64,000 nt of DNA, from positions 88,391-152,390 of the forward strand of contig VXYL01000057.1 of assembly GCA_009846005.1 (NCBI GenBank). The letters run 5' to 3'. The translations under genes were made by a program, and so were the position numbers. This DNA comes from Gammaproteobacteria bacterium (GTDB lineage Bacteria; Pseudomonadota; Gammaproteobacteria; Pseudomonadales; Azotimanducaceae). The notes beneath the pieces were generated by a model. That model was not told the origin of the DNA, did no database searches, and saw only the letters and a program-made list of their open reading frames with translations. Positions 1 to 64,000 of this stretch are shown piece after piece. Within the stretch, counting starts at the first letter, position 1, and the number at the start of each line of letters is the position of its first letter.

Positions 1-92
1 CGCGCGGCGGGGGTCGTGCCCCCGGCGGGCCCCGCCCCAGGGGGGGGGGGGGGGCGCGCGGGGGGGGGGCGCCCCCCCCCCCCCCCCCCCCC
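1..92. other. G/C-only low-complexity tract
   Basis: The first 92 bases contain almost only G and C, with a run of about 14 G and a later run of more than 20 C. Nothing is coded here. The stretch is unlike the rest of the window and looks like a contig-end or base-calling artefact rather than biological sequence, although a very strong G-quadruplex or hairpin region cannot be excluded. Confidence 0.6.
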
Positions 93-103
93 GACTCTCG
101 GGC

Positions 104-1303
104 ATGTTCGCGTCTCCGGTCGACGCGCTATGCTTAAGCGGATGTGCGTTCGCCGCTGAACAGATGCAAGTCGACAAGAGTTCCTCCACCTCCGGGCGAC
201 TGCCCACCGTCCCCGACCACGACGAAACCGTTGCGCGCCTGCGGGAAGAGAACGCACGCCTTCGTGCCGAACTCGCGCGGCTGCGTACCGAGAAGGAGGA
301 GTCCGCGGATACCACCTGGGAAACCGCGATGGCGCGTGGAATCGCCTACGCCGACGGTCGGTCGCCCACGAGTTCCCTGTCCGCGGGACGGTTGCTCAAG
401 CAACTTGCCGGTCTGTCCAAGGAGCGCATGAAAGCTGGCCTCATCAGGAACAGCGCCGAGTTCGAATACCTCCCGAGACCCAGCACGGACGAGGCCCAAC
501 TAGAAGCGGACTTCGTGCGCTGGGGCTACTGCCTCGTCAAGGACGCCATGTCGCCCGACCAGGTGCAGGCCCAGGTAGACCGCTTGGTGGACCAGGCAGA
601 AGCGGAAAAAAACTCCAAGGCCGGCATCATGACCAGCCGGAACGAAACCGCCCAGCTTGTCAACAACCTGGTTCTCAAGGGTGCCGTATTCCGTGACGCC
701 GTTGAGTTCAAGGAATCAGCGGCCCAACGTGGCCCGCTCGTCGACCGGTTGCTCACCAAGGTGATGGGCGAGGGTTTCGGCTTGGGCTGCGCCCACGGTT
801 CCATCGTGCACCAGGGCGGCGGTCTGCAGGAACTACACATCGACCAGGGCGGCATGCCGATGCCCTATCCGCCGTTCCCATTCGGCTCCCTGATCATCTG
901 GTGCTATTCGCAGTTCGATCTCGACAACGGAGCCACATACTGCGTGCCGGGCTCGCACCGAAGCGCCACGGGCACGACCCGCTTCCGCGACGGCGCGGAC
1001 CTGGTGCGGCTCGTTGAGGGCGAGCCCGGACTCGTCGCGATCTGCGCACCGCCCGGCACCTGCATCCTCACCGATACGCGGATCCTGCACTGCGGCGGGC
1101 GCCGGACAGCATCGGGCACCCGCTACGCGATGCGCTGCCACTACAACCGGTACTTCATGCGCGCATTGCACGAGCAATCGACGGCCAACGTGCACGTTCC
1201 CGACGACGTCTACGAACTCCTATCGCCACGGCTGAAACAGATGATGGGCATAACCGTCAACAATCACGAGCCGGTCGGGGAGTTGCGTCGGGACGGGGCC
1301 TGA
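104..1303 (+). CDS. Phytanoyl-CoA dioxygenase (PhyH) family protein with N-terminal coiled coil
   Basis: Probable non-haem Fe(II)/2-oxoglutarate-dependent oxygenase, cytoplasmic, substrate unknown. The C-terminal half carries the iron facial triad: H245-x-D247 in ELHIDQGG and a distal His near 329 in ILHCGG, followed by an Arg-rich strand (RYAMRCHYNR) that would hold 2-oxoglutarate. GATYCVPGSHR is typical of the family. Residues about 42-68 form a Leu/Glu/Arg heptad helix (ARLREENARLRAELARLR), which is unusual for PhyH enzymes and suggests oligomerisation. The protein is 399 aa against roughly 300 for the family, the excess being the N-terminus. Two starts are possible, ATG at 104 or ATG at 164; neither has a convincing ribosome site, and the first lies just after the suspect G/C tract. 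The gene stands alone, and a palindromic repeat follows the stop. Confidence 0.85.
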   Translation: MFASPVDALCLSGCAFAAEQMQVDKSSSTSGRLPTVPDHDETVARLREENARLRAELARLRTEKEESADTTWETAMARGIAYADGRSPTSSLSAGRLLKQLAGLSKERMKAGLIRNSAEFEYLPRPSTDEAQLEADFVRWGYCLVKDAMSPDQVQAQVDRLVDQAEAEKNSKAGIMTSRNETAQLVNNLVLKGAVFRDAVEFKESAAQRGPLVDRLLTKVMGEGFGLGCAHGSIVHQGGGLQELHIDQGGMPMPYPPFPFGSLIIWCYSQFDLDNGATYCVPGSHRSATGTTRFRDGADLVRLVEGEPGLVAICAPPGTCILTDTRILHCGGRRTASGTRYAMRCHYNRYFMRALHEQSTANVHVPDDVYELLSPRLKQMMGITVNNHEPVGELRRDGA

Positions 1304-1326
1304 TTGCTAACCACGCCCGTGCGGAC

Positions 1327-1351
1327 GTAGGGGACGTCCTTGTGGCGTCCC
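1327..1351 (+). repeat. Palindromic repeat, C type (GGGACG/CGTCCC arms)
   Basis: Begins GTAGGGGACG, has the loop CCTTGTGG and closes with CGTCCC. It lies between the PhyH gene and ileS and is one of the dispersed family described in the findings. Confidence 0.85.
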
Positions 1352-1385
1352 GTGGTGACGAACCGACGCCGCATGAACCCTCGAC

Positions 1386-1439
1386 GCGGGCGACCACACG
1401 TCCCGCGGGCTGGCGGGACGGGACAAGCCCGTCCCCTAC
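1386..1439 (-). repeat. Half B-type repeat followed by complete A-type repeat
   Basis: Bases 1386-1398 (GCGGGCGACCACA) equal the left half of a B-type repeat and then stop matching. Bases 1415-1439 are a full A-type repeat (arms GGGACGGG/CCCGTCCC around ACAAG, then CTAC). The CTA at 1436-1438 is the TAG stop codon of ileS on the minus strand. Confidence 0.85.
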
Positions 1440-4400
1440 GGGCCGCCGGTCGTCGCGACTTCCGTCGAGAACGCCAGCCGCTTGCCGTCGACCTCGGTCC
1501 GGGTCGCCCGCTCGGCGACGACACCGGGTTCCAAGGAAAGAGCCAAGGTTTCGCGCGCGATGTAGTTGCCGTGGGCATTGATCGCTTCGGCGATGTTCTC
1601 GTCGGCGTCGTACACTACGTGAATCCGATCGCTGACCGCGAGACCGTTGTCCTTGCGGGCACGCTGAACGCGGTTGACGACCTCCCTCGCCAATCCCTCT
1701 AGCCGCAATTCGTCGTCGAGGCGGCAGTCGAGTTCGATAGAGATGAGACGATTCGAGACGGTGTCCGTGCCTTCCTTCGCCTCCCTGAACACGTGGATGT
1801 CGTCGCCATCGAAACGCTCACCGTCGATGCCGACCGTCCCGTCTTCCTGGAATGCCTCGATGGCATCCGCATCCAACGCCGCGATCTTCCCTTGGAATTC
1901 CTTCATGCGCCGCCCAAGTCGTTTACCCAGTACGGGAAAGTTTGGCTTCGCGTAGAGCGCGATGTAGCTCGCCTCGTCCGTCTCGTAGCGCACTTCCTTG
2001 ACGTTCAGCTCGGCTTTGACGTAGTTCTCGAGCGTCCTGATCTCGTCGAGCAGCGTCGCGTCCCGATGGATGATCGTGATCCGTCGCAAGGGCGTGCGCA
2101 GGTTGATCTTCACTTGTTCGCGCTTGGAACGGCCGAGTTCGATCACCTGCTGCATTCGCGACACGGCATCCTCGAGGAGCGGCTGGCAAAGCGAGGGCTC
2201 CGCTTCCGGGTAGGTGCAGAGGTGTACGGAAAGCGGCGTCGGCTCCTCGCCGGCGAGGCGTGCGAACGAAAGATAGATGTGTTCCGACAGGAACGGCGCG
2301 AACGGCGCCATGGCAACCGACAGTTCGTAGACCGCCATGTGCAGCGTGTTGTAGGCGGCGATCTTGTCGGCGGTTACGCCCTCGCCCCAGAACCGCGCCC
2401 GGTTGAGACGGATGTACCAGTTGGTGAGGTCGGCGATGAACGAGAACAGTTTCGGCACCACGTTGTAGAGCCGGTAGCGTTTCATCTCGGCGCCGATGTC
2501 CTCCTTTAGGGTCTGCAGCCGGGAGATGATCCAGGCGTCGAGAATGTTGTCGCCCCGATGGGTGCCCTTGGCTGGCGTCCAGCCGTCGATCGCCGCGTAG
2601 GTCTCGAGGAACGACCAGGCGTTGTACCAGGGCAGGAGAGCCCGGCGCACCATATCGCGCACGCCGCGGTCGACAAAGCGCTGCTCCTCGGCACGAACCA
2701 GTCCCGAATTGATGAGATAGAGGCGCAGCGCGTCAGCCCCGTAGGTTTCCATCAACTCGTCCCCGGGGGTGTAGTTGCGCAGGCTCTTCGACATCTTCTT
2801 GCCGTCCGCCGCCAGCACCATGCCGTTGACGATGACGTTGCGGAACGCCGGTTTCTTGAACAGCGCGCCGGCCAAGACCATCAGCGTGTAGAACCAGCCA
2901 CGGGTCTGGTCCAGTCCTTCGGCGATGTACTCGGCCGGGAATCCCTGTTCGAAGGTCTGCTGGTTCTCGAACGGATAGTGGAGCTGCGCATAGGGCATGG
3001 AGCCGGATTCGAACCAGCAGTCGAGAACCTCCTCGACACGGCGATAGACGCCGACTTCGCCATCCACCTCGAAAGTGAGGTCGTCGACATGCTCGCGGTG
3101 CAGGTCGACCACCTCGACGCCGGTCAGCGCCTTGAGTTCCTCCCGCGACCCGACGCAGCGCGCGTCGCCCGTGGTGTCGTTGACCCAGATCGGCAGCGGC
3201 GTTCCCCAGACCCGGTTCCTGGATATGGCCCAGTCGATAACCCCCTTCAGCCAGTTGCCGAACCGGCCATGCTTGATGTGCTCCGGCACCCAGAGCACCT
3301 GGTCGTTCGCCGCGACGACGTCATCCACGAACTCGGTGACCCGCACGAACCACGACGGCACGGCACGGTAGATCAGGGGCGTGTCGGTGCGGTAGCAGTG
3401 CGGATAGCTGTGCACGATGTCCTGGCGTTCGTAGAGCGTCCCGTTGTCGCGCAGGTGACGGACGATGTGGCGGTCGGCGTCCTTGACGAACTGGCCAGCG
3501 AAATCGCGGACCTCCTGCGTAAAAACGCCCGCCATGGTTACCGGGCAGCAGAATGCCTCGATGCCCGCCGTCTGCAGAATCCGATAGTCGTCCTCGCCGA
3601 ATGCGGGTGCCTGGTGGACAAGGCCCGTCCCTTCGTCGGTGGTCACGTAGTCGTCGGCGACCACGACGAACGCGCCGCGTTCCCTTTCAGGCTCGAAGTA
3701 GTCGAACAACGGTCGGTAACGCCGCCCCACGAGTTCGGTGCCCTTCAGGCGCGTTTCGACGGTGAGCGACGGATGTCGGGCCCGGTAGTCCGGGAGCCGT
3801 GCCTCGGCAAGGTAGAAGGTCTTGCCGATCTCCTCGTCAGTGACCCGGACGTAGTCGATATCCGCGCCGACGCACACGGCAAGGTTCGACGGCAGCGTCC
3901 AAGGCGTCGTGGTCCACGCCGACAGGTAGGCGTCCTCGTCTTCGAGTCTGAACAGCGCGGTAATCGCCGGATCCTGGACGTCGACGTAGTTCTGGCCAGC
4001 TTCGAAGTTGGCGAGCACGGTCTCGAGCGCCGTCGACACCGGCATCACCTTCATGCCCTGGTAGATTAGCCCCCTGTCCCAAAGCTGCTTGACGACCCAC
4101 CAGACCGACTCCATGTACCAGACGTCCATGGTCTTGTAGTCGTCGTCGAAATCGACCCAGCGACCCAGTCTCGTGATTGTCTTGCGCCACTCCGCGACAT
4201 AGCGCTCGACGATGGCCCGGCATTCGGCGTTGTAGCCGGCGACGCCCATCTTCTGCACTGCCTCCTGAGCCGAGATTCCCAGCGCCTTGTCGATCTCCTG
4301 CTCGATGGGCAGCCCGTGACAGTCCCAGCCGAAACGCCGCAGCACATGGCGCCCCTTCATGGTCCAGTAGCGCGGCACGATGTCCTTAAGGATCGAACCC

Positions 4401-4585
4401 AGGAGGTGCCCGTGGTGCGGCAGGCCCGTGGCGAAAGGCGGCCCGTCGTAGAAGATGTACGGCTTCTTGTTCTCAGTGCACGCCAGCGACAGACGGAACA
4501 CGTCCTGCTCCTCCCAATGGGAGAGGATGTCGTGCTCCATCGCGACGAAGGAGAATGCGGTGGTTTCTTCCACCTGCTGGGTCAT
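1436..4585 (-). CDS. ileS: Isoleucyl-tRNA synthetase, type 2
   Basis: Charges tRNA-Ile with isoleucine in the cytoplasm; class I synthetase. At 1049 aa it has the length of the eukaryote-like type 2 enzymes rather than the roughly 940 aa type 1 form. The HIGH motif is HHGH at residues 57-60 (in ATGLPHHGHLLG) and KMSKS is at about 597-601. The context WTMKGRHVLRRFGWDCHGLP is characteristic of type 2. The editing domain (TTTPWTLPSN) and the C-terminal anticodon-binding region are intact. Type 2 enzymes are known to be less sensitive to mupirocin; whether this one is cannot be read from sequence. The start is ATG with no strong ribosome site. The TAG stop lies inside an A-type palindromic repeat. 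The gene stands alone, not beside lspA as in many proteobacteria. Confidence 0.97.
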   Translation of the reverse strand: MTQQVEETTAFSFVAMEHDILSHWEEQDVFRLSLACTENKKPYIFYDGPPFATGLPHHGHLLGSILKDIVPRYWTMKGRHVLRRFGWDCHGLPIEQEIDKALGISAQEAVQKMGVAGYNAECRAIVERYVAEWRKTITRLGRWVDFDDDYKTMDVWYMESVWWVVKQLWDRGLIYQGMKVMPVSTALETVLANFEAGQNYVDVQDPAITALFRLEDEDAYLSAWTTTPWTLPSNLAVCVGADIDYVRVTDEEIGKTFYLAEARLPDYRARHPSLTVETRLKGTELVGRRYRPLFDYFEPERERGAFVVVADDYVTTDEGTGLVHQAPAFGEDDYRILQTAGIEAFCCPVTMAGVFTQEVRDFAGQFVKDADRHIVRHLRDNGTLYERQDIVHSYPHCYRTDTPLIYRAVPSWFVRVTEFVDDVVAANDQVLWVPEHIKHGRFGNWLKGVIDWAISRNRVWGTPLPIWVNDTTGDARCVGSREELKALTGVEVVDLHREHVDDLTFEVDGEVGVYRRVEEVLDCWFESGSMPYAQLHYPFENQQTFEQGFPAEYIAEGLDQTRGWFYTLMVLAGALFKKPAFRNVIVNGMVLAADGKKMSKSLRNYTPGDELMETYGADALRLYLINSGLVRAEEQRFVDRGVRDMVRRALLPWYNAWSFLETYAAIDGWTPAKGTHRGDNILDAWIISRLQTLKEDIGAEMKRYRLYNVVPKLFSFIADLTNWYIRLNRARFWGEGVTADKIAAYNTLHMAVYELSVAMAPFAPFLSEHIYLSFARLAGEEPTPLSVHLCTYPEAEPSLCQPLLEDAVSRMQQVIELGRSKREQVKINLRTPLRRITIIHRDATLLDEIRTLENYVKAELNVKEVRYETDEASYIALYAKPNFPVLGKRLGRRMKEFQGKIAALDADAIEAFQEDGTVGIDGERFDGDDIHVFREAKEGTDTVSNRLISIELDCRLDDELRLEGLAREVVNRVQRARKDNGLAVSDRIHVVYDADENIAEAINAHGNYIARETLALSLEPGVVAERATRTEVDGKRLAFSTEVATTGGP

Positions 4586-4629
4586 GGGGCAAGGTCACGC
4601 GACCTGGGGCCGCGCATTCTACTTCGCAA

Positions 4630-5046
4630 TCAGGCGTCGTTGGTGCCGACGCGACCGATCAGTTCGTCGCCCGAGGCGCTGTCGACGATCGCGTCGCCGA
4701 CCGCCGCGAAGCTATCGTTGTCCGCGATGTCGGCGAGAACTGTCGCCAGTCGATCCGCAATCGCAGAGCCGAAACGTCGTTCAGCCATACGCCGCAACAA
4801 CGCACGCTCCTCAGCGAGAAACTGCTCTCGTGCTCGCAACCTGCCTTGTTCGATGCCCTGCTCGCGGCCTTGTTCGAGGCCGCGCGCCATGCCACGGGCC
4901 TCGCCACGGGCTTCGCCACGAGCCTCGCCACGGGCCAGCCCAAGGGCCTCGCCACGTTCGATAGCTTGGCGTTCAAGCTCGTCGTAGTACTTCTGAAGCC
5001 TTTCGTTGACGCTCTCCAACAAGGCCATGGGTTCCTCCATCAACAT
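4630..5046 (-). pseudogene. C-terminal part of a split Rpn-type (recombination-promoting nuclease) gene
   Basis: A 138-residue frame matching the tail of Rpn/YhgA-like nucleases: a Glu/Arg/Gly-rich linker of ARGE repeats and EQGREQGIEQGR, then a helical tail with RRMAERRFG. The ATG at 5046 overlaps the TGA of the upstream frame. The reading upstream of that ATG in the same frame (SYTAM, then LMEEP) looks like family sequence, so the two frames were probably one gene split by a single-base shift. Coupled translation of two polypeptides is the alternative. Confidence 0.6.
4891..4945 (-). repeat. 12-base tandem repeat inside the Rpn-type gene
   Basis: Four to five imperfect copies of a 12-base unit (GCCTCGCCACGG on the plus strand) encode the repeated ARGE peptide. 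Such linkers vary in copy number in this family. Confidence 0.7.
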
Positions 5047-5675
5047 CGCCGTGTAGCTGCGTCCCGGTTGTCGGTCCGGCGCGGTCGCAGGCGTTCGATC
5101 CAGTCCCGGAACGCACGCCGGATTTGAGAATCGACGGGATCGTTCAGCAGCCCGGCGAGTTCAGCCACCGCAAGGTCCAGCGCCTTCCCCTGGCTAGTCT
5201 CGAGCGCCACTAGGGACGAGACCAGATTGTCTCTCGGTAGATCGTCCGTCGATCGCTGCCACTCGTCAAGCGCAAGATAGGATTGCCGGGGCTGCCATTC
5301 CGCCGTGACGGCACCTTCCGGAAGGGTCATTTCGGTCACCGATAGCGGCGCATGCCATCGGCGACGCCCGTTGTAGACGACCAGTGGGACGACGTGCGGA
5401 AGCATTCGCTCCTCGGAGAGTCCTTGGCGCTGCCGCAGGAGTTCCTGAAACAGGAGCCCGGTATAAACGAGCATGCGTACCGGCATGGTCGCGTCGACGT
5501 CAGACTGGAACTCGATAAGCAGCACCACATAGGCACCCGGCGGACCGGACAGCCGCCGGGCGGAGGGTATGCCGAGGTCCGAACTTGGTGGCGACCGGCC
5601 CGGCCTGATGGGTTCAGTGAGACGCCAGAACGCCCTTGATGAAGGCGGCTTTTCTCGTCCGGTAGCAATCTTCAC
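5040..5675 (-). pseudogene. Rpn-type nuclease, N-terminally truncated
   Basis: The family resemblance begins about codon 48 with VVLLIEFQSDVDATMPVRM, the E-x-Q core of the PD-(D/E)XK fold, and continues through VPLVVYNGRRRW and FRDWIERLRPRR. The first 45 or so codons do not resemble the family and overlap the 3' end of grpB (5614-5675), so the normal N-terminus with the first acidic catalytic residue is missing. The usable start may be a GTG near 5534. Rpn proteins are DNA endonucleases linked to RecA-independent recombination, and some act against phage; this copy is probably inactive. The frame ends in TGA at 5040-5042, just inside the next frame. Confidence 0.6.
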
Positions 5676-6090
5676 CGAGCCCCTCGCAGGCCCGCTTCAA
5701 GTCGTTGTACTGGCACAGCAGCGCCGCATCCCGTCGAAGCGCGTCCCTGAAAGTCAGGAACATCTCGAATCGGCTGCCGTTCTCCACCACCTGCAGCGCC
5801 ACCGCGGTCGGGTACCGGTGCGTTTCCAGCATGCATAACGACTCAGTCCTCAAGGTGTCGGCCTTCACCGAGTAGCCAAGGTGCCCAAGGGCACCTATGG
5901 TCTGCTCGAACCGTTCCCTTGGAACGCCAACAAAAACGTCCAGGTCGCCCTTCGAAATCGCTCCCGGAACGGCGGAGGCCCCTACATGCTCGATGCGGGA
6001 CTCCGGCACGTGGCGACGGACCTCCTCGGCAACGCGCTCAAACAGGTGCGTTGCCGCCGGTTGGTACTCATCGGGTAGAAGGAACTTCAC
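5614..6090 (-). CDS. GrpB family protein (UPF0157, nucleotidyltransferase-like)
   Basis: 158 aa. RIEHVGASAVPGAISKGDLDVFV carries the G-S/A...D-x-D nucleotidyltransferase-type core, and the ending YNDLKRACEG with RKAAFIKGVL is the signature C-terminal helix of the family. Biochemical role unknown; the cytoplasmic nucleotidyltransferase fold is established for the family. The start is GTG at 6090 with GGAGCGG upstream; no ATG fits better. It sits between the oppF-like gene and the broken Rpn gene, all on the minus strand, with about 180 untranslated bases before it. Confidence 0.85.
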   Translation of the reverse strand: MKFLLPDEYQPAATHLFERVAEEVRRHVPESRIEHVGASAVPGAISKGDLDVFVGVPRERFEQTIGALGHLGYSVKADTLRTESLCMLETHRYPTAVALQVVENGSRFEMFLTFRDALRRDAALLCQYNDLKRACEGLGEDCYRTRKAAFIKGVLASH

Positions 6091-6272
6091 CGCCGCTCCA
6101 AACGACCTGCTTAGCCCTTACACCATCCAACACTGGCCCCTCGCTCCCGGGCCGTGAGATGTCAAGACGCCATCATCCGGATGGATTGGCGGTCTCCATT
6201 CGGACGCAGGCAAATACACCCCACCGGCCCTCGCCAGCCTTAGCTACACGCGCAAGCGGGCTTCGTATGCGG

Positions 6273-7274
6273 TCAGGCCGCGACGGCGTTCGCCTCGTAG
6301 AGGTGACAGGCCACCAGCCGATCCGGTTGCCCGACATCCGTGACCGGAATCAGCTCCGGCGTTGTCTCGCGGCAAACGTCCATCACCTTGGGGCATCGAT
6401 TGGCGAATCGGCAGCCCGGCGGGACGTTGACCGGCGACGGGATCTCACCCTTGATCGCGGTGGACTCGCGGGATCGCTCGCTGGCCGGGTCGGGCTCCGG
6501 GTTGGAGCCGATCAGTAGCTCGGTATACGGATGCTTCGGTGCGAAGAACACCCGGTTGGCGGGGCCGATCTCCACCAGCGAGCCCAGGTACATCACCGCC
6601 ATGCGGTCCGAGACGTAGCGCACCATGGACAGGTCGTGGGCGATGAAGAGCAGCGTCAATCCCAGCGAGTCCTTGAGTTCGTCCAGGAGGTTCACGACCT
6701 GGGCCTGCACCGAAACGTCCAACGCGGAGATGGGCTCGTCGCACACCACGAACTCGGGTTCGAGTACCAGCGCCCGGGCGATGCCGATGCGCTGCCGCTG
6801 GCCGCCGGAGAACTCGTGGGGGTAGCGCGACATGTGATCCGGGTTCAGCCCGACCCGCCTCAGCCATTCGCCCACCGTGTCACGGGCCTCTTGCGAGCTT
6901 AGGTCCGAGTGCAGCTTCAAACCCTCGCCGACGATCTCGCCGACGGTCATGCGCGGGTTCAACGACGAATAGGGATCCTGGAAGATCATCTGCATGGCCT
7001 GGGCGTAGCGCTGGAAGTCCCCCGGCCGGTACCTGGCTGGCATCGACTCGCCCTTGTAGACCACCTCGCCGCCGGTCTTGTCGTGCAGGCCCAGCACGGT
7101 TTTGCCCAGGGTCGACTTGCCGGAGCCGCTCTCGCCCACCAAGCCGACAATCTCCTGTGGAGCGATGTCGAACGAGACATCGTCCACGGCGTGCACCACC
7201 TGTCCCCGCGCGATGGGGAAGTGCTTGGTCAGGTTGCGGATCTGTACGAGCGGTTCGGTCACGGTGTGCGCCAA
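6273..7274 (-). CDS. Peptide ABC transporter ATP-binding protein (OppF/DppF type)
   Basis: ATPase subunit of an oligopeptide/dipeptide importer, at the inner face of the cytoplasmic membrane. Walker A GESGSGKST is at residues 47-55, the signature is FSGGQRQR, and Walker B is in FVVCDEPISALD. The C-terminal oligopeptide/dipeptide extension has the Cys-containing GCRFANRCP. 333 aa, normal length. Its probable partners, the OppD-type ATPase, both permeases and the binding protein, lie at 14.9-21.8 kb, so the F subunit is separated from its operon by about 8 kb of unrelated genes. ATG start. Confidence 0.92.
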   Translation of the reverse strand: MAHTVTEPLVQIRNLTKHFPIARGQVVHAVDDVSFDIAPQEIVGLVGESGSGKSTLGKTVLGLHDKTGGEVVYKGESMPARYRPGDFQRYAQAMQMIFQDPYSSLNPRMTVGEIVGEGLKLHSDLSSQEARDTVGEWLRRVGLNPDHMSRYPHEFSGGQRQRIGIARALVLEPEFVVCDEPISALDVSVQAQVVNLLDELKDSLGLTLLFIAHDLSMVRYVSDRMAVMYLGSLVEIGPANRVFFAPKHPYTELLIGSNPEPDPASERSRESTAIKGEIPSPVNVPPGCRFANRCPKVMDVCRETTPELIPVTDVGQPDRLVACHLYEANAVAA

Positions 7275-7392
7275 CTGGGTGGTCCTAACCTACCACGCCG
7301 ACGCGAGGGGAAGCGACGCCCATGCAGGCCTCCCAGGTAGCCAATATGATCCGCGTCTTCACACCGTCGTTCCCAGCTAACCGGAGACCGGG

Positions 7393-8772
7393 ATGCACCT
7401 TAAGAACAACGAACACCGCCTCGTTGGCCGTTGGCCGTCGCGCCTCGAACATGCCGACGGTCGAGCGCTCGACGCCGAGCGGGGTGTCCTTCTGGTACCG
7501 TCGTCAAGACGCCGCGGCGAAAGTACCGCCGTCGCACTGCCGTTCATACGCGTAGCCGCCCGGCGAAACCACGGACTGCCGCCCCTCGTCGTGCTCTTCG
7601 GTGGTCCGGGGGTCGGTGCCATCGAGTCGTTCCAAGGGTATTTCTTCGCGCACGTGGAACGCCTGTCGGCGATTTGCGACGTGGTGACGTTCGATCAGCG
7701 CGGCTGCCACGGCGCGTTGCCCGACCTGGTCAATGCCTTCCCGCCGGATTACGACCTGGACGAGCCGATGACGCGCGAGAGCTTCCTGACCGCGCAACGG
7801 GACAGCGCAGCACGTCTCGGCGCGTACTGGCGTGAGCGCGGCGTGGACTTGAGCGACTACAACACCGTCGAGAGCGCGCACGATGTCGACGACCTGCGCA
7901 AGGCGCTCGGCGCGGAGCGGGTGAACCTTTATGGCGCCAGCTACGGTTCCCACCTGGGCTTGATGGTGCTGAGGCTTCACGACGACCATGTGGAGCGAGC
8001 AATCCTTTGCCTCGTCGAAGGCCCGGACGATACGCACAAGCTGCCGGGCAACGTGGACCGTCATTTCCGGCATCTGGCCGACCTCGCGCGGGCTGATGCG
8101 AATCTCGGCGGCGCGTGCAACGACCTCTTCGGCGAATTTGCGGCGGCGCTCGACAAGCTCGAACGGACACCGGCCGAAGGCAACGTGAAAGGCGTCGAGC
8201 ACCCCTTGCGGATTGGCAAGTTCGGCCTGCAGTGCGTACTCGGCAACGCCCTCGGCAGCACCCGAGCCATGCGCGGTCTGGCTGGTTTCGCTCGCCAGCT
8301 TCAGCGTCGGGACTACGCGGCCCTGGTTCGCCGGTTCGACCGCTGGCGGGTCAATTCAACCGTCCACGGCATGATGCTGGCCATGGACCATGCCGCCGGC
8401 GCGAGCCCGGAACGCACTCGCCGGATCGAGACGGAGCGCGCAGACGCCTTGCTCGACGACAGCTTCAACCTGCCCTTCCCGTTCATCGGCCGTGAGCTAG
8501 GCGTCACCGAACTCGATGATGCCTTTCGTACTCCCGTGCAATCCGATACGCCCACGTTGTTTTGCGCGGGGACGCTGGACGGGCGCACGCCGGTGTCGAA
8601 TGCAGAGGCTGCATTGTGTGGGTTTCCGAACGGTCAACTCATCGTGGTCGAGGGAATGGGCCACGAAGAACCGACGGTGCTGCTGGACGCGCAGGTGGAG
8701 TTCCTGACGGGTCGGGACGTTGCTGTCGAACGCCTCGCGACCCCGTTCAAGTTCGACGCCATCGCGATCTGA
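7393..8772 (+). CDS. Alpha/beta hydrolase, prolyl-aminopeptidase-like
   Basis: 459 aa without a clear signal peptide. The oxyanion region is FGGPGVG, followed by VTFDQRGCHG; this pattern is typical of proline iminopeptidase and TAP-type peptidases. The nucleophile is Ser183 in GASYGS, Asp is in FCAGTLDGRTP, and His is in GMGHE near the C-terminus. It is probably a cytoplasmic peptidase or esterase releasing N-terminal residues, but the substrate cannot be deduced. The start is ATG at 7393 after GGAGACCGG. It is divergent from the OppF-type gene across 118 bases and convergent with the AAA/DUF4143 gene. Processing of peptides imported by the Opp system is possible but speculative. Confidence 0.85.
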   Translation: MHLKNNEHRLVGRWPSRLEHADGRALDAERGVLLVPSSRRRGESTAVALPFIRVAARRNHGLPPLVVLFGGPGVGAIESFQGYFFAHVERLSAICDVVTFDQRGCHGALPDLVNAFPPDYDLDEPMTRESFLTAQRDSAARLGAYWRERGVDLSDYNTVESAHDVDDLRKALGAERVNLYGASYGSHLGLMVLRLHDDHVERAILCLVEGPDDTHKLPGNVDRHFRHLADLARADANLGGACNDLFGEFAAALDKLERTPAEGNVKGVEHPLRIGKFGLQCVLGNALGSTRAMRGLAGFARQLQRRDYAALVRRFDRWRVNSTVHGMMLAMDHAAGASPERTRRIETERADALLDDSFNLPFPFIGRELGVTELDDAFRTPVQSDTPTLFCAGTLDGRTPVSNAEAALCGFPNGQLIVVEGMGHEEPTVLLDAQVEFLTGRDVAVERLATPFKFDAIAI

Positions 8773-8855
8773 CCGCCGATCGGCAACGCGTTCTGATCAG
8801 CCCCGCTGCCTTATCCGGTGCCCGCCCTACGTGTGACAGCGGGCGCATCCCCTTG

Positions 8856-10163
8856 CTACAAGTCCCCTAGGAACTGCGCCTCATAGAGCGGCCAGTTGGT
8901 TACCATGCCGTCTCGGCCGCCGCGGGGATCGGCCGTTAGTGTGATCGCTCGTTCGGGCGCGTAGCGGCTAATGTAGGAGCTCAAGCTCTTGGCGCGGCTC
9001 CGACGCCGGCTTTTCACCTCCACGGGGACGATCTCGCCGTTTCGGGCTTGGTGAAGGAACTCGATTTCGGCGCGGCCCTCCGCCCAGCCGTAGGTCGGAT
9101 GGCCCACGCGGGCACACAGTTCAGTCTGGACGAAGTTCTCTGCTATGAAACCCTTGTATCCGCATTTGGGCTCGCGCTGCAACACGTAGGGGAGGCGCAG
9201 GAGGTATCGGAGGATGCCGATGTCGAAGAGGAACAGGCGGAAGCGGCTCTCCTTCGTAAGATGCGGCAAGGGCGGGGTCGGCTCGCTGACGATGGGATAG
9301 CACTTCCACGCCAACCGGCACTTCTCCAGCCAATCGATGGGCCCCCGCAGATCCTGGTAGCCGCGCTTGCGTGCCACCACACCTTGAAACCGGAAGCGCT
9401 TTACCGAGCCGTCAAGCGTCGTCTCTAGCTGGCGGGGAATGTTGTGGAAGACCGCGTCGATGTGCTGCGCATGTGCGGGGCCGGCGTACTTGCCGAAATC
9501 GCGCTCGAACCCGGTCACAAGGTCGCTGTGGATCGTCTCGACCTGGCTGATGCGCTGGGCCATGCCGTGCCGGGGGTCGAACCACGCCGCCACCGCCTCG
9601 GGCATCCCGCCCACGAAGGTGTAGTCCAGAAACAACGACCACAGCCGTTCGTGTGCCGTGCTGCTCTTTGCCCGCGTGCGGAACATCTCCAACAGGCGCG
9701 TCTGTCCGGAAGCCATCACGAACTCTTCGAAGCAAAGCGGGAACAGCTCGAGGCGGCTCACTTTGCCGACGGGAAATGAGGTCAACAGGCCGACATTGGA
9801 GCCAGTCGCGCAAATGAACGCGTTCGGCATCTGCTCCGCGAAGTACTTGAGGGAGTCTAGGGCCGACTGGCAGTCGCCCACCTCGTCGAAGAAGATGAGA
9901 TCCCGCGCCAGATCGACGGGCTCGTTGAACCGTACTTCGATGTTGTCGACGATGGTGCGCGGCGCCAAGCCGTCGGCGAACACGCTCGCTAGTCCCGGCG
10001 CAAAGTTGAAGTCCAGCTTGTGGACCGTGCGAAACTGCCGGGCGCCGAAAATCTGTTCGATGAGGTGCGTCTTGCCAGTCTGCCGCGCACCATCGATCAG
10101 CACTGGCTTGCGGCGGGGTTGCCGTTTCCAGGACAGCAGATCGTTGTAGAGCAACCGATCCAT
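8856..10163 (-). CDS. AAA-family ATPase with C-terminal DUF4143
   Basis: 435 aa. Walker A is GARQTGKT at about 25-32 and Walker B is LIFFDEVGD near 90, with a CATGSNVG sensor. The C-terminal DUF4143 part ends in a nuclease-like EIEFLHQ...VPVEVKSR motif, reminiscent of PD-(D/E)XK residues. Members are common, highly mobile accessory genes in bacteria and archaea; their function is unsettled. Its neighbours are unrelated. The region just upstream of its ATG is strikingly A+T-rich and contains two inverted repeats (listed separately) that may be its operators. Confidence 0.9.
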   Translation of the reverse strand: MDRLLYNDLLSWKRQPRRKPVLIDGARQTGKTHLIEQIFGARQFRTVHKLDFNFAPGLASVFADGLAPRTIVDNIEVRFNEPVDLARDLIFFDEVGDCQSALDSLKYFAEQMPNAFICATGSNVGLLTSFPVGKVSRLELFPLCFEEFVMASGQTRLLEMFRTRAKSSTAHERLWSLFLDYTFVGGMPEAVAAWFDPRHGMAQRISQVETIHSDLVTGFERDFGKYAGPAHAQHIDAVFHNIPRQLETTLDGSVKRFRFQGVVARKRGYQDLRGPIDWLEKCRLAWKCYPIVSEPTPPLPHLTKESRFRLFLFDIGILRYLLRLPYVLQREPKCGYKGFIAENFVQTELCARVGHPTYGWAEGRAEIEFLHQARNGEIVPVEVKSRRRSRAKSLSSYISRYAPERAITLTADPRGGRDGMVTNWPLYEAQFLGDL

Positions 10164-10206
10164 CGTGTTGTGCGATTGCCGGAACGTCGCGAAAGAGTAG
10201 CACGTT

Positions 10207-10232
10207 CAGACTTTTATGTGCATAAAAGTCTG
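10207..10232. promoter_or_regulatory. Perfect 12-base inverted repeat upstream of the AAA/DUF4143 gene
   Basis: CAGACTTTTATG and its exact reverse complement CATAAAAGTCTG are separated by two bases (TG). It lies about 45-70 bases before the ATG at 10163. It is A+T-rich in a G+C-rich genome and has no T tract on the outgoing side, so an operator is more likely than a terminator. Confidence 0.55.
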
Positions 10233-10243
10233 TTACCTCATAC

Positions 10244-10260
10244 TTTTTAGTAGATAAAAA
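10244..10260. promoter_or_regulatory. Second inverted repeat upstream of the AAA/DUF4143 gene
   Basis: TTTTTA and TAAAAA flank GTAGA. The outer context ACTTTTTA resembles the ACTTTTA arm of the palindrome 12 bases away, suggesting two copies of one binding motif or a promoter with its operator. Confidence 0.45.
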
Positions 10261-10355
10261 TACGCTTAAAGCGTACTTTCAGCGACCTTCAAAGGCGTCG
10301 TCGGCCCGTCGTACGAGAATGTGGCAGCACTCTCGAACGCGCCGGTCAGATGCAC

Positions 10356-10380
10356 GGGACGGGACAAGCCCGTCCCCTAC
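10356..10380 (-). repeat. Palindromic repeat, A type
   Basis: Arms GGGACGGG and CCCGTCCC around ACAAG, then CTAC. The CTA at 10377-10379 is the TAG stop of the xanthine-dehydrogenase-family gene. Confidence 0.9.
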
Positions 10381-12650
10381 GGTCCTTCGTCGTCTCCCAG
10401 AGTGAGCGCGGCGAGCACCTTCGGCGGCGACATCGGTAGTTCCCGCAGACGCAGGCCGACGGCGTCATGGATCGCGTTGGCGACCGCCGCCATCGGCGGG
10501 GCGATCGGGACTTCGCCGACGCCGCGAACGCCGTACGGGTGGGCGTCGTTCGGCACTTCCACGACCACGGTGTCGATCATCGGCAGGTCCGATGCGACCG
10601 GCATGCGGTAGTCCAGGAAGCCCGCGTTGTCGAGACGTCCGGAGGCGTCGAAGATGTACTCCTCGTTGAGTGCCCAGCCGATGCCCTGGGCGACGCCGCC
10701 CTGCATCTGGCCTTCGACGTAGCCCGGGTGAATGGCGCGGCCGGCGTCCTGAACCGCGGTGTAGCGAATCACTTCGACGCGACCGGTCTCCTCGTCCACT
10801 TCGACATCGCAGACGTGGGTGGCGAATGCCGGCGCGGCGCCCTGTGCGTTCACCGACACGTGCGCGGTGATCGGGCCACCGGTCTGCGACGCCTTGGCCG
10901 CGAGTTCCGCGAGGGAGAGGGGCTCGAAGTCACCGGCGTTTGCGCCTGCCGGACGGGCGTGGCCGTTGTTCCAGTCCACGGCGTCGGGGTCGATGTCCCA
11001 GAGCAATGCCGCGCGTTCGCGCAACTGCTCGACCACCCGTTCCGTGGCTTCGGAAACCGCGGTACCCGCAGAGAATGTCACCCGGCTGCCGCCGGTGGTG
11101 GCGCTGTAGCCAATGGTATTGGTGTCGCCGACCTGTACGCTGACGTTGCGATAGTGGATGCCCAAGGTCTCGGCGACGATGTTCACCATCGACGCGCGCG
11201 AGCCGCCGATGTCCGGGTGGCCGGTGGTGACCGCGACCGTGCCGTCCTCGTTGACGTTCACCTGCGCGCTCGATTCGCCGCCGACATTGAACCAGAACCC
11301 GCAGGCGACGCCGCGACCCTGGCGGCCATTCTTCGGTGTGGCGTAGTGCGGGTGGTCCTGGGCGGCGTGCAGCGTTTCTTCGAAGCCGATGCGGCGGAAC
11401 GTTGGTCCGTAGGCCGCGCGCGTGCCTTCCCTAGCGGCGTTCTTGAGCCGAAACTCGATGGGATCGAGACCGAGTTCTGCCGCCAGTTCGTCGATCACGG
11501 ACTCCACGCCGAACGCGGCGATGGGGGAGCCGGGTGCGCGGTAGGCGTTGCACTTGGGCCGGTTCGCCACCACGTCGTAGCCCACCACCTTGACGTTGTC
11601 GATGGCGTACGGCGCAAAGGCGCAGTTCGACGCCCCGCGAACCGGGGAGCCCGGGAACGCGCCGGCCTGGAACCGGAATGTCGCCTCCGCCGCAATGATC
11701 CGGCCGTCACGCCGGGCGCCGATCTTGATGGTGTTCGACGAACCCGCGGTCGGCCCCGTGGCGCGAAACACCTCCTCGCGGGTCATCACCATCTTCACCG
11801 GGGCGCCAGCCTTCTTCGACAGCGTGTAGGCCAGCGGCTCGAGGTAGACGATGGTCTTGCCCCCGAACCCGCCACCGATCTCCGCCGGGATCGCGCGGAT
11901 CTCGGAGAGTTTGGCACCCGTCATCTTGGCGGTCGCGTTCCGGACCATGAACTGGCCCTGGCTCGAACTCCAGATGGTGGCGCGACCGTCCGCCGCTACG
12001 CTGACCAGGCAGGCGTGCGGTTCGATGTAGCCCTGGTGCACCGGCTTCGTCTTGAAGTCTCGTTCGATAACGACATCGGCTGCGGCGAATCCGTCCGCGA
12101 CGTCTCCCAGCGTGAACTCCGCGCGGCTCGCCACGTTGGTCGGCGCATCCGCTGCCGAGTCGTCGCCTTGGGTGCGCAGGAATTCGTGGAGCACCGGGGC
12201 GTCCGGTTGCATCGCGTCGTCGACGTCGATCACCCACGGCAGCGGTTCGTAGTCGACGTCGATCAACCCGAGGGCGGCTTCCGCTGCCTCCGCGGTGGTG
12301 GCCGCAACGGCTGCCACCGCATGCCCGGCGTAGAGCGGCTTGTCGCGTGCCATGACGTTGCGGCTTACGAAGCGCATGTCCGCGGGACCGACCAGCACGG
12401 GCGTATCGAGGGGAAAATCCACCAGGTCGGCGCCGGACATCACCGCCTTGACGCCGGGTGTCGCAGCGGCGCGGTCGAGGTCAATCGACTTGATCCGGGC
12501 GTGGGGATGCGGGCTGCGCAACACCTTACCCCATAGCATGCCCGGTTGCGCGAAGTCGGCGCCGAACGCGGCGCGGCCGGTCACCTTGTCCTCGCCGTCG
12601 GGGCGGATCGTGCGCTTGCCGATCCACTGGTTGTTGTATTCACTGGCCAC
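10377..12650 (-). CDS. Xanthine dehydrogenase family, molybdopterin-binding (large) subunit
   Basis: 757 aa; Mo-pterin catalytic subunit of an aldehyde oxidase/xanthine dehydrogenase-type hydroxylase. Motifs include RPDGEDKVTGRAAFGADF at the N-terminus, GGGFGGK for cofactor binding, NRPKCNAYRAPGSP, and the active-site Glu in GVRGVGEVP near the C-terminus. I chose the GTG at 12650 because GGGAGGTG sits five bases upstream and family similarity begins right there (VASEYNNQWIGKRTIRP); a longer frame runs to 12773 but its extra 41 residues are unlike the family. The FeS and FAD subunits normally encoded alongside are absent from the window. The stop codon lies in a palindromic repeat. Confidence 0.9.
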   Translation of the reverse strand: MASEYNNQWIGKRTIRPDGEDKVTGRAAFGADFAQPGMLWGKVLRSPHPHARIKSIDLDRAAATPGVKAVMSGADLVDFPLDTPVLVGPADMRFVSRNVMARDKPLYAGHAVAAVAATTAEAAEAALGLIDVDYEPLPWVIDVDDAMQPDAPVLHEFLRTQGDDSAADAPTNVASRAEFTLGDVADGFAAADVVIERDFKTKPVHQGYIEPHACLVSVAADGRATIWSSSQGQFMVRNATAKMTGAKLSEIRAIPAEIGGGFGGKTIVYLEPLAYTLSKKAGAPVKMVMTREEVFRATGPTAGSSNTIKIGARRDGRIIAAEATFRFQAGAFPGSPVRGASNCAFAPYAIDNVKVVGYDVVANRPKCNAYRAPGSPIAAFGVESVIDELAAELGLDPIEFRLKNAAREGTRAAYGPTFRRIGFEETLHAAQDHPHYATPKNGRQGRGVACGFWFNVGGESSAQVNVNEDGTVAVTTGHPDIGGSRASMVNIVAETLGIHYRNVSVQVGDTNTIGYSATTGGSRVTFSAGTAVSEATERVVEQLRERAALLWDIDPDAVDWNNGHARPAGANAGDFEPLSLAELAAKASQTGGPITAHVSVNAQGAAPAFATHVCDVEVDEETGRVEVIRYTAVQDAGRAIHPGYVEGQMQGGVAQGIGWALNEEYIFDASGRLDNAGFLDYRMPVASDLPMIDTVVVEVPNDAHPYGVRGVGEVPIAPPMAAVANAIHDAVGLRLRELPMSPPKVLAALTLGDDEGP

Positions 12651-12791
12651 TCTCGCACCTCCCGACCATCGTTCACGCGACCACGCAGCCGCAGAAGCAA
12701 CGGCGGATTCTAACGAGGCAGACCCTCGCAAGCGCAAGTCTCGAGCCGAGCTATCGCGGGCACGAACGAACAAGCTGTTTGGCGCGGGAGG

Positions 12792-13028
12792 TCAGCCGGA
12801 GCGGCGCCCGTCCCCACGACGCTGCTGCCGCACCCACGCTCCCGGATCACGGTCCCACGCGTGACCAGTGTCCTCAACTGCACCTAGCGCCGCGTCAATC
12901 TCGTCCCAACGATGTTCGTCTAGCCCACGTCGTATGAGTTCGCAGACAAAAGCGTTGCGCGGACGGTCACCCGCGCACCGATCGAGTTCCTCGACCAAAT
13001 AGTCCGGCATTGAGATGCGTATCCTCAT
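12792..13028 (-). CDS. Ribbon-helix-helix antitoxin-like protein (orphan)
   Basis: 78 aa. MRIRISMPDYLVEELDR begins with the beta strand of a ribbon-helix-helix DNA-binding domain, followed by helices with RNAFVCELIRRGLDE. The tail DPGAWVRQQRRG resembles VapB-type antitoxin tails that wrap a PIN toxin. The start is ATG at 13028, with GAGGAG six bases upstream. No PIN or other toxin follows; downstream is the dehydrogenase gene, and upstream is the unrelated broken toxin at 13042-13489. It is probably an orphan left from a lost pair. Confidence 0.75.
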   Translation of the reverse strand: MRIRISMPDYLVEELDRCAGDRPRNAFVCELIRRGLDEHRWDEIDAALGAVEDTGHAWDRDPGAWVRQQRRGDGRRSG

Positions 13029-13041
13029 GGCGAACTCCTCG

Positions 13042-13489
13042 TCACGAGTCTTGTTCAAGCACACCCCGATACGGTGTGACGCGCCCACTCCTGTCTATCC
13101 CGGCTACGAACGGCGTTTGGGTCTTTGCGGCGAACCGAGCAATGCTGTTTTTCCCTTCAGCAACAGTTCGGCAATGTCGGTCGCCGTGGCGTCTTTGCGC
13201 GCACGACCACGACGCGCGCTCGATGCGTTCGGATCGACTGTAGTTCTGCCGCACGGTAGCGGATGTTCTTGCCCTTTGTGAGCGCCAGCCAACCTTTGCG
13301 TCCAACGAGTTCTAGCCACTCCTCGTCGGGAGCGTCGAGCGACAAATGGTCATCGTGGATTTCAACGTTTAGTCCCTCGGAGCGCAAACGTTCGGCAATT
13401 ATGTGCTTCCCAAGATTCCTATCCAGGAAGAGAACGAAGTCGCCTATGTCAGGCTGCTGCGGGGAGTTCGCACCGGATTGCTTCTTCAA
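13042..13489 (-). pseudogene. VapC45-like PIN toxin, frameshifted twice
   Basis: Three frames together make one PIN-like toxin. Frame one gives FVLFLDRNLGKHIIAERL, HDDHLSLDAPDEEWL and WLALTKGKNIRYR. Frame two gives DATATDIAELLLKGK. Frame three gives SIARFAAKTQTPFVAGIDRS and ends at 13042. Both junctions fall at A runs (AAAG near 13194 and GGGAAAAAC near 13149), and each is repaired by one added A. This is either a real inactivation or two homopolymer errors. The 5' end overlaps its antitoxin gene by about 40 bases, the usual toxin-antitoxin arrangement. The intact toxin would be a small ribonuclease. Confidence 0.75.
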
Positions 13490-14117
13490 TTTCCCCCTCG
13501 CTCCGCTCGTAGTCTCGCGCGAGCTCGTGAACCGACTCGCCGGCCTTATAGCGTTCGGCGATCAAGCCGGTCGCGAGCCCGGTACCCGCGATCACGGGTC
13601 GTCCGGCCGAAAGCGACGGGTCGACAACGACCAGGGCGGGGGCGTTAGCGGTCGCGGCACGTGTAAAGGGGTAGAGCCGGATCGGCACGCCGGTAGGATC
13701 CCGATCAATGCGTCGCAGGGCCTGGTCGAGCACCTCCCGCATGGCGAGTTGGCCGGCTTCACTGATGTTGACCAAGTGGCCGCACTCTCGAATGAACAGA
13801 TCCAGGCCGTCGGTCTCCATTTCTCGACTGATCAACGGGTGGGTCCGGTCCCGCCCGGAGCGTGCATGTCCAACAAGGTATTGGATTGCACCACGTACCT
13901 TCCCCATGGCTACGAGGTGCGTGCGACGAATAGCCGCAAGCACATGCAATTCCGCAAGGTTGAGAAACGAGAGCAACGCCGGTGAATGCGAGGCCGCTTC
14001 GATTAGCGGTCCATAACCTGGCGCACCAACCGACCACGAGCGCACTGTGGACGCCGGGAGCACGAGATAGTGCGCCGCCTCAGCTAGGGTGTAAGCAGGT
14101 TGTTCGCGTGGGTCCAT
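13449..14117 (-). CDS. DUF433 antitoxin (VapB45-like) with N-terminal MerR/HTH-like domain
   Basis: 222 aa. The N-terminus YTLAEAAHYLVLPASTVRSW is a helix-turn-helix, and the C-terminus (LSAGRPVIAGTGLATGLIAERYKAGESVHELARDYE) is the DUF433 domain found in antitoxins paired with VapC45-type PIN toxins. It should bind its own promoter and the toxin. It lies immediately upstream of the toxin pseudogene and overlaps it. ATG at 14117. The antitoxin frame is intact while the toxin is broken, the expected direction of decay because losing the antitoxin first would be harmful. Confidence 0.85.
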   Translation of the reverse strand: MDPREQPAYTLAEAAHYLVLPASTVRSWSVGAPGYGPLIEAASHSPALLSFLNLAELHVLAAIRRTHLVAMGKVRGAIQYLVGHARSGRDRTHPLISREMETDGLDLFIRECGHLVNISEAGQLAMREVLDQALRRIDRDPTGVPIRLYPFTRAATANAPALVVVDPSLSAGRPVIAGTGLATGLIAERYKAGESVHELARDYERSEGEIEEAIRCELPAAA

Positions 14118-14200
14118 TCCACGGGCTCCGATTGCCTCGGGTCGCTACGCTACCACGATGCGCTCGGAGCCGTGGGTCTCTTCCTTGCCCAGGTCGAGCT

Positions 14201-14653
14201 CTACTTTGCGCGCTTGCTGCCGATTACCTTGTCTGCACGGTTTTCGAGTTTGCGCCCATGCCGAAGGAAATCGAAGCCATCGTCAGCCTTCGAGTCGTCA
14301 CCCCTCACGGAGCCACGCCTAGGGGACGGGCGCGGTTCAGTGGTTCCAGCATCGACCGCGGCCGTCCTGTCCTTTCGGCGTCGCTTCGACGCCCGCATCT
14401 CGACAAGAAAGTAGGTCAGCAGCGAGGCAAAGATCACGACGTTCTTGATCGCGAACGCGACGGCGATGTAGTCGCCGGCCACCGTTGCCTCTTCCGAGCC
14501 CGACGGAAGTGCCTCGACATAGTCCAGGAACTCGCCATGGAGATACATCGCCGCCGCGATCACGCCGCCACATGCGGCGAGCCATTTCCAGCGCCGACGT
14601 AGCCACAGCAGGAAACCCGAGACGAGGGTGAACTTGAGAAGTTGGTTGAGCAT
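14201..14653 (-). CDS. Small membrane protein of unknown function
   Basis: 150 aa; not recognised. Two or three hydrophobic helices (WLAACGGVIAAAMYL, YIAVAFAIKNVVIFASLLTYFL) are followed by a strongly basic cytoplasmic tail from about residue 88. It is the last gene of the leftward peptide-transporter cluster, starting 9 bases after the 81-residue protein, so the two are probably co-translated and may work together in the inner membrane. ATG start. Confidence 0.6.
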   Translation of the reverse strand: MLNQLLKFTLVSGFLLWLRRRWKWLAACGGVIAAAMYLHGEFLDYVEALPSGSEEATVAGDYIAVAFAIKNVVIFASLLTYFLVEMRASKRRRKDRTAAVDAGTTEPRPSPRRGSVRGDDSKADDGFDFLRHGRKLENRADKVIGSKRAK

Positions 14654-14661
14654 CGGGTCCG

Positions 14662-14907
14662 TTAGGTGATGCCAAGCACGACTGCGATCGCGATAAGCGG
14701 CGCAATCACGAGTTGCTTGTGGATCTTCTCTTCTTCCGCCGCAACGATGATCTCCAGGTCGTCCTCGGAGAGATCCTCAACTGTCCGTCCATGCAACGCG
14801 ATCTGCACTTTGGCTTTCTTGATTGCGCGTTCGCGAATCCTCGACCGCACCTCGCCGGTCAAGCGCTTCTTCGCCCGTCGGCCACGGTTTGCCACCGCGC
14901 GCAACAT
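14662..14907 (-). CDS. Small basic protein with C-terminal membrane anchor
   Basis: 81 aa; not recognised. The first 60 residues are Arg/Lys-rich and helical (RGRRAKKRLTGEVRSRIRER), then come an acidic stretch (SEDDLEIIVAAEEEK) and a short hydrophobic end (LVIAPLIAIAVVLGI) that would act as a tail anchor. The ATG is three bases past the stop of the OppD-type gene, so it is in the same operon. It could be an accessory factor for the next membrane protein; function unknown. Confidence 0.6.
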   Translation of the reverse strand: MLRAVANRGRRAKKRLTGEVRSRIRERAIKKAKVQIALHGRTVEDLSEDDLEIIVAAEEEKIHKQLVIAPLIAIAVVLGIT

Positions 14908-14910
14908 GAC

Positions 14911-15930
14911 CTATTTCGATGCGGTCGTCCGATGGACATCCGCCGCTTCCACGTCGCAGTCTTCGTGGTGCAGCCAGCAGCGGGCGAAGTGGTCGGCGTG
15001 GAGATCGAAGGATTCGGGGTGGTTGTCCTCGCAGGCCTGCATGGCGTAGGGGCAGCGGGCGAAATAGCCGCAGCCCGCCGGCGGTGCGAAGAGGTCCGGC
15101 GGACTGCCGTCAATGGGGGTGAGCTCTTGCGCCGAGTCGTCGCGGTTAGACGGCATGGCGGCTTTCAGGCCTAGGGTGTAGGGGTGGGCGGAGCGGTAAA
15201 ACACATCGTCGACCCCGCCCTTCTCGACGACCTCACCGGCGTACATGACGAGCACCTCGTCGGCCATCCGCGCCACCACGCCTAGGTCGTGCGTGATGAG
15301 GATGATGGCCATGCCTTCCTCGCGCTGGAGGTCGCCCATCAGATCGAGGATCTGGGCTTGAATCGTGACATCGAGGGCCGTGGTCGGTTCGTCGGCGATG
15401 AGGATCAGCGGTTCGCAGGCCAGGGACATGGCGATCATGGAGCGCTGCAGCATGCCGCCCGAGAACTCGAACGGGTACTGCCGGGCGCGCTTTGCGGCTT
15501 CCGGGATGCGGGTCATGTCGATTAGCTCGATGGCCCGGGAGAACGCCGCCCGATGACTCATGCCCTGGTGCACCTGCAGGGTCTCGGCGATCTGGTCACC
15601 GATGGTCATGGTGGGGTTCAAGGACGTCATGGGATCCTGGAAGATCATCCCGACGAGGCGGCCGCGGATGTCCTTTCCGTCGATCTTCTTCTCGGCGATG
15701 ACATCCACGCCGTCCAGCATCGCCGTGCCGCTGGTGATGCGTCCCGGCGGCATCGGGATGAGACCCATGATGCTCTGGACGGTCACCGACTTGCCGCAGC
15801 CGGATTCGCCCACGATGGCGAGCGTCTTGCCCTTGTCGAGGGAGAAGGACACGCCGCGCACCGCCTGAACGGTGCCTCCGTAGGTGTCGAACTCGACACG
15901 GAGATCGTTGACCTGCAACAACGGACTCAC
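14911..15930 (-). CDS. Peptide ABC transporter ATP-binding protein (OppD/DppD type)
   Basis: 339 aa. Walker A GESGCGKS is at 41-48, the signature is FSGGMLQR, and Walker B is in LILIADEPTTALD. The C-terminal oligopeptide extension has GCGYFARCPYAMQACE. The GTG at 15930 is preferred because GGGAGG lies eight bases upstream and similarity starts at SPLLQVNDLRV; a longer frame with an ATG at 15966 overlaps the M48 gene. It pairs with the OppF-type ATPase at 6273-7274 and the permeases at 17560-19884. Confidence 0.92.
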   Translation of the reverse strand: MSPLLQVNDLRVEFDTYGGTVQAVRGVSFSLDKGKTLAIVGESGCGKSVTVQSIMGLIPMPPGRITSGTAMLDGVDVIAEKKIDGKDIRGRLVGMIFQDPMTSLNPTMTIGDQIAETLQVHQGMSHRAAFSRAIELIDMTRIPEAAKRARQYPFEFSGGMLQRSMIAMSLACEPLILIADEPTTALDVTIQAQILDLMGDLQREEGMAIILITHDLGVVARMADEVLVMYAGEVVEKGGVDDVFYRSAHPYTLGLKAAMPSNRDDSAQELTPIDGSPPDLFAPPAGCGYFARCPYAMQACEDNHPESFDLHADHFARCWLHHEDCDVEAADVHRTTASK

Positions 15931-15943
15931 TTCGTGTTCCTCC

Positions 15944-17488
15944 CTACCAACCCGGCGCAGCCTCAAGAACCTGCGTCCCGGCTCTCACTTCGTCCTCGGC
16001 GCGATAATGGATGCCGCTCTCGAGAACGTCGTAGTAGCCCGAGGCAAGGTCGCTCAGGTCGACGCGCCGGTAGACACTCTCGCCGTTTATCTCGACGTGC
16101 ACGCGAACGACGATGTCCACGAGGTCGTAGCCGCTCGTATTGGAGACCTCGACAGCGACGTGGCCATCCTCGAAGACGGGCTTGGCCTTAAGGTAATTCC
16201 AAGGCGCATCCTCGACGTCGAGACTGACAAACGCGGTGCGGGCTGCCGTCCCCACATCGCCCGACGCCTGGCTTGCGGCTTCGAACAGGCGCTTGGCTTC
16301 CACGCGCTGACCGTCGGCCAACGCATAGCCGCCGAGCTTGAAGCTTGCAAAGGGCGTCGGGAGGAGGCTGTTGCTGGCCGCAAGGTCGGCGCGCGCCATG
16401 CGCCGGTTCCCCAAGGTGTCCCGTGACAGACCGCGACCGAGGTAGTGCCCGAAGTAGTCGGGATTCCGCTCGATGGCGTCATCGTACGACCGCACCGCTT
16501 CATCGTGCCGACCCTGGCTGGCGAGTATGTCCCCCCGAACGCCGTGGAAGAGCGACTCGCGCGGCTGCTGGCCGATCGCCTGGTCGATCAGGCGCAAGGC
16601 GCGGGGGGAGTTCGCCTCGATGTTCCGCCGCGCCTCGTCGGCTAGGTCGTACGCTCCCCGGTCTTCGAGTAGTGCCGCCATGTGCGCGCGGTAGCGGGAC
16701 TCGCCCAGCTCCCCGCCCGGCGGGAACTCCGCCAGCGCCGCGCGGTTGTTCGCGACCCGTTCGGGGGACGGCGGGTGGCTCGCGAACAGCCCCTGCAACC
16801 AATTGCTGTTCCGGCCCTCGGAAAGCGCGACGAACTTCTCCTGCAGCGTGACCGCTGCCGACGTGTCGTAGCCCGCCCCGTGCATGTACTTCATGCCGTG
16901 GTAGTCGGAGATGCGCTCCTGGTCGCGCCCGAACTTCTGCCCGGCGAGATGGAAACCGATACTCGTGGCACCGACAATCTTGCGGGCATGCTTCGAGTCG
17001 TCGGCCGCCAACGCCACGCCGAGCCCCGCCAAGCCGAATAGCAACCCCCGCTGGAGTCTCGTCGCTCCGTGTTTGGCGGCGGCGTGCACGACCTCATGAC
17101 CGAGGACCGCCGCCAGCTCGGCCTCGTTCTCCAGTTCAACTAGGAGGCCGCGATGGATGCCGATCTTGCCGCCGGGCAACGCCCAGGCGTTGGGCGTGCC
17201 GTCGTTGACCACGACGAATTCGTAGGGGAGATCTCGGTCGCTGAATTCGGCAACCCGCCAGCCCACGGAAGCGACGTACTCGGCAACGCCCGGGTCCACG
17301 TGGTACTGCCCGCCGGCCATCTGCTGATGGGGTCGATACTGGTTCTGACCGATGGAGATCTCGTCTGCCGTCGACAGCAGCGACAGCTCACGCTGGCCGG
17401 TCACCGGGTTGACGGCGCAACCCGCCGCCAGCAGGAAGAGAAGGAGCAGCGGCGTACCACGTGCACGACGTGCCGGCTTGCTGACCAA
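15944..17488 (-). CDS. M48 family metalloprotease lipoprotein with TPR domain (BepA-like)
   Basis: About 514 aa. The N-terminus LLLLFLLAAGC is a lipoprotein signal with lipid-modified Cys24. The zinc site is HEVVH at 131-135, with a third ligand Glu in RISDYHGMKY-type context downstream. Residues 280-400 contain TPR-like helices (HDEAVRSYDDAIERNPDYFGHYLGRG), as in the periplasmic chaperone/protease BepA, and a C-terminal beta domain follows. Role: quality control of outer-membrane proteins in the periplasm. No ATG fits; the best start is TTG at 17488, directly after a palindromic repeat and without a ribosome site, so the native 5' end may have been altered. It interrupts the opp operon, 13 bases before oppD. 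Confidence 0.85.
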   Translation of the reverse strand: MVSKPARRARGTPLLLLFLLAAGCAVNPVTGQRELSLLSTADEISIGQNQYRPHQQMAGGQYHVDPGVAEYVASVGWRVAEFSDRDLPYEFVVVNDGTPNAWALPGGKIGIHRGLLVELENEAELAAVLGHEVVHAAAKHGATRLQRGLLFGLAGLGVALAADDSKHARKIVGATSIGFHLAGQKFGRDQERISDYHGMKYMHGAGYDTSAAVTLQEKFVALSEGRNSNWLQGLFASHPPSPERVANNRAALAEFPPGGELGESRYRAHMAALLEDRGAYDLADEARRNIEANSPRALRLIDQAIGQQPRESLFHGVRGDILASQGRHDEAVRSYDDAIERNPDYFGHYLGRGLSRDTLGNRRMARADLAASNSLLPTPFASFKLGGYALADGQRVEAKRLFEAASQASGDVGTAARTAFVSLDVEDAPWNYLKAKPVFEDGHVAVEVSNTSGYDLVDIVVRVHVEINGESVYRRVDLSDLASGYYDVLESGIHYRAEDEVRAGTQVLEAAPGW

Positions 17489-17489
17489 C

Positions 17490-17514
17490 GGGACGGGACA
17501 AGCCCGTCCCCTAC
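17490..17514 (-). repeat. Palindromic repeat, A type, at the 5' end of the M48 gene
   Basis: Full A-type copy filling most of the 71 bases between the OppC-type permease and the M48 gene. It sits where a ribosome site for the M48 gene would be expected. Confidence 0.9.
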
Positions 17515-17559
17515 GGGTGTTCCCTACACGTCCGCGGCGGCGATCCGGATTGGCAACTC

Positions 17560-18948
17560 TCATTCCGTCGCCCGCATCCGCGCGTCCAGCGCATCGCGCA
17601 AGCCGTCGCCGAGCAGGTTGAAGGCAAGCACCGTGATGCTGATGAACGCCGCCGGCGCGATCAGTTCGTGGGGCGTCGTCAGCATGGTCTTCAAACCCTC
17701 GTTGCACATGCTGCCCCAGGACGGGGTCGGGGGTGCGACGCCCATCCCGATGAACGACAGGAACGCCTCCGTGAAGATCGCGCTCGGCACGGCGAAGGTC
17801 AGGGTTACCAGGATCACCCCCATGGTGTTCGGGATCATGTGGCGCAGGACCAGGTAGTTGGTCTTGGCACCGAGCAGGCGCGACGCGCCGATGTAGCCCT
17901 CCTCCCGGATCTGCAGGATCTGACCGCGGACGAGGCGCGCCGCCGCGGGCCAGCTTAGGAGCACCATGGCCACGAGCATCGGTCCGATGCCGCTGTCGCC
18001 GGATTCCACGTTGAAGAGGATCCTGAGAAGGATCATGAAGAGCAGGAAGGGGAGCGCCACGACGAAGTCGGCGAAGCGCATCAGCACCTGGTCGGCCCTG
18101 CCGCCCATGAAGCCTGCAGCGCTGCCGTAGAGGATGCCGATGATGACGAAGAAGAACGGCGCCACGATGCCGATGAAGAGCGAGACCCGGGCGCCGTGCA
18201 TCAGCCGCGCAAGCATGTCCCGGCCCAGGTAGTCCGTCCCCAAGGGGTGGAACGCCATTTTGACCGTGTCCCCGGCGCTTACGTCCGTGGCGTTCTCGAT
18301 CAAACCCTTGGCCGCTGCTTCCCTGGCCGTGATGACCCGGGTCACGTCTGCCGTGACCGTGGTGTAGCTCGCGGACTCGCGACCACTGCCGTCCAACGCG
18401 ACCACGGAATAGAAATAGGTCTCTGCCTTGAGGTCCAGCCGATCCTCGAAGCTCACGTTCGCCGGACTCAGGATCTCGGCGATGGGAAGGCCCAAGGCGC
18501 CGTCCGGCTCGGGATCGAATCTGTTGCGATATACGCGGTAGCCTCCCGCGCCTGCCACGGGGTCCCAATGGAGCCTGACCGCGTTGGTCGTCGGCTGGTC
18601 GGCCACGGTAACCGTCGCCGGTGCGACCGGCACGCCGCTGCCTTCGATGGGCGTCGCTGAGACCCCGCGCCAGGGCCTGTAGTCCTCCGCGACAGTGGCG
18701 GTGCGGTCCGCGCCGGGCGGCACGCTGATCTGGTCGAGATCCTGGGCGGCCGGATCAACCGTCCATACGAACGGCCCGAGCACGGTGAAGACCAGAAGGG
18801 CAACCACCAAGTAGAGGGAGATCAAGGCGCGGCGGTTGGCCTTTAGGCGAATCCAGGCATCCTGCCAGTACGACAGGGACGGCCGGGAGACGGTTTCCAC
18901 CTCCCGTTCGACCCGAACCCTTTCCCAGGACAGCGTTCCTTCGGCCAT
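17560..18948 (-). CDS. Peptide ABC transporter permease (OppC type) with inserted fibronectin-III-like domain
   Basis: 462 aa, about 160 more than usual for OppC/DppC. TM1 is at about 41-63. The following periplasmic loop contains residues about 108-203 with FN3 features: PVAPATVTVADQPTTNAV, RLHWDPVAGAGGYRVYRN, ETYFYSVVALDGSG. The normal permease resumes at HPLGTDYLGRD (234-244), followed by five helices and the EAA-type loop (GASRLLGAKTNYLVLRH). It forms the inner-membrane channel with the OppB-type subunit. The ATG start is four bases after the end of the OppB gene. The domain probably faces the binding protein in the periplasm. Confidence 0.9.
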   Translation of the reverse strand: MAEGTLSWERVRVEREVETVSRPSLSYWQDAWIRLKANRRALISLYLVVALLVFTVLGPFVWTVDPAAQDLDQISVPPGADRTATVAEDYRPWRGVSATPIEGSGVPVAPATVTVADQPTTNAVRLHWDPVAGAGGYRVYRNRFDPEPDGALGLPIAEILSPANVSFEDRLDLKAETYFYSVVALDGSGRESASYTTVTADVTRVITAREAAAKGLIENATDVSAGDTVKMAFHPLGTDYLGRDMLARLMHGARVSLFIGIVAPFFFVIIGILYGSAAGFMGGRADQVLMRFADFVVALPFLLFMILLRILFNVESGDSGIGPMLVAMVLLSWPAAARLVRGQILQIREEGYIGASRLLGAKTNYLVLRHMIPNTMGVILVTLTFAVPSAIFTEAFLSFIGMGVAPPTPSWGSMCNEGLKTMLTTPHELIAPAAFISITVLAFNLLGDGLRDALDARMRATE

Positions 18949-18951
18949 CGC

Positions 18952-19884
18952 CTACTCCAGCCGGACCCGGGGGTCGACGAAGCCGTAGATCACGTCCACG
19001 ACGATCACCATGAACACGAGGAACGCACCGTAGAACACCGTCGTGCCCATGATCACGGTGTAGTCCGACTGCTGGACCGCCTGGACGAAGTAGCGCCCGA
19101 GCCCCGGAATCGCGAACACCAGTTCCACCACGAAGCCGCCCGTCGTGATGGCGGCGATGGACGGGCCCAGCACGGTGATGACCGGCAGGATGGCGTTGCG
19201 CAACTGGTGCTTGCGCAGGATGCGGGTCACCGGCAGGCCCTTGGAACGGGCGGTGCGGATGAAGTCCGAGTTGGCGATCTCGAGCATCGACGAGCGCATG
19301 AGGCGCGTCAGGAAGGCCATCGTCCCGAGGCCGAGCACCATCGACGGCACGATCATGTGCTGCACGGTTCCCCAGCCGGCGACCGGGAACAGCGTGAAGC
19401 CGAGCCAGTCGTTGATCTCCACGACGCTCAACTGCCCGAGCGCGGCGAACACGAACCCCGGCACAGAGATACCCAGAATCACCAGGAACATGATCACGAT
19501 ATCCGGCATCCGGTTGCGGTACAGCGCGGTCAGGGCCCCCCAGAGAATGCCGCCGAACGCAGCGAACACGATGGCGAGGATGCCGAGCGTCGCGGAGACC
19601 TTGAAGTGCTCGCGGATGATGTCGTTCACCTCGCGGTTCTGCTGGGTGAAGGAGATGCCGAAGTCGCCGCTCGCCATGTTCTTTAGATAGATCCAATACT
19701 GCGCCGCGATGGGCTTGTCGAGGCCGTAGCGGGCCTCCAGGTTGGCGCGGATCTCCGGGAGCACGGCTTTGTCGTTCATCAGCGGATCGCCCGGCACGCC
19801 GTGCATGGCGAAGAACGTCGCCGTGGCGATGAACCAGACCGTGACGATGCCCTGGATCAGCCGTTTGATCGTGTAGAGGAACAT
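18952..19884 (-). CDS. Peptide ABC transporter permease (OppB/DppB type)
   Basis: 310 aa, normal length. The N-terminal helix with YTIKRLIQGIVTVWFIATATFF and GVPGDPL is typical, and the EAA loop is RTARSKGLPVTRILRKHQLRNAILP. Six helices are expected. ATG start at 19884. The next gene (OppC type) begins almost at its stop. Between it and the substrate-binding gene upstream lie 168 bases with palindromic repeats. Confidence 0.92.
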   Translation of the reverse strand: MFLYTIKRLIQGIVTVWFIATATFFAMHGVPGDPLMNDKAVLPEIRANLEARYGLDKPIAAQYWIYLKNMASGDFGISFTQQNREVNDIIREHFKVSATLGILAIVFAAFGGILWGALTALYRNRMPDIVIMFLVILGISVPGFVFAALGQLSVVEINDWLGFTLFPVAGWGTVQHMIVPSMVLGLGTMAFLTRLMRSSMLEIANSDFIRTARSKGLPVTRILRKHQLRNAILPVITVLGPSIAAITTGGFVVELVFAIPGLGRYFVQAVQQSDYTVIMGTTVFYGAFLVFMVIVVDVIYGFVDPRVRLE

Positions 19885-19904
19885 CTAGAGGGCAATCCCC
19901 GGCC

Positions 19905-19929
19905 GTAGGGGACGGGCTTGTCCCGTCCC
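19905..19929 (+). repeat. Palindromic repeat, A type
   Basis: Complete copy between the OppB-type and binding-protein genes, 20 bases upstream of the OppB start codon. Confidence 0.9.
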
Positions 19930-19957
19930 GCCCGAACACCGGAAGGCACGTCCGACC

Positions 19958-20023
19958 CGGGCGACGGAGTGCCCTAACGGGCGCGGTCGCGTCGAGCGGG
20001 CGACGACAAGCGTCGCCCCTACG
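19958..20023 (-). repeat. B-type repeats: long-loop copy next to a short copy
   Basis: A B-long element (GGGCGAC, loop with GTGCCCTAACGGGCGCG, GTCGC) runs into a short B copy at 19996-20023 (GCGGGCGACGACAAG, then CGTCGCCCCTACG). Confidence 0.75.
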
Positions 20024-20052
20024 AAACCAGGATGGGCATGCGTCAACAACAC

Positions 20053-21756
20053 TTACTCGATCCAGGCGCCGGTGTAGTCGGGATCCGTTCCCACGGCGCG
20101 TCGCACGATCCCTTTGAGTCTCGGATGCGAGACGTAGACCGAACCGCGTTCGTAGTTGACCACGATCGCCGCCTCGTCGTAGAGGATCTGTTGCACCTGG
20201 GCCATGGCGTCCATCCGCGTCTTGGGGTCCGACGAGGAACGCGCCACATCCACCGCCTCGTCCAATTCGGGATTGTCGAAGCGCCCGCGGTTGTTCTCGT
20301 TCCAGGACGCGAAGAGATCGGCGAACGTCATGGGATCGTCGTAGTCGGGCCCCCAGCCGGCCATCACCAGGTCGAAATCCCCGGCGGTCATCTTGGCGAG
20401 GCGCTGCTTGAAGATCTGCGCGTCGATCTTGATGTCGATGCCGAGCTTCTGCTTGTAGAGGTTCTGGTAGTACTCCGCCTGCTTCTTGGCGGTGGGGCTG
20501 TCGCCGATCAGCATGACCAGCGTGGGCGGTCCGTCGAGGCCGAGTTCATCGATCGCCAATGCAAGATGGCGCCGCCCGGCCTCGTCGTCCGGTGGCGGGT
20601 CCGCGAGCGGATACTCTTGGCGGAAGTAGCCGTCGACGCCCTTCAGCCACACCGGGAACAGGGACGCGCCCGGCAGGTTCCCGGGCAGCTTGATGATCCG
20701 GTAGACCAGCTCCGGGGAGTCGTTGACCGCCTGGATGGCCTTGCGCAGGTGGTAGTTGCGGGTCAGGCGATCCTCACGGTGGTTGAACTCCATGAAGAAC
20801 ACCGCGCCATCGCTGAACCGCTTGATCTTCCAACGCCGCTGCAGGGCATCGTCGAGGTTCTCCGCCACCAGCCCCGCCAGCGCGGTCTTGTTGTCCTTGA
20901 ACAGGTTGATGATCGCGTTGGAGTCCGTCGTGAAATAGGCGTAGTCGATGGCGTTCAGGCGGATGCGCTCGGCGTCCCAGTATTGCGGGTTCTTCTCCAG
21001 CCGAATGCTCGCGCCATGGACCCAACTGGCGATCGTGAACGGACCGTTGTAGAGCAGGTCCTCGGCGTCGGCGGCATAGCGCCCCTCCCGGGACTCGTAG
21101 AACGTCTCGTTGATCGGGTTGTAGGTCGCGAACGCCACCAGCTTGTCGAAATAGGGGACGGGGCGTTCCAGGTGAACCTCGAGCGTCCGGTCGTCAACGG
21201 CGTAAACACCGAGCTCTTCCAACGGCATCTCGCCCCGGTTCACCGCTTCCGCATTCTTCAGGCCGTAAAGGATGAAGGCGTACTCCGAGGCGTTGCGCGG
21301 ATCCAGAACCTTGCGCCACGAGAAAACGAAGTCGTGCGCGGTAATCGGTTCCCCGTTGCTCCAGCGGGCTTCGGGACGAAGCCAGAAGGTCGCCGTGGTG
21401 TCGCCGATCTCCCAATCCTGCGCGACGCCCCCGACCAGGCGGTTCTCGGCGTTGTAACGCAACAGGCCTTCCATGGTGTGTCCGAGGATGTTGAAGCTCA
21501 CCGCGTCGGTGCCGCGGGTGGAATCGAGCTGCGGGGGTTCGCCACCCAGCGACAGGGTGATCGTCCCGGTCGCGGGATCCACCGCCTCGCCCGCGCCGCC
21601 CTCGTTCCACTGCGCCAACAGCCAGAGCAGTACGCCGAGCGCCGCGACGCCGATGCCGCCGAGATAGAGAACCTGACCGAGAGAGCGGAGATCGAGACCG
21701 GTGCCCGCCACGCCCTCGGGAACGGTCGGACTTGGGGTATCGGCGATCTCGCTCAC
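20053..21756 (-). CDS. Peptide ABC transporter substrate-binding protein (OppA-like), membrane-anchored
   Basis: 567 aa SBP family 5 protein. Signatures include DSTRGTDAVSFNILGHTMEGLLRYN, YNGPFTIASWVHG and MAGWGPDYDDPMTF. Instead of a cleavable or lipoprotein signal, residues about 28-50 (VLYLGGIGVAALGVLLWLLAQ) form a single membrane helix after a 27-residue cytoplasmic tail, so it is probably tethered to the inner membrane. It captures oligopeptides in the periplasm for the two permeases. GTG start at 21756, 14 bases after the VWA gene. Confidence 0.92.
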   Translation of the reverse strand: MSEIADTPSPTVPEGVAGTGLDLRSLGQVLYLGGIGVAALGVLLWLLAQWNEGGAGEAVDPATGTITLSLGGEPPQLDSTRGTDAVSFNILGHTMEGLLRYNAENRLVGGVAQDWEIGDTTATFWLRPEARWSNGEPITAHDFVFSWRKVLDPRNASEYAFILYGLKNAEAVNRGEMPLEELGVYAVDDRTLEVHLERPVPYFDKLVAFATYNPINETFYESREGRYAADAEDLLYNGPFTIASWVHGASIRLEKNPQYWDAERIRLNAIDYAYFTTDSNAIINLFKDNKTALAGLVAENLDDALQRRWKIKRFSDGAVFFMEFNHREDRLTRNYHLRKAIQAVNDSPELVYRIIKLPGNLPGASLFPVWLKGVDGYFRQEYPLADPPPDDEAGRRHLALAIDELGLDGPPTLVMLIGDSPTAKKQAEYYQNLYKQKLGIDIKIDAQIFKQRLAKMTAGDFDLVMAGWGPDYDDPMTFADLFASWNENNRGRFDNPELDEAVDVARSSSDPKTRMDAMAQVQQILYDEAAIVVNYERGSVYVSHPRLKGIVRRAVGTDPDYTGAWIE

Positions 21757-21770
21757 GATGAGGCCCGTTG

Positions 21771-23240
21771 CTACGCAACCATGCGCAACAGGTTACCGAC
21801 GATGCGGTTCAGATGCATGAGCGAGTTGCACTCCTCCGCCTGGTGCACGTAGGCCGAGTACTTGCGCATCTCGGCATCGCCGACGTTCCAAGTGTTGCGT
21901 GATTCCGGGTTCAGCCAGATGACGCGCTTCGACCGATCATACATCTCCTTCAGGATGTCCGTTCGCGGGTCGCCGTAGTTGTTGCGCGCATCGCCCAGGA
22001 TGATGATCGTGGTGCGGTTGTCCACCTCGTCCATGCAGAGCTTGCGGAAGTCCTGGAAGGCCTGGCCGTAGTCCGTGGACCCGCCCGAGTAGTCGCGCAG
22101 CGTCTTGGCGATGGCATCCTCGATCTTGTTGCGCTCGAACAGTTCCGTGACCTCCGCCAAGTCCGACGAAAACGCGAACGAGCGCACCTTGGGCATCACT
22201 TCGTCCAGGCTGTAGAGGAACATCAGCATGAACCGGGCGTAGGCGGCGACCGACCCCGACACGTCGCAGATGGCGAACACCTTGGGCCGGTCCACCTTCA
22301 CCGATTTCCAGTGCAGATCGAAAATCGAGCCGTCGTAGCTCATGTTGTGGCGCAGTGTGCGCGACACGTGCAATTGGCCGCGCTTGAACACCTTGCGGCG
22401 CCGGGAATGCAACGCGGCGAGCTTCTTGGCCATGCGCAGCACGATCTCCTGAATCAGCCGGAAGTTGCGGTGCTCGACGTTGGAGAGTTTGACCTTCTGC
22501 AGAAGGTCTTCGCGCAATCGGCGGCCGGTGACATCGGCGTGGAGGAGGAACTGCCGCTCGACGTAGTCGCGCACCAGTTCCCGAAGCCAGTCCCGGCGGC
22601 GTCTCAACTCCTGGGCGAGGCGGCGCTCCGGGATGTGCGGGCTAGCCCGCAGCTCGCCGATCTCCGCCACGAGACCGGCGAGCCCCATGGCGTCCATGAT
22701 CTTGCGGGTGTACAGGCCCTTCTGGGTGAACACCTGGATCTGGGTGAGATCAGCCTCTTCGGCTGCTTCTGCCATCCGCACCGTGAGGTCGGTAGTGCCC
22801 TCCTGCATGAGCAAACGTGCTAGCGCGGAACGCGGTTCGGCCATGGCACCGGGTCCGAGGTCTTCCTCCTCCTCTTCTTCCACGGCCGCGTACTTGCTCT
22901 TCTTGCCTTTGCTGCCCGAGCCCTTGCCGCCCCCGAGACCCTCACCCTGGCCTTGGCCTTCGCCGCCAGCCTCGCCATCTTCGCCGTCACTGTCGCCTTC
23001 CACGGCAACGGTCTGACCCGCCACGTCCTCGAACGAGAAGAACTGGTCGAAGGTGGTGTCGAAGGTCTCCTTCTCGTCGGCGGTCTTGGGCAGCACCAGC
23101 GCCAGCGAATCCTTCAGGAAGGCCCGGTCTCGGTAGCCGACCAGCTCCACGGCATTCATGGCGTCGAGGGTCTCCGCCGGGGAGATGCGCACCTCGGCGT
23201 TGCGCAGCGCGGCGATGAAGTGGGTCAGCGTGCGGTCCAT
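21771..23240 (-). CDS. VWA domain-containing protein (CoxE-like)
   Basis: 489 aa. The metal-ion-dependent adhesion site D-x-S-x-S is in CDVSGSVAAYARF, and the second Asp is in TIIILGDARNNYGD. Around residues 75-135 lies a Gly/Lys-rich and acidic linker (GEGQGQGEGLGGGKGSG, EEEEEEDLGPGAM). It is the usual partner of the MoxR AAA+ ATPase encoded directly upstream, together forming a chaperone-like assembly or metal-insertion system. In CoxE-containing clusters such pairs mature molybdenum hydroxylases, and an orphan Mo hydroxylase subunit occurs 9 kb away, but a link is speculative. ATG start. Confidence 0.88.
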   Translation of the reverse strand: MDRTLTHFIAALRNAEVRISPAETLDAMNAVELVGYRDRAFLKDSLALVLPKTADEKETFDTTFDQFFSFEDVAGQTVAVEGDSDGEDGEAGGEGQGQGEGLGGGKGSGSKGKKSKYAAVEEEEEEDLGPGAMAEPRSALARLLMQEGTTDLTVRMAEAAEEADLTQIQVFTQKGLYTRKIMDAMGLAGLVAEIGELRASPHIPERRLAQELRRRRDWLRELVRDYVERQFLLHADVTGRRLREDLLQKVKLSNVEHRNFRLIQEIVLRMAKKLAALHSRRRKVFKRGQLHVSRTLRHNMSYDGSIFDLHWKSVKVDRPKVFAICDVSGSVAAYARFMLMFLYSLDEVMPKVRSFAFSSDLAEVTELFERNKIEDAIAKTLRDYSGGSTDYGQAFQDFRKLCMDEVDNRTTIIILGDARNNYGDPRTDILKEMYDRSKRVIWLNPESRNTWNVGDAEMRKYSAYVHQAEECNSLMHLNRIVGNLLRMVA

Positions 23241-23282
23241 CGAGGACCACCTTAACGACTGTGCGCGATGGTGGCGAGCGCG

Positions 23283-24251
23283 TTACGGGCGTGCCTTCGG
23301 ACCGACTCCGTCCGCCCGAACAGCCTTGTTGGTCAGCGTCGCGATCTCCGCATCCACGTTCTCGATGTCCTCCTGGAACTTGAGGATCACGTTCAGGGTG
23401 TCGCGGACTAGATCGGGGTCGAGGCTCTCGGTGTGCAGAAGTAGCAGCGTACGCGCCCAGTCGATGGTCTCGGAGATCGCGGGCACCTTCTTGAGATCGA
23501 GGTCGCGCAGATCCTGGATGAAGGTGACCAGTTGGCGGCGCAGTTCGGGGGGGATGTCAGGCACCCGGGCATGGATGATGCGTTGCTCGAGATCGGCGTC
23601 GGGGAACGGGATGTAGAGATGGAGGCAGCGGCGCTTCAGGGCGTCGGAGATCTCCCGAGTGTTGTTACTGGTCAGGAAGACGATGGGCGGCTCCCGGTGC
23701 GCCTTGACCGTACCGATCTCGGGAATGGACACCTGGAAGTCGGAGAGGATCTCGAGCAGCAGCGACTCGAACTCGTGGTCTGACTTGTCCACCTCGTCGA
23801 GCAGGAGAACGCAGCCGTCCTCCTCGCGCAGGGCCTTGAGCAGCGGCCGGGGTTCCAGGAACTCCTCCGAGAAGAAGATGTCGCCGAACTCGTGCAGGCG
23901 GGTTACCGACTCCGCGAACCCCTGGGCCCCTTGAAGCACTTCGTCCAGTGTTTCCTTCAGAACCTGGGTGTAGAGGAGTTGCTTGCCGTACTTCCACTCG
24001 TAGATGGCCTTCGCCTCGTCGAGGCCTTCGTAGCACTGCAGGCGGATGAGCGGCAGCGCGAACATCTCGGCGGTGGTCTTGGCGAGTTCCGTCTTGCCAA
24101 CTCCCGGCGGGCCTTCGATGAGCACCGGCTTGCGGAGGTGGAATGCCAAGTAGACGGCGGTTGCGATCTGGTTGCTGCAGATATAGCGGTGCGCCTCGAA
24201 GCTGTCCTTCAAGGAATCCACCGACTCCGCCAACTGCTCGATATCCGCCAC
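23283..24251 (-). CDS. MoxR-family AAA+ ATPase
   Basis: 322 aa. Walker A is GPPGVGKTE at about 47-55 and Walker B is VLLLDEVDKSD, with sensor VFLTSNNTREISDALKRRCLH. It acts with VWA proteins in the assembly of enzyme complexes. It is the first gene of the leftward run MoxR, VWA, OppA, OppB, OppC, M48, OppD. GTG start at 24251. 122 bases separate it from the divergent CoA-transferase gene and should hold both promoters. Confidence 0.93.
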   Translation of the reverse strand: MADIEQLAESVDSLKDSFEAHRYICSNQIATAVYLAFHLRKPVLIEGPPGVGKTELAKTTAEMFALPLIRLQCYEGLDEAKAIYEWKYGKQLLYTQVLKETLDEVLQGAQGFAESVTRLHEFGDIFFSEEFLEPRPLLKALREEDGCVLLLDEVDKSDHEFESLLLEILSDFQVSIPEIGTVKAHREPPIVFLTSNNTREISDALKRRCLHLYIPFPDADLEQRIIHARVPDIPPELRRQLVTFIQDLRDLDLKKVPAISETIDWARTLLLLHTESLDPDLVRDTLNVILKFQEDIENVDAEIATLTNKAVRADGVGPKARP

Positions 24252-24373
24252 GAGTCCTCCGAACGCCGCCGCGACTTCGAACGGCGCAAAAGCAGGCCAT
24301 TATAGCGTCCACTTCTCTGCCAACGTTTCTGCAGAAACCCGCGGTTTGCCGCGCGGGGCCGGTGCGGGCGAAA

Positions 24374-25516
24374 ATGGTCCGGATGAAGTCGACAGAAGTA
24401 AGACCCCTCGACGGCGTCCTAGTCGTCAGCCTCGAACAGGCCGTTGCCGCACCGTTGGCTACCTGCCGGCTGGCCGATGCCGGGGCGCGGGTCATCAAGC
24501 TGGAACGCACCAACGGCGACTTCGCCCGCGCCTACGATACGGCGGCCAACGGGCAGTCCGCGTATTTCGCATGGCTGAACCGGGGCAAGGAGTCCCTCAC
24601 CGTCGACATCAAGAACGACGATGACCGGGAGCTCATCCTGCGCATCCTCGCCAAGGCCGACGTGTTCGTCCAGAACCTGGCCGTGGGTGCCGCTGCCCGG
24701 TCCGGCTTGGGGTCCGACGACCTGCGCGAACGGTTTCCGCATCTCATCACCTGCGGCATCTCCGGGTACGGCGAGACCGGTCCGTATGCCGACATGAAGG
24801 CCTATGACCTGCTCGTGCAGGCCGAATCCGGCCTTGTTTCGGTGAATGGGGCTCCGGGGCCATACGGCCGGGTCGGCATTTCGGTTTGCGATACGTCCAC
24901 CGGGCTCGCAGCGGCGCTCGCCATCAACGAAGCCCTGGTCCAGCGGCAGCGAACCGGCATCGGTTCCGAGATCAAGATCTCGATGTTCGATGTCATGGCG
25001 GATCTGATGGCGGTTCCGTTGCTGCATCACGACTACCTCGGCGCCGGGCCGGAGCGCATCGGACTGGCGCATCCGTCCATCACGCCTTACGGCGGATTCG
25101 TCACGGGCGATGGCGTGACCCTGGTGATCTCCGTGCAGAACGACCGCGAATGGAAGTCGTTCGCCACCAACGTCATGGGTCGCCCGGAACTGGTCGAAGA
25201 TCCCTGCTACGCCACCAATCCAGCACGGCTGGAACGCCGCGAGGTGGTGGACGGGATGGTGCAGGCGTTCTTCGGCCAGCACACGCGTTCGGAGATGGAA
25301 GACAAGCTCAGGACCGCGCGAATCGCCTACGGGGCGGTGAACGACGTAACCGGCTTGTCGACACACCCCCATCTGCGCCGGCTCACGGTCGACTCCGAGA
25401 CCGGCGACGTGGAAGTTCCCGCCCATCCGAACGCCGCTGCCGCTCCGCCGAAGTCGCCCCGGCTGCCGTGCCTCGGCGAGCACGACGAACAGATACGGCA
25501 GGAGTTCAGCGACTAA
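24374..25516 (+). CDS. CaiB/BaiF (family III) CoA-transferase
   Basis: 380 aa, the single-domain length of the family. Typical features are RPLDGVLVVSLEQAVAAPLATCRLADAGARVIKLE, YFAWLNRGKESLTVDI and GISGYGETGPYADMKAYDLLVQAESG. It transfers CoA between organic acids, cytoplasmic, as an interlinked dimer; the acid is unknown. The start is ATG at 24374 or, three codons on, at 24383; the frame remains open upstream but family similarity begins here. It probably heads a small operon with the FMN split-barrel gene 9 bases downstream and the selenoprotein gene. Confidence 0.9.
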   Translation: MVRMKSTEVRPLDGVLVVSLEQAVAAPLATCRLADAGARVIKLERTNGDFARAYDTAANGQSAYFAWLNRGKESLTVDIKNDDDRELILRILAKADVFVQNLAVGAAARSGLGSDDLRERFPHLITCGISGYGETGPYADMKAYDLLVQAESGLVSVNGAPGPYGRVGISVCDTSTGLAAALAINEALVQRQRTGIGSEIKISMFDVMADLMAVPLLHHDYLGAGPERIGLAHPSITPYGGFVTGDGVTLVISVQNDREWKSFATNVMGRPELVEDPCYATNPARLERREVVDGMVQAFFGQHTRSEMEDKLRTARIAYGAVNDVTGLSTHPHLRRLTVDSETGDVEVPAHPNAAAAPPKSPRLPCLGEHDEQIRQEFSD

Positions 25517-25525
25517 GGAGTCCCG

Positions 25526-25999
25526 ATGCCATCACGCCGCAAGCTGATCGAACTCACCGCCGACGAGGTCCGCGACTACCTGGATGCGGAAAAGACGCTG
25601 ATCATCGTCAGCAACGGCCACAACGGCTATCCCCATCCCATGCCGATGTGGTTCGCGCACGAACCCGACGGAACAATCCGCTGCACGACCTTCGGCAAGA
25701 GCCAGAAGGTCCTGAACTGGCGCCGGAACTCCAAGGCGACGCTGCTGGTCGAGAGCGGGGTCGAGTACGCCGAGTTGAAAGGCGTGGTGATCTACGCGAC
25801 GTGCGAGATCATCGAGGATCTCGACGCGGTCGCGGACACCCTGGTGGCAATCAATTCCCGGGGACGGGATCTTGATGACGGCGCGAGGGCCAAGCTTCGC
25901 GAGGCCGTCTCGGGGACGGCGTCGAAGCGCGTCGTGTTAGAGTTCACCCCGAAACGTTACGTCACGTGGGACCACGCCAAGCTCGGCGGTCGATACTGA
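25526..25999 (+). CDS. Pyridoxamine 5'-phosphate oxidase-like FMN-binding split-barrel protein
   Basis: 157 aa. LIELTADEVRDYLDAEKTLIIVSNGHNGYPHPMPMWF and TTFGKSQKVLNWRRN fit the split-barrel flavin-binding fold (PPOX/F420-type). Such proteins are small cytoplasmic flavin reductases or sequestering proteins; the particular reaction cannot be assigned. The ATG follows AAGGAG by five bases, a strong ribosome site. Upstream is the CoA-transferase; 29 bases downstream is the selenoprotein, so all three may be co-transcribed. Confidence 0.82.
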   Translation: MPSRRKLIELTADEVRDYLDAEKTLIIVSNGHNGYPHPMPMWFAHEPDGTIRCTTFGKSQKVLNWRRNSKATLLVESGVEYAELKGVVIYATCEIIEDLDAVADTLVAINSRGRDLDDGARAKLREAVSGTASKRVVLEFTPKRYVTWDHAKLGGRY

Positions 26000-26028
26000 C
26001 AAGGACCAAATATCCGGAGGCCAACAAA

Positions 26029-26250
26029 ATGGACATCTCCATCACCTACTGCACTTCCTGAGGCTACAAACCCAAAGCGGTCAGTCTGGCTGCAAAGATC
26101 AAGGACACGTTCGGCGAGGATCCGTTCATCATCGAAGGCGCGGGCGGCATCTTCGACGTCAATGTCGATGGGAAGCTCGTCTACTCGAAGCACGAGACCG
26201 GGGAATTCCCCGACGAGGACGCGCTCATCAAGGAAATGCAGGCGCTGTAA
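26029..26250 (+). CDS. SelW-like (SelT/SelW/SelH, Rdx family) selenoprotein with in-frame UGA
   Basis: 73 codons read through TGA at 26059-26061 as selenocysteine, position 11. The N-terminus MDISITYCTS-U-GYKPKA has the CxxU redox motif of the Rdx thioredoxin-like family, where vertebrate SelW has YCGAUGYKSK. The remainder (AAKIKDTFGED, GGIFDVNVDGKLVYSKHETG, FPDEDALIKEMQAL) follows the family fold to a TAA at 26248. GGAGG lies eight bases before the ATG. The function is probably cytoplasmic thiol redox. If TGA were a stop, only a 10-residue peptide would be made while the downstream frame stays conserved, which argues for recoding. A hairpin downstream of the TGA fits a SECIS. Bacterial homologues with Cys in place of Sec are known. 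Confidence 0.88.
26077..26093 (+). promoter_or_regulatory. Candidate bacterial SECIS hairpin
   Basis: GCGGTCA pairs with TGGCTGC: seven consecutive pairs including two G-U wobbles, closing a three-base loop GTC. The loop begins 22 bases after the UGA and starts with G. This agrees with the published description of bacterial SECIS elements: a short hairpin inside the coding sequence with a G in the first two loop positions. SelB would bind it to insert selenocysteine at UGA 26059-26061. Confidence 0.7.
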
Positions 26251-26268
26251 CGGAACGTTCGCGTCAAC

Positions 26269-26293
26269 GGGACGCCACAAGGGCGTCCCCTAC
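26269..26293 (-). repeat. Palindromic repeat, C type
   Basis: GGGACGCC, loop ACAAG, GGCGTCCC, then CTAC; 18 bases after the selenoprotein stop and before the convergent ahcY end. Confidence 0.9.
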
Positions 26294-26317
26294 GGACGAT
26301 CGCTCAAGCGGGCGCGT

Positions 26318-27679
26318 TCAATACTTGTACGTGTCGGGCTTGAACGGCCCTTCGGCGGAGACGTTGATGTAGTCGGCCTGCGTGATCGTTAACCGGGTCA
26401 CGACCCCGCCGAAACCTTCCACCATCAGTTCGGCGACCTCCTCGTCGAGTTTCTTGGGCAGCACTTCGACGCCCACCGGCGCCCGCTGGGCGGGATCCTG
26501 ATCGGCCCAGCGCTGCTCGTAGAGGTGCATCTGGGCGAGCACCTGGTTGGCGAACGAACCGTCCATCACCCTGGACGGGTGTCCCATGGCGTTGCCGAGG
26601 TTCACGAGCCTGCCTTCGGACAGCAGGATCAGGTAGTCGCCGGGGTCGTCGCTTCGGAACACCTGGTGGACCTGGTCCTTGACGACTTCCCAGCGCCAAT
26701 GTTCGCGCATGTAGGCGGTGTCGATCTCGTTGTCGAAGTGACCGATGTTGCAGACGATGGCGCCCGATTTGATGGCTCGCAGCATGGCGGCATCGCAGAC
26801 GTTGGTGTTGCCGGTGCAGGTCACCAGCAGGTCGGTCTGGCCCATGAGCCGTTCGTCGATGTCCTCGATCCGGCCCGTGTTGTTGCCACCGACATACGGC
26901 GACACCACCTCGTAGCCGTCCATGCAGGCCTGCATGGCGCAGATGGGATCAATCTCGACGATGCGCACGATCATGCCTTCCTGGCGCAGGCTCGCCGACG
27001 AACCCTTCCCGACGTCGCCGTAGCCGATGACCATCGCGCGTTTGCCGGCCATCAGCATGTCGGTGGCGCGCTTGATGGCATCGTTCAGGCTGTGCCGGCA
27101 GCCGTAGCGGTTGTCGTTCTTGGACTTGGTAATGGAGTCGTTGACGTTGACAGCCGGCACCTTCAGTTCGCCGACGGTGAGCATCTCGTAGAGCCTATGC
27201 ACGCCGGTGGTGGTCTCTTCGCTGACACCGTGAATTCCGGTGAGCATCGCCGGGTACTTCTCGTGGATCATCTGGGTCAGGTCGCCCCCGTCGTCGAGCA
27301 GCAGGTTGGCGTCCCAGGGCTTGCCGTCCTTGAGTATCGTCTGCTCGATGCACCAGTCGTACTCCTCCTCCGTCTCGCCTTTCCACGCATAGACGGCGAT
27401 GCCGTCCACCGCCATGGCGGCCGCGGCATGGTCCTGGGTCGAGAAGATGTTGCACGACGACCAGCGCACCTCGGCACCGAGTTCGACGAGGGTGCGGATC
27501 AGCACCGCGGTCTGGATGGTCATGTGGATGCAGCCGATGATCTTGGCACCCGCGAGCGGTCTGTCGGCCGCGTAGCGGCGCCGCAAGGCCATGAGCGCGG
27601 GCATTTCGGCCTCGGCGAGTGCGATTTCCCGGTGACCGAAATCGGCGAGGCCGATGTCGGCGACCTTGTAGTCGGTCAT
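26318..27679 (-). CDS. ahcY: Adenosylhomocysteinase
   Basis: 453 aa. Hydrolyses S-adenosylhomocysteine to adenosine and homocysteine, keeping methylation reactions going; cytoplasmic tetramer with bound NAD. The NAD site is [28 protein letters not shown] is the substrate-site signature, and the protein ends in the conserved [10 protein letters not shown] chose the ATG at 27679 ([15 protein letters not shown]); the in-frame extension to 27739 is not family-like. I see no SAH riboswitch in the upstream bases. The gene stands alone here. Confidence 0.97.
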
Positions 27680-27778
27680 GGAATGGGCTTGTCTGGGAAA
27701 GGGACGCGCACGATACCAGCGCCCGTCGCTAGCGGCCAATGGCGCGGGTGCCGCGGCTGCTCGACCTAGCGGGCCGGG

Positions 27779-28861
27779 CTAATCGCGCCTCCTGAATACG
27801 ATTCGGTTTCTCACGCCCTCCACGGCCACCGGTTGGCCATCCACAAACCTAGGCGCGTAGCGGAATTCCTTGGCAGCGTCGATCGCTGCGGCGTGGAAGC
27901 TCCGGATAAACTCCGATCGGGTGCCGACAGCGGGAGTTCCGGGATTGGACTTCACGACTACCGGGTCAAGCACGAAGCCCATCTCGTCAACCGTGAACTC
28001 CAGCACGACGAATACCTTGGCGGCGTTCCTAATGATGGCACCCCTGGGAACGACGGGCGCTTCCTTGAACAACGGTTGGTAGTCAGCCGTGCCCGTCCAA
28101 GGAACCGTCTTCCCGATTGCCAGGCAATGTTCGGTAGCGCGGTCGCTGTCGCCGAGTCTCTCGTAGGCCTCGACCAAGTTGGCACGCGCCATCAAGGCGG
28201 TCCGGTTGTCGTCCGGCAGCAACTCCACGACTGTCGTCATCGACTCGACGGCTTGCGCGTACCGGTCGCGCCCAAGGTGGATCTTGCCGATCCAGAATTC
28301 CGCGCGCGCCTCGCGTTCCGTCTCGCCGAGCCGGGCAAACGTCTCGGCGGCTTCTCCGAGCAGGCCTTCCGCCCGCCGGTCCCACCAGACCCGCATGCCG
28401 CCGTTGAGCTTGAGCTCGGCCATCGCCTCGCCGTCCTCGGCCAGATGCTGGCTCGCGAGTTGCAGTACCCGGGTCAGCTGCCCTCTCGCTTCGTCCTCCG
28501 GCACGGTGTTTAGCAATGCCATCTCGGTCCGGAATAGCTCCGCCGAGTCGGGACCGTAGGCCTGGCGCATGAGCTTTCGCGTCTCCTTCAACACCCTGAC
28601 GGCTTGGCGGTTCACCCCCAACATGGCGAGCGCGTAGCCGTGGTTGTACGTCAAGGTCGCGATCACCCTGGCGTCGTCGTAGATCTCCTCGCCCAGCCGG
28701 CGGGCCCTCTCCGCGTGTGCGACCGCCTCCACGTAGTGCGACCGTTCCATGGCATCGTGATAGGCGTTGAACGCCACCGCAAAGTCGTTCTGCGCATCGG
28801 CAGCCCCAGCGTGTGCCATCGCGAACGCCAAGGCGGTTGCGAGTGCCCCTAGAACACGCAA
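27779..28861 (-). CDS. TPR protein with C-terminal TonB-like domain (paralogue 1)
   Basis: 360 aa, exported: the first 24 residues (RVLGALATALAFAMAHAGAADA) are a signal peptide. Residues 25-230 are helical repeats with Tyr/Leu/Ala patterns (HYVEAVAHAERARRLGEEIYDDA, RYAQAVESMTTVVELLPDD). The last 90 residues (VVLEFTVDEMGFVLDPVV, AAKEFRYAPRFVDGQPVAVEGVRNRIVF) match the TonB C-terminal domain but no N-terminal membrane helix or Pro-rich spacer is present, so it is not a classical energy transducer. The start is TTG at 28861. It lies 13 bases after paralogue 2, with which it shares sequence throughout. Confidence 0.82.
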   Translation of the reverse strand: MRVLGALATALAFAMAHAGAADAQNDFAVAFNAYHDAMERSHYVEAVAHAERARRLGEEIYDDARVIATLTYNHGYALAMLGVNRQAVRVLKETRKLMRQAYGPDSAELFRTEMALLNTVPEDEARGQLTRVLQLASQHLAEDGEAMAELKLNGGMRVWWDRRAEGLLGEAAETFARLGETEREARAEFWIGKIHLGRDRYAQAVESMTTVVELLPDDNRTALMARANLVEAYERLGDSDRATEHCLAIGKTVPWTGTADYQPLFKEAPVVPRGAIIRNAAKVFVVLEFTVDEMGFVLDPVVVKSNPGTPAVGTRSEFIRSFHAAAIDAAKEFRYAPRFVDGQPVAVEGVRNRIVFRRRD

Positions 28862-28874
28862 TGCAAAGCCCCTG

Positions 28875-29948
28875 TCAACGGCGCATTTGGAAGACGATCC
28901 TGTTCCTGACGCCCTCTACGGCCACTGCCTGACCATCGACGAACTTCGGAGCGTAGCGAAACTTCCTGGCCGCCTCGATCGCGGCAGTCTCGAAGTCGCG
29001 TGCGACACCCAAATCGTCACCTCCGGGGGCGGCCACGGCTTTCGACTCGATGGCCACGGGGTTGCGCACGAAGCCCATCTCGTCAACGGCAAACTCCACC
29101 AGGACGTACCCTTCCGTGTTCCTTGTGAGAGCCCTGCGGGGATAGACGGGCGCCCGCTTGAACAGCGGCTGGTATTCGGCCGTCCCGGTCCAGGGCACGG
29201 TCTGCCCGATCGCCAGGCAATGTTCGGTCGCGCGGTCGCTCTCGCCAAGTTCCTCGTAGGCCTCCACCATATGGGCACGAGCCATCAAGGCCACGCTGTC
29301 ATCGTCCGGCAGCAACTCCACGACCGTCGTCATCGACTCGACGGCCCGCGCGAACCGTTCGCGCCCGAGGTGGATCTTGCCGATCCAGAATTGCGCGCGC
29401 GCCTCGCGTTCGGTCTTGCCGAGACGGGCAAAGGTCTCGGCGGCTTCGCCGAGCAGGCCCTCCGCTCGGCGGTCCCACCAATACCGCATGCCGCTGTTGA
29501 GCTTGAGTTCGGCCATCGACTCGCCGTCCTCGACCAGATGCTGACTTGCGAGTTTCATCACCCGTGTCAGTTGCCCCCGCGCTTCGTCCTCCGGCACGAC
29601 GTTGAGCAAGGCCATCTCGACCCGGAATAGCTGCGCTGAGTCGGGACCGTATGCCCGGCGCATGAGCTTTCGCGTCTCTTTCAGCACCTTGGTGGCCTGA
29701 CGATTCACACCCATCATGGCGAGCGCGTAGCCGTGGTTGAACGCCAGGGTCGCAGTCACCTTGGCGTCGTCGTAGATCTCCTCACCCAGCCGGCGGGCCT
29801 TCTCGGCGTGCGCCACCGCCTCCACGTAGTGCGATGCTTCCATGGCGTCGTGGTAGGCCCTGAACGCCACCGTGAACTCGGCGTTAGGATCGGCAACTGC
29901 CGTGTGGGCGAGCACCAACCCGGTTGCGAGTGCCCCTAGAACACGCAA
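28875..29948 (-). CDS. TPR protein with C-terminal TonB-like domain (paralogue 2)
   Basis: 357 aa, same architecture as its downstream copy: signal peptide (RVLGALATGLVLAHTAVA), TPR-like region, C-terminal TonB domain ending RNRIVFQMRR. The start is TTG at 29948 with GGGAGGG upstream; its coding start aligns exactly with the TTG start of paralogue 1, so both use TTG. The frame stays open further upstream to 30122 but that part has no counterpart in the paralogue. The two copies differ mostly in the 25 residues between the domains and in the TonB domain (VAIESKAVAAPGGDDLG against VVVKSNPGTPAVGTRSE). A periplasmic role is likely. Confidence 0.82.
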   Translation of the reverse strand: MRVLGALATGLVLAHTAVADPNAEFTVAFRAYHDAMEASHYVEAVAHAEKARRLGEEIYDDAKVTATLAFNHGYALAMMGVNRQATKVLKETRKLMRRAYGPDSAQLFRVEMALLNVVPEDEARGQLTRVMKLASQHLVEDGESMAELKLNSGMRYWWDRRAEGLLGEAAETFARLGKTEREARAQFWIGKIHLGRERFARAVESMTTVVELLPDDDSVALMARAHMVEAYEELGESDRATEHCLAIGQTVPWTGTAEYQPLFKRAPVYPRRALTRNTEGYVLVEFAVDEMGFVRNPVAIESKAVAAPGGDDLGVARDFETAAIEAARKFRYAPKFVDGQAVAVEGVRNRIVFQMRR

Positions 29949-30252
29949 CGTACCCTCCCTGCACCAGCCCACGGTACGCTTGGCTCCTAGAGCGGCCTCG
30001 CTGTTCGTAGTACAGGCAAATGGTAGGCAACCGCTTCCACCGGCTCGCGAGTCCATCCCTTGGTGTCGCGTTGCAATTGCGTCGTCTCGAAGATTATCCG
30101 GTTCCGGATTCGGGTACGGCAACGGCTTCCAGCACCGGCGTACAACCCGCGAGTGCTTGTCCCAACTTCATCCGTTACTCCTTGCGGCGGACTACTGTCT
30201 GGCCGTGTCTAGGTGGCGCTGCCTCGGATTTGATGCCGATCGTCAGGTCATG
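29949..30252. other. Intergenic stretch without a recognisable gene
   Basis: 304 bases between the TPR/TonB paralogues and the HAD phosphatase. It should contain the promoter for the paralogues. No convincing coding frame, repeat or RNA is visible. One minus-strand segment near 30100 reads RNRIIF, like the paralogue ends, but the surrounding sequence does not match. Confidence 0.5.
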
Positions 30253-31143
30253 TCAACTCGTCCGGGCACTCCTACGGCGTTCGGGCCGATCGAGAAGTCG
30301 GTCGACGAGCGCCGCCACACCGTTGTCTTCGTTGCTGCCGGTGATCCAGTCCGCCGCCTGCTTGACCACGGGATCCGCATTGCCCATGGCGACTCCATAG
30401 GCCGCCCCGCGGATCATCGGCAGGTCGTTGGCCGCATCGCCCACCGCGCAGATCCCGCCCTCGTCAAACCCCGCCAGCGCGGCGAAACGTCGGACGCTCG
30501 CCCACTTGTCGACGTGGCCGAGTATGGTCTCGAGGTAGAAGCCCGGGGTTCGCTTGGATTCGACCAAGACGGTGGCGAACTCGCCGGATGCCGCGAAGTC
30601 CCTCTCCAACTCACGCAACTCGTCCTCATCGCCGAAGGTGCCCACGACGAGGATGTCGTCGAACCCCGTCCGTTCCGGTGCCGAGTTCTTCGCGCCGGAG
30701 TCGCCGCCGACCTCCGCATAGTAACGTGTCGGCCCATTCCAGGATGGGTTCGCATCGATCACGAAGTCCGGGCCGCCCCCGCCCGAGTCCCGCTGCAGAA
30801 TGAGCGCTTGACCGCGCCGCCGCGCCAAACCGAGCAGTCGTTTCACCTGCGACCGCGAGAAGGGTTCGCTATGCAGGGTTTCGCCCGAGGCGGACTTCAC
30901 GAGCGCACCACCGAGACACACCGCGGGTAGTCGAAACCCCAGTTGACCCATTGCACTGCGCGTAGTGCGGTACCGGCGGCCCGTGGCGAGCACGATGGCC
31001 AATCCCTCCCGCTCCGCGCGCTGCACGGCGACGCGGGTTTCAGGCGACACCTCGTTCGCGTCCGTGACCAGGGTCCCGTCAACATCGAGGGCTAGAAGCG
31101 AAATGCGGGTTGGCGGGGTGTGCGAAGCGTCGGCCACGGACAC
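30253..31143 (-). CDS. Cof-type HAD-superfamily hydrolase
   Basis: 296 aa. HAD motif I is LLALDVDGTLVTD at about 17-29, motif II is VLATGRR, and motifs III/IV are in FDEGGICAVGDAANDLPMI. The large C2-type cap between II and III places it with the Cof/YbjI sugar-phosphate phosphatases, which are Mg-dependent and cytoplasmic with broad substrates. The start is GTG at 31143. It ends near the 304-base gap; no functional link with its neighbours is visible. Confidence 0.92.
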   Translation of the reverse strand: MSVADASHTPPTRISLLALDVDGTLVTDANEVSPETRVAVQRAEREGLAIVLATGRRYRTTRSAMGQLGFRLPAVCLGGALVKSASGETLHSEPFSRSQVKRLLGLARRRGQALILQRDSGGGGPDFVIDANPSWNGPTRYYAEVGGDSGAKNSAPERTGFDDILVVGTFGDEDELRELERDFAASGEFATVLVESKRTPGFYLETILGHVDKWASVRRFAALAGFDEGGICAVGDAANDLPMIRGAAYGVAMGNADPVVKQAADWITGSNEDNGVAALVDRLLDRPERRRSARTS

Positions 31144-31199
31144 AAGGTAGCACGATCATTCGGCGCGACCGACGCGCGCCGAAGTGACCGCAGCACCGA

Positions 31200-31458
31200 C
31201 CCCGACATTACCCATACCGACACACGACTTCGGTTGCGCGACGTGGAGCTACTGCGACAGCGTCTACGAGCACCTGTTCAACTGCGAGTCCTGCGCCATC
31301 TCAACCGATTCCATGTCGGTCGTGAACGCCGACCTCGGCCGAACTCTCGGCAAGTACACGGTCGCGTTCGGTTTGCGGAACGTCTTCGATGCCTATCCGG
31401 ACAAGCACGACGATTCAATGTGGGCAGCTACTACATGAGATTGCGTGCGGACTACTGA
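31200..31458 (+). pseudogene. 3' fragment of a TonB-dependent receptor gene, frameshifted
   Basis: One frame gives VVNADLGRTLGKYTVAFGLRNVFDAYPDKHDD, the last beta strands with the RNVFDAYP box of TonB receptors. After a one-base shift near 31410 the neighbouring frame gives FNVGSYYMRLRADY and a stop, as expected for a receptor end. Nothing upstream continues the barrel or plug. It is a relic of a larger gene, possibly left by recombination. Confidence 0.6.
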
Positions 31459-31487
31459 CTCGACCGCGTCCCTCTCGCAAACGAGTC

Positions 31488-31512
31488 GTAGGGGATGGGC
31501 TTGTCCCGTCCC
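31488..31512 (+). repeat. Palindromic repeat, A type variant
   Basis: Begins GTAGGGGATGGG (one base changed in the first arm) and ends CCCGTCCC. First of three copies in 125 bases before the desaturase gene. Confidence 0.85.
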
Positions 31513-31533
31513 GAGTCGACGCTGCCGCCCGGC

Positions 31534-31561
31534 GCGGGCGACCGCAAGGGTCGCCCCTACG
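31534..31561 (-). repeat. Palindromic repeat, B type
   Basis: GCGGGCGACC, loop GCAAGG, GTCGCCCCTACG; second of the three clustered copies. Confidence 0.85.
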
Positions 31562-31587
31562 GCGCGAACCGGCGCCGGGTACGGTCC

Positions 31588-31611
31588 GTCGGGGACGGCT
31601 TGTCCCGTCCC
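31588..31611 (+). repeat. Palindromic repeat, A type variant
   Basis: GTCGGGGACGG with CTTGT and CCCGTCCC: the GTAG is changed to GTCG and one G is lost from the arm. Third of the clustered copies. Confidence 0.75.
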
Positions 31612-31716
31612 GCGATACGGCGTGCGCCAAGCAAGCGCCCGAAAACTGGCGGTAGCTTTTGGGGAAACGAGTTGTCAGAATCGGATCACAACAAGCCTCG
31701 AGGGGCGGAGGACTAA

Positions 31717-32916
31717 GTGAACCTACTCGACTGGTGGTACGGCCTCGTCGGCTTGTCCATTCCCACGCTGGTCATCTACACGCTGATCGTCACGCATTTG
31801 ACGATCATGTCGGTGACCTTGTACCTGCACCGGCATTCGGCGCACCGTGCCCTGGACTTGCATCCCGCCCTCGCCTGGTGCTTCCGGGCATGGCTTTGGC
31901 TCACCACGGGCATGAGTACCAAGGAGTGGACCGCCATTCACCGCAAACACCATGCCCTGGTCGAGACCAAGGACGATCCCCACAGCCCGCAGGTCCATGG
32001 CTTGAAGGAGATCTTCTGGAAAGGCACCGAGTACTACCGCGCCAGTGCAACCGACGAGACGCTCGAGAAGTACGGCAAGGGCACGCCCGACGACTGGTGG
32101 GAGCGTCACATCTTCACGGCACACTCCTATTGGGGCATCGGCAGCATGATGGTGGCCGACCTGGTCCTTTTCGGCAGCCTCGGCGTCGTCGTATGGGCCA
32201 TCCAGATGCTATGGATTCCCGTGCTTGCCGCCGGCGTCATCAACGGCGTGGGCCACGCCGTCGGCTACCGCAACTTCGAGACCCCGGACGCCTCCACGAA
32301 CATCGTCCCCTGGGGCATCCTGATCGGCGGCGAGGAACTGCACAACAACCATCACACCTACCCCAATTCGGCGAAGTTCTCGGTGAAACCCTGGGAGTTC
32401 GATATGGGCTGGTTCTGGATCCGGTTGTTCTCAGTTTTCGGTTTGGCGAAACCGCGCTCCACGGGCCCCGTCGTCGCGCGCCAGGACGACAAGGTCCACA
32501 TCGACATGGACACCGTGTGGGGCGCGTTGAACGACCGTTTTCGGGTCATGTCGCGCTATGCCGAGATGGTCGTCGCCCCGTTGGCGAAACTCGAAGTGCG
32601 CCGCGCCGAGGGTGCCACCCGGCGTTTGTTCAGGCGTGCGAAGAACATACTCTGCCGCGAGGAAATGCTGGTGGGCGAGCGCGACCGGCACGACATCAAG
32701 GCGATCCTCGAGTCGAGCCCGATATTGAGGACGCTCTACGAGAAGCGCCTCGAACTGAATGCCGTCTGGGCGAAACGCGGCGGCAGCCGGGACGACCTGC
32801 TGAAGGCGTTCAGGGACTGGTGCGTCGCGGCGGAGAACACGGGCATCCAAGCGCTGCGCGATTTCGTCACCGAGTTGAAGTCGTACACGGTGCCGCTGGC
32901 CCGCGCGACCACGTAA
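31717..32916 (+). CDS. Acyl-CoA/acyl-lipid delta-9-type fatty acid desaturase
   Basis: 399 aa membrane di-iron desaturase. The three histidine boxes are HRHSAH (about 39-44), HRKHH (about 74-78) and HNNHH (about 209-213), with hydrophobic pairs at the N-terminus and around residues 145-190. It introduces a double bond into saturated acyl chains, controlling membrane fluidity. Residues beyond 260 form a soluble extension longer than in most short bacterial desaturases. The start is GTG at 31717 with GGAGG upstream. It is flanked by clusters of palindromic repeats. Confidence 0.93.
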   Translation: MNLLDWWYGLVGLSIPTLVIYTLIVTHLTIMSVTLYLHRHSAHRALDLHPALAWCFRAWLWLTTGMSTKEWTAIHRKHHALVETKDDPHSPQVHGLKEIFWKGTEYYRASATDETLEKYGKGTPDDWWERHIFTAHSYWGIGSMMVADLVLFGSLGVVVWAIQMLWIPVLAAGVINGVGHAVGYRNFETPDASTNIVPWGILIGGEELHNNHHTYPNSAKFSVKPWEFDMGWFWIRLFSVFGLAKPRSTGPVVARQDDKVHIDMDTVWGALNDRFRVMSRYAEMVVAPLAKLEVRRAEGATRRLFRRAKNILCREEMLVGERDRHDIKAILESSPILRTLYEKRLELNAVWAKRGGSRDDLLKAFRDWCVAAENTGIQALRDFVTELKSYTVPLARATT

Positions 32917-32925
32917 ACATCGAGC

Positions 32926-33000
32926 GTAGGGACGGGCTGGCCCGTCCCGCCGTCCAGTATCCGCGTGTTCGGCCGGACGACCAAAAAGGTCGCCCCTACG
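32926..33000. repeat. A-type variant (32926-32948) and B-type variant (32975-33000)
   Basis: The first copy has GTAGGGACGGG with the loop CTGG; the second is GGACGACC, loop AAAAAG, GTCGCCCCTACG. They fill the space between the desaturase and the convergent CoA-transferase. Confidence 0.8.
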
Positions 33001-33064
33001 GCGCCTCGGATCCGGCGGACGGGGAGAGTCCCGCTGTCTTGTGTTGGGTCGCCAAAAGAATCAG

Positions 33065-35479
33065 TTACCGCGCCGCGATCGGCACCGTACCCACCACGTC
33101 GTCGATGACGAGTTCGGCGATGTCATCGTCGGTTAGGCCCGCGTATTCCCTGAGGATTTCGCTCGAATGCTCCCCGAGCAGCGGGGCGCGCTCGTTCGGC
33201 GGCGGTGCTGCGCGGCGGAACCGGTACGGTTGCGCCGGATAGCGCCTCGGGCCGAGGCCCGGACGATCCTGGACCAGCAGACCCCCGCGCGCCGCAAGGT
33301 GGGTATCCGCCAAGAGATCCGGACCGTTCATGACGGCACCCGCAGGTATGCCCGCAGCCTGCAGGTCCGCCATCAACGCCACGTGGTCGCGGGGGGCAGT
33401 CCACGCGGCAATGGCATCGCGACACCCGGCCGCGCCCTCGGCGACGGCTGCGTCGCCAATGAGCTCGGCGAGCGCGGCGCAATGGTCGGCGGTCTTGCAG
33501 GTGATGGCGATCCACCGGTTGTCTCGGCACGGATACACGCCCTGCAGCGGATAGTGGTGGTGACCGTTGCCGACCCGCCCGGGATCGACCCCGGCCAGCG
33601 ACCAGCCCGTCATGGCGTCCCCGACATAGAGGCTGCACGCCTCCACCTGGCCGAAGTCGATGTGCTGCCCCTCGCCGGTGCGGTCGCGGTGATTCAGCGC
33701 GGCGAACAGCGCGTTGGCACCCATGACCCCGGCAAACAGGTCGCCCCCCGTGGTTCCCGTGAACAGCGGTTCGCCGTCTGGATAGCCAGTGAGATGGGTG
33801 AAACCCGCCATCTGTTCGGTGGACATGCCGAACGCCACGTAGTCCCGCCACGGGCTGTCGGCCCCGAAGCCGGACAGCGAGATCATCACCAGGCGCGGAT
33901 TGATTTCACGCAGCGTGTCGTAGTCGAGCCCGAAGTTGGCCATGACGCGCGGCGTGTAGTTTTCGATGAGGATATCCGCGTCCCGCACCATCCTCTTGAT
34001 GATCGACACGCCGCGCGCGTCCTTGAGATTCAGCGTGATCCCCCGCTTGTTGCGATTCACCCAGTTGAAATAGGGAGAACTCTCCCAGCCCGGCAGGTCG
34101 GTGCCGGCGTGCGAGGCTGCGCTGCCGCGCCAGCCGTCGATGCGCTGTACCGACTCCACCTTGATGACCTCGGCACCGGCATCCGCGGCGATCTGCGCGC
34201 ACACCGGTCCGGCGAAGAACATGGACAGGTCGAGCACGCGCACACCGTCCAGCGGCAGCGGGCTGTCTCCGTCAGGGGTTTCACCGGATTGCGATGGGGG
34301 CGCCTCCGCCAAGCTCGAGAGCACCTGTTCGGTGTGTTCACCAAGCAACGGCGGCCGATAGGGGCGGGGTTCGGTTCCTGTGGCTCGAAACGGGATACCC
34401 GGCACCTCCACTGTCCCCGCCACCGGGTGGTCGAGAGGCACGATAAACCCCCGGTGCCGGTGCGGGGGCAGGGCGAACATTCCGGCCATGTCCGGCACGA
34501 GGCCAAAAGGTACTCGCCACGCCTGCGCCTGGTGGAACAGCGCCTCCGCAGTGCGATCCCCGAGCGCTTCCCGGAACGCGGCGCGAATCTCGTCCACGCG
34601 TTCGTCCGCGTTCACCCAGGAAACGCCCCGGTAGCGCTCGTCGTCCGCAATGTCCCTGCGACCGAAGAAATCGCACAGCATGCGCCATTGCCTGCCCGTC
34701 AAGGCGTTGATGCCGATGGTTCCGTCCGCCGTCGGCAGCATGCAGCATGCGCCCGCACCCGCGCCGACGCTGGAATACCGCTCGGGGACGATGCCCCGGT
34801 ATTCGTAGAGCATGGTGGGGATCTGCGCGCCGGCTAGTACTGCCTGCTGCACGCTCACGTCGACGTGGTCGCCGCGACCGTGGCGCATCCGGCCGAGCAC
34901 GGCGAGTTGCGTCGCGGCGGCCGCGAATGCGCCGGCCAGGGTCTCCGAGAGGGCGCCGCCCACCTGCAGCGGTTCGGCGTCGGGCAAGCCGCACAAATGG
35001 GTCCAGCCGCCGACCGCGCAGGAGACCAGGTGGGATGATTCGTAGGCGGAATGGGGCCCGAAGGACCCGAATCCCGAGATTGTCGTGAGCACGACCTCCG
35101 GATTCCAGCGTCGAAGCGCGTCGTAGCCGATACCCCGGGCATCGAGGGACTCCGCCGTCTCGCCCGCCACGACCACGTCGAACCGCTGCACCAGCGCCGC
35201 GAGTTGCTCCCGCCAGCGTGTCGTTTCGGCAGCGAGGACCACGCTGCGCTTGCTGGTGTTCAGGAAGAAGAAGGACGCGCTCGCCTCGTGCCGGGTCGGG
35301 CCGTCGGCGGCGTCGTCCGGGAACGGACCCATTTCCCGGGTCTCGTCACCCGTTCCGGGTCGTTCCACTTTCACGACATCGGCGCCGAGGTCGCCCAAGA
35401 GCTTCGCGCAGAACGGCGCGCCGATGCCCTCCGAGGTGTCGAGGACACGGACGCCGGCGAGTGGCGGCGGTCGGGTCAT
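33065..35479 (-). CDS. Double-domain CaiB/BaiF CoA-transferase
   Basis: 804 aa, two family III CoA-transferase units in tandem. Domain 1 (about 1-375) starts PPLAGVRVLDTSEGIGAPFCAKLLGDLGADVVKVE; domain 2 (about 395-790) starts LPLDGVRVLDLSMFFAGPVCAQIAADAGAEVIKVE. Both have the glycine-rich GFG-type loop (ISGFGSFGPHSAY and LSGFGADSPWRDY). Single-domain relatives form interlocked dimers, so the fusion probably makes an intramolecular dimer, with one active site possibly lost. ATG start. The acid and CoA donor are unknown. A separate 799-residue relative is encoded at 48022-50421. Confidence 0.92.
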   Translation of the reverse strand: MTRPPPLAGVRVLDTSEGIGAPFCAKLLGDLGADVVKVERPGTGDETREMGPFPDDAADGPTRHEASASFFFLNTSKRSVVLAAETTRWREQLAALVQRFDVVVAGETAESLDARGIGYDALRRWNPEVVLTTISGFGSFGPHSAYESSHLVSCAVGGWTHLCGLPDAEPLQVGGALSETLAGAFAAAATQLAVLGRMRHGRGDHVDVSVQQAVLAGAQIPTMLYEYRGIVPERYSSVGAGAGACCMLPTADGTIGINALTGRQWRMLCDFFGRRDIADDERYRGVSWVNADERVDEIRAAFREALGDRTAEALFHQAQAWRVPFGLVPDMAGMFALPPHRHRGFIVPLDHPVAGTVEVPGIPFRATGTEPRPYRPPLLGEHTEQVLSSLAEAPPSQSGETPDGDSPLPLDGVRVLDLSMFFAGPVCAQIAADAGAEVIKVESVQRIDGWRGSAASHAGTDLPGWESSPYFNWVNRNKRGITLNLKDARGVSIIKRMVRDADILIENYTPRVMANFGLDYDTLREINPRLVMISLSGFGADSPWRDYVAFGMSTEQMAGFTHLTGYPDGEPLFTGTTGGDLFAGVMGANALFAALNHRDRTGEGQHIDFGQVEACSLYVGDAMTGWSLAGVDPGRVGNGHHHYPLQGVYPCRDNRWIAITCKTADHCAALAELIGDAAVAEGAAGCRDAIAAWTAPRDHVALMADLQAAGIPAGAVMNGPDLLADTHLAARGGLLVQDRPGLGPRRYPAQPYRFRRAAPPPNERAPLLGEHSSEILREYAGLTDDDIAELVIDDVVGTVPIAAR

Positions 35480-35515
35480 GCGCGCATCCTAGCAGCCCGC
35501 ACCGCTATACGGCGC

Positions 35516-35555
35516 GTAGGGGCGGAGCTATCGCGCCCGAAGGGCGCCCCCGCCC
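35516..35555 (+). repeat. Palindromic repeat, D type with long loop
   Basis: GTAGGGGCGG opens and CCCGCCC closes; the loop contains its own small hairpin (GCGCCC...GGGCGC). Confidence 0.75.
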
Positions 35556-35592
35556 GTGTCCTTTTCCCGCATGCGGTCGGTTTGCCGGGCGA

Positions 35593-35617
35593 GGGACGGG
35601 ACAAGCCCGTCCCCTAC
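35593..35617 (-). repeat. Palindromic repeat, A type
   Basis: Full copy in the region between the divergent double CoA-transferase and the MFS gene. Confidence 0.9.
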
Positions 35618-35679
35618 GCCGGTAACGAGCCGGTGCCATTGGGTATGCTTTGGCGCTGTCGCCTCATCGAGAACTCCTG

Positions 35680-37074
35680 ATGGCGGACGCTCCCGCAGCA
35701 GCGTCGCCCGCGCACGGCGCGGACCGGGTGTCCTGGTCCACCGTCTTCGTCTACGGCGTGCCCACCGTCGGCGCCGGCTACATGTACCTGCTGATCGGCC
35801 TGTACGTGATGAAGTTCTCCACCGACGTCCTCTTGATCTCGCCGCTCGTCATGGGGCTCATCTTCAGCGCCTCCCGGGTATGGGATGCCGTGTCGGATCC
35901 ACTGGTCGGCTACCTCTCCGACCGCACGCGTTCGGTGTTCGGCCGGCGGCGCACCTGGATGGCGGCGAGCGTCGTGCCGATCTCGGCGACGTTCGTGATG
36001 ATCTTCGCGCCGCCGACCGGCCTTTCGGGCACGGGCCTCGTGATCTGGATGGCGGTCGCCATCATCGGCTTCTACTCGGTGATGACGGCGTTCTTCGTCC
36101 CCCACCTGTCGCTCGGCGCCGAACTGTCCACGAACTACCACGAGCGCAGCCGGCTGTTCGGTTTCCGGCACGGCTTCTACACAGTTGGCTCGATCCTTTC
36201 CCTCCTCACGATGCAGATCCTGATCGGCGCCGAAGCGGAAGGTCCGGGCGCGGCACGACAAAGCGCCTTCGAGACCTCGCTTCCGGCGTGCCTGTTCATG
36301 GCGTTGATGATCGTGTTCGCCGTCGCGAAACTCCGCGAGCGGCCCGAATTTCAGGGGCGCGTCAACGCCAACCCGCTGCGCGCCTTCGCCGACGTGTGGC
36401 GCAACCACCACGCGCGGCTGCTGATCATCGTCACGCTGATCGAGAACATCGGCTCGGCCGCCATCGGCGTGCTCACCCTGTACGTGGCGCAATACGTGGT
36501 CGGCGCGCCGCATATGGCGCCGCTGGTCATCCTCTTCTACATGATCCCGTCGGCCTTCTCCGTGCCGCTGTGGATTCCGCTGTCGCGACGAATCGGCAAG
36601 GTGCGGCTGTGGATGTACTCGATGCTCGGGACCGGTTTCTCGTTCGGGGCGATGTTCCTGTTGCCGTTCATGCCCATGGAGTTCCGACTGCCGTGGATCT
36701 TCCTGTTCGCGGTGTTCGCGGGTCTTGCCGCGGGTTGCGGCGGTACCATCGGTCCGTCGGTGCAGGGCGACGTCATCGACTACGACGAGCTACGCACCGG
36801 CGAACGCAAGGAAGGTTCCTATTTCGCGGCGTGGAACTTCGTCTACAAGAGCGCCATCGGCGTGATGCTGGCGCTCACGGGCTTCGTCCTCGAGCTATCC
36901 GGATTCGTGCCCAACCAGCCGCAGACGATGACCACGCAGATCTGGATGGTGGGCCTATACGGCATCTTTCCGTTGGTCTGCTACACCATCGGCGCGATCC
37001 TGTTCTCGCGCTTCAAACTGGACGAAGCGGCGTACCAGCAGATCCGCGCGCAGTTGGACACGCCAAAGCCGTAG
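35680..37074 (+). CDS. MFS transporter, GPH (sugar:cation symporter) type
   Basis: 464 aa with about 12 hydrophobic helices. Motifs typical of glycoside-pentoside-hexuronide symporters: GIxVMKFSTDVL-type start, AWDAVSDPLVGYLSDRTRS-like loop (here SRVWDAVSDPLVGYLSDRT), FGRRRTWM, and DVIDYDELRTGERKEGSYFAAWNF in the central half. Imports an unidentified, probably organic-acid or glycosidic, solute with H+ or Na+. The start is the ATG at 35680; an in-frame ATG at 35650 is also possible. The TAG stop lies in a palindromic repeat shared with the convergent argS. Confidence 0.9.
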   Translation: MADAPAAASPAHGADRVSWSTVFVYGVPTVGAGYMYLLIGLYVMKFSTDVLLISPLVMGLIFSASRVWDAVSDPLVGYLSDRTRSVFGRRRTWMAASVVPISATFVMIFAPPTGLSGTGLVIWMAVAIIGFYSVMTAFFVPHLSLGAELSTNYHERSRLFGFRHGFYTVGSILSLLTMQILIGAEAEGPGAARQSAFETSLPACLFMALMIVFAVAKLRERPEFQGRVNANPLRAFADVWRNHHARLLIIVTLIENIGSAAIGVLTLYVAQYVVGAPHMAPLVILFYMIPSAFSVPLWIPLSRRIGKVRLWMYSMLGTGFSFGAMFLLPFMPMEFRLPWIFLFAVFAGLAAGCGGTIGPSVQGDVIDYDELRTGERKEGSYFAAWNFVYKSAIGVMLALTGFVLELSGFVPNQPQTMTTQIWMVGLYGIFPLVCYTIGAILFSRFKLDEAAYQQIRAQLDTPKP

Positions 37075-37095
37075 GGGACGGGCTTGTCCCGTCTA
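37071..37095. repeat. A-type repeat shared by two convergent stop codons
   Basis: GTAGGGGACGGG, CTTGT, CCCGT, then CTAC: one arm is truncated so that GTAG occurs at both ends. The plus-strand TAG (37072-37074) ends the MFS gene and the minus-strand TAG (37093-37095) ends argS. Confidence 0.9.
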
Positions 37096-38784
37096 CATCC
37101 GGTCCACCGTCTCGATGCCGAGCAGGTCAAGTCCCCGCGATAGGGTGGCGGCGGTGTGTCGGCAGAGCAGGAGCCGATCGTTCCGGAACTCGCTGTCTAG
37201 CACCGGGCAGCGCTCGTAGAAGCGCATGAAGGCCGACGCGAGGTCGTAGAGATAGGTGCACAGGTGGTGCGGCATGACCGTCGCCGCGACCTGCTCCAGG
37301 GTCTCCTGGAAGCGGGCAAGCTGCAAAGCCAGTGCGTGCTCCTCCGGCTCGCCGATCGCCGGTTTCCCCTCCAGCGAGGCGGGGTCGACCTGGCCGCGCT
37401 GGAACAGGCTCTGGATTCGCGCGTAGGCGTATTGGAGGTACGGCGCCGTGTTGCCTTCGAATGACATCATGGCGTTCCAGTCGAAGACATAGTCGCCCGT
37501 GCGGTTCTTGGATAGATCCGCGTACTTGACGGCGCCGATGCCCACGGCACGCGCGACCCGATCCATTTCCTCGCCATCGAGTTCCGGATTCTTGGCCTCG
37601 ACGAGTTGCCGCGCCCTCGCAGTTGCCTCGTCGAGAAGGTCGAGCAGGCGCGTTCCGCCGCCTTCCCGTGTCTTGAACGGCCGACCGTCGGGCCCCAGCA
37701 TCGCGCCGAACGGGTGGTGCTCCAACGACGCACCCCCGTCATAGGACGCACGCTTGGCCAGCGCGAACAACTGCTTGAAGTGCAGGCTCTGCCTGGCATC
37801 GACGACGTAGAGCACGCGTTTGGCGTGCAGGGTCTCGGTCCGATACCGCACGGCGGCCAGGTCGGTCGAGTGGTACAGGTAGCCGCCGTCCGACTTGCGG
37901 ACGATGATCGGCGCGACCTTGCCGTCCTTGCCCTCGAACTCCGGAAGGAACGCGCACAGCGCGCCATCCGACTCGGTAAGCAACCCCTTCGCAAGCAGAT
38001 CCTCGACGACGCCGTCGAGATCGTCGTTGTAGGCGCTCTCGCCGCGTATGTGTTCCGCCTTGAGGCCGACGCCGAGACGGTCGTAGACGGTTTGGCAATG
38101 GGACATCGAGATGTCGATGTAGCGCCGCCAACGCGCAAGCGTCTCGGGGTCGCCGCCCTGCAGGTCGACGACTACCTGCCGCGCCCGGTCGGCGAATGCC
38201 GCATCGGCCGCGAATCGCGCACTCGCGTCGGTGTAGAACCGCTCGAGGTCGCCCAGTGCCTCGCTGTCCTCCCCGATGTCGTTGAGATGGGCGACAAGGC
38301 GACCGAAACCGGTGCCCCAATCGCCGACGTGGTTCTGGCGGATCACGTCGTAGCCCAAGGCCTCCAGCACCCGTGCCACGGCATCGCCGATGATGGTGCT
38401 GCGCAGGTGATGGACCTGCATTTCCTTGGCGAGATTCGGGTGCGAATAGTCCATCACGACACGCTCGCCACCACCGACCGGTTCTATCCGACCATCGGCA
38501 AGTGCTTCGGACAGGCAGTCGTCGTCGATGGTCAGGCTGATGAAACCGGGTCCCGTGACTTCGCAGCGCGCCACAATGCCCGAGAGATCGGCCACCTCGG
38601 CGACCCGCGATGCCAGGTCGCGGGGCTTCATCCCGAGACGCTTCGCCGCCGCCAGCGCGCCGTTGGCCTGGTAGTCGCCGAACTCCGGCCGCGTCGCCGG
38701 GCCCACGATGGCGGGCGCCGCGGCGGCACCCGCGTCCCGCAGCGCGGCTTGCAGGCGCTCGCCGAGCAATGTCTTGAGGTTCAC
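37093..38784 (-). CDS. argS: Arginyl-tRNA synthetase
   Basis: 563 aa class I synthetase. The ArgS-specific N-terminal domain is followed by SHPNLAKEMQVHHLRSTIIGD, holding the HIGH-like element, and the KMSK position is in FKTREGGGTRLLDLLDE. The DALR anticodon-binding region follows, with YLQYAYARIQSL. The start is GTG at 38784; its GTG overlaps the TGA of the upstream cold-shock gene (GTGA), so translation is coupled. An upstream ATG at 38811 would overlap that gene by 30 bases and lacks family similarity. The stop lies in a repeat. Confidence 0.97.
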   Translation of the reverse strand: MNLKTLLGERLQAALRDAGAAAAPAIVGPATRPEFGDYQANGALAAAKRLGMKPRDLASRVAEVADLSGIVARCEVTGPGFISLTIDDDCLSEALADGRIEPVGGGERVVMDYSHPNLAKEMQVHHLRSTIIGDAVARVLEALGYDVIRQNHVGDWGTGFGRLVAHLNDIGEDSEALGDLERFYTDASARFAADAAFADRARQVVVDLQGGDPETLARWRRYIDISMSHCQTVYDRLGVGLKAEHIRGESAYNDDLDGVVEDLLAKGLLTESDGALCAFLPEFEGKDGKVAPIIVRKSDGGYLYHSTDLAAVRYRTETLHAKRVLYVVDARQSLHFKQLFALAKRASYDGGASLEHHPFGAMLGPDGRPFKTREGGGTRLLDLLDEATARARQLVEAKNPELDGEEMDRVARAVGIGAVKYADLSKNRTGDYVFDWNAMMSFEGNTAPYLQYAYARIQSLFQRGQVDPASLEGKPAIGEPEEHALALQLARFQETLEQVAATVMPHHLCTYLYDLASAFMRFYERCPVLDSEFRNDRLLLCRHTAATLSRGLDLLGIETVDRM

Positions 38785-39239
38785 TCGGGAACGACGTCCT
38801 CGGCCTGCCAACCGCGCTCGCGTTCCACCGCGACGAAACTCACCGACTGGCCGTCGTCGAGGCTTGGCCGCTCGCCGTCTTGGCGTCGAATGGAGCGGTG
38901 ATGGACGAAGATCTCGTCGCCGTTCTCGCGGCGGACAAAGCCGTAGCCCTTGGTCCTGTCAAACCACTTCACCTCGCCGTTCTCGCGCTCTGCATCCGGG
39001 GGAAGGCTGGGCTGGCGTTGGCGACGACGCGGCGGGCGTTTGCGCGGTGGGCGTTCGACGGATGCCGGCTGCGCCTGCCGGGCCCGAAACCGCGCCGTGG
39101 TCACGGCGGTTACGGCGCCGACGACGAAGAACATGACCATCAGGACAAGGTACTTGCCATCGAGCAGGCGGAAATAGAGCTCCGTGGCAACGACAGCGCA
39201 AAGGGCGGCGACTACGACGGTGGTGACGATGGATTTCAT
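38781..39239 (-). CDS. Membrane protein with cytoplasmic cold-shock domain
   Basis: 152 aa. Two helices (SIVTTVVVAALCAVVATELYF and YLVLMVMFFVVGAVTAVTT) are joined by a short turn, then a basic Pro/Arg linker (PPRKRPPRRRQRQ), and from about residue 85 a cold-shock fold with the RNP motifs KGYGFV and DEIFVHH. The protein would hold a single-strand nucleic-acid binder at the membrane. The ATG at 39239 follows GAAGAGA; an ATG ten codons upstream is less likely. It overlaps argS by four bases. Confidence 0.88.
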   Translation of the reverse strand: MKSIVTTVVVAALCAVVATELYFRLLDGKYLVLMVMFFVVGAVTAVTTARFRARQAQPASVERPPRKRPPRRRQRQPSLPPDAERENGEVKWFDRTKGYGFVRRENGDEIFVHHRSIRRQDGERPSLDDGQSVSFVAVERERGWQAEDVVPE

Positions 39240-39324
39240 GGATTCTCTTCTCGATTGAGGGGTGATCAACCGATCACCTCGACGCCCGCATCCCCTTCCA
39301 TAGGGACCGCGAACGCATAATAGC

Positions 39325-39927
39325 TCAATCCTCGGTCGGTTCGACGCGCCGGATCGTCTCTATGACGATGGGTTCGGTCGGCACGTTTGCCATTCCGGCC
39401 ACTATGCCGGTCTCCACCAGTTCGATCTGCTCGGCCACCTCCATTCCTTCGGTCACGGCGCCGAATACGGTATAGCCCGGTCGATCCGGCGCGGCATCCA
39501 GCGACGTGTTGTCCTTCATGTTGATGTAGAACTGCGCGCCCGCGGAATCCGGATCGCTGGCCCGCGCCATGGCGATAGTCCCGCGGGTATTGCTGAGACC
39601 ATTCGCAGACTCGTTGGCCACGGTCTGCGGCGCCTCGCGATAGTTCATGTCGACGTCGAATCCGCCCGCTTGGATCACGAACGTGAACATCACCCGGTGG
39701 AAGATCAGGCCGTCATAGAAGCCTTCGTCGACGCGTTCGAGGAAGTTCCGGACCGTATTCGGCGCTTTGGAAGGCATGAGTTCCACGGTCATCGTCCCGA
39801 CTTCGGTGACGATCTCCACGCTGACATTGCCTTCTTCCGCGGCGATGCACACGGCGGCCAGAGCGACGGCGCAGATAGCGACGGCGCAGATAGCGACGGC
39901 GCAGATAAGGTCAACCACTCTCGACAT
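39325..39927 (-). CDS. Periplasmic cyclophilin-type peptidyl-prolyl isomerase
   Basis: 200 aa. Signal peptide (residues 1-30) made unusual by a threefold AVAIC repeat, then a cyclophilin domain: EVGTMTVELMPSKAPNTVRNFL, GFYDGLIFHRVMFTFVIQAGG, and GTIAMARASDPDSAGAQFYINM. Catalyses proline isomerisation during folding of exported proteins. The catalytic Arg (FHRV) and the QFYIN core are present. ATG at 39927. It stands 3 bases after pdxJ on the same strand, so it is possibly the last gene of the yciB-pdxJ operon. Confidence 0.93.
   Translation of the reverse strand: MSRVVDLICAVAICAVAICAVALAAVCIAAEEGNVSVEIVTEVGTMTVELMPSKAPNTVRNFLERVDEGFYDGLIFHRVMFTFVIQAGGFDVDMNYREAPQTVANESANGLSNTRGTIAMARASDPDSAGAQFYINMKDNTSLDAAPDRPGYTVFGAVTEGMEVAEQIELVETGIVAGMANVPTEPIVIETIRRVEPTED
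39870..39906 (-). repeat. 15-base tandem repeat in a signal peptide
   Basis: Units of AGCGACGGCGCAGAT are repeated without change, encoding the repeated AVAIC peptides of the cyclophilin leader. Slippage in this repeat would lengthen or shorten the hydrophobic core. Confidence 0.8.
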
Positions 39928-39930
39928 GGA

Positions 39931-40701
39931 TCAAGACTCCAGCTCTTCAAGGTATCGTCTAACCGTCGGCGCCAGTCCCGACTCCAAGGCGTCCGCGATG
40001 AGCGCATGGCCGATGGAAACCTCCGCAATCCCGCCCATCGAGACGAACCGCGCCAAGTTGACCAAATCGAGATCATGGCCGGCATTGACGCCCAATCCCC
40101 GCTCGTTGGCGTATCGCGCGGCATCCCGATAGGTCCGCCACGAGTCGCCCGCCTCGGGATGGTCAACACCCCGTTCGGCGACGATGTCGGCGTACGGCCC
40201 GGTGTAGAGTTCGATGCGGTCCGCGCCCAAACGCTTCGCCGCCCCGATGTGCACGGGTACCGGATCCATGAACAGGCTCACCCTGGCACCCCAGGACCCA
40301 TAACGCGAGACCAGTTGCTCTAACTGCGCCACGGTCATTGGGTTGGCGAGATTCCAGCCGTGGTCGGAGGTCAACTGCCCGTCGTCGTCGGGTACCAGCG
40401 TACACTGGTCGGGCCGGACGGTTTCGATGAGTTGATCGAAGCCCGGATAGCCCTCGCGGGCCGGCGCGGTGGGGTTGCCCTCGATGTTGAACTCCCTGTC
40501 CGGGTATTCCTCCAGCACCTCCTTCAAGGCGTAGACATCGTCGGCACGGATATGGCGCGCATCGGGACGTGGATGGACGGTGATTCCCGCAGCGCCCGCG
40601 TCAAGAATCGTGCGCGCGCAGTCGACGACGCTGGGGCGGTCGCCGCCGCGGGCATTCCGCAACCACGCGATCTTGTTGACGTTGACGGACAACGCCGTCA
40701 T
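39931..40701 (-). CDS. pdxJ: Pyridoxine 5'-phosphate synthase
   Basis: 256 aa. Condenses 1-deoxyxylulose 5-phosphate with 3-amino-2-oxopropyl phosphate in vitamin B6 synthesis; cytoplasmic TIM barrel. Conserved elements: LSVNVNKIAWLRNARGG, GITVHPRPDARHI, FNIEGNP, CTLVPDD, and NAGHDLDLVNL near the end. Its ATG at 40701 overlaps the TGA of yciB (ATGA), so translation is coupled. Confidence 0.95.
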   Translation of the reverse strand: MTALSVNVNKIAWLRNARGGDRPSVVDCARTILDAGAAGITVHPRPDARHIRADDVYALKEVLEEYPDREFNIEGNPTAPAREGYPGFDQLIETVRPDQCTLVPDDDGQLTSDHGWNLANPMTVAQLEQLVSRYGSWGARVSLFMDPVPVHIGAAKRLGADRIELYTGPYADIVAERGVDHPEAGDSWRTYRDAARYANERGLGVNAGHDLDLVNLARFVSMGGIAEVSIGHALIADALESGLAPTVRRYLEELES

Positions 40702-41309
40702 GCGTTGTCTCCGTCCGCCGTCGTCTTCCGGGGAGCCTCTCCCGACGGACCGGTCGCGTCCTTCGCCGGCAGCGACGGCAGTTGTCTCGTGGCGGCGAGG
40801 TAGACGAAGCTGCCCCCCACCAGGATGAACGACACGACGAACCCGGACACGAATTTGTAGTACACCCAGGTATCTTCGCTGAAGGTGTAGGCCACCCAGA
40901 TGTTGATCGTGCCCGATAGCGCGAATACGCCCGCCCAGCCGTAAGTGAGCGCTCGCCAGGCACGGTCGGGCAACACCATGACCTTGCCCAGCGCGCGTTG
41001 CACGTAGTTGCCCCGACCGATGAAGCGGCTGCCGATGATCACCAGCGCGAGGATCCAGTTGACGACGGTCGGTCGCCATTGGATGAACAGCGGATTGCGG
41101 AACATGAGCGTCATCGTGCCGAAGATCATGGCCGCCCAGAACACGAACCAGACTTGTCCCGGGACGGGCCAGCCCTTGAGCTTGAACACCGCGAGTTGGA
41201 TCACGGCAGCGGCCATCAGCGCGGCCGTCGCGTAGTAGATGTCCCGCCCCGTGGCGAGCCAGACGCCGAAGAAGGCGACGACCGGGAGAAAGTCGATGAG
41301 TTGCTTCAT
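40698..41309 (-). CDS. yciB: Inner-membrane protein YciB (septation/IspZ family)
   Basis: 203 aa with five or six membrane helices. QLIDFLPVVAFFGVWLATGRDIYYATAALM, IFGTMTLMFRNPLFIQWRPTVVNW and SGTINIWVAYTFSEDTWVYYKF are the family hallmarks. YciB contributes to cell-envelope integrity and division. The ATG at 41309 gives the usual N-terminus (MKQLIDFLP). The C-terminal tail after residue 175 is polar. The gene is divergent from the GMC gene and heads the operon with pdxJ and the cyclophilin. Confidence 0.94.
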   Translation of the reverse strand: MKQLIDFLPVVAFFGVWLATGRDIYYATAALMAAAVIQLAVFKLKGWPVPGQVWFVFWAAMIFGTMTLMFRNPLFIQWRPTVVNWILALVIIGSRFIGRGNYVQRALGKVMVLPDRAWRALTYGWAGVFALSGTINIWVAYTFSEDTWVYYKFVSGFVVSFILVGGSFVYLAATRQLPSLPAKDATGPSGEAPRKTTADGDNA

Positions 41310-41417
41310 GCGTTGGACGCCTTGCCGCGGGCGACTGCGATAGGGGGCGCTAATCATATCGCTAGCGTTCCACGCCGAAACACCGAACAATACGGTGGCG
41401 ATCCTTGAGAGGGAGTC

Positions 41418-43025
41418 ATGGCGGACGACGTTGTCGACGTGCTGATCGTCGGGGCGGGTGCCTCCGGCGCCGCTGTGGCCTGGAGCCTGGCGGAGACCCG
41501 GATGCGGATCGTCTGCCTGGAACAGGGCGGCTGGATGAACCCGGCGGAGTACCCGAGCAATGGGCGCGACTGGGAGACGCGTGCCGCCAAGGAGATGCAG
41601 GTAAGCCCGAACCTGCGCAAGCGTCCCGCCGACTACCCCATCAACGACGACAATTCGCCCATCGCGATCCTCAACTTCAACGCCGTCGGCGGCAGCACGA
41701 TCCTCTACTCGGCGCACTTCCCCCGTTTTCACCCTTCCGACTTCCGCGTGCGGAGCCTGGACGGCGTCGCCGACGACTGGCCCATCGACTACGCGACGCT
41801 GGAACCCTTCTTCGCCCAGAACGACAACAATATCGGTGTCGCCGGGCTGGCGGGGGATCCTGCCATTCCCGCCCACCAGCCGCCGTTGCCGCACATCCCG
41901 ATGGGTCGGATGGGCGAGACCATGGGCCGGGGCTTCAACAAGCTCGGCTGGCACTGGTGGCCGTCCGACAGCGCCATCATCACCCGGCCCCACAACGGCC
42001 GGGGCCAGTGCCTGAACCTCGGACCGTGCAACGCCGGCTGCGCCCAGGGCGCCAAGAGCAGTGCCGACATCGCCTACTGGCCCATGAACGAGCGCGCGGG
42101 GGTCGAACTCCGGACCCATTGCCGGGTTCGGGAAATCACCGTCGACGAGGGCGACATGGCCACCGGCGTGACCTACTTCGACGCGGACGGCAACGAACGC
42201 CACCAGCGCGCCGAGGTCGTCGTCGTTGCTTGCAACGGCGTCGGCACCCCGAGGCTGCTTCTCAACTCCACGTCGGCACGGTTTCCGAACGGCCTCGCCA
42301 ACCGTTCCGGTTTGGTCGGGCGCAACCTCATGCTGCATCCCTGGGGAATGGTGGCCGGCTGTTTCGACGAACCGCTCGGGTCCAACTTCGGCCCGCAGGG
42401 CTGCTGCATCCTGAGCCAGGAGTTCTACGAGACGGACGCCTCGCGCGGGTTCGTGCGGGGCTACAACATGCAGATCACCCGGGGCGGCCCACCCGTCGGC
42501 ACGGCCCGGGGCGGGATGGCGCAAGGCACGATCCCCTGGGGCGCGGACCACCACGACGCCTTCGACAGGCTTTTCGGCCGCAACATCCACCTAGGCATCT
42601 GCTGCGAGGATCTGCCTGAAGAGCACAACCGGGTGACCCTCGACCCGGAACTCACCGATTCGAACGGCATCCCGTCACCGAAGATCAGCTACACCTTGAG
42701 CGAGAACAGTCGCCGCATGCTCGACCACGGACTCGCGAGAGGCGCCGAAGCGATGGAGGCGGCGGGCGCCTGGAAAGTCCAGAAAGCGCCCGCCCCGATC
42801 CGTATGGCCGGCTGGCATCTGCTGGGCACTGCACGCATGGGCACCGACCCGGAACGGTCGGTCGTCAACGAATGGGGGCGCAGCCACGACGTCCGCAACT
42901 TGTTCATCGTCGACGGCAGCGTCTTCGTGACCTCCGGCGGCGTGAACCCGACCACCACGATCCAGGCGGTGGCGCTCTACATCGCCGACTCGATGAAGCA
43001 GCGGCTGGCCAATCTCTTCGACTGA
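41418..43025 (+). CDS. GMC-family FAD-dependent oxidoreductase
   Basis: 535 aa. The FAD-binding Rossmann motif is VLIVGAGASGAAVAW at about 8-22; VGGSTILYSAHFPRF lies near the flavin. The C-terminus has the GMC signature HLLGTARMGTDPERSVV, SHDVRNLFIVDGSVFVTSGGVNPTTTIQAVALY with the active-site His and Asn. No signal peptide. Like gluconate and fructose dehydrogenase large subunits it is followed by a small subunit-3-type gene, ten bases downstream, so it is probably the catalytic part of a membrane- or periplasm-associated dehydrogenase; the alcohol or sugar is unknown. ATG after GAGGGAG. Confidence 0.92.
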   Translation: MADDVVDVLIVGAGASGAAVAWSLAETRMRIVCLEQGGWMNPAEYPSNGRDWETRAAKEMQVSPNLRKRPADYPINDDNSPIAILNFNAVGGSTILYSAHFPRFHPSDFRVRSLDGVADDWPIDYATLEPFFAQNDNNIGVAGLAGDPAIPAHQPPLPHIPMGRMGETMGRGFNKLGWHWWPSDSAIITRPHNGRGQCLNLGPCNAGCAQGAKSSADIAYWPMNERAGVELRTHCRVREITVDEGDMATGVTYFDADGNERHQRAEVVVVACNGVGTPRLLLNSTSARFPNGLANRSGLVGRNLMLHPWGMVAGCFDEPLGSNFGPQGCCILSQEFYETDASRGFVRGYNMQITRGGPPVGTARGGMAQGTIPWGADHHDAFDRLFGRNIHLGICCEDLPEEHNRVTLDPELTDSNGIPSPKISYTLSENSRRMLDHGLARGAEAMEAAGAWKVQKAPAPIRMAGWHLLGTARMGTDPERSVVNEWGRSHDVRNLFIVDGSVFVTSGGVNPTTTIQAVALYIADSMKQRLANLFD

Positions 43026-43034
43026 CGACTGCGC

Positions 43035-43511
43035 ATGACACAAGACCGAATGATCGGTACCGACAACCCATTGAGCGACGACCAACGGCGCATCCTGGCC
43101 ATCGTTCTGGACCTCATTGTTCCCGCGAGCGAGGACGGACAACGACCGAGCGCGGCGGATGTGGACGTGCTTGGCTACATTCGCGAGACCGAGAGCCATA
43201 CGCTCGACGGGCTGCGCGCCGAGTTGGATCAGCTCAATGCCGAAGCCTTCGAGTCCCAAGGTGAAGCCTTCGCATCACTCGACCCGGCAACCCGGCAAGC
43301 CTTCGTCGACGCCGTCCGCGAGCGCGAACCCCAATTCATGCGCACCCTCGCGATGCAGACCGTTGCCTGCTACTACCGGGACGACCGGGTTCTCGAGGCG
43401 ATCGGCGTGGGGGCCAGGCCGCCGTTCCCCCAAGGCTACGAAGTGCCGTCCGGCGATCTGTCGTTGCTCGAACCGGTTCGCCGGCGCGGTCTGATCTACC
43501 GGGAGGCTTGA
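43035..43511 (+). CDS. Gluconate 2-dehydrogenase subunit 3-like protein
   Basis: 158 aa. LSDDQRRILAIVLDLIVPASEDGQRPSAADVDVLGYI is the family hallmark (small subunit of gluconate/GMC dehydrogenases, which keeps the large subunit stable and exportable). Families of this type often have a Tat signal; none is obvious here, so both subunits may remain cytoplasmic. ATG at 43035. It ends in TGA overlapping the next ATG by one base. Confidence 0.82.
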   Translation: MTQDRMIGTDNPLSDDQRRILAIVLDLIVPASEDGQRPSAADVDVLGYIRETESHTLDGLRAELDQLNAEAFESQGEAFASLDPATRQAFVDAVREREPQFMRTLAMQTVACYYRDDRVLEAIGVGARPPFPQGYEVPSGDLSLLEPVRRRGLIYREA

Positions 43512-44962
43512 TGCGGCTCGTCACCGCGATAGCCGTCGCGGGCGCCTTTGTGACGCCCGGCCAACCCGCGGTTGCGGACGACGACCGGTTGTTCTGGCAT
43601 CCCGACGCCGGCTCGCCCGCCGAGCGTTTCGAGCTGGCCAAGCGGACACGGCCGGAACTGATCGCGTTCCTGAGGCGCTTTCCCAAGGGCGCGGACCTAC
43701 ACAACCACGCGGGCGGTGCCGTCTACAGCGACTACGTGATCGACGAGGCCCGGGTGAAGGGCCTCCGCTACGACCCGAGGAGCAAGGGGTTCACCGCCAG
43801 CGAAGAAGAACACACCGTAAGCCTCGACCAGTTGGAAGCCGATTCATCCATGCTGAAGGCGTTCTTCGAGACCGTCAGCATGCGCGGCTGGTATCCGAAC
43901 ACCGGCGACGGCCACCACCACTTTTTCCAGACGTTCTCCCGGTTGGGTTCCGCCCGCCGGACCCAGCCCCAGGTTCTCGCGGAGATCATCCGCCGCAACC
44001 GCTACCAGAACGTCAACTACGTGGAACTGATGATGACCCCGGTGCCGGGAGCCACATGGGGACGGTTCTACGAAATCTACCATGAGCTTGACGTCGACGA
44101 CCTCCCCGGCAGCTTGGCCCCGTTCGAATCGCTCATCGAAGACCCGGCAATCGCGCGTGCGTTCACCGAGTACATCGACGAACTCGAGGCCGAAGCGTCC
44201 CGGGAACTCGGCATATCGCCGGCCTTGGGCGAGCCGGGAACCAAAACCGCCGTCGCCTACATCGGCTCGCTGCTGCGCACCGGCCCGACGGAGCGGTTCT
44301 TCCGCAACGCCGTGGTTACGTTCACGGCCATGAAGGCGGACGCACGCGTCGTGGGGCTGAACATCGTCGCACCCGAGGACCACCCCGCCGCCCGTCGCCA
44401 GTTCGACGACCAGATGAAGATCCTCGATTTTCTCTGGGAGCGCTTTGGCAAACCCGCCATCACCCTGCATGCGGGCGAACTGACCTTGCGCTACGCGCCG
44501 GTGGCATCGATGTGGGACCGCATCCGGCGCAGCATCGACGAAGGCCACTCCCGGCGCATCGGCCACGGCATCTCCATTGCCTGGGAGCGGGACCTGGTGG
44601 GCTTGCTCGATCAGATGCGCAACGAGGAAATCCTCGTCGAGATCAACCTGACCAGCAACGAGAGCATCCTCGGCGTGCGCGACGATGAGCATCCCTTCCA
44701 ACTCTACCGCCGCGCCGGCGTGCCGGTGTGCCTCACCACCGACGACGAGGGCGTCAGCCGCTCGAACCTGACGATGGAGTACGTCAAGGCCGTCGAGCGC
44801 TACGACCTCGGCTACGACGACATCAAGACGATCTCGCGGGACTGCCTTGAGCACTCGTTCCTGCCGGCGGATGCGAAAGCCGAGCGTTTGGCCATGCTGG
44901 AAGCAGCGTTTGAACGGTTCGAGAAGTCGCTGGCTACCGGCTACCGGGAGTCCACCGACTAG
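43511..44962 (+). CDS. Secreted adenosine deaminase-related growth-factor (ADGF/CECR1)-like deaminase
   Basis: 483 aa. The first 24 residues (LVTAIAVAGAFVTPGQPAVAD) are a signal peptide. Zinc and catalytic residues of the deaminase superfamily: KGADLHNHAGGA (HxH), ITLHAGELT (zinc His and catalytic Glu), SRRIGHG (His) and CLTTDDEGVSR (zinc Asp). The extended spacing and the secreted form recall animal ADGF/CECR1 rather than the 330-residue cytoplasmic enzyme. It would deaminate adenosine or a related nucleoside in the periplasm. The ATG at 43511 is one base after the upstream stop; GGAGG precedes it. Confidence 0.88.
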   Translation: MRLVTAIAVAGAFVTPGQPAVADDDRLFWHPDAGSPAERFELAKRTRPELIAFLRRFPKGADLHNHAGGAVYSDYVIDEARVKGLRYDPRSKGFTASEEEHTVSLDQLEADSSMLKAFFETVSMRGWYPNTGDGHHHFFQTFSRLGSARRTQPQVLAEIIRRNRYQNVNYVELMMTPVPGATWGRFYEIYHELDVDDLPGSLAPFESLIEDPAIARAFTEYIDELEAEASRELGISPALGEPGTKTAVAYIGSLLRTGPTERFFRNAVVTFTAMKADARVVGLNIVAPEDHPAARRQFDDQMKILDFLWERFGKPAITLHAGELTLRYAPVASMWDRIRRSIDEGHSRRIGHGISIAWERDLVGLLDQMRNEEILVEINLTSNESILGVRDDEHPFQLYRRAGVPVCLTTDDEGVSRSNLTMEYVKAVERYDLGYDDIKTISRDCLEHSFLPADAKAERLAMLEAAFERFEKSLATGYRESTD

Positions 44963-44970
44963 GGGAGCTC

Positions 44971-45993
44971 ATGGTTGAGCGCGAAGACGACGAGGGCGGC
45001 CGTAGGCGGCAGCCAGGCGAGTTCGACGAGTCGCCCAGCCCGTCGAGCATCCGCGACTACCTTCTCTACGGCCTATCGTTGCCCGAGCGGGCCGTCCGCG
45101 GCACAGCCGGCGTGGTCGGCGGAACGCTGCGCGAGTCAGCCGCCTTTCTCGTGCCGCAGTCATTCCGCAACGCCAAGACCTACCAGGTGTTCATCGGCCA
45201 GATGCTCGACTTCATGGCGGAAGACATGGCCGGCGTCGATCCCGAACACCGTCCAAGTCAGCCGCGCGTCGAGAACTTCGTGGCGAGGAAAACCGTCGGC
45301 AACTTCGTCGACCTCGCGACCCTGGCCACGTTCCACGTGTCCCCCATGTTGCTGCTCGCCCTCGTCGGCGACATCGCCTACGGTTCGAAGGCCTACTTGA
45401 AGGAGCTGGCAGAGGATCTCGAAGCACGCGGTGTCATCGAGGATGCCAGCGCCATTCAGCAGGCCGACGACTTGCTGGACGCAGTCGCCTCGGCCAGTCA
45501 GAAGACCGCCCAGTCGCTCGACACGCCACCCCTCTCGGTGGAAGGGCTGAAGGAGACCATCCGCCAAACCCGGGAGTCGGTCTCAGAGATCGATCCCTCG
45601 GTGGTGTTGTCCAGGGAGGACTTGGATCGCCTTTGGGAGCGCATCCGGTCGACCGCGAAGGGCGAAGGCGTGAGCCCCCTGGCGATCTCGGGATTGATGA
45701 CCCTCGGGACGCTGGAGAAGATCGGCAAGGTCGGCACGGGGACGCTTTCCACCGTCCGCGTCGCCGGTTCCCTCGTCAACCGCCACGTCCTCGACCACTA
45801 CCGGGAAGCACTCGGCGACATCAACCGCGACGGCTTCTACCGCACGCTGTCGACATCGAGCCGGCCCTACGTCGACGCGCTCTGGCGCAACTTCTCGTCG
45901 GAACGCGGGACCTTGACCGAGGAGTTCATCAAGAGCGGCGGCGTGGGCCGAACCTGGCGACGCGTGCAGGGTTGGGTCAAAGGGTCGGAGTAG
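44971..45993 (+). CDS. Conserved-looking protein of unknown function
   Basis: 340 aa; not recognised. After an acidic 25-residue head comes YLLYGLSLPERAVRGTAGVVGGTLRESAAFLVPQSFRNAKTY. A hydrophobic segment at about 112-132 (LATLATFHVSPMLLLALVGDIAYG) may cross or touch the membrane. From residue 140 it is helical and acidic (LKETIRQTRESVSEIDPSVVL), and a second apolar stretch (SPLAISGLMTLGTLEKIGKVGTGTLSTV) lies near 235. The ATG lies 8 bases after the deaminase stop with GGGGAG in front, so it is the last gene of the GMC operon. Confidence 0.7.
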   Translation: MVEREDDEGGRRRQPGEFDESPSPSSIRDYLLYGLSLPERAVRGTAGVVGGTLRESAAFLVPQSFRNAKTYQVFIGQMLDFMAEDMAGVDPEHRPSQPRVENFVARKTVGNFVDLATLATFHVSPMLLLALVGDIAYGSKAYLKELAEDLEARGVIEDASAIQQADDLLDAVASASQKTAQSLDTPPLSVEGLKETIRQTRESVSEIDPSVVLSREDLDRLWERIRSTAKGEGVSPLAISGLMTLGTLEKIGKVGTGTLSTVRVAGSLVNRHVLDHYREALGDINRDGFYRTLSTSSRPYVDALWRNFSSERGTLTEEFIKSGGVGRTWRRVQGWVKGSE

Positions 45994-46012
45994 TCCACGG
46001 TGGGAGCACACC

Positions 46013-46037
46013 GTAGGGGACGGGCTTGTCCCGTCCC
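46013..46037 (+). repeat. Palindromic repeat, A type
   Basis: Full copy 20 bases after the stop of the unknown gene. Confidence 0.9.
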
Positions 46038-46062
46038 GTTGCCGAGCCAAGCGGGATTCGGC

Positions 46063-46108
46063 GCGGGCGACGGCGCGCCCTGTCGGGCCCGTTAGCGTCG
46101 CCCCTACG
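46063..46108 (-). repeat. Palindromic repeat, B type with long loop
   Basis: GCGGGCGACG opens, CGTCGCCCCTACG closes, and the loop contains GCGCGCCC, TGTC and GGGCCC, a smaller hairpin within the hairpin. Confidence 0.8.
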
Positions 46109-46123
46109 ATTTCACCATGCGAT

Positions 46124-46666
46124 TCAATGTGTTGTGGATTCCTGGAATTTCCTCACCATCCTGAGTATCGACTCCTCGCTCGTCACCGACGCGACGTCAT
46201 CAAGAAGCACCCAACGCAACGCGAGGGACTCGCGAGTCAACTGAAGTGACCCCGGCCTTTCGACTTGGAGCAGGAACCGAACGTCGTAGTGGTAGTGGGC
46301 CGGATCCGGGCCGCGGGCCGGAATCGCGTGGATGTCGAGGTCTAGGATCTCGTCCTGGATCGGCACAATCGACAGTCCCGACTCCTCTTCCGCCTCCCGG
46401 CATGCGACACGCAGCGGGTCGGGGTCGCCGTCGGCGTGGCCGCCAAGTTGCAGCCAGCGGCCGAGCTTGGCGTGGTGGGTCATCAGCATCGAGGTGCCGG
46501 CGCTGTCGAGAACCACCGCGGAACCGGTGACGTGCCCGTCGTCCCAGCAGTCGCGTTCGAAACAGCGCGGCTGGCGTTCGACGAAGTGCCGGAACCGGGA
46601 GATGTCCTCGTCGGGATACCGGTCGGTGTATCCGGCGATCAGCGTGAGGAGCTTGTCTCGGTGCAT
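46124..46666 (-). CDS. NUDIX hydrolase
   Basis: 180 aa. The Nudix box is LGGHADGDPD-LRVACREAEEESGL, of the form G-x5-E-x7-REUxEExGU with small variations. The N-terminal 45 residues are helical (LLTLIAGYTDRYPDEDISRFRHFV). It would hydrolyse nucleoside diphosphates linked to another group; the substrate is unknown. ATG at 46666. Divergent from the monooxygenase-like gene by 84 bases. Confidence 0.9.
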   Translation of the reverse strand: MHRDKLLTLIAGYTDRYPDEDISRFRHFVERQPRCFERDCWDDGHVTGSAVVLDSAGTSMLMTHHAKLGRWLQLGGHADGDPDPLRVACREAEEESGLSIVPIQDEILDLDIHAIPARGPDPAHYHYDVRFLLQVERPGSLQLTRESLALRWVLLDDVASVTSEESILRMVRKFQESTTH

Positions 46667-46750
46667 TGCTTCCGGTGTCCCGGTGTTCCGATGAAAGGTG
46701 CGGTCGGGTTATGCTGCCGCACCCTCTCGTCGATTTGGAAGAGTCCATAC

Positions 46751-47032
46751 ATGATTGCCCTACTCGCAAGGTTGAACGTCGCCGCCGGCAAGGAAAAGGA
46801 GTTCGAATCCGTGATGCTGGAACTCGCGGCGGCCGTCCGCGCCAACGAACCCGGCAACCAGCTCTACACGCTGGTCAAGGACGACGAGGGGTATGCCGTG
46901 ATGGAACTCTACGATGATGCCGCGGCATTGGCGGCGCATGGCGCGAGCGATCACTTCAAGGCTGCAGGGGGCAAGTTCCGCGGATTGATGGCGGGGCCTC
47001 CCGACCTCAAGCGTTTCGAAGTCGTCGGCTGA
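46751..47032 (+). CDS. Antibiotic biosynthesis monooxygenase (ABM)-domain protein
   Basis: 93 aa dimeric alpha/beta-barrel type. MIALLARLNVAAGKEKEFESVMLELAAAVRANEP, NQLYTLVKDDEGYAVMELYDDAAALAAHGASDHF fit the ABM fold: small oxygenases or quinol-binding proteins. The functional residues for any one reaction are not apparent. ATG at 46751. Two repeats follow. Confidence 0.85.
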   Translation: MIALLARLNVAAGKEKEFESVMLELAAAVRANEPGNQLYTLVKDDEGYAVMELYDDAAALAAHGASDHFKAAGGKFRGLMAGPPDLKRFEVVG

Positions 47033-47049
47033 CGTCAAACACGTCAAGG

Positions 47050-47136
47050 CGGGACGCCACAAGGGCGTCCCCTACGACGTGACCCCACCCCGCGTAGGGG
47101 CGACCCTAACGCGACCGTTAGGGCGCGCGGTCGCCC
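47050..47136. repeat. C-type repeat (47050-47074) and long-loop B-type repeat (47093-47136)
   Basis: The first reads GGGACGCC, ACAAG, GGCGTCCC, CTAC. The second reads GTAGGGGCGACC, then a loop with CTAACGCGACCGTTAG (a perfect inner hairpin), then GGTCGCCC. Confidence 0.8.
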
Positions 47137-47158
47137 GAAGCGACAGGGCCGTGGTCCG

Positions 47159-47890
47159 ATGAAGTTCCCGCAATACCACGACGAAGTGCTCAAGGCGCTA
47201 AAGGCGCTGGGCAATCCCGCGCTCGGACGGCATATGGCCGAGGATCGCGGGTCGTCCCTGAAGTACGTCGGGATCCGAGTCCCCGCTCTCCGACGTCGCG
47301 TGCAGCAGGGATTCTCGTTCTACGATCTCGACCAGGCCACCGTGCTCGCCATCTGGGACGACCTGTGGATGGGAAGCGAGTGGGGCGACGTGCTGTTCGC
47401 CGCCGAGGAGTACTACCGGCCCATCGTCCGCAAGCGCGTCGACGACGCTTACTGGCCCGTGATGAAGCGCTGGATCGACCGGGTCGACAACTGGTGCCAT
47501 GCCGATGGGTTGAGCGGGACCTATTCGCGACTCCTGGAGGCAGACCCCAGGACGGTCATGCCCGTTCTCGAACGCTGGAACATGGACGAGTCGCTTTGGC
47601 CCCGGCGGGTGTCCATCGTCAGCCTCATCCACTACACCGGCAAAAACGCGGCATTTCTCCCACCCGACGACGTGTTGCCGATGGTGGATCGCTGCGTCGA
47701 GGACCGCCGCCAACCGATGCAGAAGGCCGTCGGCTGGGTTCTACGGGAGATGTGGCGGGCCTATCCCGAGGAGATCGAGGACTACCTGAAGGGCAACGCG
47801 GCTCGGATAGCGCCATCGGCCTTCACCCGCGCCATCGAACGCATGGACGCCGGGGCACGCAAGGAGATGCGAGCTAGACAGGCGAGTTGA
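47159..47890 (+). CDS. DNA alkylation repair protein (AlkD-like, HEAT repeats)
   Basis: 243 aa. MKFPQYHDEVLKALKALGNPALGRHMAED-like opening, KYVGIRVPALRRRVQQGF, and a run of paired helices to the end match the AlkC/AlkD DNA-glycosylase fold, which removes N3/N7-alkylated bases. YWPVMKRWIDRVDNWCHADGLS carries the conserved Trp/Asp region around the catalytic Asp. ATG at 47159. Confidence 0.88.
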   Translation: MKFPQYHDEVLKALKALGNPALGRHMAEDRGSSLKYVGIRVPALRRRVQQGFSFYDLDQATVLAIWDDLWMGSEWGDVLFAAEEYYRPIVRKRVDDAYWPVMKRWIDRVDNWCHADGLSGTYSRLLEADPRTVMPVLERWNMDESLWPRRVSIVSLIHYTGKNAAFLPPDDVLPMVDRCVEDRRQPMQKAVGWVLREMWRAYPEEIEDYLKGNAARIAPSAFTRAIERMDAGARKEMRARQAS

Positions 47891-47894
47891 CGTC

Positions 47895-47970
47895 GTAGGG
47901 GCGAGGCTTGTCCTCGCCCGTGTTTCGCGCAGAGGGGTCAGCGCGGGCGACCACAAGGGTCGCCCCTACG
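47895..47970. repeat. Palindromic repeats: CGAG-arm variant (47895-47919) and B type (47943-47970)
   Basis: The first is GTAGGGGCGAGG, CTTGT, CCTCGCCC, an A-like form with compensating changes in both arms. The second, GCGGGCGACC plus ACAAGG plus GTCGCCCCTACG, is identical over 28 bases to the copy inside the gene at 51591-51618. Confidence 0.9.
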
Positions 47971-48021
47971 GATTCGCGTTTTCCCGGGAGACCGCCCCAC
48001 TTGCGCGGCAAACCCGACTGC

Positions 48022-50421
48022 CTAGGTCAATACATCCGCCAACCGAAGGGCGTTGATTCTCTCCTCGTCGTAGCCAAGGATGTCGCGCAGCGCGTCCTCG
48101 GTGTCGGCACCCAAGCACGGCGCAGGGAAACGAACGCCGTTCGGTCGGCGGGCCAGCCGCCAGGGGATTCCAGCGTGTGCGCGGGATCCCGTTTCCGGGT
48201 GGGCCAAGCGTTCGATGTAGCCCCGGGCGTTCAGGTGCGGGTCTTCGACGATGTCCTTGCAGGTGAAGGTCGGGAAGGCCGCGATGCCCGCGCTCTGCAG
48301 GAGCGCCGTGATCTGCCAGCGGTCCAGGGTGCGGGTCCACGACGCGACCGCTTCCTCCAACGCGTCTTCGTTGGTCTTGCGGCCGGCTAGCGATTCGAAG
48401 CGCTCGTCGTCGGCGAGCGTCGGGTCGATCAGGGCGGCGAACGTTTGCCACTCGTCGTCGCTTGCGCAGGCGATGGCGATCCATTCGTCCTCGCCCTGGC
48501 AGGGGAAACAGCCGTGGGGCGCCATGTGGGGATCCCGGTTGCCCAATCGCTCCGGCTGCGTGCCGTCCAAGGCGTACTGCATCCAGGCTTCGACGCCGTA
48601 CGCCGCGCTCGCTTCGAACAGCGTGACGTCCAGGTGGTCGCCGGCGCCGGTCTCGTCCCGGCGTTCGAGTGCCGAGACGATCGCCAGCGCGCCGGTGATC
48701 CCGGCATTGGGATCCGGCATGGAGACACCGACCTCCTCCGGTCCGCCACCGACGTAGCCGGTCGTGTCCGAGGTGCCGGTGAGTGCCGACGCCGCCGGAC
48801 CGTAGCCGATGTAGTCCCGGTACGGTCCCGATTGGCCGTAGCCGCTGATGCTCGCCAGGATGATCCCGGGATTGATCTCGCGGAGGACGTCGTAGCCTAG
48901 CCCTAAGCGCTCCATGACCCCGGTGGCGAAGTTCTGCGTGACGACGTCGCTCACCCGCACGAAGTCCTTGACGATCTCGATGCCCTGCGCAGAGCGGAGA
49001 TCCACGGCCACGCCTTTCTTGCCCTGGTTCCACTGGTTGAACATGCCGGAACGGTTGAGGTCCGGGGGATCGCCCGCGACGCTGGTCGTTGTGCGCCGGT
49101 ACAGGTCGGGTCGCTTCGCCGACTCGATGTGGATGACGTCGGCGCCCAGGTGGGCGAGGTTCATCGCACAGTACGTGCCCGCCCACACCCAGGTCAGATC
49201 CACCACGCGCACCCCATGCAAGGGACGGTTCGCTGTCGTGGACGTGCCCGGCGGACGTGGCGAAACGTGGCCAAGCACTTCCTGGTTGTGCTCGCCGAGC
49301 CGCGGCGCATGGCGCCGGATCGCCGATCGCCCCGTCCTCGTCAGCACCGGCGACGCCAGATGCTCCACGGGCCCGATGCCCGGCTGGTCCACCGTCGCGA
49401 AGAACCCCCTCGCTCGCAAGTGTTCGTTTGCCGCGAGTTCGGGGTAACTCGTCACCGGGGCGAAGCAGATGCGCTGCTTCTGGGCCTCGTGGTAGAGATC
49501 CCAAGCGTTCCAGTCGCCGATGAAGTCCTGCACGAACTGGTGCACGAGGTCCTGGTTCTCGGCGCGGCTGCCAACATCGGCAAACACGTCGAGGGCCGCC
49601 CAATCAGGATTGCCCATGAACTTGACAAGACGCTCCCACTGATCCTGCTCCACGCAGACCAGGAAGATCGGCTTGTCCTTGGCCTGGAAAATGCCCCACG
49701 GAATGAGCCCGCGTTCGTGGAAGCGCTTCAGCACCGCACCCCGGTAGGAGTAGACCGGAATGCCCGCCTCGAGCGCCGAGGCCACGTAGTCCTGCTCCGA
49801 CAGGTCGATGGTGTCGCCGACGCCGGAGCACCGGGCTTCCCGGGCCGTGGCCAGTGCCACCAAGGCACCGGCCGTGCCCGCCATCATCGCGCATGGGTGA
49901 CCGAAGACCTTGAGCGGCGGAAACTCGGGTTCGGGATGGGTTCCCGGACAGAAATTGGCCCAGCCGCCGGCGTTTGCCACGATCAACTCCGTGGCCCGGT
50001 AGTCGCGGTACGGACCCGCGATGCCGAACGGCGTGATCGACAGCGTCACGAGTCGCGGGAAGTCGGCTTCGAGTCTTGCGGGATCGATTCCGATTTCCAC
50101 GGCCCTTAGCCGAGGTTCGTTGTGGACGAGGATGTCCGCCCAGCCGAGCAGCCTATCGAGCTCGCTCCGGCCTTCGCGGGAGGCGACATCCAGACAGACG
50201 CCGCGTTTGTTGACGTTGAGCGCCAAGAACGTACCGCTCTTCTCCGGGTCGACGCCGGCGTTGGGGAACGGCCCCAGCCGTCGGGTCGGGTCGCCCGCCA
50301 GCGGCTCCACCTTGACCACGTCGGCGCCGTGATCGCCCAAGAGTTTCGCCGCGTAGGCGGCCGAGACGCCGCCGCCCAGTTCAAGGACGCGCAACGGCGC
50401 AGACACCCGCGGCTCCGTCAT
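48022..50421 (-). CDS. Double-domain CaiB/BaiF CoA-transferase
   Basis: 799 aa; two tandem family III CoA-transferase domains, about 1-385 (PLRVLELGGGVSAAYAAKLLGDHGADVVKVE) and about 398-799 (PLHGVRVVDLTWVWAGTYCAMNLAHLGADVIHIE). GISGYGQSGPYRDY-type loop is in domain 2; domain 1 has ITPFGIAGPYRDY. The order and spacing match the protein at 33065-35479, but sequence similarity between the two is only moderate, so they are old paralogues. The ATG lies 18 bases after the PhyH gene, suggesting co-transcription and a shared route, for example activation of a branched or xenobiotic acid to a CoA ester followed by 2-oxoglutarate-dependent hydroxylation (inference). Confidence 0.92.
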   Translation of the reverse strand: MTEPRVSAPLRVLELGGGVSAAYAAKLLGDHGADVVKVEPLAGDPTRRLGPFPNAGVDPEKSGTFLALNVNKRGVCLDVASREGRSELDRLLGWADILVHNEPRLRAVEIGIDPARLEADFPRLVTLSITPFGIAGPYRDYRATELIVANAGGWANFCPGTHPEPEFPPLKVFGHPCAMMAGTAGALVALATAREARCSGVGDTIDLSEQDYVASALEAGIPVYSYRGAVLKRFHERGLIPWGIFQAKDKPIFLVCVEQDQWERLVKFMGNPDWAALDVFADVGSRAENQDLVHQFVQDFIGDWNAWDLYHEAQKQRICFAPVTSYPELAANEHLRARGFFATVDQPGIGPVEHLASPVLTRTGRSAIRRHAPRLGEHNQEVLGHVSPRPPGTSTTANRPLHGVRVVDLTWVWAGTYCAMNLAHLGADVIHIESAKRPDLYRRTTTSVAGDPPDLNRSGMFNQWNQGKKGVAVDLRSAQGIEIVKDFVRVSDVVTQNFATGVMERLGLGYDVLREINPGIILASISGYGQSGPYRDYIGYGPAASALTGTSDTTGYVGGGPEEVGVSMPDPNAGITGALAIVSALERRDETGAGDHLDVTLFEASAAYGVEAWMQYALDGTQPERLGNRDPHMAPHGCFPCQGEDEWIAIACASDDEWQTFAALIDPTLADDERFESLAGRKTNEDALEEAVASWTRTLDRWQITALLQSAGIAAFPTFTCKDIVEDPHLNARGYIERLAHPETGSRAHAGIPWRLARRPNGVRFPAPCLGADTEDALRDILGYDEERINALRLADVLT

Positions 50422-50439
50422 CGGCTACGAGAAGATTGG

Positions 50440-51327
50440 TCAGTCGTACAGACCGCGTGGCATCAGGGCGAACTTGCCGTAGTCCGGCCCGGTCTTCTGC
50501 CAGCCGTAGGGTTGCTTGGCCCCCAAGAGGTTGAGGAATCGCGTGTCGTTGGCGTGACGTTCCCGAACCTCGTCGGGCACCACGTCGCCGTGGCGTTCCT
50601 GGGTCTGGATGTACTGGCGGTTGAAGTACACCGCGAGGTTCATGCGGATGCCCGGGATCTCGCGCACGAAGGAGCCATGCCAACTGTTGCCATGCCAGAT
50701 CACCGCATCGCCGGGGTCGATGTCCATCGCGACGGCCTTGGGATTGCCGCCGTCCCCGAGACCCATTTCGTCCAGCCGCGGCCCTCGCCCCAGCTTGTGG
50801 CTGCCGGGTACGAGGGCCAACGCCCCGCCTTCCCGGCTGTAGGGCGTCAGCGCGTAGTTCACGTTCGCGACCTGGGAAAACGCCGCGAACGGTGCCGGGA
50901 TGCCGTTGCCGTTGTCCGAATGCAACGGTAGCGGCATGCCGCCCGGTCCCTTGAAATGGCAACCCATGCTCGACAGCAGGCAGCTTTCGCCGAGCAGGTA
51001 GGTGATGAGCGCGAGAGGCTTGGGTTCCATCAGGATCTCTTCGAAGATCTCGTCGTCGTAGAGCAGGTAGGGGACGTAGGTCATGCCCTGGAAGTCCTCG
51101 GCCGTCGCGCTCAGAAGGTCGATCTCGCGCCCGAGATGCTTCTCGACCCTAGCGAGGATCGCCGACTTCGCCCGCTCGATCTGCGCCTCGGACAAAACGC
51201 CTTTGACCGTCGTGAAACCGTGGGCCTCTAACTCGACGATGTTGTCCTTGAGACCGTGTTCGTCAATCAAGTCGAGCACGCGCCGAAGCGCGTCCGACTC
51301 GGCGGGGATGGTCTGGGCCTCTGCCAT
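50440..51327 (-). CDS. Phytanoyl-CoA dioxygenase (PhyH) family protein
   Basis: 295 aa, normal length. The iron site is H136-x-D138 in LHSDNGNG, with the distal His in VIWHGNSWHGSF and the 2-oxoglutarate Arg in RMNLAVYFNRQ. The N-terminal helices (RRVLDLIDEHGLKDNIVELEAHGFTTVKGVL) are typical. The ATG at 51327 is chosen over one ten codons upstream. It precedes the double CoA-transferase by 18 bases. It is unrelated in detail to the PhyH protein at the window start. Confidence 0.9.
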   Translation of the reverse strand: MAEAQTIPAESDALRRVLDLIDEHGLKDNIVELEAHGFTTVKGVLSEAQIERAKSAILARVEKHLGREIDLLSATAEDFQGMTYVPYLLYDDEIFEEILMEPKPLALITYLLGESCLLSSMGCHFKGPGGMPLPLHSDNGNGIPAPFAAFSQVANVNYALTPYSREGGALALVPGSHKLGRGPRLDEMGLGDGGNPKAVAMDIDPGDAVIWHGNSWHGSFVREIPGIRMNLAVYFNRQYIQTQERHGDVVPDEVRERHANDTRFLNLLGAKQPYGWQKTGPDYGKFALMPRGLYD

Positions 51328-51441
51328 GGTTGTTCGGTCGTCGTGTGGAGGAGCCAATCAGTTTGCCGAAACGAAGTCGCGGTGGAAAGCCGCGGGCGGT
51401 GCGACCTTTCGAGCGATGGGTCGCTCCTCGAGGTTCGTCGG

Positions 51442-51540
51442 GTGCGAGATTCCGCACATCGTTTGGTGTTAGTGTCCTGCATACGGCGCCGTTGCGGTCA
51501 GGCAAGGTAACCACCGCAACCACATCGGGAAGTCGAGACG
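51442..51540 (+). promoter_or_regulatory. Upstream region conserved with the second gene copy
   Basis: About 100 bases before the gene at 51541 match the region 56238-56335. Shared: GTGCG...CGCAC inverted repeat (51442-51457), TTTGGTG, and a long run ending in the ribosome site GGGAAG before the ATG. Shared promoter and leader are likely. Confidence 0.6.
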
Positions 51541-51987
51541 ATGGCCAACGGCGACAACAATCAACCGGAGACAGCAACCGCAAACATCGCGCGGGCGACC
51601 ACAAGGGTCGCCCCTACGGGTACCGTGCCGCAGCGGCGGACCGTGTCTCTTCCATCTTGGCTCGACGGGCGCACCATCGCCGTCTTGACGGGCTTGGTGT
51701 CCATAGCGGCCATGGTGCAGACGTCCCATTCGCGCCTCAGTGACGACATCCATCGCCTTCGCGACGAGATGTATGGGATACGAACTGAGTTGCGCGGCGA
51801 AATAGCTGGCTTGCGGCAGGAGCTTCGAGGGGAAATAGCCGGCTTGCGCCACGAACTCACCGCGAAGATCGAGAAGCTCGACGAACGACTTCGAGTCGTG
51901 GAGATCGATGTAGCCGCCATCCGCACGCACCTCATCGGCTTCGACGTTCGCCCGCGCGACGACGAGCCGCAGCACGAACCGTCGTAG
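51541..51987 (+). CDS. Small membrane-anchored coiled-coil protein, copy 1 (with in-frame repeat insertion)
   Basis: 148 aa. N-terminal tail, one hydrophobic helix (about 43-62, TIAVLTGLVSIAAMVQTS), then a heptad coiled coil of LR/GEI/EL units and an end HLIGFDVRPRDDE. Copy 2 (56336) is 128 aa; the 20 extra residues here are two insertions. One is 13 residues in the tail, where a B-type palindromic repeat (51591-51618) is read in frame as RATTRVAPT. The other is one heptad (LRGEIAG). The TAG stop lies in an A-type repeat. Function unknown; the topology suggests an inner-membrane scaffold. Confidence 0.75.
   Translation: MANGDNNQPETATANIARATTRVAPTGTVPQRRTVSLPSWLDGRTIAVLTGLVSIAAMVQTSHSRLSDDIHRLRDEMYGIRTELRGEIAGLRQELRGEIAGLRHELTAKIEKLDERLRVVEIDVAAIRTHLIGFDVRPRDDEPQHEPS
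51591..51618 (-). repeat. Palindromic repeat, B type, inside a coding sequence
   Basis: GCGGGCGACC, ACAAGG, GTCGCCCCTACG, translated in frame inside copy 1 of the coiled-coil gene. Absent from copy 2. Confidence 0.9.
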
Positions 51988-52008
51988 GGGACGGGCTTGT
52001 CCCGTCCC
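51984..52008 (+). repeat. Palindromic repeat, A type
   Basis: Supplies the TAG (51985-51987) of coiled-coil copy 1. Confidence 0.9.
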
Positions 52009-52170
52009 GTCTTCACAGAGCCGGCCTCCCAGCGTCTCGTCTCGCACCGACCGCCGCGAACTCGGCAAACGCGGTAGGGACGCCCTTCGAATCTCCCCAA
52101 TTCTGGGGACGCAAGACGTGTCGTGGTTGGCGTAGTGTGGGCCTCGTCGTTCTTCGATGGAGAAACCGCG

Positions 52171-54915
52171 ATGAATGACCGAGACCTTCCGCAACCGCAG
52201 AAGCACCTGCGGATTGGACGCTTTGCGGCCGCTCTGGCCGCAGTTCTGGTGGCGGGACCGACCTATGCGGCCGAGGCGAACGGCGGCAACGGCGACGAGG
52301 AGTCCGACGACGTCGAGACGCTTGTGGTCACCGGAACGCGGTTGGACCGGCAGATCAGCGGCGCGCCGGTCCACGTCATCACCCGCGAGGACATGGCGGC
52401 GCGGGGCATCGCCTCGATCGAGGATGCCGTGCGCTCGTTGCCGCAGAACTTCAGCGATGTAAACGCCGCTGCCACGCTCGACAACTCGCTGAACGGGGTG
52501 GGCACGATCGGCCAGTCGTCCGTCGACCTTCGGGCACTCGGGCGCGGTTCGCTCGTGCTGGTCAACGGTCGACGGTGGGTTCAGTCGTCCACCTTCGGCG
52601 ACGGGACGGTGAACCTGAACGGCATCCCGTTCAACGCCGTGGAGCGGATCGAGGTGCTGGCCGACGGCGCGTCCGCCATCTACGGCGCGGATGCCCAGGC
52701 GGGGGTCATCAACTTCATACTGCGTTCCAACTTCGTGGGAGGCGAGACCAGCCTGCGCCAGGACATCGGTGCCAACGACGGCGATGTCCTGAGGTTCGAT
52801 CAGACCCTCGGCGTGACCTGGGACGGTGGCCAGGCAATGGCAGTGGTCGGCTACCAGGAGAACGAGGCCGTGAACCGCCAGAAGGCAGGCTTGACCACGC
52901 TCGACTTCAGACCGCTAGGCGGCGCGGACCAGCGAGGCACCTTTACCACACAGCCCGGCAAGGTCGGGTACGGATTCCCGGGGGGCTTTTTCCAGTTCAT
53001 CACCCTGGGATCGCTGCCTGCGGGGGATGACGGAACCGGGGGAGTCGCCGCACGCCTCTCGCCCGCCAACGTGACGCCGTACGACTCCGCCCTCAACGGC
53101 GCGACCGCCGTGTCGGACAGCTTGACCGCATACCTTCAGGTCAGCCAAGCGCTCAGAGACGGCACCGTCGAACTCTATGGCGAACTGAACTACGCTGAAC
53201 GCAGTTCACACACCACGGGAACCCCTCTCGCGGGCGTCTTCACGGTACCGTCGACCAATCCCTACAACGACGTGCCGCCGTTCCCCCCCTTCGCGGTCAC
53301 GGTCGGCTACGTCTTCGAAGCGGAGACCCTTGCGGGCCTGATGCCGCCTCGGAGCAACGAGGGCAGCCAATCCAACACCACCACCACCCTAGGCGCAACC
53401 GCCGAATTGCCGTGGGCGGACTGGCGTCTCGACTTTTCCACGACGTACGGCGCCGAGGACGCCTATTTCGGGTTCGTCGCAGGGAACATGGAGCTATTGA
53501 ACCAGCGCCTCGCAGGGGTGGACGCCAACGGCAACCCGCTGCCGATGGACGAGATCATCAACCCGTTCGGCGACGGCTCGGCGCAGAGCCCCGCCGCCGT
53601 CGACGGATTGATCGAACTCATCGTCTCGGACGCCCCCGGCGGCGCCAACACGAACACCGCGAGCCAGCGCGGCCACCTGCTCACCATGGACGGCAGCCTG
53701 TTCGATCTGCCGGGGGGCACCTCGCAGATCGCCCTCGGTGTCGAGATCCGCACGGAAACCCTCGACTTCACGACGGACCCGTCGCGCAGAACCTTGATCA
53801 TCGTCTTGAAGCCCGAACGCGAAGCCACGTCGGTGTTCGGCGAGTGGAGCTTTCCGATCGTGGCGGAACACAACGGAATCCCCGGCGTGCACTCGCTTGG
53901 CGCGAAGCTCGCGGTCCGTGCCGACGACTATTCCTTCTCCGGTCCTTTCGATGGCCCGGACGCCCCGTCGCGCGGCAAGTCCTTCAGCCACACCTCCCCC
54001 AAGGTGGATCTCGCCTGGCATCCCGTCGAGTCGTTGAAGATCCGGGCATCCTGGGGCGAATCCTTCGTGCCGCCGCTGACGCGCAACCTGTTCTCGTCCA
54101 CGAACGGTCCGTTCAACTTCATCCGGGTCGTGGATCCCGAACACCCCGAGGCCGGGCTGCAGTTCCCGGATGCCTATTTCACCGGAAATCCCGACCTGAC
54201 CCCGGAAGTCGCCGACAATCTGTCCGCCGGCTTCGACTGGGAACCCTTAGGGCTACTCGAAGGGCTCTCCGTGGCGGCGACCTACGTCGACATCGACATC
54301 TCGGACCGTGTCGGGAGCGGCACCCTTATCGGATTCCAGAGCCCGGAACTCTTGTTCGAGATTCCCGGTATGGTCGAACGGGCACCCGATGGATCCATCG
54401 CCCGCCTCAACCTGCTACCCGTCAACATCGCCAGCCGGCAAAGCCGCTCGGTCGACTTAAACGTCAGCTACCGCTTCGACACGGCCCTGGGCGCGGTCCG
54501 AGTTGGTCTGGACGGCACCTATACCGATTTCCTGCGCGACACCGCGCTGCCCGGTGGGGACCCGATGCACCTCCACGGCACGCCGGCCGGGCCGGAACGC
54601 ATCAAGGGTCGCGGATTCGTCAATCTCTCGCGTGGCGATCTGACGGTGAACGTCAATGCCAACTACTCGAGCAGCTACTACAACACCTCGTTCTCCGCTC
54701 CCCACGACGTCGACAGCTACCTGACCTTCGATGTCACCGGCTCGTACGAGTTCGCCGACTCGGGCTGGCAGATACACGCCGGCAGCAGGAACCTGTTCGA
54801 TGCGGATTTCCCCTTCTTCAACGGGGCCGGGACCCCTTGGGATCCCCGGCGTGTCGACACCCGAGGCCGAATCGTGTACCTGCAGGTGAAGAAGGCCTAC
54901 GACCTGCCTTTCTAG
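52171..54915 (+). CDS. TonB-dependent outer-membrane receptor
   Basis: 914 aa. Signal peptide to about residue 34 (ALAAVLVAGPTYAAEA), a plug domain (ETLVVTGTRLDRQISGAPVHVITREDM, GRGSLVLVNGRRWV, VERIEVLADGASAIYGADAQAGVINFI) and a 22-strand barrel ending in AYDLPF with the terminal Phe needed for outer-membrane assembly. Takes up an unidentified large substrate with energy from TonB. The ATG at 52171 is used; 16 codons upstream an alternative is less likely. The plug resembles the receptors of Sphingomonas and Xanthomonas-type groups. It is followed after ten bases by the thioredoxin-like gene. Confidence 0.93.
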   Translation: MNDRDLPQPQKHLRIGRFAAALAAVLVAGPTYAAEANGGNGDEESDDVETLVVTGTRLDRQISGAPVHVITREDMAARGIASIEDAVRSLPQNFSDVNAAATLDNSLNGVGTIGQSSVDLRALGRGSLVLVNGRRWVQSSTFGDGTVNLNGIPFNAVERIEVLADGASAIYGADAQAGVINFILRSNFVGGETSLRQDIGANDGDVLRFDQTLGVTWDGGQAMAVVGYQENEAVNRQKAGLTTLDFRPLGGADQRGTFTTQPGKVGYGFPGGFFQFITLGSLPAGDDGTGGVAARLSPANVTPYDSALNGATAVSDSLTAYLQVSQALRDGTVELYGELNYAERSSHTTGTPLAGVFTVPSTNPYNDVPPFPPFAVTVGYVFEAETLAGLMPPRSNEGSQSNTTTTLGATAELPWADWRLDFSTTYGAEDAYFGFVAGNMELLNQRLAGVDANGNPLPMDEIINPFGDGSAQSPAAVDGLIELIVSDAPGGANTNTASQRGHLLTMDGSLFDLPGGTSQIALGVEIRTETLDFTTDPSRRTLIIVLKPEREATSVFGEWSFPIVAEHNGIPGVHSLGAKLAVRADDYSFSGPFDGPDAPSRGKSFSHTSPKVDLAWHPVESLKIRASWGESFVPPLTRNLFSSTNGPFNFIRVVDPEHPEAGLQFPDAYFTGNPDLTPEVADNLSAGFDWEPLGLLEGLSVAATYVDIDISDRVGSGTLIGFQSPELLFEIPGMVERAPDGSIARLNLLPVNIASRQSRSVDLNVSYRFDTALGAVRVGLDGTYTDFLRDTALPGGDPMHLHGTPAGPERIKGRGFVNLSRGDLTVNVNANYSSSYYNTSFSAPHDVDSYLTFDVTGSYEFADSGWQIHAGSRNLFDADFPFFNGAGTPWDPRRVDTRGRIVYLQVKKAYDLPF

Positions 54916-54925
54916 GAGAAAATCG

Positions 54926-56203
54926 ATGATCAGAACCATGTTGGCGGGTCTCGCGACGGTGGCGGCACTGTCACCACTGGCTGCGGGGATAGAGTTTTTC
55001 GATGGCAGTTGGGACGACGCTTTTGCGGCAGCCGAAGAGAACGGCCAGCTTGTCTTCGTGGATGTCTACACCGAGTGGTGCGGACCCTGCAAGCTGATGG
55101 ACGCCAACGTCTTTCCCAAGGACGCGGTCGGTGAGTATTTCAACGCCCGTTTCGTCAACATCAAGCTCGATGCCGAAGACGAGGATGTGAACGGTCCCGA
55201 GATCGGCGATCGCTACGACGTCCGTGCCTACCCCACCCTGCTGTTCCTGAACCCCGACGGGTCCGAGCTTGGGCGCGGCGTGGCGGGGCTCGAGGTCGAA
55301 CAGTTGATCCAACTGGCCAAGGAAGCCACGGGAGAGGCGTCGAGTGGATTCGGGGAAATGGCCGCGAAGTACGACGCCGGGGAACGCGATCCCGCCTTCG
55401 TCCGCGCGTTCCTGGAGATGGCGCAGGTCGCAGGCGCGAAGCTACACGGCGATGTCGAGGCAATGGTCGCGCACCGGGAACGGATGGCACCGGTATTCGA
55501 CGAGTATTTCGCGAGTCGGGACAAGGAAACCCTCATCAACGCCGACGACTTCGCGGTCATCGGTGCCTACAAGAGCAAGGTCGTGCGCGGCGATCCGGCC
55601 GTCGAGTTCGTCATCGACCACTACGATGCCTTCGCTACGGTCGCACCCGAGAACGCCGTTGCCGCGTTCGTGCTGGAGTCCAACTTCTATACCGTCCAGC
55701 ACCTTGCCAACGCAGGCGACGAGGCCTATCTCGAACAGCTCGACATGCTCGATGGACCCCTACGTCGCGCCGCCGAATTCCAGCGCGGCCTCGAACCCGA
55801 CAGCCCGTTGCTGCGGGAATTCCAGGAGGAGAATTTCCGGAACGGCTACCTCGCGCAAACGGGTCGGTGGGCCGAGCTCAAGCAAGCCGTCGAGGCTCGC
55901 CTTGCCAAGCCGGGCGCCAATCGGGCTCGGGTATACACCGCCGCCAGCAACAATTTCCAACGCGCCGAAGGGGAGGAGTACCGACTGCTCGCCCGGGAGT
56001 ACGCGGAACGAGGCTACAAACTCGATCCCTCGGACCCGTTCGCGGCAATGACCTACGCGAGATCCCTCGAGCAGGCCGGTCGGAACGCGGAGGCCATGGC
56101 GGTCCTCGAGAGAGCCCTCGCCGACATCACGGACCCGGAAAGCGGCATCGCGAGAGTGCTCGCGACCCAGTTGGCGAACCTGAAAGAACCGACGACCGAG
56201 TAG
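54926..56203 (+). CDS. Periplasmic thioredoxin-fold protein with helical C-terminus
   Basis: 425 aa. Signal peptide (MLAGLATVAALSPLAAG), a thioredoxin domain with WCGPCK at about 51-56 and cis-Pro in VRAYPTLLFL, and from about 130 a 290-residue all-helical region of unknown type (HRERMAPVFDEYFASRDKETL, QRAEGEEYRLLAREYAERG). The CxxC motif implies reduction or oxidation of disulfides; the extra region may bind a partner, perhaps the receptor. The ATG lies after GGAG; the gene is co-transcribed with the TonB receptor. Confidence 0.88.
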   Translation: MIRTMLAGLATVAALSPLAAGIEFFDGSWDDAFAAAEENGQLVFVDVYTEWCGPCKLMDANVFPKDAVGEYFNARFVNIKLDAEDEDVNGPEIGDRYDVRAYPTLLFLNPDGSELGRGVAGLEVEQLIQLAKEATGEASSGFGEMAAKYDAGERDPAFVRAFLEMAQVAGAKLHGDVEAMVAHRERMAPVFDEYFASRDKETLINADDFAVIGAYKSKVVRGDPAVEFVIDHYDAFATVAPENAVAAFVLESNFYTVQHLANAGDEAYLEQLDMLDGPLRRAAEFQRGLEPDSPLLREFQEENFRNGYLAQTGRWAELKQAVEARLAKPGANRARVYTAASNNFQRAEGEEYRLLAREYAERGYKLDPSDPFAAMTYARSLEQAGRNAEAMAVLERALADITDPESGIARVLATQLANLKEPTTE

Positions 56204-56237
56204 ACCCTCGGAGCAGGTCGCGGCGCAGCGGCCCGTT

Positions 56238-56335
56238 GTGCGAGAACTCGCACACCGTTTGGTGCTACTGTCCGGCATAAAGCGCCGTTGCGGTCAGGCA
56301 AAGTACCACCGCAACCACATCGGGAAGTCGAGACG
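56238..56335 (+). promoter_or_regulatory. Upstream region conserved with coiled-coil copy 1
   Basis: Includes the near-perfect inverted repeat GTGCGAG-AA-CTCGCAC (56238-56253) and the same leader and ribosome site as 51442-51540. Confidence 0.6.
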
Positions 56336-56722
56336 ATGGCCAGCGGCGACAACAAGCAACCAGATACCGAAACCTCAAGGGGGCCACAGCGGCGCACCTT
56401 GTCTCTACCATCTTGGCTGGATGGACGCACCATTGCCCTGTTGACGGGCATGGTGTCCATAGCGGCCATGGTTCAGACGTCCCATTCAGGCCTCAGTGAC
56501 GACATTCATCGCCTTCGCGACGAGATGTATGCGATGCGAACCGAGTTGCGGCAGGAGTTTCGAGGGGAAATAGGTGGCCTGCGGCACGAACTCACCGCGA
56601 AGATCGAGAAGCTCGACGAACGACTTCGCAAGGTGGAGATCGATCTCGCCGCCATCCGCACCCACCTCATGGGCTTCGACGCTCGCCCGCCCCACGACGA
56701 GCCGCAACACGAACCGTCGTAG
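56336..56722 (+). CDS. Small membrane-anchored coiled-coil protein, copy 2
   Basis: 128 aa. Same plan as copy 1: tail, membrane helix (TIALLTGMVSIAAMVQTS), coiled coil (RRGEIGGLRHELTAKIEKLDERL-like), end HLMGFDARPPHDE. It lacks the in-frame palindromic repeat (the corresponding tail has only SRG) and one heptad. The TAG stop is again inside an A-type repeat. The pair of copies brackets the TonB receptor and thioredoxin genes. Confidence 0.75.
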   Translation: MASGDNKQPDTETSRGPQRRTLSLPSWLDGRTIALLTGMVSIAAMVQTSHSGLSDDIHRLRDEMYAMRTELRQEFRGEIGGLRHELTAKIEKLDERLRKVEIDLAAIRTHLMGFDARPPHDEPQHEPS

Positions 56723-56743
56723 GGGACGGGCTTGTCCCGTCCC
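56719..56743 (+). repeat. Palindromic repeat, A type
   Basis: Supplies the TAG (56720-56722) of coiled-coil copy 2. Confidence 0.9.
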
Positions 56744-56767
56744 GGCGCGTCCGCCTTTTTGTCGAAA

Positions 56768-56812
56768 CGGGCGACCGCGCGCCCTGGCGGGCACGATAGG
56801 GTCGCCCCTACG
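56768..56812 (-). repeat. Palindromic repeat, B type with long loop
   Basis: CGGGCGACC opens, GGTCGCCCCTACG closes, and the loop contains GCGCCCTGGCGGGC, similar to the loop at 46063-46108. Confidence 0.8.
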
Positions 56813-56833
56813 AAACCGCGTTCGAGAAGCCCC

Positions 56834-56855
56834 GTAGGGGACGGGCTTGTCCCGT
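56834..56855 (+). repeat. Palindromic repeat, A type (truncated right arm)
   Basis: GTAGGGGACGGG, CTTGT, CCCGT, then TTCG. Third repeat in 140 bases; with the two copies before it, it fills 56719-56855, a block absent after coiled-coil copy 1. Confidence 0.85.
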
Positions 56856-57031
56856 TTCGTTTTCGGAAGAGTCGGCCTCCAAGCGTCTCGCCTCGCGGTG
56901 GCACCGAGAACGGCATAGCTAGTCGGTATCGTCCAACAGTACCTTGAGGCGCACTGGTCGGGACAACCCACTCTCGCGTTGCAAACTGTGGTCCGACCCG
57001 AGAATCTCCGGTCATTCGACAAGCGGGAGGC

Positions 57032-58615
57032 ATGAACATGCGTTGCTTGATTACGGTATCTGCACTCACCATCGTGGCAGCCGGTTGCACGGCGACCACG
57101 GCTGTCGACGATGTCGGCGATCCGTTCGAGCACCACGAAGTCGTCACTTCGCCAGCGAAGCACCAGACCCTCCTCTTCGGATCCTTCGACGGACAGGCGC
57201 CGCTTGCGGTCGTACGCGTGGACGGAACGGGACAACGGCATGTGCACTTGGTGGCGTTCGACGGCAGCCAATGGGTGCGGAAAACGCACGTTGCGCTCAA
57301 ACCGGGCGTTCTGTTCGTCGACGTCGCCCGAATAGACGGCCACGACCGCCTCGTCACCTATCGGTCGACCGGGGTCCATTGGCTCGACCTAGAAGCCGGA
57401 ACGGAACACCCCCTCGTCAACGCGACGACCGACTTCCACGCACCCGAGGGCGCCGGCATTCCGCACCTCGACGTGATGCGGGATCTCAACGGCGACGGGC
57501 GCGATGACCTTTGTCTGCCCGACACGGACGGCTTCTGGATCGCCCTTCAGTCGAGCGATGGTTCGTTTGCCGAGGCGGTGAAGATCGGTGTCCCGGAGCC
57601 GTTTCTCGACGCGAAGGCGTACGGCGACGAGCGGACCTACGGCGAGGTGGGAATCACGCCGCAGAACACGCCGTGGTATCTGCGCAGGGTGCATCGGCTG
57701 GACTTCGACCGCGACGGCCGTCAAGACCTCGCGTTCTGGAACGACGACCACTTCCTCGTCTACCGCCAGGACGACGCCGGCGGATTCTCGCGACCACCCG
57801 GCAAGTTCGGGACCGACGTGCCGTTCCACTTCGACGGACCCTATTCCCTCGCCTTCCAATACGGCGATACCGGGGTGGCGTCGATGTTGCTTGGGTTTGC
57901 CGAGCGGAAGGATCTGACGATCCTGAACGGATTCGAAGACCTGAACGCCGACGGCGTCGCCGATCTCGTGACACTCACCCTCGCCGGTCGGAGCCCGCTG
58001 CGCCTCGGCGGTCGCTACGACGTGCACTTCGGCCGACCAACACCGGGCGGCACGACCTTCGCGGCTGAACCCGATACGTCGGCCACCGCGCCCGGCAGAT
58101 CAGCCGGCGGCACGGCATGGGGCTACGCGTCGCAGATGTACCTGGACTTCAACAACGACGGGGCCACCGACATGGGACTGGCCGCCGTCAACACCAGTCT
58201 CGGCGGCATGGTCCGGGCGATCGCCGCCAATTCGATCTCGATGGAACTCGCGCTGTACGGGCTGCGAGACGGGCAATACCCGGCCCGGCCCGACTGGACC
58301 CGCACGGTGCGTACGCGTTTCGCACCGTTGGACAAGCGCGGACCGATGTTCCCGACCGTGCTCGTCGGCGACGTCAACGGCGACGGCCGGTCGGACCTCT
58401 TGACCGGCGAACGATGGGACGAACTCAACGTATTCCTCGGCACCCCTGGGGATGACCCGGTAGCCACGCGGCCCATCAAAGTGGCGGTCGACCTCCCGGG
58501 GAACGAACTCAACGCACGGCTCGCGGACCTCGACAAGGACGGCAAGGAGGATCTCGTGATCCAGCATCCGTCGGCGACGAGGCCGGGTCGGATTTCCATC
58601 CTGATGGCGCAGTAG
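57032..58615 (+). CDS. FG-GAP/VCBS-repeat lipoprotein
   Basis: 527 aa. The lipobox ends VAAGC at residue 19, so the protein is a lipoprotein. The rest is a beta-propeller of repeats with calcium-binding loops: DLNGDGRDDL, DFDRDGRQDLAFW, DLNADGVADL, DFNNDGATDM, DVNGDGRSDL, DLDKDGKEDL. Such propellers bind proteins or carbohydrates at the cell surface. GGGAGG precedes the ATG. The gene sits alone between repeat clusters; about 310 bases of mainly repeats and unassignable sequence lie upstream (56723-57031). Confidence 0.88.
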   Translation: MNMRCLITVSALTIVAAGCTATTAVDDVGDPFEHHEVVTSPAKHQTLLFGSFDGQAPLAVVRVDGTGQRHVHLVAFDGSQWVRKTHVALKPGVLFVDVARIDGHDRLVTYRSTGVHWLDLEAGTEHPLVNATTDFHAPEGAGIPHLDVMRDLNGDGRDDLCLPDTDGFWIALQSSDGSFAEAVKIGVPEPFLDAKAYGDERTYGEVGITPQNTPWYLRRVHRLDFDRDGRQDLAFWNDDHFLVYRQDDAGGFSRPPGKFGTDVPFHFDGPYSLAFQYGDTGVASMLLGFAERKDLTILNGFEDLNADGVADLVTLTLAGRSPLRLGGRYDVHFGRPTPGGTTFAAEPDTSATAPGRSAGGTAWGYASQMYLDFNNDGATDMGLAAVNTSLGGMVRAIAANSISMELALYGLRDGQYPARPDWTRTVRTRFAPLDKRGPMFPTVLVGDVNGDGRSDLLTGERWDELNVFLGTPGDDPVATRPIKVAVDLPGNELNARLADLDKDGKEDLVIQHPSATRPGRISILMAQ

Positions 58616-58703
58616 CGGCCCCGAACGGCGCTCTGCCTGGCCCTGACCCATGGAAATCCGCGCCCCGTTGAATCACACCGAATGGCCCGGTCGTCTCGGC
58701 AAC

Positions 58704-58728
58704 GGGACGGGACAAGCGCGTCCCCTAC
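58704..58728 (-). repeat. Palindromic repeat, A type (one base changed)
   Basis: GGGACGGG, ACAAG, CGCGTCCC, CTAC: one arm has G for C. Confidence 0.85.
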
Positions 58729-58755
58729 GGACTGCCGGCATGCGGCAAAGACCCC

Positions 58756-58780
58756 GTAGGGGCGGGGCTTGTCCCCGCCC
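58756..58780 (+). repeat. Palindromic repeat, D type
   Basis: GTAGGGGCGGGG, CTTGT, CCCCGCCC: arms differ from A at compensating positions. Confidence 0.9.
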
Positions 58781-58809
58781 GCGCCGGACATTGACGCTGC
58801 CACGGAGAC

Positions 58810-58834
58810 GGGACGGGACAAGCCCGTCCCCTAC
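58810..58834 (-). repeat. Palindromic repeat, A type
   Basis: Full copy; with the two before it forms a row of three between the FG-GAP lipoprotein and the DUF2157 gene. Confidence 0.9.
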
Positions 58835-58882
58835 GGTCCGGTGCCCTGCGCGCCCGCGTTCGGGGCCCGGGGTGAAGACCGC

Positions 58883-59878
58883 ATGACCATCGATCAGGTT
58901 CCAGCGAACCGTCGGCTGGTCGAGGAACTCTATGCGCACGGTTACCTGACCACGGCGGCCCGGCAGGCGGCGCTTGAATTCCTCAACCCCCGCGATCAAT
59001 GGACTCTGTGGATATCTCGGTTGCTTCTCGTGGTCGGAAGCGCGTTGGCGCTTTCCGGCGTGGTCTACTTCTTCGCATTCAATTGGAGCCAGATTCCGCC
59101 GATAGCCAAGTTTGCCTCCATCCAGATCGGGATCGTCGCCGCCGTCGGCGCCGCGTCCGTTTGGGGGTTGACGCGGACGCACGGACAGGTGCTGGTGGTC
59201 GGCGCGAGCGTCCTGGTGGGCGTGTTCCTGGCCGTCTTCGGTCAGGTCTACCAGACCGGTGCCGATGCGTTCGAGCTGTTCACCGCCTGGTCCGTGCTCA
59301 TACTCGGCTGGAGCGTGATTTCGAATTTCGCACCCCAATGGGCGTTGTGGCTGGCCGTCACCAACGTCGCGCTGGGCCTGTGGTGGCGGCAAGCGGCCCT
59401 GCCAACCGAAGAGATGGCGTTTTTGATCTACGCCTACCTGGCACTCTTGAACGGCATGGCACTCGCTGTGCGGGAATGGGGCGCCCTGCGCGGTGTCGAT
59501 TGGATAGCACGGCGCTGGACGCGCGTGTTGCTCACCATCGCTACGCTCTTGGCTCTTTTGGTTCCGGCGTCGACCTTGGTCATGGCCGATGACCCCACGA
59601 CGTCGATGCTCGTGGCCGGCATCATGGGGTTGATCGGCCACGTCGTGCTCTACAGCGCCTACCGGCATCTGTTGCCCGACGCCTGGGCCGTCTCGGCGAC
59701 GGTATTGTCGGGTTGCCTGGTCCTGGACGCGGCGGCATACCGGATCTTAAGCAGTGCGCTTGGCGACAACACCGCGGCGACCTGGTTGAGCCTCGGCCTC
59801 GCGACCTTGGTCATCTTTGCCACCGCGATGGTGTACCTGCGTTCCATCGCGCCGAAGCTGAAGGCGGCGCATGACTGA
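58883..59878 (+). CDS. DUF2157 membrane protein
   Basis: 331 aa with eight to ten hydrophobic helices, cytoplasmic N-terminus of about 45 residues (RRLVEELYAHGYLTTAARQAALEFL) and LVVGSALALSGVVYFFAFNW after it, the DUF2157 pattern. Function unknown; such proteins occur with DUF4401 and GDYXXLXY proteins, as here. The start is the ATG at 58883, where the family resemblance begins; the frame is open further upstream but through a repeat. The next ATG overlaps the end by eight bases. Confidence 0.9.
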   Translation: MTIDQVPANRRLVEELYAHGYLTTAARQAALEFLNPRDQWTLWISRLLLVVGSALALSGVVYFFAFNWSQIPPIAKFASIQIGIVAAVGAASVWGLTRTHGQVLVVGASVLVGVFLAVFGQVYQTGADAFELFTAWSVLILGWSVISNFAPQWALWLAVTNVALGLWWRQAALPTEEMAFLIYAYLALLNGMALAVREWGALRGVDWIARRWTRVLLTIATLLALLVPASTLVMADDPTTSMLVAGIMGLIGHVVLYSAYRHLLPDAWAVSATVLSGCLVLDAAAYRILSSALGDNTAATWLSLGLATLVIFATAMVYLRSIAPKLKAAHD

Positions 59879-60941
59879 ACGGGCGACCATGCACCGCGTA
59901 CCGGCATTGCTCGATGCGCTTGCCCGGGACGGCCACATCTCGGACCGGCAGGCAGTCGAGGCGTTCGTCCTGGCGCGCCAAGGCGAAACGGAGTTGCCGC
60001 TCCACATCCGGGTTCTTGCCGGCATCGCCGCCGTGATCGCCTGCGCCTGCTTTGTCGGTTTCCTGTGGAAGATTGGACTGATCGACTACGACGAGCCAGC
60101 CGGAATGCTCCTCATCGGACCGGCATTCATCGTCGTTGCGATCGTCTTGAATCGAATACCCGGAGTGTCCCAGGCGACCGTTGGCAGCTTTTTGCTTCAA
60201 GTATCGCTTGCCATGATGGCGACGGGGAAACTCCTGTTCATCATCGGATTCAACGAATCCTTCAGCACTCCCTGGGCGCTGTCGTTGGCCGCTCTGATTG
60301 TCACGGCGGCGACGTACCATCTTTTCCCGATGTCGATCGATCGTTTCCTTTCATCGTTCGTCCTGTTGCTCTCCGTCATGGTCAACGTCGTTTGGGGCGA
60401 GGAAACGACGCTCCCGCGCGAACTTCTGGTGACCGGCTTTTTCGGACTCCAACTGGCTGTTGGCGCTGTGCTCCTGACCCACGGGCGGATCAGACGCGAG
60501 TACCTGCCGCTCGCCTACGCGATCGCCTTCTCGTTGTGCGTCATCGTGCTCTTGCCAGCCGCGTACGTGGCGACCCATCCCATGGTGGTGAACGGGATGC
60601 TCGCCGGCGGATTGATCGCCCTTTTCGCGTGGGCTGGCGGCGGCGTCGATGTCCTCAAGCGGCCACCGATGGTACTGGCCTCGCTCGGCGCTGTGCTCCT
60701 CGCACTGATCTCGGCGCCCGCTCTGATGTTATCGATCGGGGCGATGATCATCGGCTACGCCAAGCACGACCGGCGGTTGCTGATCCTCGGTGCGCTGCTG
60801 ATGCCGGCATTTCTCTGGACCTACTACTACGATCCGGAGGTCTCGCTGCTGATGAAGTCGGCGATCCTCACCGTCACCGGCGGCGCCCTGCTCGCGGGCC
60901 GCTTCTATATGTCCTACACGGGAAAGAGCCGTGAAGCTTGA
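59871..60941 (+). CDS. DUF4401 membrane protein
   Basis: 356 aa with about 10 helices. The N-terminal head (MHRVPALLDALARDGHISDRQAVEAF) resembles that of its neighbour, and the end contains LLILGALLMPAFLWTYYYDPEVSLLMKSAILTVTGGALL, matching DUF4401. It overlaps the DUF2157 gene by eight bases and the next gene by 11, so the three are co-translated and probably form one membrane complex. Confidence 0.9.
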   Translation: MTERATMHRVPALLDALARDGHISDRQAVEAFVLARQGETELPLHIRVLAGIAAVIACACFVGFLWKIGLIDYDEPAGMLLIGPAFIVVAIVLNRIPGVSQATVGSFLLQVSLAMMATGKLLFIIGFNESFSTPWALSLAALIVTAATYHLFPMSIDRFLSSFVLLLSVMVNVVWGEETTLPRELLVTGFFGLQLAVGAVLLTHGRIRREYLPLAYAIAFSLCVIVLLPAAYVATHPMVVNGMLAGGLIALFAWAGGGVDVLKRPPMVLASLGAVLLALISAPALMLSIGAMIIGYAKHDRRLLILGALLMPAFLWTYYYDPEVSLLMKSAILTVTGGALLAGRFYMSYTGKSREA

Positions 60942-61428
60942 TCCCAGAACCACGGTCGCGATCGGCTTGACGGTGGCCATTCTCGTGCTGTTCAACATCT
61001 CGATCATCGACCGCGAAAAGACGATTTCGAACGGCAAGACGCTGTTCCTGGAACTGGCACCGGTGGATCCGCGTTCGCTGATGCAAGGCGACTACATGCG
61101 CCTGCGCTACGTCGTCGAAGACTCCGTTCCGGATGGCGTTCTGAAGGAACACGAAAAGCGCGGCTACCTGGTGCTGCGCGGCGACTCGGCGAACGTGGCC
61201 CGGTTCGTTCGTGTGCATGACGGCGAATCCCTCGAGCAGGAAGCAAGGCTCGTCAGGTTTCACCGGCAGTTTGGTCGGATCCGGATTGTGCCGGACAGCT
61301 TCTTCTTCCAGGAAGGCCACGGGGAACTCTACGAGGATGCGCAATACGGCATGTTCAGATTCGACGAACGCGGCCGCTACCTGCTCGTCGGGCTTGCCGA
61401 CACCAACCGGGTGCCGATCGAACCGTGA
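60931..61428 (+). CDS. GDYXXLXY domain-containing protein
   Basis: 165 aa. One N-terminal helix (TVAIGLTVAILVLFNISII), then a periplasmic domain with the name-giving GDYMRLRY at about 52-59 and RYLLVGLADTNRVPIEP near the end. Its function is unknown but it nearly always accompanies DUF2157 and DUF4401 proteins. The GTG start at 60931 lies within the last codons of the DUF4401 gene. Confidence 0.92.
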   Translation: MKLDPRTTVAIGLTVAILVLFNISIIDREKTISNGKTLFLELAPVDPRSLMQGDYMRLRYVVEDSVPDGVLKEHEKRGYLVLRGDSANVARFVRVHDGESLEQEARLVRFHRQFGRIRIVPDSFFFQEGHGELYEDAQYGMFRFDERGRYLLVGLADTNRVPIEP

Positions 61429-61486
61429 CCGGCCCAGCGCCCCCATGGGACAATCTGGCGCATAGGTACGAGCACGGGAGAACCTT

Positions 61487-62374
61487 ATGTGTGACGAACG
61501 TACACTCCGGGACGCGGAGGACGCCAGTCGCGGAGCTGCCGGTGGCGGCTGGATAACCCGGCGCCAGCTTGGCATTGCCGCCGCCGGTGCTTCATTGGCG
61601 GCGCTGGTTCCCGAGGTGCGTGCGGCGCAGTCGGTATCGAGTGCCGACGTCAGCGTCGCGACGCCGGACGGCGAGGCGGACTGCTATTTCACCCATCCGG
61701 AAACGGGAAGCCATGCCGGCGTGATCGTCTGGCCCGACATCCTCGGCCTGCGACCCGCATTTCGCGGCATGGGCGACCGCCTGGCGGCCTCCGGCTATTC
61801 CGTCCTGGTGGTGAATCCCTACTACCGCCAAGCCCGGTCCCCGGTCGTCGACGAGGGCGCAAGCTTCGCCGACCAAGCCACCCGGAGCAAGGTCATGCCC
61901 CTGGCGCGGTCGTTGACCCCGGAGACGAACGTCACGGATGCAAAGGCGTTCGTGGGTTTCCTGGATGCCCAGGGCGCGGTGGACACCTCTCGGCCGATCG
62001 GAACCACGGGCTACTGCATGGGTGGTCCGATGGTCATGCGAACGGCGGCCGCCGTTCCCGAACGCATCGGCGCAGGCGCATCTTTCCACGGCGGCCGACT
62101 CGTCACGGATGCCGAGGACAGTCCCCACCTGCTCGTGCCCACCATGCGGGCGAGCTTCCTGTTCGCCATCGCGGAAAACGACGACCAGCGCGATCCGAAC
62201 GCGAAGGACGCCTTGCGCGAGGCGTTCGACGCCGCCGAGCTCGACGCCGAGATCGAGGTCTACGAGGGAGCGCTGCACGGTTGGTGCCCGCCGGACTCGG
62301 CCGTCTACAACGAACCCCAGGCGGAACGGGCCTGGGCACGCCTCCTCGCCCTGTTCGAGAAAGCGCTCGCGTAG
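61487..62374 (+). CDS. Dienelactone hydrolase family protein, Tat-exported
   Basis: 295 aa. The N-terminus has TRRQLGIAAAGASLAAL, a twin-Arg signal with a short hydrophobic stretch and A-x-A cleavage near AAQ. The hydrolase domain carries the nucleophile Cys177 in GYCMGG, Asp in IAENDDQRDPNA and His in GALHGW. Members hydrolyse dienelactones or other carboxylic esters. The ATG follows GGGAG. The stop (TAG at 62372) is inside a palindromic repeat that is interrupted by a hairpin block. Confidence 0.92.
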   Translation: MCDERTLRDAEDASRGAAGGGWITRRQLGIAAAGASLAALVPEVRAAQSVSSADVSVATPDGEADCYFTHPETGSHAGVIVWPDILGLRPAFRGMGDRLAASGYSVLVVNPYYRQARSPVVDEGASFADQATRSKVMPLARSLTPETNVTDAKAFVGFLDAQGAVDTSRPIGTTGYCMGGPMVMRTAAAVPERIGAGASFHGGRLVTDAEDSPHLLVPTMRASFLFAIAENDDQRDPNAKDALREAFDAAELDAEIEVYEGALHGWCPPDSAVYNEPQAERAWARLLALFEKALA

Positions 62375-62523
62375 GGGACGGGCCCAGGAGTCTGCGCCGC
62401 ATCAACGGTGCGCAAGCGCCGTTGATGGGCGCGGAGTCCTGGGGCGGTGGGGGCTGGGGCCAGACGGCGAGTGCGCGCCCTTGTGGGCGCGTTCGAGCGG
62501 TCTGGCGGCGTTGTCCCGTCCCG
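62371..62523 (+). repeat. A-type repeat split by a 128-base block of nested hairpins
   Basis: GTAGGGGACGGG (62371-62382) is separated from its partner TTGTCCCGTCCCG (62511-62523) by 128 bases. The block contains an outer pairing of CCCAGGA...TCCTGGG with inner CATCAACGG (62400-62408) and CCGTTGATG (62419-62427), then a second hairpin with CCAGAC (62460-62465), CGCGCCC, TTGT, GGGCGCG and GTCTGG (62500-62505). The whole looks like an insertion of one structured element into another. Confidence 0.75.
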
Positions 62524-62538
62524 GCACCTTTGGGCGCG

Positions 62539-63627
62539 TTAGGGTCCGGCCGACGACGCGATCCGAGTAACCACCGCTTGCATGTCCAGGCGTCCGTCCC
62601 GGTTGGTCTGCACGGCGATGGTCGTCCCGGACGCGGCATAGTGCGTCACGTGGGTGCGGTAGCCCGGCCAAAGGCCGCCGTGGCCGAAGGTCGCCCCGTC
62701 GTCGTACACGAACAGCCCGAACCCGTAGTGCCAGTCCGTTTCGGGGTTGCGCCAGCCCGACTCGAGCATCGTGGCGAGGCTTTCCGGCTTGACGATCCGG
62801 CCTTCGGTCAAAGCCCCGTAGAACTTCACGAGCATGGTCGGGTTCATCGTGAGGCCGCCGCCGGTCCACTCGGAGGACGGATCGATCTTCATGGTGCCGT
62901 CCTTCCTGAGATTACGAGCGCCCCTCATGTAGCCGGTGGTGATGTTCGGAAGCACCGATCGATCCTGCAGACCGATCTCGTCGAGGCCCTGCGGCTCGAG
63001 GATGCGCTCGCGGACGAGGTCGTAGTAGGTCCGACCCGTCGCCGCCTCGATCACGCGCCCGAGCACGAGATAGCCGGCGTCCGTGTAGGCGTAGCCCCGC
63101 CCCACCGGGTAGAGCGGCTTGCGGTCGATGAAGCCGATCAACTCCTCCGGGTCGAAACGGATGCCGCCGTGGCGGATGGCGCGGAAAATGGATCCCATAC
63201 GGTAGCGCGTCGTCGACGGGTAGTCGCCGAGCCCGGCCGAATGGGAGAGCAGGTGGCGCACGCGAATCTCGTCGTCATTCGGCAAGCGCCTGTACCAGCG
63301 CTCGCCGCCGACCCACTTCGATGCGGGGTCGTCCAGCGACAGCACGCCGTCCTCCACCAGGAGCATCGTCAACGCGGCCACGAACGTCTTACCCGTGCTC
63401 CCGCCCGGCATCCGGACGGTGTCGTCGAGGGCGATGTTCGCCTCCCGGTCCGCAAGCCCCGTCGCGGCGCTGACGATGCGGCCATCCGCGAAGCGCACTG
63501 CCGCACGCAGACCCGGCATCCTCATCTCGATCCGTGCTTCCTCGAGCAGCGCGGCGAGCTCGGCCTGGTCAAGCGCCAAAGCGCTCGGACAGCACGCAAG
63601 CAGCGCGATGGACAAGCATTTCCCCAT
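62539..63627 (-). CDS. Serine hydrolase (class C beta-lactamase-like)
   Basis: 362 aa with a short signal peptide (SIALLACCPSALA). SxxK nucleophile is in PGGSTGKTF, the Tyr motif in GYAYTDAGY replaces the usual YxN with Tyr-Thr-Asp, and the third box is FGHGGLWPG. Family members are periplasmic esterases, D-amino-acid peptidases or carboxypeptidases; beta-lactamase activity cannot be inferred. ATG at 63627 after GGGAG. It lies 17 bases downstream of the lipoprotein gene in the same direction. Confidence 0.92.
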   Translation of the reverse strand: MGKCLSIALLACCPSALALDQAELAALLEEARIEMRMPGLRAAVRFADGRIVSAATGLADREANIALDDTVRMPGGSTGKTFVAALTMLLVEDGVLSLDDPASKWVGGERWYRRLPNDDEIRVRHLLSHSAGLGDYPSTTRYRMGSIFRAIRHGGIRFDPEELIGFIDRKPLYPVGRGYAYTDAGYLVLGRVIEAATGRTYYDLVRERILEPQGLDEIGLQDRSVLPNITTGYMRGARNLRKDGTMKIDPSSEWTGGGLTMNPTMLVKFYGALTEGRIVKPESLATMLESGWRNPETDWHYGFGLFVYDDGATFGHGGLWPGYRTHVTHYAASGTTIAVQTNRDGRLDMQAVVTRIASSAGP

Positions 63628-63644
63628 TTTCGTTCTCCCGTTGT

Positions 63645-64000
63645 TTACCCCGGTTCATCCCGCTCCCGGACGACCTCGATGTCGAGCCAACCCTTGGCGA
63701 GGTCGACAATCTCGATGCGCCAAGTAAAGCGAGGGGCCCCGAAACTCAGCGCCTGGCCAGTCACCCGCCTGCCATCGGCCGTGAAGGACAGCGCCGCGTA
63801 CCGGCCACGGAGCGTGACCGGAAGGTACTCGCCCGTGGTACCCGCTGCCAGCTCGCCAAACGACTCGCCAGCCACCTCGATGTCGGTGAAGTCCAGCTTC
63901 GACGCGTTGTGGATCCGGATCTCGGTTACGGAGGTGCAGGCGGTGAGAGCGAGAAGCGCAAACCCGAAAACCAGGATACGTGCGGATCGGCCTTTGTCCG
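63645..64000 (-). CDS. Lipoprotein of unknown function, 5' end outside the window
   Basis: The minus-strand frame is open from the window edge: RSARILVFGFALLALTAC gives a lipobox with Cys, followed by TSVTEIRIHNASKLDFTDIEV, a beta-rich domain and the end LDIEVVRERDEPG. About 117 residues are visible. A GTG near 63875 would begin a shorter protein but the lipobox shows the true start is upstream. Likely co-transcribed with the serine hydrolase; not further recognised. Confidence 0.7.
   Translation of the reverse strand, partial: DKGRSARILVFGFALLALTACTSVTEIRIHNASKLDFTDIEVAGESFGELAAGTTGEYLPVTLRGRYAALSFTADGRRVTGQALSFGAPRFTWRIEIVDLAKGWLDIEVVRERDEPG

Follow-up and report, generated by a model that had tools for sequence, protein, structure and literature searches.

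The locus at positions 26029–26250 (+ strand) of the window, the 64,000-nucleotide stretch of DNA from contig VXYL01000057.1 that was analysed, raises the question of whether its in-frame TGA ends a very short reading frame or specifies selenocysteine (Sec) in a selW-like gene. The ATG at 26029, the TGA at 26059–26061 and the TAA at 26248–26250 (all +) share one frame, and a GGAGG ribosome-binding site, read from the sequence, lies at 26016–26020, 8 nt 5′ of the ATG. Translation with the TGA as Sec (U) yields 73 residues beginning MDISITYCTSUGYKPKA, in which the residue encoded by the TGA closes a Cys8-x-x-Sec11 motif. The frame 3′ of the TGA remains open for 62 codons with a GC3 of 0.82, compared with a mean of 0.77 for the 39 long ORFs of the window, which were picked mechanically. 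The original prediction had placed YCTS before and GYKPKA after the TGA, and had claimed an uninterrupted SelW-like protein of 73 residues, coding quality up to the TAA and a well-placed GGAGG; all of these are borne out, and the observation of a TGA-containing selW-like gene is confirmed as real. The gene was also said to be hidden and liable to be missed by standard gene calling. The ORF list indeed contains an antisense ORF of 107 aa (25957–26280) over selW and no + strand ORF of at least 60 aa in the selW frame at 26029–26250. The gene is thus hidden in the sense that it is absent from the ORF list, but it is not of an unknown kind, as SelW-like CxxU proteins are a catalogued family.

Family membership of the product is clear from profile searches. 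The 73-residue protein matches the Pfam family Rdx (PF10262) with 68 bits (cut-off 22.6, E 8e-19) and the NCBIfam family TIGR02174 with 58.9 bits (cut-off 34.2), while its score of 77.7 bits against the equivalog NF041051 (SelTWH_Campy) is under the cut-off of 88, and the protein is not filed there. The CxxU motif directly follows the first strand, and alignment columns 8 and 11 are invariant in 28 of 28 aligned sequences. An AlphaFold2 model, in which Cys replaces Sec, has a pLDDT of 88.4, a pTM of 0.71 and the secondary structure order E-H-E-E-E-H-H, with a strand at residues 3–8 and a helix at 14–28. At an E-value threshold of 0.001, Foldseek with this predicted model retrieved 23 chains from eight PDB entries (2fa8, 3dex, 2oka, 2obk, 2ojl, 2p0g, human MIEN1 2ljk, and mouse SelW 2npb), and a sequence profile search found the same eight entries. 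The selW product is predicted to adopt the thioredoxin-like fold of solved SelW-related proteins.

Regarding the conservation of the TGA, a first survey covered 58 genomes, namely the host and members of the same genus, family, and order. SelW matches were present in 33 of these genomes (35 matches in all). Exactly one TGA occurs inside 28 of the matches (L001–L028), all from the host family, and in each of them, own locus included, the codon at the Sec position is TGA. The other seven are weaker and have no inner stop. Two of the seven, L029 and L030, were read; these distant homologues from order-level relatives carry CxxC, with TGT or TGC at the Sec column. Across the host family, 113 of 206 genomes contain a SelW match (116 matches), and 110 of the 113 possess a copy that contains a single in-frame TGA, counted as a TGA within the match rather than codon position by codon position. 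Among the three exceptions, the match of G170, located at a contig end, begins at residue 17, that of G162 is a partial match of 31 residues, and the third is the copy of G093 described below, which has TAG and TAA besides the TGA. In three genomes (G018:C129, G032:C274 and G062:C20), a second, weaker, stop-free SelW match stands beside the TGA gene and is possibly a Cys-type paralogue. A scan of named genomes yielded 304 relatives; among the best 80 (L087–L166), several of which are the same contigs as L002–L028, the Sec codon is TGA in 80 of 80, and the remaining 224 may include Cys forms. The record titles of the best 80 name Gammaproteobacteria and Pseudomonadales metagenome-assembled genomes (MAGs), Planctomycetota, Acidobacteria, Deltaproteobacteria, Chloroflexi, and Verrucomicrobiales. 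The isolate names of several relatives may point to sponges. Phage records yielded no selW relative, and 26 plasmid records carry distant relatives, all under 60% identity. As 93 of the 206 family genomes and one Sec-equipped congener have no match, selW is dispensable. That congener, G015, possesses tRNA-Sec, selA, selB, and selD; the gene can go and the Sec system stay.

The part of the gene behind the TGA evolves as a coding sequence. For the part 3′ of the TGA, the median NG86 dN/dS ratio is 0.147 and the maximum 0.368 (153 pairs of L001–L018); without the hairpin codons described below, the median is 0.129 and the maximum 0.421 (152 pairs). Purifying selection after the TGA therefore indicates that selW is kept as a protein. 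These data bear on the alternative that the TGA is a true stop and the downstream part the remnant of a Cys-type SelW gene, that is, a nonsense pseudogene. TGA does close 16 of the 39 long ORFs of the window as well as the gene just upstream, and one family copy (G093:C12:25649-25846), with TGA, TAG, and TAA in frame, has apparently decayed. However, a pseudogene would not be expected to show purifying selection and a covarying hairpin 3′ of the TGA, and the TGA stands at the same codon in all 28 family loci and in all of the best 80 of 304 loci, which come from several phyla. The original prediction had named a real stop with nothing conserved downstream in close relatives as the observation that would speak against it; the relatives instead keep both the TGA and the downstream part. 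A pseudogene is accordingly very improbable.

Behind the TGA, a bacterial SECIS element is predicted at 26077–26093 (+), consisting of a 7-bp stem (GCGGUCA/UGGCUGC) and the loop GUC at 26084–26086. Counted from the T of the TGA, the hairpin occupies positions 19 to 35, and the loop follows the UGA with a spacing of 22 nt. The section of PMC13188914 on the bSECIS model gives a loop of 3–9 nt, a stem of 4–16 bp, a G in the first two loop positions, a UGA-to-loop spacing of 16–37 nt and an energy of −7.5 or lower. With 3 nt, 7 bp, G then U, 22 nt, and a fold energy of −8.9 kcal/mol (centroid −8.6), the selW hairpin lies within each range, as judged against the published constraints. The folding energy of the single sequence is itself unremarkable (z −0.36; 69 of 200 shuffles are at least as stable). 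In the lowest-energy folds of L001–L028, the stem is present in 28 of 28, with seven pairs in 26 and six in L019 and L028; several distant loci among the best 80 (e.g., L142, L145, L158, and L162) have a different lowest-energy fold.

The pairing of the stem is far better preserved than codon choice would predict. Among 72 distinct sequences (of 108), 504 pairs are possible, of which 486 are standard, compared with a mean of 352 (sd 7, maximum 375) over 2000 sets in which codons were redrawn among synonyms by usage. All seven pairs are standard in 54 of the 72 sequences and six in the other 18. Pair 21-33, which joins third codon positions on both sides, is standard in all 72 and occurs as five pair types (G-U 37, C-G 24, G-C 6, U-A 4, and A-U 1), and at pair 24-30, U-A replaces C-G in six distinct sequences. 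Non-standard combinations are found at pair 22-32 in ten sequences and at pair 19-35 in eight; in one distinct sequence, pair 22-32 is U-A, with an amino-acid change. Of the 72 loops, 43 read GUU and 29 GUC. In 30 sequences chosen for diversity from the same 108, the covariation score is 0.329 compared with 0.164 after shuffling, a value reached by none of 500 shuffles, and sliding the partner by one to three columns lowers the score to 0.009 to 0.105. Two of five covariation measures, both-sides-changed pairs (2 vs 1.5) and further pair types (8 vs 6.7), do not rise above shuffles. As the chosen 30 contain no sequence with a non-standard pair 22-32, the covariation result flatters the helix, whereas the count of 486 of 504 takes in all 72. 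A SECIS model (R1) searched over the genome ranks the selW site first (E 3e-12, next E 1.7), a rank that arises by construction because R1 was built with the selW site included. The hairpin behind the TGA would be a SECIS element by its fit to the published bacterial model and by its compensatory changes, and the natural covariation that it records is unusually clear for such an element.

The original prediction had proposed a search for selA, selB, selC, and selD, and the absence of selB, selC, or selD from a complete genome would have spoken against it; all four are present in the host genome (4.96 Mb, 106 contigs, completeness 97%). The tRNA-Sec gene lies at C92:43-132 (69.5 bits, gathering score 47) and has the anticodon TCA according to ARAGORN. 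The genes selA (528 bits) and selB (377 bits) adjoin each other at C6:112835-116025, and selD (246 bits) is located on C72 within a 755-codon frame; all three matches are over their cut-offs. Among 37 family genomes, 34 contain tRNA-Sec, 34 selB, 34 selD, and 35 selA, again over cut-offs. Within this set, tRNA-Sec was not found in G001, G005, and G033, selB in G005, G031, and G033, selD in G019, G031, and G035, and selA in G031 and G033; the completeness of the assemblies with a missing part is 81 to 95%. The TGA gene is present in G001, G005, G019, G031, and G035 though one or more machinery parts are unmatched there. Each of the congeners G012 and G013 was assembled as one contig, and this contig contains the TGA gene together with all four sel genes, so that mixed bins are no longer a concern. 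As a side observation, selD occurs in frames of more than 700 codons in 31 of the 37 genomes (in the host at G000:C72:17291-18193), a length that would be consistent with the Ndh-SelD fusion reported in PMC2398784. In G017, G027, and G034, the best SelD match lies in a frame of 350–367 codons with one in-frame TGA.

The presence of tRNA-Sec, SelA, SelB, and SelD also bears on the idea that UGA is reassigned or leaky in this organism and is decoded as a standard amino acid such as tryptophan or glycine. An open frame past the UGA would, taken alone, fit such a reading too. However, UGA terminates the upstream gene and the 16 long window ORFs mentioned above, both distant homologues that were read have Cys at the Sec column, and some selW orthologues (L003, L010, L012, L013, and others) themselves end with TGA. 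As these orthologues have TGA both as the Sec codon and as the terminal codon, TGA seems to carry both meanings in one gene family. Reassignment is hence extremely improbable. The weakest alternative, a sequencing or assembly error that made TGA from TGC or TGT, can draw on the fragmentation of the genome into 106 contigs, but its probability is negligible because independent assemblies, including the single-contig G012 and G013 and the 80 named contigs, have the TGA in common. The conserved TGA, selection, the hairpin, the machinery, and the independent assemblies thus led to the rejection of a pseudogene, a reassigned UGA, and a sequencing error.

Almost certainly, the locus encodes a functional selenoprotein that belongs to the SelW-like branch of Rdx proteins, a conclusion for which calculation supplied the frame, the family, the conserved UGA, the purifying selection, the paired and covarying hairpin, the machinery, and the predicted fold. 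Very probably, a small redox protein is made in this bacterium by decoding a stop codon as selenocysteine, and the selenoprotein interpretation put forward in the original prediction is supported. In the proposed mechanism, the ribosome would start at the ATG at 26029 and meet the UGA at 26059–26061, where the hairpin at 26077–26093 may recruit SelB carrying Sec-tRNA-Sec. Sec would then be inserted instead of termination, and translation would continue to the TAA at 26248–26250. The product would be a thioredoxin-like domain of 73 residues with Cys8-x-x-Sec11 in the loop that follows the first strand. This motif would most likely serve as a thiol/selenol redox centre that forms a reversible selenenylsulfide, and glutathione or thioredoxin may be the partner that reduces it.

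Two genes precede selW on the + strand, a CoA-transferase family III gene (24143–25516; PF02515, 330 bits), whose true start is probably further in (Pfam match from residue 89 on), and an FMN split-barrel gene of the PNPOx_N/PPOX class (25526–25999; PF01243, 45 bits, cut-off 28.1). The latter ends 29 nt upstream of selW with TGA as a normal stop, and its best NCBIfam match, Rv1155_F420, is under the cut-off. The original prediction had correctly named both neighbours and proposed that they and selW form a small redox operon. To examine this proposal, six neighbouring window proteins were sought in the best 80 of the 304 loci, many of which are cut by contig ends. The CoA-transferase and the PPOX gene are directly upstream in only 12 of the 80 (L087–L095, L098, L115, and L117, in the last two about 165 bp away), so that the operon is weakly supported. 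The CoA-transferase occurs without the PPOX gene in L096, L097, and L099, and the PPOX gene lies about 3.5 kb off in L107, L110, L114, and L116. None of the 25 largest clusters of neighbouring ORFs in the 80 loci keeps a fixed place across phyla; two, TonB-type receptors (L130) and a TPR-like protein (L166), span phyla by single linkage at varying positions. The upstream context says little about the function of selW, and none was drawn from it. At gathering scores, Rfam gave nothing in the 64-kb window. A scan of 24200–26500 for such signals returned nothing resembling a promoter and a single terminator-like site (25596–25613, minus strand), fewer than in shuffles. A dispersed short element near AAGGGCGTCCCCTACGG has 21 matches with up to three mismatches in the window, compared with 0.34 expected; it occurs at 26279–26295 just behind selW and at 20 more places (e.g., 1425, 10366, 47061, and 58714), and looks like a REP-type intergenic repeat.

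Other genes of the host genome contain in-frame TGA codons as well. One such codon each is found in four of 26 AhpC-TSA matches (PF00578), located at G000:C41:78672-79052, C44:43220-43612, C34:81663-82043, and C16:78693-79055 (L204–L207), and reading through the TGA gives, in the same order, the motifs TGGU, WUPFC, WUPFC, and WUPYC. All NCBIfam matches of the four genes are under the cut-offs, and the two molybdopterin matches in the host genome are without an inner stop. The four genes probably encode further thioredoxin-fold selenoproteins, and selW is therefore probably not the sole selenoprotein gene of the genome. In both WUPFC genes, a GUU loop closed by a stem of 7 bp lies 21 nt behind the UGA, and the stem letters are unlike those of selW; the TGGU gene folds into a stem of 7 bp topped by a 5-nt loop, and the hairpin plan of selW was not seen in the WUPYC gene. 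Defined as a 7-bp stem with a GU-pyrimidine triloop 21–22 nt after the UGA, the same plan is thus shared, with different stem letters, by selW and two of the four other TGA-bearing thioredoxin-fold genes. In selW, compensatory changes, most of them synonymous, preserve this plan across phyla (72 distinct sequences). It may be proposed tentatively, at somewhat less than even odds, that unrelated selenoprotein genes of this lineage rely on a common hairpin architecture, of which SelB would read the shape and the GU rather than the stem sequence.

SelW-like selenoproteins are already known from marine bacteria. The family is reported as the most abundant selenoprotein family in the Sargasso Sea study (48 genes; PMC1088965) and tops the table of the Global Ocean Sampling study with 427 sequences (PMC2398784). 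In PMC1088965, the function of the family is described as unclear, the CxxU motif as suggestive of a redox role, and the protein as interacting with glutathione. A passage of PMC1794560 describes few or no Cys forms of the family in Sec-using organisms, and an entry in PMC13188914 (2026) lists SELENOW-like (PF10262) as a predicted prokaryotic selenoprotein. As the family is catalogued and abundant in marine bacteria, selW here is a further member of a known family, and the general knowledge of selenoproteins is unchanged by the finding. A literature search for sponge or MAG selenoproteins, at the level of its listings, showed no paper on the SelW of this lineage, which is a weak negative. The finding adds a clean, testable selenoprotein gene to uncultured Pseudomonadales-type MAGs, in which ordinary gene calling cuts such genes short.

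In comparison with known systems, selW shares with the marine SelW-like selenoproteins the CxxU motif, the Rdx/thioredoxin-like fold, and a bacterial SECIS after the UGA, whereas the host lineage and the detail of the hairpin differ, in a comparison made at the level of these features. Among the solved structures, the Rdx proteins 2fa8, 3dex, 2oka, 2ojl, 2obk, and 2p0g and mouse SelW (2npb) are found by profile at E 4e-7 or better. The predicted selW model superposes on the bacterial Rdx structures, which are 23–36% identical to the selW product, with TM scores of 0.83–0.92 (up to 0.91 for 2fa8) and on mouse SelW with a TM score of 0.65. The SECIS of Escherichia coli fdhF is a coding-region hairpin just 3′ of the UGA, with a G-U in a small loop and a bulged U. 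The selW hairpin resembles it in lying in the coding region right behind the UGA and in presenting G-U in a small loop, but differs in that its 7-bp stem is plain, bears a GUU/GUC loop and lacks the bulged U of fdhF.
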